32,127 nt of DNA, from assembly GCA_902766835.1 (NCBI GenBank), contig CACXFC010000036.1, positions 1 through 32,127 on the forward strand, written 5' to 3'. A model generated the notes under the pieces. It ran no database searches. It saw only the letters and a list, made by a program, of their open reading frames with translations, and was not told the origin of the DNA. This document shows, in pieces, positions 1-32,127 of the stretch. Position numbers and translations under genes: made by a program. Within the stretch, counting starts at the first letter, position 1; every line of letters begins with the position of its first letter. This DNA is from an uncultured Coriobacteriaceae bacterium (GTDB taxonomy: Bacteria > Actinomycetota > Coriobacteriia > Coriobacteriales > Atopobiaceae).

Positions 1-123
1 CGCTCATCCAGTCGATCAAGCGGGCGTCGAGGGGCTTCAGGAACGTCGAGTACTTCACGACGATGATCTTCCTCAGGCTGGGAGGGCCTCACGTTCGCCG
101 CCGCCGCTTGCTCGCCCGCCTAG
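1..123 (+). pseudogene. ISL3-family transposase, C-terminal fragment, probable frameshift
   Basis: Reading from base 3, the frame gives LIQSIKRASRGFRNVEYF and then TTMIFLRLGG. The K-R-x-x-R-G-F-R-N pattern followed by an MI(Y/F)LRLG stretch is typical of the C-terminus of ISL3-type (DDE) transposases. In this frame there is then no stop until 482 and the peptide becomes an arginine-rich run, which looks unnatural. Removing one G from the GGG run at 84-86 gives LGGLTFAAAACSPA and a stop at 121-123, just before the inverted repeat, as expected for an intact IS. I infer a single-base insertion (or a sequencing error). Only the last 40 or so residues are visible, so the family call is moderate. 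Confidence 0.55.
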
Positions 124-155
124 CCCGTGCTACCCACCAGAAACCCCGAAGAGCC
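1..155 (+). mobile_element. Right end of an ISL3-like insertion sequence
   Basis: The first 123 bases read as the C-terminal end of a transposase. They are followed by a probable terminal inverted repeat at 131-155, whose reverse complement begins GGCTCTTCGGGGTTTC. From memory, ISL3-family ends begin GG and are rich in CTTCGG, so the two signals agree. The rest of the element lies outside the window to the left. The end of the element abuts the palindromic repeat at 156, which has lost its left arm, so the IS probably inserted into that palindrome. Confidence 0.6.
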
Positions 156-193
156 CTTTTTTGCCCCGCGGGGCAAAAAAGGGCGTGTCCCTT
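156..193. repeat. Palindromic repeat copy 1, left arm lost to the IS
   Basis: The central palindrome CCCTTTTTTGCCCCG and its mirror (154-183) are followed by the right arm GGGCGTGTCCCTT, as in the full copies at 17063, 23407, 27399 and 29829. The left arm (TTAAGGGACACG in the other copies) is absent and replaced by the IS end. The element lies about 25 bases after the stop codon of the minus-strand DUF1232 gene. Confidence 0.85.
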
Positions 194-217
194 GTTGTCG
201 TTGGGAACGCTATGCTG

Positions 218-742
218 CTATACCTGGGCCGGTGCCTCGGGGGTCTGCAGCTCGACGGGCGGCTCGGGAGTCTTCGGCTCTGCGGCGGGCTCCTCAGCGG
301 GTGCCTCGGCCTGGGGCTCGGCGGCCTTCGTCTCGGGGTTCTGCTTCTGGTTGCGCCACTGCTCGAAGGCGTCAAGCTCGGCCTCGTTGATCTTCATGGC
401 AAGGGCAACCACGGCCACGTCGTCGACAATGCCCAGCACGGGGATGTTGTCGTTGATCAGGTCCTTGCTGGTCACCAGGTAGATGACGGCGCTCACGAGC
501 GAGGCCACAACCTTCGGCGAAACCTCGGTGTACTCCTGGGTCACATAGCCCTTCACCATGTCGGCCATCAGAGGAATGCGCTGCAGCGCTGCGGCTGCCG
601 TCTCGGGCAGCTCCTTGACGGTTTGCTCGAGCTGCTTCATCAGCTCGTTGAGCTTGGTGGGATCGGAGAGGTACTCCTGCGCCTCTGCGATACCGTTCTC
701 AATGGCCTGCTGAGCCTTCTCGGGGCTGAACTCCTCGGGCAT
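218..742 (-). CDS. DUF1232 (YkvA-like) family protein
   Basis: This 174-residue protein has a DUF1232-type core around residues 65-120, with the segment DLINDNIPVLGIVDDVAV at 94-111. The family signature is a hydrophobic helix, a D-x-I-P segment, then a G-x-x-D-D loop. Family members are small membrane-associated proteins of unknown role. The N-terminal 60 residues are charged and helical. The C-terminal 40 residues are an acidic Pro/Ala/Glu-rich tail, probably disordered. A good ribosome site (GGAGG, 6-7 bases before ATG) fixes the start. It is divergent from the NUDIX gene, with 131 bases between the two start codons. No specific function can be assigned. Confidence 0.8.
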   Translation of the reverse strand: MPEEFSPEKAQQAIENGIAEAQEYLSDPTKLNELMKQLEQTVKELPETAAAALQRIPLMADMVKGYVTQEYTEVSPKVVASLVSAVIYLVTSKDLINDNIPVLGIVDDVAVVALAMKINEAELDAFEQWRNQKQNPETKAAEPQAEAPAEEPAAEPKTPEPPVELQTPEAPAQV

Positions 743-815
743 GCTATCCTCCTTCGATTGCGATGTACTGCGGGTACAGAACCCTGCGAACTGTCTGATA
801 GTGTAGCGCTGCGCG

Positions 816-821
816 TATACT
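816..821 (+). promoter_or_regulatory. Possible -10 element for the NUDIX gene
   Basis: TATACT matches the sigma-70 -10 consensus at five of six positions and lies 52 bases before the chosen start of the NUDIX gene. No convincing -35 sequence is present 16-18 bases upstream, so the call rests on the hexamer alone. Confidence 0.3.
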
Positions 822-873
822 GTGCCTCAGAAAGCACGTTAAGATGCGGTGAACGGAAGTGCGAGGGGAAGCC

Positions 874-1542
874 ATGACCGATGTGCCCAAGATTGTGCCC
901 GACAAGATTGCCACGCTGGCGCAGACACGCTTCGTGAGCCTGTACGACCTTGCCTACGAGGACGGCTCGCACTACTTTGACGCGTCACGCCGGCAGAAGG
1001 ACGACCTGCTTGCCTGCAAGAGCGAGCGTGAGCTGCGGCGCACGCTGCCCGATGCGGTGAGCTGCTGTTTGGTGTTGGTGACCAACGACGTGGCGCCCCG
1101 CCTGGTCTTGTCGTACGAGTATCGCTATCCCACCGGGCAGTATGTGCTGGGCATCCCCTCGGGTTTGGTCGACGAGGCTGACAAGCAGACCGCAGACCCG
1201 CTCGTGCGTGCCATGCGCCGCGAGATTGCCGAGGAGGTGGGTCTGCATGTGAGCGAGAGCGACCGCATCTGGGTGGTCAACCCCTTCCTCTTCAACAGCC
1301 CGGGCCTTACCGACGAGGCCACGGCGCTGCTGTGTGCCGTGGTGCGCAGGGCGGACGACTCAGGGCTCACCCATGCGGGCTCTGAGGGTACCGAGCGCTT
1401 CGATGGCTTTGAGCTGCTTACCAAGCCACAGGTGGAGGACGTGCTCGAGCGCGGCTACGACCGTCATGGCCACTATTATCCTTTGGTGGCATGGGCAGCC
1501 ATGACCTACTTCGTCACCGACCAGTGGACCAAGATCGGCTAG
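874..1542 (+). CDS. NUDIX hydrolase, ADP-ribose pyrophosphatase-like
   Basis: This is a 222-residue NUDIX hydrolase. The catalytic helix REIAEEVG is at residues 116-123, matching the R-E-x-x-E-E-x-G core that binds the metal and cleaves nucleoside diphosphate-X substrates. The overall size, the preceding IPSGLVDE strand and the tail pattern resemble ADP-ribose/sugar-nucleotide pyrophosphatases, but the substrate cannot be read from the sequence. In the loop before the helix, the usual G-x5-E spacing is lengthened by about five residues and the Glu position is Asp. The ATG at 874 is preceded by GAGGGG at a proper distance; an in-frame GTG at 859 lies upstream but overlaps that ribosome site. 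The gene is convergent with the lipoprotein gene downstream. Confidence 0.87.
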   Translation: MTDVPKIVPDKIATLAQTRFVSLYDLAYEDGSHYFDASRRQKDDLLACKSERELRRTLPDAVSCCLVLVTNDVAPRLVLSYEYRYPTGQYVLGIPSGLVDEADKQTADPLVRAMRREIAEEVGLHVSESDRIWVVNPFLFNSPGLTDEATALLCAVVRRADDSGLTHAGSEGTERFDGFELLTKPQVEDVLERGYDRHGHYYPLVAWAAMTYFVTDQWTKIG

Positions 1543-1553
1543 CTACAAGGCGA

Positions 1554-1580
1554 GCAATTAAGGGCGTGTCCCTTAATTGC
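1554..1580. repeat. Mini-palindrome: internally deleted copy of the palindromic repeat
   Basis: GCAATTAAGGG and its exact reverse complement flank the loop CGTGT. The two outer arms are identical to the outer arms of the 64-68 bp palindromes. The missing middle is what would be lost by deletion between two GGG triplets of a full copy. It lies 12 bases after the NUDIX stop, between two convergent genes, and can form an 11-bp hairpin. There is no U-tract on the plus strand. Confidence 0.8.
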
Positions 1581-1581
1581 C

Positions 1582-1607
1582 AAAATCGCACCTTTGAAGG
1601 GTGTGCG
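1582..1607 (-). terminator. Possible intrinsic terminator of the nucleotidase-like lipoprotein gene
   Basis: On the minus strand just after the stop at 1610, CGCA-(bulge)-CCTT pairs with AAGGTGCG around a short loop and is followed by ATTTTGG. The stem is short and bulged, so this is a moderate call. Confidence 0.4.
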
Positions 1608-1609
1608 GA

Positions 1610-3235
1610 CTAGTTCTGGTCTGGGGCGGGCGCTTCGGGGGCGGGAGCCTCAAGGTAGCGCTCGGGCACCTCGCCCTTGCAGGCGCGGTCGAGGTAGGCA
1701 GAAAGCGCCTTTCCTGCACTTGATCCCACGGCCACAGGATCCTTTGCGCCCTGCGTGAGGGCGTACAGGGGCCCTGCGGGGGCTATAAGACCCTCGCAGG
1801 TGGCAATGACGTAGGTACTGGTGGGGGAGAAGGCAACGCCTCCGACCTTCTCGATGCTGGCTTCTGTAGGCAGGCCGTCCTGGCCGCTCTCGTGCACCAG
1901 CTCAATGCCTGCGATGTAGGGAGTGGCCTCGTGGTAGGTGGGCTGGGCTGCCAGCAGCGGTGCCAATACGGCCTGAAGCTGGGAGCCGCGCACCTCAAGG
2001 GTGCAGAGCTTCGTGGAGACGTGCGGCAGGGCAGCGAGGACGTCCTCGTTGGTGATGCTGCCCTGGGGAAGGGCGGCCTTCAGCTGGCTGGCGGTAAACA
2101 CCGCCGCAACAGGCTTCTCCTTCGAGGATCGATCGGCCTCCCAGAGGATGGCATCGGTTGCGAGTTGGACCAGGCCAGAGGGCGTTGAGCCACTACCGAC
2201 AGATATTGCGCGCTGTGCGGTGGCAACCTCCTTGGCAAGGTGGAGCGAGGCCTCTTGCTCGGTCTGGTTGACCAGCGCCTCAACCTGCTCGTCCTCGCTA
2301 TCCTGCGAGGCGGCGTCGTAGAAGCTCACCGAAAGCTTGCCTGTCTCCCAGGTGATGACCGAGGCACCGGCAAGCTCAGGCGCGGTCTCGACCACAAGCA
2401 TTTTGTCACCCGAGGCGTCCGTTGCGCTGATCTGCTCGGCGCCTCCGGGACTCACGTCCAGAAGCACGTTGATGCCGCTCACACTGCTGGCAAGCCGCTG
2501 CGCGCGCGGCGTCCCCTCGTCGTCGGTACCAAGGTTGGCGAGGCATATGACAAGCCGGCAGCCCTCGGAGCGAAGTTCCGCCACCTGTTCGTGGGCAGTG
2601 TCATTCAGCGTCGCATCGTCTGCGGCAAAGTCGTGCGTGGTGGCGGGCCCCAGCTTTTCGGTGACGTCGGGCGCGCTGAGGCCAAAAACACCAACCTTGC
2701 GTCCGTCGGCCAGCGTGATGACCATGTTCTCCTTCATGGGGGTCTTGGCCTTGGTGGCGGGCTTTACGTTGGCCGAGAGATAGGCGAAGTCCGACTGCGT
2801 GGTGCGCCGCTTGAGCAAATCGAGCCCCAGCGAGAGCTCTGCCTGCCCGAGCGTGAGCGCGTCATAGCCAGCAGCATTCATGAAGGCCACGGGAGCCTCC
2901 CCATCGCTGAGGTTCACCAGCGGCGAGCCAACGAAGGAATTTCCGCTGTCGAGCAGGAGCACTTCGTAGCCCTCGTCCTCCAGCTTGTGTGCGAGCGCGG
3001 CTACCGAAGCTATGCCCATGGAGTCGCCCTGTCGTGCGTACGCGCCGCCAACGCCGCCCGTGTGCACGATGGCAAGCTTGGCAGGGATGACCTGGTTTAC
3101 CGGCGTTGCGGGCTCCTCCTCGTGAATGGAGGTCGTGGAGCAGCCGCACAGAAGCACGGAAACCAGCGCAAGCAGTACAAGGGCTGCCGAAAGCGATGCT
3201 GTGTGGAGGCCAAGGGGTGAGGTGGTGCGTGTCAA
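1610..3235 (-). CDS. Lipoprotein with 5'-nucleotidase fold, metal-binding residues lost
   Basis: This 541-residue exported lipoprotein has a hydrophobic signal ending LLCGC, with lipidation expected at Cys32. It follows the UshA/5'-nucleotidase layout. An N-terminal metallophosphatase-like domain covers roughly residues 53-320, and a 5_nucleotid_C-like domain covers roughly 345-500 (a GSGSTPSGLVQLATDAIL helix, then the LPHVSTKLCTLEVRGSQL region). The metal-site motifs are all altered: the usual TNDxHG is HTGGVGG (58-64), LDxGD is LDSGN (95-99), GNHE is GQAE (130-133), and the later His-containing loops read CLANLG and SPGGAEQ. It is therefore probably not a phosphohydrolase; a surface binding role is an inference. 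The start is TTG, fixed by AAGGAG five bases upstream; the overlapping ATG runs into a stop at once. Confidence 0.8.
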   Translation of the reverse strand: MTRTTSPLGLHTASLSAALVLLALVSVLLCGCSTTSIHEEEPATPVNQVIPAKLAIVHTGGVGGAYARQGDSMGIASVAALAHKLEDEGYEVLLLDSGNSFVGSPLVNLSDGEAPVAFMNAAGYDALTLGQAELSLGLDLLKRRTTQSDFAYLSANVKPATKAKTPMKENMVITLADGRKVGVFGLSAPDVTEKLGPATTHDFAADDATLNDTAHEQVAELRSEGCRLVICLANLGTDDEGTPRAQRLASSVSGINVLLDVSPGGAEQISATDASGDKMLVVETAPELAGASVITWETGKLSVSFYDAASQDSEDEQVEALVNQTEQEASLHLAKEVATAQRAISVGSGSTPSGLVQLATDAILWEADRSSKEKPVAAVFTASQLKAALPQGSITNEDVLAALPHVSTKLCTLEVRGSQLQAVLAPLLAAQPTYHEATPYIAGIELVHESGQDGLPTEASIEKVGGVAFSPTSTYVIATCEGLIAPAGPLYALTQGAKDPVAVGSSAGKALSAYLDRACKGEVPERYLEAPAPEAPAPDQN

Positions 3236-3270
3236 GGCATCTCCTTCGCTAGGGGAGTGAGGTGGGGGTT

Positions 3271-3303
3271 AAGAAGAAGGGCCCTTGCGGTTTGCAAGGG
3301 CCC
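3271..3303 (-). terminator. Intrinsic terminator of the ferredoxin gene
   Basis: A perfect 10-bp stem (GGGCCCTTGC with GCAAGGGCCC, five-base loop) lies at 3279-3303. Read on the minus strand it is followed by TTCTTCTTAA. It sits about 40 bases after the ferredoxin stop and separates it from the lipoprotein gene. Confidence 0.8.
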
Positions 3304-3342
3304 CTGCCATCAGGCTCTGGTTGCCTGAACGAGTGCGAGAAA

Positions 3343-3522
3343 CTAGTCCTCGATCTCGATGGCGCCAACCGGGCAGGCGTCGGCGCAGGCACCGCAACCA
3401 ACGCACTCGTCCGCGTTAGCGGCGGTGGCAACGTCCTCGACCTCGATGACGCCACACGGGCAGGCGTCGGCGCAAGCGCCGCAACCGATGCAAGCATCAG
3501 CGTCGATAATGGGCTTAGACAT
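3343..3522 (-). CDS. 2[4Fe-4S] ferredoxin
   Basis: This 59-residue protein contains two CxxCxxCxxxCP motifs (Cys 11, 14, 17, 21 and Cys 40, 43, 46, 50), the pattern of clostridial-type low-potential ferredoxins carrying two [4Fe-4S] clusters. In this fold each cluster takes three cysteines from one motif and the last from the other. There is one extra cysteine (Cys23) after the first CP. It is a soluble electron carrier for redox enzymes of anaerobic metabolism; its partners are not visible here. The ATG at 3522 follows GGAGAGGGG; a longer reading from 3564 would have no ribosome site. It is monocistronic by its own terminator. Confidence 0.93.
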   Translation of the reverse strand: MSKPIIDADACIGCGACADACPCGVIEVEDVATAANADECVGCGACADACPVGAIEIED

Positions 3523-3699
3523 GTTGAACCCCTCTCCTAGAGTGTTTACAGATTCCCCCTGCAAGGCAGGTTAGCACGCTCCGGCTCCAATAGGAACCAA
3601 AACGGCGACTTTTTCGGATTATTGTTGCGTCTTTGACGGAATTGCGCGGGCGCAAACAGGCGGCCAGCCATCTACCTGCTCGTTTCCAAGACGGCACAA

Positions 3700-3743
3700 A
3701 ACACATCACGCGCCCTGCCAAAGATATGTGCAGGGCGCGTGAT
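3700..3743 (-). terminator. Intrinsic terminator of the lactate permease gene
   Basis: A 14-bp perfect stem (3705-3718 with 3730-3743) with an 11-base loop lies 31 bases after the permease stop. On the minus strand it is followed by GTGTTTTG. The remaining 3523-3699 holds the upstream region of the ferredoxin gene, in which I see a weak TG-n-TAACCT-like -10 on the minus strand near 3570 and nothing else. Confidence 0.75.
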
Positions 3744-3774
3744 AGCGGCGTGGTGTTTTTCCGAAGAGTTGGCG

Positions 3775-5319
3775 CTAGAAGCCAAGCAGGGTTCCCACGT
3801 AGACCTCGATCATCATGAGAATGATGAAACCAAAGGCATACGGGGCGATCTTGCCCATGAGCTCGCCATCTTTGCCCTGAAGATCAACCGCGGCACAGCC
3901 GATGGCGATGTTCTGCGGCGAGAGCATCTTGCCAGCCGAGATGCCCAGCGAGTTGGAGGCCACAAGCCACATGGGGTTGACGCCCAGGGTCTGCGCGGCG
4001 CTGAGCTGCACGTTGCCAAACAGGACCTCGGAGGAGGTGCCCGAACCGGTGACGAAGGTGCCGATGGCGCCCAGAAGCGGTGCGACCAGCGGATAGAGCC
4101 CACCCAGCGAGGTGACGAAGAAGGCGGCGATCGAGCCGATCATGCCCGAGTAGGTCATGATCTTTGCGCAGCCCAGGATGCCCAGCATTGTGAATATGGT
4201 CTTGGACATCTGTACGACTGTGAGGTACAGCACGGCGAAGATCTGGTCGAGGTAGGCGCCCTGCGCGAGGCCACCGACGATGCCGCAGATGAGGATGAGC
4301 ACGCCAGGCGTGTTGATCCACGTGAAGGTGAGCGTGGCATTGGGATCGCCCGCATAGACGTTGACGGTGGTCTTGAAGGGCGCGAGGAAGTTGTAGATCG
4401 GGGCCACCACCTTGGCCGTGCACAGAAGCACGAGGAAGATGAGGATGAACGGCGCCCAGGCGATGACTGCGCCCTGTACGTCGACGTTCATGTGCTTCTT
4501 CAGCACGATCTTGTACTCCTCGGGCACGGGACGCGAGGAGAAGCGGATGGCCACGATGAAGGTAACCACCAGCGAGAGCACGGCACCGGCCACGTCAGCA
4601 AGCTCCGCACCCACGAGCTTGGCCACCAGTACCTGCGGCAGCGCGAAGGTGATGCCGGCGACCAGCGGGATGGGCAGGATGCCCTTCAGCGCCTTGGGGC
4701 CACCGCCCAGCGCCATGACCATGAGCACCGGGCAGGCGATGGCGTAGGGGAGCACCTGCAGGGCCTGGGTGTAGCCCAGCTCCAGCACGTCGAGGCCGGT
4801 CTGGGTGGCAAGCGTGGTGGTGGGGATGCCCACCGAGCCGAACATCGTGGGCACGCCGTTGGCGATGAGGCACACCAGGATGGCCGTGATGGGGTCAATC
4901 TCGAGGGCCACGAGCATGCTTGCCGGGATGGCCACGGCCGTGCCGAAGCCCGCCATGCCCTCCATGAAGTTGCCGAAGCACCAGGCGATGAGCACGGTGA
5001 GGATGCGCTTGTCGGACGAGACCGAGGTCAGCATGGCCTTGATGGTCTCCATGGCGCCCGTCGAGACGCAGAGGTTATAGGTGAAGACCGCGGCGATGAT
5101 GACGATGACGATGGGCCACAGCGCGAACAGGAAACCCTCGAGCGCGGCGGTCACCACGTTGATGGGGGTCATGTGCCAGTAGGTCATGGCCGCCACAACG
5201 GCCACCAGCATGGCCTCGAGGCTCGCCAGCCAAGCCGGCTGCTTAAGGCCGATAAGGGCGATAACCAGCCAAATGATGGGCGTGAGGGCTAAGAGGAATG
5301 GTATGAGCAATTCTGCCAT
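3775..5319 (-). CDS. lctP: L-lactate permease (LctP/LldP family)
   Basis: This 514-residue integral membrane protein has about 12 or more hydrophobic segments over its entire length. The length and landmarks (N-terminal FLLALTPIIWLVIAL, the GMAGFGTAVAIPASML segment, and the SGTSSEVLFGN and NSLGISAGKMLSPQNIAI segments near the C-terminus) identify the LctP family, which imports lactate, and in some cases glycolate, with protons or Na+. The ATG at 5319 is preceded by GAAGGAG. A longer reading from 5367 would add 16 non-hydrophobic residues across that ribosome site, so I reject it. No lactate dehydrogenase genes are adjacent. A 14-bp perfect palindrome lies 42 bases upstream. Confidence 0.92.
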   Translation of the reverse strand: MAELLIPFLLALTPIIWLVIALIGLKQPAWLASLEAMLVAVVAAMTYWHMTPINVVTAALEGFLFALWPIVIVIIAAVFTYNLCVSTGAMETIKAMLTSVSSDKRILTVLIAWCFGNFMEGMAGFGTAVAIPASMLVALEIDPITAILVCLIANGVPTMFGSVGIPTTTLATQTGLDVLELGYTQALQVLPYAIACPVLMVMALGGGPKALKGILPIPLVAGITFALPQVLVAKLVGAELADVAGAVLSLVVTFIVAIRFSSRPVPEEYKIVLKKHMNVDVQGAVIAWAPFILIFLVLLCTAKVVAPIYNFLAPFKTTVNVYAGDPNATLTFTWINTPGVLILICGIVGGLAQGAYLDQIFAVLYLTVVQMSKTIFTMLGILGCAKIMTYSGMIGSIAAFFVTSLGGLYPLVAPLLGAIGTFVTGSGTSSEVLFGNVQLSAAQTLGVNPMWLVASNSLGISAGKMLSPQNIAIGCAAVDLQGKDGELMGKIAPYAFGFIILMMIEVYVGTLLGF

Positions 5320-5360
5320 GGCTTCTCCTTCGTCGAGGGTGCGCACTGTTAAGCATGGTA

Positions 5361-5374
5361 ACCCCATATGGGGT
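5361..5374. promoter_or_regulatory. Perfect palindrome upstream of lctP, possible operator
   Basis: ACCCCATATGGGGT is a perfect 14-bp dyad, 42 bases before the lctP start codon, at the distance where a dimeric regulator could act. No regulator gene is adjacent, and a dyad this short can occur by chance. Confidence 0.3.
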
Positions 5375-5397
5375 ATGCAGGCCGCTCAATATGGATG

Positions 5398-5438
5398 AAA
5401 GGACGGCCGGCCCCGCATTTGTGTCATGCGGGGCCGGC
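5398..5438 (-). terminator. Intrinsic terminator of the RICIN/SGNH gene
   Basis: A 12-bp perfect GC-rich stem (5406-5417 with 5427-5438, nine-base loop) lies 28 bases after the stop of the minus-strand gene. On that strand it is followed by CGTCCTTTCATCC, a modest T-rich stretch. Confidence 0.75.
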
Positions 5439-5465
5439 TGTGAAGGTGCTCTGTGGGTGGGCGCG

Positions 5466-8291
5466 CTATCCGAGCGACTTGATGAGTGACGAGATGATGC
5501 GTGCCGCTATGCTCGTGCCCTTTGCGCTGGGATGCTTGGCGTCGTCCGCGTAGAGGTCCCAGGCGTGCCCGCGGTCGGCGAAGGCCTTGGTGACGTTGGC
5601 CACCACGGTTCCGGTGGACTGGGAGGCGCCGCTGAAGGCATTCTGCAGGTTCCTGCTCATGGCGTTGACGTCACCGTAGGGGCGATATGCCCACGTGCCA
5701 TAGATGATGGGCGTGGCGCCGGCGTTGCGTGCCGCGGTGCAGTACTGCCCCAGGTTGTAGACATAGTCGCTGTAGTTGACCAGGGGATAGGAGCTCTGCT
5801 CCTGAATGATCACGTAGTCCCAGCTGCCGGAGTTGAGGGCGTTGAAGAAGTTGTTCTTCTGGTTGTCCCAGCCAAGGTAGGCAGCCGCGATAGTAACCGC
5901 GTTGACCTCGGCGCCCGTGAGGTAGGAGACCATCTGCTGCAGGTCGTTGTAGTGGGTGAAGCTGTTGCCCACCATGAGGATGCGCTTGCCGGTCTTCTGT
6001 GCCTGAATGCCTGCGGTGTCGCCCTGCACCTTATAGGAGGAAGGCGTGCTCACGAGCTTCCAGCGCTCGCTATTGGGTGCTTGTCCCTTGGTGAACTGCA
6101 CCACGTTGGCGGTGTTGCCGCTGGGCGACTCCAGCACCATGCCGCTGTTGGTGTTGACGAAGCGGATGTAGCCGCCGTCGCAGATCTCGGGCTTCCAAAG
6201 CTGGGCGCTATAGGCCTGCACCACATTGGCGCCATGGTTCTTCGAGCTGTCGGCCGTGCCCACGAAGTAGTTGCTGCGCACGTTGCGGATGGTATAGGCG
6301 CCAAACGACTTCTCGATGGCAAACTTCTGCGCCTCGCCGCCGTTGGCCGCATAGGTCTGGATGTTGGCGCCAAAGGAGGTGGAGCCGCCAGCGACGTCGA
6401 GGTTGCGGGCCTGGCCGCTGTTGGTGTTGTGGAACGACTGGATGTAGTAGACGCCCGGGGTGATGAGGTCGGCGGGAAGGAAGCGGAAGTGCTGGCCGTG
6501 GCCGCCGTGCGACTCCCAGCCAATGATCTTGGTGCCCCAGTTGGTGGAGCCGCCGTACATGTCAAGCGCGCGATTGCTCGCCTGGTTGATGAGCGAGATG
6601 CCACCGTTCTTGTAGATGGCCTTCCAGGTGTTGGCCTTGGTGGTGGGGTCTGCGCCCTTGCCGGTCTGGACGACGGTCATGCCGTTTTGCCAGGTGACCC
6701 AGCCGCCCGAGGAGGCGGTGCGGATGCGCCACAGGTTGTCGCCTGCGCTCACAAGCTCGAAGCGCTGGTTCAGCGTTCCGGTGTTGCCCCACAGGAGCAG
6801 GTCAGCGGTGCCGGTGGAGGCGTGGTCGACGTCGATGACCACGTTCGAGTTGGTGAGCGGCGTGATGAGGTTGATGCCCTCGTTGATGAGCGGAGCCGCG
6901 TTGAGCCTGAACGAGGTGTTGGCGGAGCCGGCGGAGCGGCCGGCAACGTTGGACCAAATGCTGGTGCCCTGCGTGCCCAGCACGAGACCCGTGGCTTTGT
7001 TGGTGAGGGTGACGTGCGTGTAGGCACCGTTGCTGAGCGTGGAGTAGCTGACGGCCCACTTCTGGTTGTTGCCGCCGTTCTTCTCCCACTGCAGGATGTT
7101 GGTGTCGTGGAAGGGCATGCCATGGTCCACGTCGAGGACCTTGCCGGTACCCACGATCCAGGCGGTGTAGAAGCCGGGGTCGTTCTTGTCCTCTTCCAGG
7201 TAGATGGTCTGGTTGTCGCGGTACGTGGGCTCCCACACGATCATGTTGCCACCGTTGGCCGCGGTGCCGCCCTCGATGTCGGCGACGAGGGGAGCGTTGA
7301 CGCCCTCGAGCTGCAGGGTATAGGCGCCGTCGAGGCCGCGTGCGCCTGCGGCTACCTGCGGGTTGGCGTTGATGAGGTAGAAGCGCTGGTTTGCCTTGGT
7401 GGCGTCGCCAGAGAACCACAGGCAGATGTTGGCGGCAAGCGCCGTGTCGTTGTTGGCAATGTCGAGCGAGGTGTTGGTCTGGGCGGCGCTCACCAGGTGG
7501 TAGCCGCCGTCGCCCAGGCTCACGAACGACCAGAGCAGGCGACGCAGGTCGCTTGTGGTCGAGGCGGAGGCCAGGTAGGCGTTGGCGCCTGCGCCGGAGC
7601 CCTGCACGCCCAGGGCAAGGCCGCTGGTAGCGCTCTTGTGATAGAGGTAGTACCAGTCGGAGTTGGCGTCGCGCTTCACGATCCACTTCTGGTTGGTGCC
7701 GCCGTTGTACTCCCAGGTTGCCACGTTGGCGCCCGCCTGGGGGTTGACGCCCGATGCGTCGACCACGCGGTTGGCGGTGAGGCCCGACTGCAGGATGTAG
7801 GTTCCCTCGGTGATGGCCACGGCCCCTGCGGGAAGGGCGGGGCCGGCGGTGGGCTCGAGGTTGGTGACGGGGGCGGAATCGGCAGGCTGCTCCTCAGTCA
7901 CCACTGTGGGTTCAGGCTCGGCAGGGGTGTTCTCGTCGGCTGCGGCCGCATCCTGTGCCTCGTCGGTGGGCTGGGGGTCTTGTGCGGCTGCGGGCTCGTC
8001 GAGGCTGGTTGCCTCGCCTGCGTCGACCACGGTTTCGGCCTGCTGATCCGTGGAGCTGTCACCTGCTACCTCGGGGGAGGCGGGCTCTTGCTCTGCGACC
8101 GTCTCGGTCACCTCGGCGGGAAGTGCCTCCTCAACAGGTGCGATTACCTGCTCCTGCTCGGTGGCTTCCATGGTGTCATCGGTGGTTTCGGTGGCAAGGG
8201 CCGGCGTGGCGCCCAACAGGCTTGCCATCAGGGCACCTGCCAAAAGCAGCCTTGAGAGGCCGCGGTGCGACTTGGACGGGTTAGCGTGCAT
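5466..8291 (-). CDS. Secreted RICIN-lectin repeat protein with C-terminal SGNH (DUF4886) domain
   Basis: This 941-residue exported protein has a signal peptide (about residues 1-33, basic start, LLLAGALMASLLGATPALA), then an acidic Thr/Glu/Pro/Ala linker to about 155. From about 160 to 740 there are repeated RICIN-type beta-trefoil units, recognisable by recurring GGxNQKW, GxAQKF and LNQRFEL segments plus VLDVDHG and LALGVQG loops. From 769 on is an SGNH/DUF4886 hydrolase domain with GNSFT (Ser777), an IIQEQSS segment, and DDAKHPS supplying the Asp-x-x-His pair (917 and 920). It probably binds glycans through the lectin units and removes acyl groups; the substrate is unknown. No cell-wall anchor is visible. 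The ribosome site before ATG is weak. The same SGNH family forms the end of the next gene upstream. Confidence 0.85.
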   Translation of the reverse strand: MHANPSKSHRGLSRLLLAGALMASLLGATPALATETTDDTMEATEQEQVIAPVEEALPAEVTETVAEQEPASPEVAGDSSTDQQAETVVDAGEATSLDEPAAAQDPQPTDEAQDAAAADENTPAEPEPTVVTEEQPADSAPVTNLEPTAGPALPAGAVAITEGTYILQSGLTANRVVDASGVNPQAGANVATWEYNGGTNQKWIVKRDANSDWYYLYHKSATSGLALGVQGSGAGANAYLASASTTSDLRRLLWSFVSLGDGGYHLVSAAQTNTSLDIANNDTALAANICLWFSGDATKANQRFYLINANPQVAAGARGLDGAYTLQLEGVNAPLVADIEGGTAANGGNMIVWEPTYRDNQTIYLEEDKNDPGFYTAWIVGTGKVLDVDHGMPFHDTNILQWEKNGGNNQKWAVSYSTLSNGAYTHVTLTNKATGLVLGTQGTSIWSNVAGRSAGSANTSFRLNAAPLINEGINLITPLTNSNVVIDVDHASTGTADLLLWGNTGTLNQRFELVSAGDNLWRIRTASSGGWVTWQNGMTVVQTGKGADPTTKANTWKAIYKNGGISLINQASNRALDMYGGSTNWGTKIIGWESHGGHGQHFRFLPADLITPGVYYIQSFHNTNSGQARNLDVAGGSTSFGANIQTYAANGGEAQKFAIEKSFGAYTIRNVRSNYFVGTADSSKNHGANVVQAYSAQLWKPEICDGGYIRFVNTNSGMVLESPSGNTANVVQFTKGQAPNSERWKLVSTPSSYKVQGDTAGIQAQKTGKRILMVGNSFTHYNDLQQMVSYLTGAEVNAVTIAAAYLGWDNQKNNFFNALNSGSWDYVIIQEQSSYPLVNYSDYVYNLGQYCTAARNAGATPIIYGTWAYRPYGDVNAMSRNLQNAFSGASQSTGTVVANVTKAFADRGHAWDLYADDAKHPSAKGTSIAARIISSLIKSLG

Positions 8292-8425
8292 GAAGGTACC
8301 GCCGTTCTAGGTCGTGATGCTGCGTTGTCGTCTAGTTGAAAAAGGCTAGCACAACGCTTGGGCCACAAACGCGACCTGCGGAGTTACCACACAGGCACCC
8401 TATTTTGCTGAATTAATTGTGACGC

Positions 8426-8460
8426 CGCATTTCAAAGGGGCATCGCCCCTTTGAAATGCG
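8426..8460 (-). terminator. Long perfect hairpin after the acyltransferase gene
   Basis: A 16-bp perfect stem with a three-base loop (8426-8441 with 8445-8460) lies 24 bases after the acyltransferase stop. There is no good U-tract, so termination is uncertain. The bases after it on the plus strand (CGTCCCCTCATTGCCCC) resemble the right arm of the 23407 palindrome, so it may be a distant relative of that repeat family. The rest of 8292-8483 is the upstream region of the RICIN gene; a weak TG-n-TAGCCT -10 lies near 8350 on the minus strand. Confidence 0.5.
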
Positions 8461-8483
8461 TCCCCTCATTGCCCCGGCGCACG

Positions 8484-11192
8484 CTAGTTCTTCTTCTGGT
8501 CTTCCTCGATGGTCTTGGCAATGACCTCGGCGGCCAGGCGGCTGCCAATGGAGCTGGGGTGCACGCCGTCGGAGGAGTAGAGCATGTCCTCGGCGCTGGC
8601 CTGCGAGAAGGCAGTCTCGACGTCGGCCATCAGGGCGCCTGTGCTGCTGGCGGCGTTGACGAAGGCATCGTGCAGGAGCTTGCCCATCTCCTCGCGCGAC
8701 ACGTTCAGCTTGTTATAGCGGTCGGCACCCTCCTGGTAGGGCCAGGTCGCATAGATGATGGGGGTGGCTCCCGCCTCGCGCGCCAGCTCGGAGAGGCGGG
8801 TGACGCTGTCGAGGTACTCGCCGCTCTCGGTGTCGATGGGCTCGGCGCTCTGCTCCTGCAGCACCACGTAGTCCCAGTGGCCCTCGGCCAGCGCCTGCTG
8901 AGTGCTCACGCCCATCTTGGAGTCGGGGTCCAGATGCTCCTTCAGATGCGCGCCGCCACGCGTGTGCGTCACAATCTCGGCGCCGGTCAGCTCTGCCAGC
9001 ATGCTGGGCATGTTGTTGTAGTAGGTGAGGCTGTTGCCCAGCATGAGGATGCGCAGCGGGGCCGCGTCCTCAACCAGCTCAACGCCGTCGAGCGTCTCCG
9101 ACTCGTCGCTTTTGGCCTGCTGGGTCTCATCGCTTGCGTCCTCGTCATCGGGGGTGTCGGTGTCGCGGCGGGTGATGGTGCCGCCCGCATCGGCAAAGAC
9201 CTCGTCGATGGCATCCACGATCATGTTGATATAGATGGGCTGACCGGTGGGGGTGAGGTGCTCGCCGTCGGGGTAGATCCAGTCGATGGTGCCCTCGGAG
9301 AGCGCATGCCAGTCGATGATGTGCACGTTGTCGTAGCGCTCCGCACAGGCAACGAGGCGCTCGTTGACCTCATCCTGGAAGAGGTCGGGCACGCGGATCG
9401 TCACCAGATAGACTTCGCGGTCGCTCCCGCAGGCCTGGATCATGTGGTCGAGCTGCTCGTCGGTGCAGGGCTGGTTTGAGAAGGCCTGCAGAATGACGAC
9501 CTTGCCCACCACGTCCTGCGCGAGGTACTCGTCGAGTACCTGCATGGCTTGCTCGGGTGAGCGGCCCACGTAGCTGTCGAGCAGGCCGTCGGGGCAGGCG
9601 GCGTTCCAATAGGCTTCGGCGTCGCCGGGGACGGAGTCGCCAATGAGCACGGGGTCGTAGATGCCCACGTCCTTCTCCGATGCCGGCGCGTGCAGGATGA
9701 GGTCTGCGGCGCGCTCGTTGAGCGCCTCGGCCGCCTCGTCACCGCTTTGGGGCTCGGTTTCCTCCTGCTTCTTCGAGAGGTCCATGGCGTGGTCGGCGGA
9801 CTCGCCCGTGCTGACGATGGCATCGGCGGGAACGAGGGTCTCGTCGGGGATTACGGCGAGCCCTACGCCATCGGCCACGGCCACCATCAGCGCCACAACG
9901 GCGCAGACGCCCATGCGTGAGCGCATGACTGCGGCGGGCCCCTGCGCGATGCGCCCTGCGGCGCGCCCAAGGAGGCCGGGCTGTGCGAGGGGCTGCTCAA
10001 TGAAGCGATACGAGAGCTCTGCCAGAACGCAGGAGAGACCGACGGCCACGGGCGCCACCCACCACGGGGCGGCCCCCACGGCGGGGCTGAGCAGGCGGAT
10101 GAGGGGATAGTGCCAAAGGTAGATGCCGTACGAGCGCGACCCCAGCCAGACGAGGGGCGGCAGCGAGAGGGTGGAGGTGAGGATGCCGCCCGGAAGCACG
10201 AGGGCGGCGATGATGATGGCTGACAGCAGCGACGCCACAAACATGCCGCCGCGATAGAGCACCGGCGAGGTGTTGGGTATCAGTGCCATGGCTGCGACGA
10301 GTGCCACCACCGACGCGAGGCTGGCAAGCTCGATGTGCAGGCGGAAGCGCTCGACGAAGGGGCGCACGTCGCGGGCGGGCCGCCTGCCAACCGGCAGGGC
10401 AAAGGCCAGCCAAGCGCCCACGAGCGGGGCGAACGCACGGGTGTCGGGCCCGTAGTAGATGCGCGTGATGCCTGCGCCCGGCTGGTAGAGCACGCCCATG
10501 GCCACGGCAGATGCGGCTGCGAGGATGAGCGCCAAGCGCCGGGTGGTGGCGCGCGAGGGCAGGATGCGCATGCACAGCATCATGATGAGGGGCCACACCA
10601 GGCAGAACTGGGCGTCGACGCCCAGATACCACAGGTGCAGCAGGGGAGAGGTGCCGCCGATCTCGTCGAAGTACGAGACGCCGCGCATGATGTAGCTGAT
10701 GTTCTGGAAGAGCCCGAGGCTCGGCAGGACGTCGGGGCGTGCCTTGGTGAGCAGGATGCGGTTGAACAGTATGCAGGCCAAAACGACCAGGCCAACCATG
10801 AGGGCCATGGGCGGCCAGACGCGGGCGAACCTGCGGCCCCAGAAACCCGGAAGCGCCCGCACGCCCGACCTTGCACGTCTCAGCAGAGAGGAGGTGACCA
10901 GATATCCGGTGAGGACGAGCAGCATCACCACGCCCACGTGTCCGCTGGGCAGCCACGGCATACCCAGGTGGTAGCAGACCACGGCGGCAATGGCGAGCGC
11001 CCTGAAGCCGTCAAGCGCCCTGTTGCGCCCGCGCCCCTGCGCCTTGCCCGCTGCCTGTTCCGGACGGGCGGCAGGCCTGCGGACGGCAGGCTGGCCCTGG
11101 GGGCGACGCGTGCGCTTGGTGTCGGTGGGGCTCTTTTTGGTGCGCTTTCGTTGGGGCTGGCGCCTCGTTGCCGGTGTGCCGTTTGATGCCAT
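8484..11192 (-). CDS. Acyltransferase-3 membrane O-acetyltransferase with two C-terminal SGNH domains
   Basis: This 902-residue protein has a very basic cytoplasmic N-terminus (1-58). Next comes an acyltransferase-3 membrane domain (about 58-450, ten or so hydrophobic segments, starting LDGFRALAIAAVVCYH with the conserved His75). An OatA-like SGNH domain follows (IGDSV near 514, a VGRSPEQ segment, DGEHLTPTG near 643), then an acidic linker (about 675-710). The protein ends in a second SGNH domain of DUF4886 type (LGNSLTYYNN near 719, VLQEQS, DGVHPSS near 877). OatA-like proteins pass acetyl groups across the membrane and attach them to peptidoglycan or glycans outside the cell. The extra DUF4886 domain is unusual and may act as an esterase or second transferase. 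The start has GAGAGAG upstream. Confidence 0.88.
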   Translation of the reverse strand: MASNGTPATRRQPQRKRTKKSPTDTKRTRRPQGQPAVRRPAARPEQAAGKAQGRGRNRALDGFRALAIAAVVCYHLGMPWLPSGHVGVVMLLVLTGYLVTSSLLRRARSGVRALPGFWGRRFARVWPPMALMVGLVVLACILFNRILLTKARPDVLPSLGLFQNISYIMRGVSYFDEIGGTSPLLHLWYLGVDAQFCLVWPLIMMLCMRILPSRATTRRLALILAAASAVAMGVLYQPGAGITRIYYGPDTRAFAPLVGAWLAFALPVGRRPARDVRPFVERFRLHIELASLASVVALVAAMALIPNTSPVLYRGGMFVASLLSAIIIAALVLPGGILTSTLSLPPLVWLGSRSYGIYLWHYPLIRLLSPAVGAAPWWVAPVAVGLSCVLAELSYRFIEQPLAQPGLLGRAAGRIAQGPAAVMRSRMGVCAVVALMVAVADGVGLAVIPDETLVPADAIVSTGESADHAMDLSKKQEETEPQSGDEAAEALNERAADLILHAPASEKDVGIYDPVLIGDSVPGDAEAYWNAACPDGLLDSYVGRSPEQAMQVLDEYLAQDVVGKVVILQAFSNQPCTDEQLDHMIQACGSDREVYLVTIRVPDLFQDEVNERLVACAERYDNVHIIDWHALSEGTIDWIYPDGEHLTPTGQPIYINMIVDAIDEVFADAGGTITRRDTDTPDDEDASDETQQAKSDESETLDGVELVEDAAPLRILMLGNSLTYYNNMPSMLAELTGAEIVTHTRGGAHLKEHLDPDSKMGVSTQQALAEGHWDYVVLQEQSAEPIDTESGEYLDSVTRLSELAREAGATPIIYATWPYQEGADRYNKLNVSREEMGKLLHDAFVNAASSTGALMADVETAFSQASAEDMLYSSDGVHPSSIGSRLAAEVIAKTIEEDQKKN

Positions 11193-11278
11193 GGTGCTCT
11201 CTCGTCCGTTTCAGGTGTGTTCGCCCACCCATGATACCGAGTTGGCCTCCCAATGGGGGCGCCTCCTCTGAAAACAAT

Positions 11279-11308
11279 CTGACATTCGCAGAGAATGCTG
11301 TTTATGCA
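11279..11308 (+). promoter_or_regulatory. Possible sigma-70 promoter for the ABC fusion gene
   Basis: CTGACA at 11279-11284 and TATGCA at 11303-11308 are separated by 18 bases, and the ATG is about 60 bases further on. Both hexamers are partial matches. The 174 bases between the divergent acyltransferase and ABC genes hold nothing else I can recognise. Confidence 0.3.
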
Positions 11309-11366
11309 CACCGCGGTTGGGTAGGCTATTTTCATTGTTTCGGGCACATGAGACACGAGGGCTGCC

Positions 11367-14300
11367 ATGCTACAGCTGATCAATATCCGCAAGGCCTATA
11401 CCACTGCCGCGTTTACGCAGGTTGCGCTCGACAACGTCTCAGTGGCGTTTCGCGACAACGAGTTCGCGGCCATCCTGGGTCCGTCAGGCTCGGGCAAGAC
11501 CACGCTGCTCAACATCCTGGGCGGGCTTGACCACGCCGACTCGGGAGACATCGTCATCAATGGCGTCTCCACCAAAGACTACGGCGATAAGGACTGGGAT
11601 GCCTACCGCAACCACCGTGTGGGCTTCATCTTCCAGAGCTACAACCTGATTCCGCACCAGAGCGTGCTGGCCAACGTCGAGCTCGCCCTGACGCTGGCAG
11701 GCGTTCCCGCCGCCGAGCGTCGCGAGCGCTGCCTGGCTGCCCTGGGGCGCGTGGGCCTGTCCGAGCATGCCGACAAGCGGCCCAACCAGCTTTCGGGTGG
11801 CCAGATGCAGCGCGTGGCCATCGCCCGCGCGCTGGTCAACGACCCCGAGATCGTTTTGGCCGACGAGCCGACGGGCGCCCTCGACACCGAGACGGGCATC
11901 CAGGTCATGGAGCTGCTGAAGGAGATCGCGCGTGACCGGCTGGTGGTGATGGTCACTCACAACCCTGAGCTGGCCGAGGAATACGCCACACGCATCATCC
12001 GCCTGAAGGACGGCGTGATCGTCGACGACACCGACCCCATCGTCGAGGGGGAGGGCGAGACGGCTCCCGCAGCCGCCGTGGCGCCCCTCGCGGCGGGCGA
12101 GCGGCGAGGTGAGGGCGCTGGCGCCGGCAGCAAGGCCGCGCGCCCCGGCGTGAGCGATGCCACGCGTCACGCGTCGATGTCGTTCCTCACGGCCCTCTCG
12201 CTCTCGTTCAACAACCTGATGACCAAGAAGGGCCGCACCTTCATGACGGCCTTCGCCGGCTCCATCGGCATCATCGGCATTGCCGCCATCCTCGCACTCT
12301 CCAACGGCGTGAACGACTATATCGCGCGCACCGAGGAGGAGGCGCTCTCGAGCTACCCGCTCACCATCACCAAGAGCAGCTTCGACCTCGCGGGCCTTAT
12401 GGCCGCCAACATGGGGGTCGACGTGGACGATGGCAAGCAGGCGGAAGAGGACGCCACCAAGAAAGCCGACGACAAGCGCGTCATCAAGCAGACGACCGTG
12501 GTGGCCGACATGTTCGCGCAGGTGAAGAACAACGACCTCAAGGCCTTCAAGGCGTTTCTGGAAGGTGGCGACTCGGGCATCGAGCCCTACATCAACAGTA
12601 TCCAGTACACCTATGGGCTCACGCCCCAGATATATAAGAGTGACACCTCGAAGGGTGTCGTGCGCCTGAATCCCTCGCGCATGAGCCAGACGCTGTCCAA
12701 CGGTGTGTCGGGATCTGCCCTGATGGGCGGCTCGTCGATGTCGTCGTTCACCGAGCTGCTTGACGACGAGAAGCTCCTGCACCAGTCGCTCGAGGTGGTG
12801 GAGGGCCGCTGGCCCGAGAAGTACGACGAGTGCGTGTTCGTGCTGGGGCGCAATGGCGGCATCACCGACTATACCCTCTACAGCCTGGGCGTCTATGACA
12901 CCAAGGTCATGGACGACATGACCACCAAGGCGCTCAACGGCGAGACGGTGGAGGTTCCCAAGGTCAACGAGACCTTCACCCTCGATGACGCGATGAAGCT
13001 CCACTTTGCCGTGGTTCCCGCGTCCAGCCTCTACCAGCACAACGATGAGCAGGGCACCTGGACCGACATGACCGGCGACAAGCCCTTCATGCGCCAGGCC
13101 ATAGAGAACGCCATCGACCTGCACGTGGTGGGTATCGTCAAGCGCGCCGAGGATGCCACCTCGGGCGTGCCCGAGGGCATCGGCTACACCTCGGCGCTCA
13201 CGAAGCACCTCATGGAGGTGGCGGCAAACTCGAAGATCGTGCAACAGCAGCGGGCCGACGCCGACGTGGACGTCTTCACGGGCAAGACCTTCGAGGAACT
13301 GCAAGACGACGAGAGCCGCAACTTCGACCTCGAATCGGTCTTCGAGGTGGACGAGGAGGCGCTGCGCAACGCCTTTACCTTCGATACCTCCGCCCTGGAG
13401 GGGATGGGCGAGGGGATGGACCTCTCGGGGCTCGACCTGGGTTCGGCCTTCGGCGGAATGGACTTCTCGAACATGCAGCTGGACACGAGCCAGATCAGCT
13501 CGGTCTTCAGCGAGGACACCATGCGCCAGATCATGGCTGGCGCCCCGCAGTTCAGCGTGGAGGAGGCACTGGCGGGCCTTGACGGTGCGGAGCTGCCCGA
13601 AGAGCAACGCGAGGCCATCAACCAGCTGGCCGCCGGCTTCATACCGTGGTACCTGACGCCTGCGGAGGCGGGCGGTTACGGCGGGACGATGGCCGACATC
13701 ACCGGCGGAGCCGACATGACCGAGGCCTTCCAGCAGTACATGCAGCGCCCCGAGGCGCAGGAGCTGCTGAAGGGGCTTGGCGGGCAGGTGCAGCAGCTGG
13801 TCAGCCAGGCCATGACGAACTACATGACCAACCAGTTCGCACCCTACCTCTCAGGCGCTCTGGGCTCTCTCATGGAGCAGGCGGCCCAGGTGATGGCAAC
13901 CCAGCTCTCCCAGCAGCTGGCAGCCCAGATGGCGGCTGCCTCCGGGCAGATGGGAAGCGCCTTGGGCGAGGCCATCTCGGGCCAGCTCTCCGCCCAGATG
14001 GAGAAGCTCTCCGACGCACTGCAGAACGGCTTCTCGGTTGACGCGGATGCGTTTGCGGGAGCTATCAAGTTCAACATGACGCAGGAGGACCTGACCTCGC
14101 TTCTGACCAACTACATGAACGCCGACGAGCTGACCTATGAGGGCAACCTCACCAAGCTGGGCTTTGCCGAGCCCGCCAGCCCCGAGTCCATCTCCATCTA
14201 TCCCATCGACTTCCCCGCGAAGGAGAAGGTGCTCGACATTGTGGACTCCTACAACGACCGCATGGCCAAAGAGGGCAAGGAGGACTCGCAGATCCAGTAC

Positions 14301-14753
14301 ACCGACCTGGTGGGCGCGCTGATGGGTTCGGTCACCGACATCGTCAACACCATCTCGCTCGTGCTGATTGCCTTCGTGTCCATCTCGCTGGTGGTGAGCT
14401 CCATCATGATTTCGATCATCACCTACATCTCGGTGCTGGAGCGCAAGAAGGAGATTGGCATCCTGCGCGCCATGGGTGCCTCGAAGCTCAACGTGGCTAA
14501 CATCTTCAATGCCGAGACGGTGATTGAGGGCTTCTTTGCGGGCGTGCTGGCGGTGCTTGTGGTGTATGCGGTTTCCGTGCCGGTGAATGAGATCGTCTAC
14601 CGGATGAAGGACGTTCCCAACATCATGCAGCTGCCGGTTCGCAGCGCCTTGATTCTGGTGGGCATCAGCGTGGTACTTACGCTGGTGGCGGGCCTAATTC
14701 CGTCGTCAGCGGCGGCGCGGCGCGACCCGGTGGAGGCGCTGCGTAGCGAATAG
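11367..14753 (+). CDS. ABC transporter, fused ATPase and FtsX-type permease
   Basis: This 1128-residue protein joins both halves of a MacB/LolD-type ABC system. The ATPase occupies about 1-225, with Walker [10 protein letters not shown] (38-46), signature LSGGQMQR (about 141), Walker B IVLADEP (about 161) and the VTHN switch (about 195). A charged linker leads to TM1 (about 291-311). A large extracytoplasmic region of about 670 residues follows; its last part is Gln/Ala/Met-rich and helical. Three C-terminal TM segments (about 986-1021, 1052-1075, 1091-1115) form an FtsX domain ending in the typical [11 protein letters not shown]. Such proteins act in mechanotransmission or export of peptides and lipoproteins; the substrate is unknown. 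The start has GAGGG upstream. It stands alone between divergent and convergent neighbours. Confidence 0.9.
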
Positions 14754-14792
14754 CAACTTCCGCACGCAAGCTTTTCCTGCCCCGGCGCACCT

Positions 14793-15002
14793 TTACTCGG
14801 TGTCTTCGGGGACGTCGTCCTCGGGAAGCCAGGGGTCGTGCGTCTGGCGCTGCTCAACGAGCAGCTCGCGGCGCCGCAGCTCCTCGCGGAAGCCCTTGAG
14901 CGGGTCGAAGGGGGAGAAGATCTTGGCGCGCTCGTCCATGGTCATGCGCGGGTGCCCATAGTGCCAGGGGTCCCACGGCTGGTCTTGGCGGCTACTCTCC
15001 AC
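14793..15002 (-). CDS. YolD-like family protein
   Basis: This small protein of 69 residues contains HPRMTMDERAKIFSPFDPLK followed by a charged helix, the pattern of YolD-like proteins (HPRM-x(4)-RA-x(2)-F-x-PF-x-x-L-x-G). The family is typically encoded beside UvrX/UmuC-type polymerases and is thought to act with them, as UmuD would. I choose the GTG at 15002, which overlaps the end of the polymerase gene by 11 bases and follows a GGGGGT stretch. The ATG codons inside the HPRM-T-M segment would cut off conserved residues. Translational coupling with the polymerase is likely. The tail is acidic (EDDVPEDTE). Confidence 0.72.
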   Translation of the reverse strand: MESSRQDQPWDPWHYGHPRMTMDERAKIFSPFDPLKGFREELRRRELLVEQRQTHDPWLPEDDVPEDTE

Positions 15003-16320
15003 TGCGGTGACCCCCAATCTGGCGGTTGCGCTCGCGGGCGGTTGCGTCGGGCAGCAGGTCGATGGCACGCAGCATGGCGTTCTTGCCAAACTTGTCGCGT
15101 ACGGCATTGACCGCCTTGAGGCGCCGGTTCTCGCGCTCAAGCTTTGCCGGGTCCGAGAACAGGTCCATCTGCAGACCCTCTTGGGTGGCCTGGGTCACGT
15201 CGGCCATGGCCATGGTCACGCGGTGGACAGGCCGCTTCGGGTCGACGATCTGGCGATAGAGCGCCTCCACCTCGTGGCGGATGACCTCGCTCGAGGAGGT
15301 GTGCGACATGAAGGTGCGCGTGCCGTTTGTGGTGAGCTCGCCCCAGCGCATGAGCCAGCCGCGCCTTCCCTGTGCTCGCGCGGCGGCAAGCTCCTCGTCT
15401 GTGCCGCGGTATCCCACCGCAAGCGTTACGGCGCGTGCCACCTGCCCCGACCCAACCAGTTCGAGTGCCAGCTGGTCGGCCATCTCCTTGGCAATGAGCA
15501 GCCCGCCCTCAAAGTCGTAGTCGCGTCCCAGGACCTGCCCCGCCGAGACCGAGTGGCTCTTTCCCTTGTAGCCCTTGATGTCGGCGATGGTGACCGGCTC
15601 GATGCCCCAGGCATGGTCTATCAGAATCTCGGCGTCGATGCCAAAGGCCTGGTAGATGGGCTCGGTGGGGCTCATGGCCAGCTGGCCCATGGTGTGGATG
15701 CCCATCTCGGCCAAACGGCGCGCCGTGCCTTCGCCCACCCGCCAGAAGTCGGTGATGGGCTGGTGCGCCCAGAGGGTGGCACGGTAGCTGTGCTCGTCGA
15801 GCTCGCCGAAGAAGCCCGGGCTGTGCTTGGCCGTGATGTCGAGCGCGATCTTTGCCAGGTAGAGGTTGGTGCCCAGCCCGCAGGTTGCCGGAATGCCCGT
15901 CGAGCGTACCACGTCCTCGCGTATGCGCTCGCCCAGCTCGCGCGCCGTGCATCCGTACAGTGCCAGGTAGTTGGTCACGTCGAGGAAGGCCTCGTCGATG
16001 GAGTAGACGTGGATGTCCTCGGGGGCAATGTAGCGCAGGTACACCTCGTAGATGTCGGCCGAGCGCTGGATGTAGAGCGCCATGCGCGGCGGGGCCATGA
16101 GGTAGTCGATGGTCTTGGGAATCTCGAACACGCGGCAGCGGTTGCGCACCCCCAGCGCCTTGAGCGCTGGGGACACGGCGAGGCATATAGTCTTTTCGGT
16201 GCGCGTGGGGTCGGCTACCACCAGACGCGTGGTCATGGGGTCAAGGTCGCGCTCCACGCATTCGACGCTCGCGTAGAAGCTCTTGAGGTCGATGCACAGG
16301 TACTGGCGCCGCTCGTCCAT
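14992..16320 (-). CDS. Y-family DNA polymerase (UvrX/UmuC type)
   Basis: This 442-residue protein has the two catalytic blocks of Y-family lesion-bypass polymerases: IDLKSFYASVEC with metal-binding Asp11, and YSIDEAFLD with Asp109-Glu110. Thumb (helix-hairpin-helix) and little-finger regions follow in the expected order, with GLGTNLYLAKIALD and WRVGEGTARRLAEMGI among the landmarks. Near residue 383 is QMDLF, a likely sliding-clamp binding motif. The UvrX/YqjW-like branch is indicated by the length and by the YolD partner. It probably copies past DNA damage. It follows the DJ-1-like gene by 18 bases and overlaps the YolD gene, so all three should be one transcript. I found no clear LexA site upstream of the group. 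Confidence 0.92.
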   Translation of the reverse strand: MDERRQYLCIDLKSFYASVECVERDLDPMTTRLVVADPTRTEKTICLAVSPALKALGVRNRCRVFEIPKTIDYLMAPPRMALYIQRSADIYEVYLRYIAPEDIHVYSIDEAFLDVTNYLALYGCTARELGERIREDVVRSTGIPATCGLGTNLYLAKIALDITAKHSPGFFGELDEHSYRATLWAHQPITDFWRVGEGTARRLAEMGIHTMGQLAMSPTEPIYQAFGIDAEILIDHAWGIEPVTIADIKGYKGKSHSVSAGQVLGRDYDFEGGLLIAKEMADQLALELVGSGQVARAVTLAVGYRGTDEELAAARAQGRRGWLMRWGELTTNGTRTFMSHTSSSEVIRHEVEALYRQIVDPKRPVHRVTMAMADVTQATQEGLQMDLFSDPAKLERENRRLKAVNAVRDKFGKNAMLRAIDLLPDATARERNRQIGGHRSGE

Positions 16321-16338
16321 CAGGCTCCCTGGACGCCC

Positions 16339-16920
16339 TTAGCATCCATAGACGATCTTGCGGGCAAGGTCGTCGGCGGTCTGTTGGCCCAGGTAATGTG
16401 CCACGATGGCCAGGCCGAAGGGGATGGCGGTGCCCATGCCCTTGCTGGTGGTGATGTTGCCATCCACCACTACCTCGTCCTGCACCAGCGTGGCGCCATT
16501 CTCAACCAGCACGTCCTGCAGGTTGGGGAAGCACGTGGCGCGGCGGCCCTCAAGCAGGCCGAGCTTGGCCAGAATGGTGGGTGCGGCGCAGATGGCGGCC
16601 ACCTGGCGGCCGTCGGCGGCAAAGCGGCGGACCTGGTCGGTGAGGTCTTCGCACTCGCCCAGGTTGGTGGTGCCCGGCATGCCGCCCGGCAGCACAATCA
16701 TGTCGTAGTCGTCAAAGTCGAAGCGGGTGTCGCCAATCTCGCGGTCGCAGACGATGCTCACGTCGTGGGAGGACGTGGCCACGTTCGAGTTGGTGATGGA
16801 GACGGTCTCGCAGGGAATGCCCGCACGATACAGCAGGTCAACCACCGTAAGGGCCTCGATCTCCTCCATGCCCTCGGCAAGGAACACGGCAACGCGCTTG
16901 TCGGTTGTGGCAGTAAACAT
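16339..16920 (-). CDS. DJ-1/PfpI family protein
   Basis: This 193-residue protein of the DJ-1/ThiJ/PfpI superfamily carries the acidic residue of the AEGMEEIEA loop (Glu16), the VLPGGMPG turn (about 77-83), and the nucleophile-elbow cysteine in AAICAAP (Cys111). A CFPN segment follows, as in the YajL branch. Relatives act as chaperones or glyoxalase/deglycase-like stress proteins; the exact activity is debated and not readable here. The start is fixed by GAGGAGG. It is first in the probable operon with the polymerase and YolD-like genes, suggesting a stress-response setting. A TATGCT -10-like hexamer lies about 50 bases upstream on the minus strand, without a clear -35. Confidence 0.9.
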   Translation of the reverse strand: MFTATTDKRVAVFLAEGMEEIEALTVVDLLYRAGIPCETVSITNSNVATSSHDVSIVCDREIGDTRFDFDDYDMIVLPGGMPGTTNLGECEDLTDQVRRFAADGRQVAAICAAPTILAKLGLLEGRRATCFPNLQDVLVENGATLVQDEVVVDGNITTSKGMGTAIPFGLAIVAHYLGQQTADDLARKIVYGC

Positions 16921-17228
16921 GGGATGCCTCCTCAGTAGACTACTCGGCTTGCTGTTAGCGAGATTCCAGCATAGCGCGCCATGCGGACAATTTCATCGTC
17001 CTCGGTACATTCGCTCGGGCAGAGGGCTGTGTGGTGCACTGTCGCGCGGCCGCAATTCTGCCGGCAACTAAGGGACACGCCCTTTTTTGCCCCGCGGGGC
17101 AAAAAAGGGCGTGTCCCTTAATTGCCCCGTGTATACCCCCCGCGCATGTCGAGACTTTGTGCCCGGTGCGTGGGATGCTGCGGATGCGGCACAATAGAGC
17201 AAAGGTCGCGGCGGCACTAGGGAGGGGC
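16921..17228. other. 308-bp divergent intergenic region
   Basis: This region lies between the divergent DJ-1-like and ABC ATPase genes. It contains palindromic repeat copy 3 (17063-17126), a possible minus-strand -10 hexamer (16968-16973) and an AT-poor stretch before the ATPase. I see no RNA gene and no credible small ORF. Confidence 0.6.
17063..17126. repeat. Palindromic repeat copy 3, full length
   Basis: A 64-bp inverted repeat with no spacer is centred between 17094 and 17095, with one mismatched pair (C at 17068 against A at 17121). Its order from the outside is GGCAACTAAGGGACACG, CCCTTTTTTG, CCCCG and the mirror image. Unlike the other copies it lies upstream of both flanking genes rather than just after a stop codon. 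Confidence 0.93.
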
Positions 17229-17930
17229 ATGGCCTTCGTCGAGTTTCGTGATGTGTGCAAGGTCTACCAGATGGGCTCCGTGGAGGTGCGTGCCGTCGAC
17301 GGCATGAGCTTCTCCATCGAGCAGGGCGAGTTCGTGGTCATCGTCGGCCCGTCGGGGGCGGGCAAGACGACGGTGCTCAACATGCTCGGCGGCATGGACG
17401 TGCCCACCTCCGGGACCATCATGCTCGATGGCCAGGAGGTCAGCGCCATGGGGGAGCGCGAGCTCACCCAGTACCGGCGCCATAGCATCGGCTTCGTGTT
17501 CCAGTTCTACAACCTCGTGCAGAACCTCACGGCGCTCGAGAACGTCGAGCTGGCCAACCAGATCTGCGCCAACCCGCTGCCGGCAGCCGAGGTGCTGGAG
17601 CAGGTGGGCCTGGCGGCACGCAAGGACAACTTCCCCTCGCAGCTGTCGGGCGGCGAGCAGCAGCGTGTGGCCATCGCGCGCGCCCTGGCCAAGAACCCCA
17701 AGCTGCTGCTCTGCGACGAGCCCACCGGCGCGCTCGACTACGTCACGGGCAAGCAGATCCTCAAGCTGCTGCAGGACACGTGCCGCAAGAGCGGCAACAC
17801 GGTGGCGGTCGTCACACACAACTCCGCCTTCACCCAGATTGCCGATCGCGTGATTGAGGTGCGCGAGGGCAAGGCGCGCCGCGTGCAGACCAACCCTGCC
17901 CCGCTGGACGCCATGACGCTGGAGTGGTAG
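17229..17930 (+). CDS. ABC transporter ATP-binding protein (MacB/LolD type)
   Basis: This 233-residue ATPase has Walker [10 protein letters not shown] (40-48), a Q-loop in [12 protein letters not shown], signature LSGGEQQR (about 138), Walker B LLLCDEP (about 158) with TGALD, and the VTHN switch. These are the marks of the family that powers FtsX-type permeases. It almost touches the permease gene (6 bases between stop and GTG), so the two form one transporter. The start at 17229 follows GGAGGGG closely; a longer reading from 17031 would run through the palindromic repeat and is rejected. Confidence 0.93.
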
Positions 17931-17936
17931 GACCAC

Positions 17937-20900
17937 GTGGGGCGCAGCGCGTTCATAAAGGACATCGTCCGCAGCATCCGCGGCTCCATGGGGCGCTTTC
18001 TGGCCATCATGGGCATCGTGGCTCTGGGCTGCGGCTTCTATGCGGGCCTCCAGATGTGCGGCCCCAACATGCGTGCCGACGCCGATGCGCTCTACGACGG
18101 CACGAACCTCTGGGACCTGCGCCTCATCTCCACACTGGGCTTTGGCGACGCCGACGTGGCGCGCATCAAGGCCGTTGAGGGCGTGGACCAGGTCATGCCG
18201 TCGCTCACCTGCGACGCAATGGCCCGGCTGGGAAGCGAGCAGGTGGCCGTGCGCATCTCCTCTCTCGACCCCGCCCAGGCCGAGGGCTCGCGCGCCGAGG
18301 GGCTCTACGTGGTGGCATCAGACGATCCCGCCTACCTCAACCGGCCGCGCCTGGTGGAGGGCAACTGGCCCCGCAAGAAGGGCGAATGCGTTATCAGCGC
18401 AGACGTCCCGCGCGAGAACTGCGGGATTGGCGACACCATCGAGCTTCTGTATGGCACCAGCGACCTTTCCAGCCTGCTTTGCGTGAGCAAGCTCGTGGTG
18501 GTGGGCACGGTTAGCTCGTCGAACTACCCCTACACGGGCAGCTTCGGTTCTACTACCTTGGGCTCGGGCATGATCGACCAGTACCTGTTCGTGGCGCCTG
18601 CTTCCTTGGCGGAGGACGCCCCCTTCACCGAGGTCTACCTCACCGTTGCGGGGGCGGCCGAGCAGCTGAGCGAGTCGGACGAGTACGAGCAGGTGGTGGG
18701 CGCCACCAAGAGCCGCCTCGAGGGCCTGCAGGACGAGTTTGCCCGCGAGCGACAGGCGGACCTCAAGCGCGAGGCGCAGGACAAGCTCGACGAGAAGTGG
18801 GATGAGTATTACACGGAGAAGGAGAAGGCCGACCGGGAGCTGGCCGACGCCAAGAAAGAGCTCGAGGACGGCGCGGCGAAGATTGCCGACGGCGAGCAGG
18901 AGCTGGCAGACGGCGAGGCCGAGTATGCCGACGGCGTGGCCGAGTATGAGCGGAAGAAGGCGGACGCCCTGCGCCAGCTCGATGATGCCGAAGCCGAGAT
19001 CGATCGCAACCAGAGCCTGCTCAACCAAAAGCGTGCCGAGGCCGAAAGTGGGGCTCGACAGCTCGACGAGGAAGAAAAGAAGCTGAATGAGGCTGAGGCG
19101 CAGCTGGGCATGACGCAGGCGGACATCGATGCCGCGGCTGCGGAGTTGGCGCAGGGCGAGGAACAATGGAACGCACAGCGCGAACCGCTGGCCACGGCAG
19201 ACGAGTGCCTGACCACCTGCATTGACGCCGTGGCATCGGTGTCAGAGTTGGCGCAGACAGACGGCACGCCTTCCCAAGAGGAGGTCATGACCTGTGTGAA
19301 CGAGGTCCACGAGGCTGTCGATGCAGCTCAGACCCTCATGGGGCTTGGTCTCTTCGAGATAGAGGACCAGGCGGCGGCAGCCCAGCTGCAGGGGGTTCTT
19401 GCCATGGTGCAGGGCATCCTTGCCAGGGTCGAGAGCGGCGACGGCGCTGCGCTCGAGCAGGCGCTTGCCCAGCTGAAGAGCGTGGACCCCGCCACGTTTG
19501 AGCAGGCGATGGCTGCGGCGTCGGGAGCGCGCGACCAGGTGGAGGCGGGCATCGCCCAGGGCGATGCTGCCATGGTGGACGCGCGCGACAAGCTTGCCCA
19601 GGCGCAGGCCGCGCGCGCCCAGATAGATGCCGGGCGGGCGGAGGTGGAGCAGGGTCGCCGGCAGCTGGTTGAGGGCGCGGCTCAGATGGACGAGGGCCAG
19701 CGCCAGATTGATGCCGGTCGAAGGCAGCTGCAGGAGGGTCGCGCGACGGCCGATCGCGAGCTGCGGGACGCACAGGCACAGCTCGACGAGGCTGCGGCCA
19801 AGCTGGAGGAGGGCCGCGCCGAGCTCCGTGACGCGCGCATCGAATACGCCGACGGCCTGCGCTCCTACGAGGAGGGCAAGGCCGAGGCGGACGAGAAGTT
19901 TGGCGACGCCTTGGCGCAGCTGCAGGATGCGCAGAAGGAGATCGACGAAATCGAGCTGCCCGACATCTATGCGCTCGACCGCACCCAGAGCGAGGGCGCG
20001 GCCACCTATCACGCTGACGCGGGTCGCATCGACGCCATCGCCGACGTCTTCCCCTTCATCTTCTTCCTGGTGGCGGCGCTGGTGTCGCTGACCACCATGA
20101 CGCGCATGGTCGAGGATGACCGCGTGCTCATCGGCACATACAAGGCGCTGGGCTACGGCACGGCTGCCATTGCGGCGAAGTACCTCGTCTATGCGGGCAT
20201 CGCCGGTGTGGTGGGCGCCACCGTGGGCATCGTGGCACTCTCGCAGGTCCTGCCCTTCATCGTGATGAGCGCCTATTCCATCATCTACACGGTGCCAATC
20301 CATCCCTTCCCGCTGCCCATCTACCCCTCCATCGCGCTGGCCGCAGGAGGCTTGGGCGTGGGGGTGTGCCTGCTGGCCACATGGGGCGCCGTGGTGTCGA
20401 GCCTGCGCGAGGTGCCGGCGACCCTCATGCTGCCGCGCGCCCCCAAGGCGGGCAAGCGCATCCTGCTGGAGCGCGTGACGCCGGTGTGGAGCCGCCTCTC
20501 CTTCACCTGGAAGGTGACCTTCCGCAACCTCTTCCGCTACAAGCGCCGCTTCCTGATGACGGTAATCGGCATATCGGGCTGCACGGCGCTGCTGTTGGTG
20601 GGCTTTGGCCTGCACGATGCCATCTGGGACATCATCGACCGCCAGTACGGGCCCATCATCCACTTCGACACCACGGTGGGCCTTGACGACAACGCCATCG
20701 AGCTGGACGTGCGGCGCGTGAGCGACTACCTGGAGCGGACCGGCGAGGTCAGCGGCATCGTGCGCGTGCAGAACGAGAACATGCAGGCGGGCGCGCAGGG
20801 CTTTGACGAGACCATCCGCGTGAACGTGGTGGTGCCGCGCGACGTGAGGCAGATGGCCGGGGCCATCACCTTCAAGAACCGCCTGACGGGCGAGGCGCTC

Positions 20901-21662
20901 GCCTTTGACGACGACTCCGTTCTGGTTACCGAGAAGCTTGCCATGAAGTACGGACTTTCTGCGGGCGATGCTATAACGCTCTTCGACCAGGACGAGGTGG
21001 GCAATGCCGTGGGCGACGGGCACCAGCTGGTCATAACCGGCGTGGCCGAAAACTACGTGGGCAACCTCGTGTACGTGGGCCGCAACGCCTGGAGGAGCGT
21101 GAGCACGCGCCAGCCGGTCTTCTCGACCATCTATGCCTCGACGACGCCCGACGAGAAGGTGCGCGCCTCCATAGCCGAGGAGCTCCACGACATGGAGGAC
21201 GTCTCAACGGTCATCTTCTCGGACGAGACCATCAACATGTACCGCAAGATGCTCTCGGTGGTTGACATGATCGTGGTGGTGCTGATCGTGAGTGCGGCGG
21301 CGCTGGCCTACATCGTGCTGTACAACCTCACCAACATCAACATCGGCGAGCGCATCCGCGAGATTGCGAGCCTGAAGGTGCTGGGCTTCACCCGCATGGA
21401 GGTTTACACCTACATCTTCCGCGAGATTGGCCTTCTGGCCGTGATGGGCGATGTGGTGGGCATGGTGCTGGGCATCTTCCTGGAGCGCTTCGTGGTCACC
21501 ACGGCCGAGGTCGACTATGTCATGTTTGGGCGCAGCATCCACGCTCCGAGCTTTGCCTACGCCTTTGCGCTCACGCTGGTGTTCACGGCGCTGGTCATTG
21601 CATCGATGCGGCGCAAGCTCGACCGCGTCGACATGGTGGAGTCGCTCAAGAGCATCGACTAG
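17937..21662 (+). CDS. FtsX-type ABC permease with large extracellular coiled coil
   Basis: This 1241-residue permease partners the ATPase just upstream. TM1 is at about 20-42. An extracellular region follows whose middle (about 255-680) is an almost continuous coiled coil. Two stretches repeat a glycine-bearing heptad, for example KIADGEQELADGEAEYADG and later LVEGAAQMDEGQRQIDAG. The first FtsX domain (three TM segments) is at about 700-820. A fourth TM (about 870-890) opens a second extracellular domain, and the last FtsX domain (about 1100-1234) ends RVDMVESLKSID. This is the duplicated FtsX plan of type VII ABC systems. The substrate is unknown; an envelope or export role is inferred. The start is GTG with TAGGA upstream. 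Confidence 0.9.
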   Translation: MGRSAFIKDIVRSIRGSMGRFLAIMGIVALGCGFYAGLQMCGPNMRADADALYDGTNLWDLRLISTLGFGDADVARIKAVEGVDQVMPSLTCDAMARLGSEQVAVRISSLDPAQAEGSRAEGLYVVASDDPAYLNRPRLVEGNWPRKKGECVISADVPRENCGIGDTIELLYGTSDLSSLLCVSKLVVVGTVSSSNYPYTGSFGSTTLGSGMIDQYLFVAPASLAEDAPFTEVYLTVAGAAEQLSESDEYEQVVGATKSRLEGLQDEFARERQADLKREAQDKLDEKWDEYYTEKEKADRELADAKKELEDGAAKIADGEQELADGEAEYADGVAEYERKKADALRQLDDAEAEIDRNQSLLNQKRAEAESGARQLDEEEKKLNEAEAQLGMTQADIDAAAAELAQGEEQWNAQREPLATADECLTTCIDAVASVSELAQTDGTPSQEEVMTCVNEVHEAVDAAQTLMGLGLFEIEDQAAAAQLQGVLAMVQGILARVESGDGAALEQALAQLKSVDPATFEQAMAAASGARDQVEAGIAQGDAAMVDARDKLAQAQAARAQIDAGRAEVEQGRRQLVEGAAQMDEGQRQIDAGRRQLQEGRATADRELRDAQAQLDEAAAKLEEGRAELRDARIEYADGLRSYEEGKAEADEKFGDALAQLQDAQKEIDEIELPDIYALDRTQSEGAATYHADAGRIDAIADVFPFIFFLVAALVSLTTMTRMVEDDRVLIGTYKALGYGTAAIAAKYLVYAGIAGVVGATVGIVALSQVLPFIVMSAYSIIYTVPIHPFPLPIYPSIALAAGGLGVGVCLLATWGAVVSSLREVPATLMLPRAPKAGKRILLERVTPVWSRLSFTWKVTFRNLFRYKRRFLMTVIGISGCTALLLVGFGLHDAIWDIIDRQYGPIIHFDTTVGLDDNAIELDVRRVSDYLERTGEVSGIVRVQNENMQAGAQGFDETIRVNVVVPRDVRQMAGAITFKNRLTGEALAFDDDSVLVTEKLAMKYGLSAGDAITLFDQDEVGNAVGDGHQLVITGVAENYVGNLVYVGRNAWRSVSTRQPVFSTIYASTTPDEKVRASIAEELHDMEDVSTVIFSDETINMYRKMLSVVDMIVVVLIVSAAALAYIVLYNLTNINIGERIREIASLKVLGFTRMEVYTYIFREIGLLAVMGDVVGMVLGIFLERFVVTTAEVDYVMFGRSIHAPSFAYAFALTLVFTALVIASMRRKLDRVDMVESLKSID

Positions 21663-21711
21663 GTGCGCAGTTGTGCGCCGCGCTTGCGCGTGCGGAAGGG
21701 GATGGTGGCGC

Positions 21712-22401
21712 TTGGCGTTGGGTGAGGCATACGCATACGTGCTGGCAGCTGTTTTGGGCCTGGGTGCCGGATGGCTTGCGCGCCTGTGGGCTGCCCGCCT
21801 CGTGGGCAGCGAGGTGCGTGCCGCGCGGGTGCTTGGTCCTGCCTGTGGCGCACTGGCGTGGGCGCTCATCGTGTGCGTGCGCGGGCCGGGGCTGGAGAGT
21901 TGCTTCCAGTGCCTTGTGTGCATACCGCTTCTGGCCTGCTCGCTCACCGACCTTGCGGCGTATGTCATCCCCAATGCGTGCGTGGCGTGCGCCGCCTCCG
22001 TGCGCGCGGCTTATCTGCTCGCGGTGGGCCTCTGCGACTCTGCCCAGCTGCCTGCGCTGCTGGCTCGCTCGCTGGCGGGGGCCGCAGGTACGCTTGTCCC
22101 GATGCTGGCGCTCACACTGGTCATGGACCGCGTCTTGGGGACCGACAGCATGGGCGGGGGAGACCTCAAGCTTCTGGCGGTCTGCGGGCTTTGGGTGGGC
22201 CTGCGCCAGATGCTGTTCCTGCTGCCTGTGGCGTGTGTGGGCGGCATCCTAAGCTCGGTGATGCTCACGCGCGCGCAGGACGGCCCGTCCTCGGTCGCGC
22301 TTTCGCCCTTCCCCTTTGGACCCTCCATCGCGCTGGCCCTTCTGGTCACCTTTCTGGTTGGGCCCCATGTGGAAGCATGGTTGGCGGCATGGGTCTTCTG
22401 A
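21712..22401 (+). CDS. A24-type prepilin peptidase, methylase domain absent
   Basis: This polytopic protein of about 229 residues has both aspartates of the A24 (type IV prepilin peptidase) family: SLTDLAAYVIPN, with Asp80 seven residues before the Pro, and GGGDLKLLAVCG (Asp151 in the G-x-G-D-x-K motif). It lacks the cysteine-bearing N-terminal methylase domain, like TadV/CpaA-type peptidases. It should cut leader peptides from pilin-like proteins at the membrane. The start is uncertain: I choose TTG 21712 because AAGGGG lies about 10 bases before it; GTG 21673 and GTG 21739 are alternatives. It follows the permease gene by 49 bases and precedes a second family member. Confidence 0.78.
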   Translation: MALGEAYAYVLAAVLGLGAGWLARLWAARLVGSEVRAARVLGPACGALAWALIVCVRGPGLESCFQCLVCIPLLACSLTDLAAYVIPNACVACAASVRAAYLLAVGLCDSAQLPALLARSLAGAAGTLVPMLALTLVMDRVLGTDSMGGGDLKLLAVCGLWVGLRQMLFLLPVACVGGILSSVMLTRAQDGPSSVALSPFPFGPSIALALLVTFLVGPHVEAWLAAWVF

Positions 22402-22467
22402 GATGTTGTGAGGACGAAGGTGGCCTAATACGCTATCGTAGATGGGTACCGCGAGAGATGGGAAGTC

Positions 22468-23391
22468 ATGCCAATCGCACACCGCATCGTATTCTATGAG
22501 TCTTTGCCGCTTACCTTAGCCGTCTGCCTGGGGGCGATGGTGGCAGGTATGGTGGCTGGCTCCATCATTCATGGGGTGGCGTGGCGCATTACCCATGGGC
22601 GAACCGCCTTTGACGGCGGCCCGTCGTGCCGCGCGTGCGGGCAGGGTTTTACCCTGCGCGAGTCGATTCCTGTCATCAGCTGGCTGTCCATGAAGGGAAT
22701 CTGCCCCTACTGCGGCGAGCCGCTGGGCATGGACAAGCCCCTCTGCGAGCTGCTGGGCGGCGGAATCTTCGTGAGTGTGGTGCTGCGCTACGCAATCTCG
22801 TTGCAGACCCTGGAGGTTCTGGCGGCGGTGTGCGTGCTGATGACCATTGCCCTGGCATCTCTGTGGGACTATCACATCCCCAACGGCTGCATCGCCTGTG
22901 CGGTGGCCATCAGGCTGCTGTACCTGGCGACCTCTGCGATGATGGGCGAGGACATGCTTCCTTTGGCCATAGCCTCGGTGGTTGGCGCCGTGGCGCTGAG
23001 CGTTCCCTTCGCGCTGGCGGTGTTTTTGAGCAGCGCCATGCTCGCGCGTGACATCACGGGCATGGGAACCGTCAAGCTCGTGGCCATCGTGGGCCTGTAT
23101 CTGGGCTGGCAGCAGGGCCTCATTGCCATGGCCTGTGCCACGGCCCTCCTGCTGCTGGTGTGGATCTTGAGCCCCACGAAGCTGCTGAATGTTGAGGTGG
23201 CGGGCGGTGCGCACCGCAACGGCGAAGACGACGACTACATGCCCTCGCCGCGCGAGATGACCGCCACGCTCGAGGAGGACATCTGTGAGCCCATCCGCCT
23301 CATTCCCTTCACGCCGGCCATCGTGCTTGCCCTGTGGGGCGTGATGCTGGTGGGAGTCACCCCCAGTGTGTGGAACGCCCCCATTTTCTAA
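22468..23391 (+). CDS. Prepilin peptidase-like protein with N-methylase domain, peptidase site altered
   Basis: This 307-residue membrane protein has the classic PilD layout: a TM, then the N-terminal domain with two CxxC pairs (Cys54, 57, 79, 82) around ESIPVISWLSMKG, then the A24 membrane domain. The second catalytic motif, normally G-x-G-D-x-K, reads GMGTVKLVAIVG, with Thr201 in place of Asp. In the first motif (SLWDYHIPN) the position seven residues before Pro is Ser131, although an Asp lies four residues before it. The peptidase is therefore probably inactive while the methylase part looks intact. The gene directly upstream has the converse pattern. A hydrophilic segment (about 240-275) precedes the last TM. 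GGGAAG lies before the ATG. Confidence 0.82.
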   Translation: MPIAHRIVFYESLPLTLAVCLGAMVAGMVAGSIIHGVAWRITHGRTAFDGGPSCRACGQGFTLRESIPVISWLSMKGICPYCGEPLGMDKPLCELLGGGIFVSVVLRYAISLQTLEVLAAVCVLMTIALASLWDYHIPNGCIACAVAIRLLYLATSAMMGEDMLPLAIASVVGAVALSVPFALAVFLSSAMLARDITGMGTVKLVAIVGLYLGWQQGLIAMACATALLLLVWILSPTKLLNVEVAGGAHRNGEDDDYMPSPREMTATLEEDICEPIRLIPFTPAIVLALWGVMLVGVTPSVWNAPIF

Positions 23392-23406
23392 GGTGGGGAG
23401 GCAGAC

Positions 23407-23474
23407 GGGGCAATTAGGGGACACGCCCTTTTTTGCCCCGCGGGGCAAAAAAGGGCGTGTCCCCTAATTGCCCC
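23407..23474. repeat. Palindromic repeat copy 4, perfect 68-bp palindrome
   Basis: All 34 pairs match with no spacer, centred between 23440 and 23441. Outer arm GGGGCAATTAGGGG, then ACACGCCC, T6, GCCCCG and the mirror image. It begins 16 bases after the stop of the second prepilin peptidase-like gene. Its arms read AGGGG where other copies have AAGGG, with the matching change on both sides. Confidence 0.95.
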
Positions 23475-23650
23475 CATTGCACGCAAGATGGCCAGAAACG
23501 ACCGCGGCAGCGTCCATCCACCCCTCCAGCGTTGTGGAAGTGCCATCGTTTGCGGGCGAAGCCCCCTCGTCAGTGGTACCATGCTTACATCCGTGTGGAT
23601 TCCATCCGCCGGAAAGTCTCATTCGCAGCTTAAACGGACAAGGGAGACGT

Positions 23651-24817
23651 ATGGAACCAACTCCCATATCGCGCCGAACGGCCATGAAGCTCCTGCTGGG
23701 GGCAGCGGGTCTTGCCCTGGCGCCGCATACCGCGGCAGAGGCCATCTCGCAGGATGACATCGACAAGACCGAGGCGCAGCTCTCGGCCGCGCAGCAGAAG
23801 TACAACGAGGTGCAGCAGCAGCTCGAGGGCATCGCGTCCGAGTACGAGGTCATGTCGCAGGAACTGGCAGCGACCCTGGCCCAGATCGATGGCGTCAACG
23901 CCGAGATTGCCAACACCGAGCAGCAGATCGAGGAGAAGGAGGCTGAGCTTCAGGAAAAGCGCGACCGCCTCTCGCGCCGCATTCGCAGCGCCTACAAGGC
24001 CGGCGGCGACGAGGCCCTCTCGGCCATCCTCATGTCCTCCTCGTTCGAGGAACTCACCTCCAACATCTACTACCTCGACAAGATCACCGACAGCGACCGC
24101 AGGCTCATCGAGGACGTGGAGCGCCTGAAGGGCGAGCTCGAGCAGCATCGTGCCGACCTCGAGACCCAGCGCGCCCAGCTCGAGGAGCTCCGTGGCCAGC
24201 AGGAGGCCGAGCTTGCCCAGATGCAGGCCAAGCAGGAAGAGGTCCAGCAGATGCTTGCGGGCCTCGATGCCGACGTGCAGGAGCTCATCGCCAAGCGCGA
24301 CGAAGAGATGGTCCAGCTGGCCAACGAGCGCGCCGAGCAGAAGCGTCGCGAGGAGGAAGCCCGCAAGCAGGCGGCAGCAGGTGGCACCGGCTCCCAGGCT
24401 GGAAACGTCACCGGCAGCTATTCCGACGGCGTCACTTCGGGCTCGCAGGCGCGCGTCGTCTCAGCCTGCCATTCCACGGGCAGCCCCGGCGTGGGCCTGT
24501 GCGCCATGTGGGTGTCGATGGTGTTCGACAACGCTGGCTATGGCTATGCGGGCGGCAATGCCAACGACATGTACAACTGGTGGACCACCTCATCGAACCG
24601 CTCCGACCTCAAGCCGGGCATGATCGTGGCGGTCTCTACGCACAGCCACACCTCGGCCGGGCGCATCTGGGGCCACATTGGCATCTACGTGGGCGACGGC
24701 ATCATGATGGACAACATCGGCTACATTCGTACCATTAGCGTCAACGAGTGGATCAACTACTACAGCACGACGGTCACCCCGCGCTGGGGCTGGCTGATGG
24801 GCATCGTTCTCTCGTAG
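23651..24817 (+). CDS. Exported coiled-coil protein with C-terminal CHAP-like hydrolase domain
   Basis: This 388-residue protein resembles PcsB/CwlO-type cell-wall hydrolases. Its N-terminal signal contains ISRRTAMKLLLGAAG, a twin-arginine-like motif, ending near Ala29. A long coiled coil (about 35-250) includes the RIRSAYKAGGDEALSAILMS segment found in such regulators. A Gly/Ser linker leads to a cysteine-peptidase-like domain (about 275-388) with Cys284 in GLCAMWVS and His342 in WGHIGIYVGDG. It probably cuts peptidoglycan cross-bridges during division, with the coiled coil responding to an FtsEX-like partner. That role is from the family, not shown here. The ATG at 23651 follows AAGGGAG; the reading from 23468 would add a non-signal segment. 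Confidence 0.85.
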   Translation: MEPTPISRRTAMKLLLGAAGLALAPHTAAEAISQDDIDKTEAQLSAAQQKYNEVQQQLEGIASEYEVMSQELAATLAQIDGVNAEIANTEQQIEEKEAELQEKRDRLSRRIRSAYKAGGDEALSAILMSSSFEELTSNIYYLDKITDSDRRLIEDVERLKGELEQHRADLETQRAQLEELRGQQEAELAQMQAKQEEVQQMLAGLDADVQELIAKRDEEMVQLANERAEQKRREEEARKQAAAGGTGSQAGNVTGSYSDGVTSGSQARVVSACHSTGSPGVGLCAMWVSMVFDNAGYGYAGGNANDMYNWWTTSSNRSDLKPGMIVAVSTHSHTSAGRIWGHIGIYVGDGIMMDNIGYIRTISVNEWINYYSTTVTPRWGWLMGIVLS

Positions 24818-24877
24818 CCAAACGTGCAGTTTTGCAACGCAGGCTAGCCGAGGGCGCAACAGGAAAGGGAGAAGGCC

Positions 24878-25450
24878 ATGACTATCGACACCGCAACGAC
24901 GGCGCTTCTGGTGATTGACGCGCTCACCTCGAGCGAGCCGGACGCCGTCTACGAGCTTCCCGCCGACGAGGCGCGCTTTGCCGAGAACTGCGTGCGCCTT
25001 GCCCGCGCGGCGCGTGCGGCAGGCATGCCGGTGATCTTTACCAACGACGACCACATCGAGGGCGTCGACAAGGAGCTTGAGCTGTGGGGGCCTCACGGCA
25101 TCCATGGCAAGGTGACCACCTTCCCCGAGCTTGAGGCGGGCACGGGCGCGCGCGACTTCATCATTCCCAAGCGCCGCTACAGCGGCTTCTTCGGGACCGA
25201 CCTCGACCTGCTGCTGCGCGAGCTGGGCATCCGCACGCTCATCGCCGTGGGCGAGGACACCAACATCTGCGTTCTGCACACCCTGGCCGACGCCTACTTC
25301 CTGGGCTACGACACCATCGTGCCCGAGGACGCCACGCGCACCTTCCTGTGCGGCACGCAGGAGGCTGGCATCGAGCACTTCGTGAAGTGCTACGGCAGCA
25401 CCATCACCACAACGGACGACGTGGTGGCAAGCCTGCAAGGCTCTTGCTAG
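24878..25450 (+). CDS. Isochorismatase-like cysteine hydrolase
   Basis: This 190-residue protein of the isochorismatase/nicotinamidase superfamily shows the catalytic triad: Asp14 in LLVIDAL, Lys98 in IPKRRYSGFFGTDLD, and Cys131 in AVGEDTNICVLHT. These align with the D-K-C residues used for amide hydrolysis. The substrate could be nicotinamide, another amide or isochorismate; no pathway neighbours decide it. Length is normal for the family. The start has GGGAGAAGG upstream. It lies 60 bases after the CHAP gene and 52 before the zinc-ribbon gene, so it may be cotranscribed with either. Confidence 0.9.
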   Translation: MTIDTATTALLVIDALTSSEPDAVYELPADEARFAENCVRLARAARAAGMPVIFTNDDHIEGVDKELELWGPHGIHGKVTTFPELEAGTGARDFIIPKRRYSGFFGTDLDLLLRELGIRTLIAVGEDTNICVLHTLADAYFLGYDTIVPEDATRTFLCGTQEAGIEHFVKCYGSTITTTDDVVASLQGSC

Positions 25451-25502
25451 CGGCTTGACCGAGTAGGCCTGCACATCGCGCGAACCAAGGACGGGCATCA
25501 AC

Positions 25503-26771
25503 ATGGCGACCATCTACTGCATGAACTGCGGCATCGAGCTCAATGAGGACGCGAGGTTCTGCCCCGAGTGCGGCTCCCCGACGCTTTTGGGTGCCGGGCT
25601 GGTGGAGCCGGGTGGGCAGGCACAGGTGGCGTGCCCTGCCTGCGGTGCGCTCAACGACTCCACCAACAAGCACTGCGCCGAGTGTGGTGCCGCCCTGTGG
25701 CAGCCCAAGCCCGACCTGCGCGAATCCACCACAGCGATGCGCATCCAGCGCGAGCGTGAGGAGTACGCAACCGGCGAGTCGCGCAAGCGCACCCTGCTCT
25801 ATGGTGGGATTGCCGGTGCGGCCCTGGCTGCCGTGCTGGGCGTGAGCTGCGTGGCGTCGGGGATTCTGGGCGGTGGCAAAGACACCGAGGTACAGGCAGT
25901 TTTGCCAGGCGCGACCACCACGCAGGAGACGCCCGCGGTGGGCACCGTTGCCGCCGACGGCACGGTGATGGGCTCTGCGGGAACGAGCATCAGGGCCACG
26001 ATTGCCGACTACAGCTGGGAGGAGCTTGCCATCATTGGCAAGGAGATGGGGCGCCAGCCCTCGCGCGAGGCCGCGCTTGCCATGGCGGCGGAGTACCACC
26101 TGGTTGACGAGACGGGCGCCATGCTGCCCAACACCAAGAACGCCGACATCATTGGCCTGGGGTCGCTGTCCATGCGCATCGTGGACGTCTATCACGACAA
26201 CCTGGCCAACGGTGAGGGCAAGGCGGGCCTCACCCTCATGGCCACCAACATCCCCTTCGTGCACCGGATGAACGTGGAGGATGACATCACCGGCGGTTGG
26301 GAGTCCTCCGACCTGCGCTCGTGGCTCAACACGACCATCTACAACTCGATGGGCGAGGATTTGCGCACGTCCATCCAGGCGGTGGACAAGCACACCAACA
26401 ACGCTGGCCATTCGACGACTGCCAGCTCGGTCACCTCCACCATCGACTACCTCTGGCTGCCGTCGATGGTCGAGCTCATCGGCGAGATTGGCTGGACCTG
26501 GCCCTCCGACCCGAACAACAGCGACGGCTACAACGCCATCACCAACGCCGAGGGCAGCCAGTACGCGCTGTTTGCCCAGGAAGGCGTGGTGGCGCTGGAG
26601 AGCAACGGGGTCCTTTCCCTCAACAACGAGAACGGCGCGACGGTCTGGTGGGAGCGCACCTGCTCGCCCAGCGGCGTGGCGCGCTTCAGGGGCGTGACCG
26701 AGTCCGGTGACCCCTCCGAGATCTATGATGCGTCCAGCGAGCTGGGCGTCTGCATCGGCTTCTGCCTGTAG
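25503..26771 (+). CDS. Zinc-ribbon membrane protein with DUF6273 domain
   Basis: This 422-residue protein starts with two zinc ribbons (Cys 6, 9, 20, 23 and Cys 44, 47, 58, 61). A basic segment and a single TM (about 98-123) follow, then a Thr/Ala-rich linker. A C-terminal domain of DUF6273 type (about 205-422) is recognisable from GGWESSDLRSWLNTTIYNSM and DYLWLPSMVELIGEIGW. The ribbons should sit in the cytoplasm and the DUF6273 domain outside. DUF6273 has no known function but is common in gut anaerobes as an exported module related in layout to formylglycine-enzyme/lectin-like folds (this last point is from memory). The TM is followed by the small residues of a possible cleavage site, but with zinc ribbons before it I favour a membrane anchor. 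Confidence 0.82.
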   Translation: MATIYCMNCGIELNEDARFCPECGSPTLLGAGLVEPGGQAQVACPACGALNDSTNKHCAECGAALWQPKPDLRESTTAMRIQREREEYATGESRKRTLLYGGIAGAALAAVLGVSCVASGILGGGKDTEVQAVLPGATTTQETPAVGTVAADGTVMGSAGTSIRATIADYSWEELAIIGKEMGRQPSREAALAMAAEYHLVDETGAMLPNTKNADIIGLGSLSMRIVDVYHDNLANGEGKAGLTLMATNIPFVHRMNVEDDITGGWESSDLRSWLNTTIYNSMGEDLRTSIQAVDKHTNNAGHSTTASSVTSTIDYLWLPSMVELIGEIGWTWPSDPNNSDGYNAITNAEGSQYALFAQEGVVALESNGVLSLNNENGATVWWERTCSPSGVARFRGVTESGDPSEIYDASSELGVCIGFCL

Positions 26772-26786
26772 CGCGGTGCTGGCTCC

Positions 26787-27380
26787 ATGACTGCCCTGAT
26801 GCTGCATGCCTGCTGTGGCCCCTGCTCGCTAGAGCCCCTGCGGCTGCTGCGCGAGGAGGGCTTTGAGCCGACCATCTGCTGGACCAACCCCAACATCCAA
26901 CCGCTTGCCGAGCACGACCTGCGCCTGCGCACCCTGCAGGACTGGGCGCGCGAGGTGGCGCACGTGCCGGTTGTGGTGGCGGGAGACGACCGCGAGCGGT
27001 GGGAGCGTGCGGTGGCGCCCTTCGGCTTCGAACGCGAGAGCCGCTGCCGCGCCTGCTATGCCCTGCGGCTTGCCGAGGCGTGCCGCACGGCTCGCGAGCT
27101 GGGGTTTTCGCACATCTCCACCACGCTGGTGGTCTCGCCGTACCAGCTGTTCGACACCTGCCACGACGTGCTGGAGCACCTGGCGCCCGCCTATGGGCTC
27201 GAGGTCGTGTGGCGCGACTTCAGGGAGTGGTATCCCAAGGCCACCGTGCGCTCGCGCGAGCTGGGAATGTATCGCCAGAACTACTGCGGGTGCCGTTTCT
27301 CGGCGGCCGAGGCGGCCATCGAGCGGCACGAGGCGCGCGACGCGCGCAAGGCTGCGAAGGCGGCGCAGCGAAAGAGCTGA
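26787..27380 (+). CDS. queH: Epoxyqueuosine reductase QueH
   Basis: This 197-residue protein has the three cysteine clusters of QueH (former DUF208): HACCGPC (Cys 9, 10, 13), CRACY (Cys 87, 90) and QNYCGC (Cys 167, 169). QueH carries an iron-sulfur cluster and reduces epoxyqueuosine to queuosine at position 34 of GUN tRNAs, replacing QueG. Length is normal for the family. The next gene is queA, which makes its substrate, separated by a palindromic repeat. The ribosome site before ATG 26787 is weak, and the gene starts 15 bases after the zinc-ribbon gene, suggesting coupling. Confidence 0.92.
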   Translation: MTALMLHACCGPCSLEPLRLLREEGFEPTICWTNPNIQPLAEHDLRLRTLQDWAREVAHVPVVVAGDDRERWERAVAPFGFERESRCRACYALRLAEACRTARELGFSHISTTLVVSPYQLFDTCHDVLEHLAPAYGLEVVWRDFREWYPKATVRSRELGMYRQNYCGCRFSAAEAAIERHEARDARKAAKAAQRKS

Positions 27381-27398
27381 GTGAAGCTGGGGGAGAGG

Positions 27399-27463
27399 GG
27401 AAATTAAGGGACACGCCCTTTTTTGCCCCGCGGGGCAAAAAAAGGGCGTGTCCCTTAATTTCC
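27399..27463. repeat. Palindromic repeat copy 5, one-base bulge
   Basis: This full palindrome has GGAAATTAAGGG outer arms, starting 19 bases after the queH stop. The right arm has seven A against six T on the left, so it is one base out of perfect symmetry. All other pairs match. Confidence 0.92.
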
Positions 27464-27476
27464 TTGCCCTCCGCGT

Positions 27477-27498
27477 GGGCGTGTCCCCCAATTGTCCC
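27477..27498. repeat. Half copy of the palindromic repeat (right arm)
   Basis: GGGCGTGTCCCCCAATTGTC matches the right arm of the 23407 copy (GGGCGTGTCCCCTAATTGCC) except for two changes. The left arm and centre are missing. It lies 14 bases after the end of copy 5 and just before the queA upstream region. Confidence 0.65.
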
Positions 27499-27516
27499 GA
27501 TTGGCCTACAATCGGG
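27496..27516 (+). promoter_or_regulatory. Small hairpin with -10-like hexamer upstream of queA
   Basis: CCCGATT and AATCGGG form a perfect 7-bp stem around GGCCTAC. The hexamer TACAAT (27507-27512), five of six to the -10 consensus, overlaps the loop and second arm. The queA GTG is 36 bases further on. No good -35 is present, so a promoter here is plausible rather than shown. Confidence 0.35.
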
Positions 27517-27548
27517 TAGCCCGTTTCAAGCTTTAGAGGAGTCACAGC

Positions 27549-28709
27549 GTGCGAACCGACGATTTTGACTACGACCTTCCCGACGAGCTGATTGCGCAGG
27601 CCCCCGCGGAGCCGCGCGACAGCTGTCGCCTTCTGGTGCTGCATCGCGAGGATGGCAGCGTGGAGCACCGGCACTTCTTTGACATTGGCGAGTACCTCGA
27701 GCCGGGCGACCTGGTGGTGGTGAACCACACGCGCGTCATGCCGGCGCGCCTGGTGGGCCACAAGACCACGGGCGCCCTGTGCGAGACGCTCCTTTTGCGC
27801 CGCTGCGAGGACAAGGATGCGCTCGGCCACGTGTGGGAGTGCCTGGTGAGCCCGGGCAAGCGACTCAAGCCAGGCGCGCGCATCGAGTACCGCGCAGGTG
27901 GGGCGCTTGCCCCAAAGGAGAGCCCCGTCGTGCTGACGGCGGAGGTGCTCGACTTCGTGGAGGACAGCAGGGGAGGGCGCCTCGTGCGCTTCGAGCCGGC
28001 GGAGGGCCTTACGCTCGACGAGGCCATCCACCGCGCCGGCCATGTGCCGCTGCCGCCCTACATCACCTCCTACGAGGGCGATCCCGAGAAGTACCAGACG
28101 GTCTATGCCATGAGCGAGGAGCACTCCGCCGCCGCTCCCACGGCTGGCCTGCACTTCACGCCCGAGCTCATCGAGCGCCTGCGCGCACAGGGCATCGGCT
28201 GGGAGGAGGTCGAGCTTGAGGTGGGCATCGACACCTTCCGCCTAGTTGAGGAGGACGACCCCACCCAGCACGTGATGCATACCGAGCGCTACCACGTGCC
28301 GCAGCGCGTGGTGGATGCCGTGCACGCAACCAAGGCAGCCGGGCACCGCGTGGTGGCCATTGGCACGACGTCGGTCCGCTCGCTCGAGAGCGCCTACGAC
28401 CCCGCGGCGCCTGCCTGGAAGCTTCCCGTCGTGGCGCGCGGCTTTGAGCAGGCGGCCGACTCTGCGGCCGTGACGGGCGTGGGCGACATCGTGGTGCGCG
28501 AGAACGCCACCACCAACCTGTATCTGATGCCCGGCTCGAGCTTCCACGTGGTGGACGCGATGGTCACCAACTTCCACGTGCCGCGCTCCACGCTCATGAT
28601 GCTGGTCTCGGCCTTTGCCACGCGCGAGCAGATCATGGGCGCATACCAGCAGGCCATTGAGCAGCGCTACCGGTTCTTCTCGTTCGGCGATGCTATGCTC
28701 ATCCTGTAG
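27549..28709 (+). CDS. queA: tRNA preQ1-34 S-adenosylmethionine ribosyltransferase-isomerase QueA
   Basis: This 386-residue QueA transfers and rearranges the ribose of AdoMet onto 7-aminomethyl-7-deazaguanine in tRNA, giving epoxyqueuosine. Family landmarks are present: FDYDLPDELIAQAPAEPRD at the start, VVNHTRVMPARL, PLPPYI, AAPTAGLHFT, the GTTSVRSLE segment and the LPRSTLMMLVSAF-like block (HVPRSTLMMLVSAFA) near the end. It is somewhat longer than typical members (about 340-360). The start is GTG with GAGGAG upstream. Together with queH it covers the last two steps of queuosine formation; tgt and the preQ1 synthesis genes are not in the window. Confidence 0.95.
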   Translation: MRTDDFDYDLPDELIAQAPAEPRDSCRLLVLHREDGSVEHRHFFDIGEYLEPGDLVVVNHTRVMPARLVGHKTTGALCETLLLRRCEDKDALGHVWECLVSPGKRLKPGARIEYRAGGALAPKESPVVLTAEVLDFVEDSRGGRLVRFEPAEGLTLDEAIHRAGHVPLPPYITSYEGDPEKYQTVYAMSEEHSAAAPTAGLHFTPELIERLRAQGIGWEEVELEVGIDTFRLVEEDDPTQHVMHTERYHVPQRVVDAVHATKAAGHRVVAIGTTSVRSLESAYDPAAPAWKLPVVARGFEQAADSAAVTGVGDIVVRENATTNLYLMPGSSFHVVDAMVTNFHVPRSTLMMLVSAFATREQIMGAYQQAIEQRYRFFSFGDAMLIL

Positions 28710-28736
28710 GGCAACGGCTGTGATGTGGGGGCAATG

Positions 28737-29822
28737 ATGACGAAAGCTACCAAGATGTCCTGGCCTGCGGGCGTGCTGGGCGCGCTGCTGAGTCTGGCGC
28801 TTTTGGGCGGATGCGCGCTGGGCCATTCCCAGGCACCTACCGATGAGGCCAGCCAAAAGGCGGCTACGACGCCAGAGGCGCAAAGCGATATCGACTTCAT
28901 GGTCCTCGTGAACAAGACCCACCCGCTTCCGGCGGGATGGGAGGATGCCGTGAATCTTGCGCACTTCACCAACAGCGAGGGCTGGGACGTTGACGTGGAG
29001 CAGACGGCCTACAACGCCTATCTCGAGCTGAAGGAAGACCTTGAGGCCGAGGGGGTCTACGTGGACCTCGACTCGGCATTTAGGAGCACGCAGGAGCAGC
29101 AGCGCATCGTCGACGACTTCACCGCAAAGTACGGCGCAGAGTACGTCAAGCAGTATGTGGCGGTGCCGGGCTATTCCGAGCACCACACGGGTCTGGCGCT
29201 TGATCTGTTCCTCATCATCGACGGCAAGGGCGTGTGCGAGAACGAAGACATGGTCACCTACCCTGAGGTGTGGAAGAAGATTCACGCCAAGCTGGCCGAC
29301 CATGGCTTCATCCTGCGCTATCTGCCGGGCAAGAAGATCGAGACCGGTGCCAGCTACGAGCCCTGGCACATCCGCTACGTCAACGACGTCCAAGTTGCTC
29401 ACAAGATCATGGACGAGGGCATCACGCTCGAGCGCTACCTGGGTGCGCTGGACCCGGCTGTTGCCGAGTGCGTGGTTGACTACGGCAACTCCACGGTCTA
29501 CAGCGAGTCTGACATGGACTCCGCGCTCGACCCGATTCTTGCGGAGTTTGGCGGCTGGGCGGGCTGCTCCCTAAAGAGCCTGACCTTTGCGGGCGATGCG
29601 GTCTGCGCCGAGGAGCTGGCCCATGCCAACAGCCTGCGCGCGGAGGAAATGGGCGAGTTCACGCAGGCGATTTTGTTCACGTCGGTGCTGCATTCGCCCT
29701 CTGCCGAGCTGTGCGAGGGCACCGCCTGGCAGCCCGACACCGACTACAACGACTACAAGTGGCTATTGGCGCGCAGGGGTACTGACGACAGCTGGCAGCT
29801 TCTGACCTGGGGCCTCGGATAA
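28737..29822 (+). CDS. VanY-like D-alanyl-D-alanine carboxypeptidase lipoprotein
   Basis: This 361-residue lipoprotein has a signal ending ALLGGC, with lipidation at Cys26. The middle (about 75-225) is a VanY/DacB-type peptidase domain. SEHHTGLALDLF holds the zinc ligands His149 and Asp156, and YEPWHIRYV the catalytic Glu208 and ligand His211. The enzyme trims the terminal D-Ala of peptidoglycan stems outside the cell. The C-terminal 130 residues continue beyond the domain and contain no motif I recognise. The ATG at 28737 follows GGGGG by five bases; GTG 28725 and ATG 28734 lie too close to that site. It begins 27 bases after queA, so read-through is likely. Confidence 0.9.
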   Translation: MTKATKMSWPAGVLGALLSLALLGGCALGHSQAPTDEASQKAATTPEAQSDIDFMVLVNKTHPLPAGWEDAVNLAHFTNSEGWDVDVEQTAYNAYLELKEDLEAEGVYVDLDSAFRSTQEQQRIVDDFTAKYGAEYVKQYVAVPGYSEHHTGLALDLFLIIDGKGVCENEDMVTYPEVWKKIHAKLADHGFILRYLPGKKIETGASYEPWHIRYVNDVQVAHKIMDEGITLERYLGALDPAVAECVVDYGNSTVYSESDMDSALDPILAEFGGWAGCSLKSLTFAGDAVCAEELAHANSLRAEEMGEFTQAILFTSVLHSPSAELCEGTAWQPDTDYNDYKWLLARRGTDDSWQLLTWGLG

Positions 29823-29828
29823 GCCACG

Positions 29829-29894
29829 TGGAAATTAAGGGACACGCCCTTTTTTGCCCCGCGGGGCAAAAAAGGGCGTGTCCCTTAATCTCCA
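29829..29894. repeat. Palindromic repeat copy 6, full length
   Basis: A 66-bp spacerless inverted repeat with a single mismatch (A 29833 against C 29890) is centred between 29861 and 29862. Its outer arms are TGGAAATTAAGGG. It begins seven bases after the VanY-like stop and ends 15 bases before the bidirectional terminator. Confidence 0.93.
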
Positions 29895-29902
29895 TTGTCC
29901 GA

Positions 29903-29943
29903 AAAAAGAAACTGCCCGGCACGTGCGTGCCGGGCAGTTTTCG
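29903..29943. terminator. Bidirectional intrinsic terminator
   Basis: AACTGCCCGGCAC (29910-29922) pairs perfectly with GTGCCGGGCAGTT (29927-29939) around a four-base loop. On the plus strand TTCG follows the stem; on the minus strand the stem is followed by TCTTTTTTC. It lies between the convergent VanY-like and coiled-coil genes and can end both. Confidence 0.88.
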
Positions 29944-29960
29944 TTGCTTGTGCAACCGAG

Positions 29961-31778
29961 CTACTTCTTGGTGGAAGAGGTGGTCTCGGTGGTCTTCTCG
30001 CTGGTGCTGCTCGAAGAGCTGGAGTCAGAGCTCGAGTTGGAGCTCGTGGAGTTGCTGCTGGAGCTCGAGGACTCGGAATCCTTGCTGCTGGAAGAGCCCG
30101 TGGTGGAGGAGCTGGAGCTGGAAGAGCCGCTCTCCTTCTCCTTGGTGGTGGAGCTAGAGCTAGAACTGGAGCTCGCCGACTCGTCCTTCTTCTCGTCGGC
30201 CTTGGCGTCTGCCTTCTCCTCTTCCTTCTTGCTCGTCGCCTCGTCCTTGGGCTGCGCGGTCTCGGTCTGCGGCTTCTGGCTCGAGGTCGTGGCGGGCTTG
30301 GCGTTGCGTGCCGAGAAGATGGCCACGGCAATGGCTATGGCCAGCACGACGATGGCAATGCCGCCCAGGATGAGGATGAGGCGCTGCTTGAAGGTCTTCT
30401 TGCGCAGCGTGCGCTCGTTGGCGGCAAGCTCGTCCACGGCGTCCTGCTGGCGGTCGTACTCCGCCTGCTCGAAGGCAATCTGGTCGCGCAGGGCGATGGT
30501 CTGCTGCGGGGTGGAGTGAATCTGCTCCGCCTCGTCGAGCAGCTTCTTGGCTGCCTCCATGCGCGCCTGGGCGTCCTTTGCCTGCTTGCGTGCCTCTTCG
30601 GCGCCCGAGATGCGCTGCTTGATCTGGTCGCTGAGTGCCTGCTCGGCGTCCTGCGTCTTCTTCAGCATCGCGTCGTACTCCGCGCGGCGCTCACTGGCCT
30701 CCTTCTTGGCCGCCTCGGCGTCGCGCTCGGCCTGCGTGAGCACCTTCTTCTGCCGGAACAGGCTCTGCTGAGCGCTCTCCACTGCCACGCGTCCCTCTTC
30801 GGTGATGGTGGGAATGTCGGCCTTCGCGGAGGAGAGGTGCGCCTGCTCGGAGGCAAGCTCCGCCTCGAGGCGCGCGATGACGTCGGGGTTGCCCGCCTCG
30901 TCGGCGCGGGCGTCGTCCAGGTCGGCCTGCACGCGGCGCAGGCGCTCCTCGGCGTTGTCCACCGAGCGGTTAGCCGAAGCCAGGCGCTGGTCGCGCCGCT
31001 TGGTGGCCTCGGCGAGCGTGGTCTCGGCGCTCTTGATGGCGCGCTTCACGTCGGCAAGGGTGTTGGCGGTGTCGTCCGCGCGGCCCTTGGTGGACTCCGC
31101 AACGTTGCGGTAGGGGCGCAGCTGGTCCTCGTGGCGCTTCTTGTCGGCGGCAAGCTGGCTCTCAAGCTGGTTGCGCTCGGTGTCGAGTGTGGCCGCGCGC
31201 TGCAGCGACTGCTCGGAGAGGGTGCTCGCCTCGTTCAGCTCGGCCGTCTGCTCCGACACGATCTGCGGGTAGCTCTGCTCGATCGCAATGCGGTGCTGCA
31301 GCTGGGCGGTGTCGGCGTCGAGCTGCTCACGCATGTCGCGCAGGGTGTTGCGCGCCGTCTGGTGCTTCTGCGTGGCTTCGTAGACGCTCTTGAACGCCGC
31401 GATGCCCTCCTTGATGGAGCGCTGGACGTCGCCTCCGCCCTCTCCGGCGGGAGCGGGCTCGGCCTCCGGCTGGGGTGCGTCGTTCTCGTATGAGGCGGCA
31501 GGGATGTCGGTGTCCTCAACAGGGGCATCTACCGGGGCAAAGCCGTCGTCGGTTGCGGGCTCGGTGTCGGCTGCAGGTTCTGCCGCGGATACGGGCTCGT
31601 CGGTGGTGGCTGCGTCCTCGCCTGCGCCGGCGACCTCGGATGCTGGCTCGTCGTCTATGGTGGCGGCTACGTCGTATTGGTTGTCCTCGCCCGGTAGGTC
31701 GGCGACGTTTTGCACGGCCCGACTGACGATGTCGTCATCACCTGTGATGGGGGCATCGTTGCTTGCGTCGTCTAGCAT
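29961..31778 (-). CDS. Coiled-coil membrane protein with acidic N-terminus and Ser-rich tail
   Basis: I do not recognise this 605-residue protein as a named family. Residues 1-125 are acidic and Ala/Pro/Glu/Asp-rich (low complexity). About 130-455 is a long charged coiled coil rich in Gln, Glu, Arg and Ala. One TM is at about 462-487 (LILILGGIAIVVLAIAIAV). The last 118 residues are a Lys/Glu stretch followed by repeated poly-Ser blocks broken by Thr, Lys and Glu. With no N-terminal signal, the coiled coil should be cytoplasmic and the Ser-rich tail outside. A scaffolding or envelope-linking role is a guess. The ATG at 31778 follows AAGGAG by six bases; the ATG at 31823 has no such site. Confidence 0.75.
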   Translation of the reverse strand: MLDDASNDAPITGDDDIVSRAVQNVADLPGEDNQYDVAATIDDEPASEVAGAGEDAATTDEPVSAAEPAADTEPATDDGFAPVDAPVEDTDIPAASYENDAPQPEAEPAPAGEGGGDVQRSIKEGIAAFKSVYEATQKHQTARNTLRDMREQLDADTAQLQHRIAIEQSYPQIVSEQTAELNEASTLSEQSLQRAATLDTERNQLESQLAADKKRHEDQLRPYRNVAESTKGRADDTANTLADVKRAIKSAETTLAEATKRRDQRLASANRSVDNAEERLRRVQADLDDARADEAGNPDVIARLEAELASEQAHLSSAKADIPTITEEGRVAVESAQQSLFRQKKVLTQAERDAEAAKKEASERRAEYDAMLKKTQDAEQALSDQIKQRISGAEEARKQAKDAQARMEAAKKLLDEAEQIHSTPQQTIALRDQIAFEQAEYDRQQDAVDELAANERTLRKKTFKQRLILILGGIAIVVLAIAIAVAIFSARNAKPATTSSQKPQTETAQPKDEATSKKEEEKADAKADEKKDESASSSSSSSSTTKEKESGSSSSSSSTTGSSSSKDSESSSSSSNSTSSNSSSDSSSSSSTSEKTTETTSSTKK

Positions 31779-32078
31779 AGGCATCTCCTTACGTTCAACC
31801 GTTGCATGGAACATCTGAAGCACGGATGCGCCGTTCCATGCTGAGCAAAAGACTCATTCGTATATTGTGACGCATCGGCGCGTGGGCAAAAGATGAAAAA
31901 CGCGAGCGTTTGGTATCTCGGCCTCTGCGTTGTGTGCGCTCGCGGGGCGAGCCCTAACCGCCTACCCGTCGAATCAATATTGTTGCGGAAAAGCTCCCGA
32001 GGATTCGCTACTATGGTCAACAGTCTGGCATCGGGGGCACCCCGCCTCCGGGGCATCTACCGAAAAGGAGAGTGCAAC
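31779..32078. other. 300-bp divergent intergenic region before ptsH
   Basis: This region lies between the divergent coiled-coil gene and ptsH. On the minus strand TTGCCC and TATACG (near 31860-31890) make a weak promoter with a 19-base spacer. On the plus strand a TACTAT hexamer (about 32009-32014) could be the -10 for ptsH, without a good -35. A five-bp GC hairpin lies at 32039-32052. No small gene is convincing. Confidence 0.4.
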
Positions 32079-32127
32079 ATGGTTTCCAAGGAGACGACGA
32101 TCATCAACGCCACCGGCCTGCATGCCC
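32079..32127 (+). CDS. ptsH: Phosphocarrier protein HPr, N-terminal part
   Basis: The first 16 residues read MVSKETTIINATGLHA, with GLHA containing the phosphorylated histidine (His15) of HPr, the phosphocarrier of the sugar phosphotransferase system. The start has AAGGAG eight bases upstream. The gene is cut off by the end of the window, so the regulatory Ser46 region and the downstream ptsI cannot be checked. Confidence 0.88.
   Translation, partial: MVSKETTIINATGLHA

Follow-up and report, generated by a model that had tools for sequence, protein, structure and literature searches.

Prepilin peptidases of the PilD/PulO/ComC family (MEROPS A24A) carry the catalytic aspartates and the zinc domain in a single chain. 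Zinc is required for methylation by PilD and not for cleavage (PMC3584216); a Gly and a basic residue next to the third Cys are methylation determinants, the basic residue contributing to PilD methylation, according to Pepe and Lory (1998) as cited in PMC3584216. TadV-type peptidases without the methylase domain are also known (PMC10191384), and in Myxococcus a short peptidase serves a subset of pilins (PMC12075869). No report of the methylation of Tad pilins was found in the literature searched, and the open-licence literature searched yielded neither a peptidase-dead PilD paralogue or pseudo-prepilin-peptidase nor an Asp-less partner of a TadV/FppA-type peptidase.

At the locus described here, the two residue sets that PilD holds in one chain are spread over two genes, neither of which has both. 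The genes, ORF-A and ORF-B, are adjacent and run in the same direction within the window, by which we mean the whole 32,127-nucleotide stretch of DNA that was analysed (contig C36 of a 2.56-Mb draft genome in 291 contigs). Their features are as follows.

21712..22401, + strand: ORF-A, an A24 prepilin peptidase of 229 aa with a TTG start and no zinc (methylase) loop, predicted to be active.
21949..21951, + strand: ORF-A Asp1 codon (D80, SLTDLAAYVIPN), from the translation; invariant in alignment A3.
22162..22164, + strand: ORF-A Asp2 codon (D151, GGGDLK), from the translation; invariant in alignment A3.
22468..23391, + strand: ORF-B, a putatively PilD-derived protein of 307 aa with an ATG start, an A24_N zinc domain and a peptidase site predicted to be dead.
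22627..22713, + strand: ORF-B zinc-type motif C54-x2-C57-x21-C79-x2-C82; the four Cys are invariant in 10 species.
22858..22860, + strand: ORF-B Ser131, at the Asp1 position; S, T or A in orthologues, never D.
23068..23070, + strand: ORF-B Thr201, at the Asp2 (GxGD) position; invariant in 10 species.
23170..23307, + strand: ORF-B-specific loop, residues 235-280 (SPxKLxxVEVxGG...EEDxxEPxR), conserved across ORF-Bs.

The TTG start of ORF-A at 21712 has a Shine-Dalgarno-like stretch, GGAAGGGG, about 10 nt upstream. ORF-A matches PF01478 (Peptidase_A24) at 43.1 bits (cut-off 26.5) and does not match PF06750; in a profile search of the 291-contig draft it is the sole intact A24 match. ORF-B matches PF06750 (A24_N) at 59.6 bits (cut-off 23), and PF01478 finds no match when ORF-B is scanned on its own. 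Its motifs read IALASLWDYHIPN, with Ser at Asp1, and TGMGTVK, with Thr at Asp2. A promoter and terminator scan between the two genes returned nothing above chance. A preliminary description of this DNA had given both A24 aspartates and no methylase domain to the first protein, and four cysteines, Ser at the first Asp position and Thr in GMGTVK to the second; the residues lie where it placed them. It had also remarked that no pilin genes are adjacent, and none are; the neighbours are of the FtsX and PcsB types.

With ORF-B as the query, a search for relatives across 197 genomes of the order gave mostly single-chain PilDs (zinc loop, four Cys, both Asp) together with short A24 proteins. A set of 44 zinc-loop-bearing relatives from outside the genus was then compared column by column; all 44 are single-chain bifunctional PilDs with Asp at both Asp1 and Asp2. 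ORF-B has TM1, the four Cys and the membrane layout in common with PilD/PulO/ComC and groups with the order's PilDs, while ORF-A has TM1 and the Asp motifs in common with them. In the alignment, ORF-A keeps the PilD TM1 (G..G......A.R) and only the zinc loop is deleted; on this comparison it is a PilD that has lost its zinc loop and not a bare TadV. It resembles TadV/FppA in combining the aspartates with the lack of a zinc domain, and its genome has a tad locus devoid of tadV; it differs from them in lying away from the tad locus, in retaining the PilD TM1 and in having a conserved Asp-less partner.

In the first tree, the ORF-Bs come out together with a support of 100, and their clade lies within the bifunctional PilDs. 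A common clade of ORF-A and ORF-B is not rejected (p-AU 0.485), so that a tandem duplication with complementary loss and the recruitment of a second PilD are both compatible with the data. A single A24 gene is found in most of the family's other genomes, and in three relatives (L176-L178) PilD lies inside or close to a T4a pilus operon with classical prepilins (KGFTLMELLIVVAIIAVL) and with PilC/PilT- and PilM/N/O-like genes, the PilM/N/O names being taken from a reading of the sequence. The zinc loop is also lost or remodelled in PilDs of other Atopobiaceae, namely at L174 (G233), L033/L170 (G194, G231) and L023 (G088). For the loop-less protein of G233 the sister sequence (97) is a full-length PilD from its own genus, and the losses in those lineages are apparently independent of the one in ORF-A.

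ORF-B is carried by 10 species of one Atopobiaceae genus, the nine others being at 55-62% identity; the records that bear names are Atopobiaceae assemblies from the rumen and gut. Every one of the ten orthologues matches PF06750. Thr201, whose conservation the preliminary description had singled out for checking, is invariant across them along with the four Cys, and Asp1 is occupied by S, T or A. The alignment, drawn from ten independent assemblies and full-length throughout, has 78 invariant positions among 301 shared columns. Given that the replacements recur in nine further species of the genus, they are more than chance. Both Asp are intact in the ORF-A-type genes of all 17 genus members.

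ORF-A and ORF-B lie side by side in 8 of the 10 species, and the gene order in most ORF-B-bearing species is ABC-FtsX-A-B-PcsB. The contig of G200 ends beside ORF-B. The intact A24 gene of G206 lies apart from ORF-B, which counts against a split of functions between the two genes, as does the occurrence of a short A24 gene without ORF-B in eight species of the genus; pcsB directly follows ORF-A in five of these eight.

Two further observations concern the surroundings of the pair. Upstream, at 17937-21662, the window encodes an FtsX-type permease of 1241 aa, which contains a long insert of coiled-coil-like character and is paired with an ABC ATPase; across the genus this arrangement is conserved upstream of A and B. 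After ORF-B, at 23407-23474, there is a perfect 34+34-nt palindrome (AATTAGGGGACACGCCC...), copies of which also occur at 17066-17123, 27402-27493, 29833-29890 and 1562-1578. Its half-site has ten matches in the window as against none expected by chance, and it is a dispersed intergenic palindromic repeat.

In the closest trio of species (G205, G209 and G213), dN/dS for ORF-B is 0.095-0.174 over the three pairs, and for ORF-A in the same pairs it is 0.20-0.26. Mean pairwise identity among the eight species with both genes is 0.59 for ORF-B versus 0.44 for ORF-A. Thus, constraint is stronger on the peptidase-dead member of the pair, which is not decaying. By these estimates ORF-B is under strong purifying selection, even though its peptidase site is dead, by its residues, in all ten species.

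The preliminary description proposed to look for pilin genes elsewhere in the genome, and they are present: contig C81 carries a complete tad locus (RcpC, TadZ, TadA, TadB, TadC, Flp and a TadE-like protein) in which no A24 gene was found. The genome thereby appears to encode cleavable prepilins of the Flp and TadE-like kinds. In nearly all species, with or without ORF-B, the tad locus lacks tadV and its Flp carries the motif G/QGTTEYAILVG. ORF-A sits apart from the tad genes, on C36 between ftsX and ORF-B. Since the genome has no other intact A24 gene and the C81 tad locus has none, ORF-A most likely serves the Tad pilins in trans. No other significant pilus-type ATPase besides that of tad was found in six ORF-B species, and classical N-methylated prepilins (PF07963) are missing from 17 of the 18 genomes of the genus. 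Hence, given these two observations and the tad loci without tadV, Tad pilins are the likely substrates. An exception that counts against them is G197, which has the pair and in whose 83%-complete genome no T2SSE ATPase was found.

Other pilus genes were considered as partners of ORF-B. A 6-kb contig of G200 (L196, contig C49) encodes a PilB-type ATPase together with a classical N_methyl prepilin, of which no second example was found in the genus; the contig is possibly contamination, the assembly being 76% complete and 5% contaminated. A role of ORF-B in a resident T4aP system was rejected on account of the 17 genomes without PF07963 prepilins and the possible contamination behind the exception. 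In the present genome, contig C236 (L123, 4771-8761) has a PilT/PilC/DUF4860 pilus-like cluster that contains no peptidase; inspection of its small pilin-like proteins by eye showed no clear class III cleavage motif. PilT-type ATPases of this kind occur in six species of the genus. The presence of this locus does not track ORF-B, and a tie between the two was likewise rejected.

The residue pattern, the conservation, the selection, the synteny and the absence of tadV from the tad loci are all read from the sequences themselves, and at that level A and B are a real, conserved complementary pair. We propose that a bifunctional PilD has been split into its two halves, with ORF-A cleaving Tad prepilins and ORF-B acting as its non-cleaving partner, and we give this reading a probability of roughly 0.58. 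ORF-A, as a PilD without the cytoplasmic zinc loop but with both catalytic aspartates, would cleave the leaders of the genome's Flp and TadE-like prepilins, its action on Tad pilins being the presumed part. ORF-B, as a PilD without either catalytic aspartate, would retain the zinc domain along with the membrane scaffold and have gained a conserved loop; it would not cleave, and would instead perform a second step, of a presumed kind, on what are presumably the same substrates as those of ORF-A. Separate cleavage by ORF-A is a well-supported prediction, and the non-cleaving role of ORF-B a supported one. Because ORF-B is strongly conserved though dead for cutting, it probably has a separate job on pilins. 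The preliminary description suggested that cleavage and N-methylation may be divided between the two proteins; the division of catalytic residues between two conserved genes holds, whereas methylation by ORF-B is only a possibility.

The zinc domain of ORF-B was examined at the positions that matter for methylation in PilD. Gly77, near the third Cys, is kept in all ten orthologues. The basic residue before Cys3 is present in none of them, as against R or K in 41 of the 44 bifunctional relatives. The Arg that follows Cys3 is likewise lost in all ten, where 44 of 44 relatives have R or K; F33, N35, D65, L66 and R89 are changed as well. At positions at least 90% conserved in PilDs (29 in the zinc domain and 29 in the peptidase half), nearly all ORF-Bs keep 12 and lose 7 in the zinc domain, and keep 14 and lose 8 in the peptidase half. 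The extra loop is about 47 residues long (44-49 in all ten), and its residues K238, V242, E243, V244 and G246 fall in a gap in 43 of the 44 bifunctional PilDs. Judging from the helix count and a low-confidence model, the loop would face the cytoplasm, on the same side as the zinc loop and the dead site. AlphaFold models built from 10 and 8 sequences had mean pLDDT values of 67.5 and 70.7, and their comparison with the PDB brought up no meaningful match; no PDB chain of a PilD matching by sequence was found.

Outside the genus, a GTDB scan for proteins of the ORF-B type, made with two short exact patterns that may miss other split cases, returned this Atopobiaceae genus and two Planctomycetes proteins and nothing else. 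The two Planctomycetes genomes (G287 and G288; loci L203-L208; L120, 9896-11086) each encode an Asp-less protein of 397 aa with a canonical A24_N domain (112 bits; GSFLNVVIYR, GKCRYC, RYPIVE), Gln at Asp1 and PGT at GxGD. Of its paralogues, one of 366 aa has intact Asp and an eroded zinc domain with the Cys kept, and one of 433 aa has intact Asp and no Cys. No PilD with the complete residue set was found in either genome, and all three proteins are under purifying selection (dN/dS 0.09-0.13). Being close relatives, the two genomes represent one independent instance. This Gimesia-type set resembles the A/B pair in having an Asp-less methylase-domain protein and separate intact-Asp peptidases, but its genes are on different contigs and its methylase domain is canonical, unlike the eroded one of ORF-B.

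What ORF-B does as a non-cleaving partner can be read in two ways, each a sub-case of the preferred reading with a likelihood partly overlapping it, and between methylation and scaffolding alone the sequences leave matters close to even. In a strict division of labour, ORF-B would be an active stand-alone pilin N-methyltransferase that follows ORF-A. The strong selection on the zinc domain and its four Cys, the retention of Gly77, the complementary loss of the loop in ORF-A and the fully canonical methylase domain of the Asp-less Planctomycetes protein all favour this, but the lost residues on either side of Cys3 and the five other changed positions argue against it, as do the lack of classical N-methylated prepilins in 17 of 18 genomes and the fact that Tad pilin methylation is unreported in the literature searched, TadV having no such domain (PMC10191384); we regard it as possible rather than probable. 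Alternatively, and to us just as tentatively, ORF-B would be a pseudoenzyme with neither activity, a membrane scaffold with prepilins, ORF-A or the Tad platform as its binding partners and with a tuning effect on processing. As in bacterial pseudoenzymes in general, its fold and binding shell are kept, its catalytic residues are replaced and its conservation is strong; the losses are similar in both halves (7/29 and 8/29), a conserved loop of its own has been gained, and the constraint exceeds that on ORF-A. The absolute retention of the four Cys and Gly77 speaks against it, together with the complete methylase motif of the Planctomycetes counterpart.

The remaining explanations depart further from a non-cleaving partner of ORF-A. 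ORF-B might have been recruited to a process other than piliation, for instance with the neighbouring FtsX-type exporter or PcsB-like hydrolase, given that these neighbours recur in the species with enough sequence, that G206 has no A24 gene beside ORF-B and that no T2SSE was detected alongside the pair in G197. We consider this unlikely, in that ORF-A adjoins ORF-B in 8 of 10 species and the PilD-type zinc domain is kept; moreover, A24 genes adjoin pcsB in other genera too, and the neighbours may therefore be historical. Cleavage by ORF-B through other acids is very improbable. The preliminary description allowed that Asp134 or Asp195 might occupy the active site, and Asp195, which could stand in for Asp2, is indeed invariant in ORF-B, but its place in the alignment is six residues ahead of Asp2, where the active bifunctional relatives are variable; near Asp1, itself S, T or A, there is no invariant acid, Asp134 being D, E or N in the orthologues. 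Least credible of all is a decaying pseudogene or a sequencing or assembly artefact. The loss of both catalytic residues and the absence of ORF-B from eight related species would fit it, but ten independent full-length assemblies have the same replacements, and the selection test (dN/dS about 0.1-0.17 in close pairs) contradicts it, as do the 78 invariant columns.

Taken together with the Planctomycetes case, the pair raises the somewhat doubtful prospect that methylation and cleavage have been separated at least two times, giving rise to stand-alone peptidase-dead pilin N-methyltransferases in which Thr replaces the Asp of GxGD both times. If ORF-B is instead inactive, it would be a conserved pseudo-prepilin-peptidase, a kind that the literature searched did not contain. 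PilD has its two activities in one chain, whereas in these Atopobiaceae the cutting residues and the zinc domain sit in different genes; and as related species keep or lack ORF-B, its non-cleaving function could be examined apart from cleavage.
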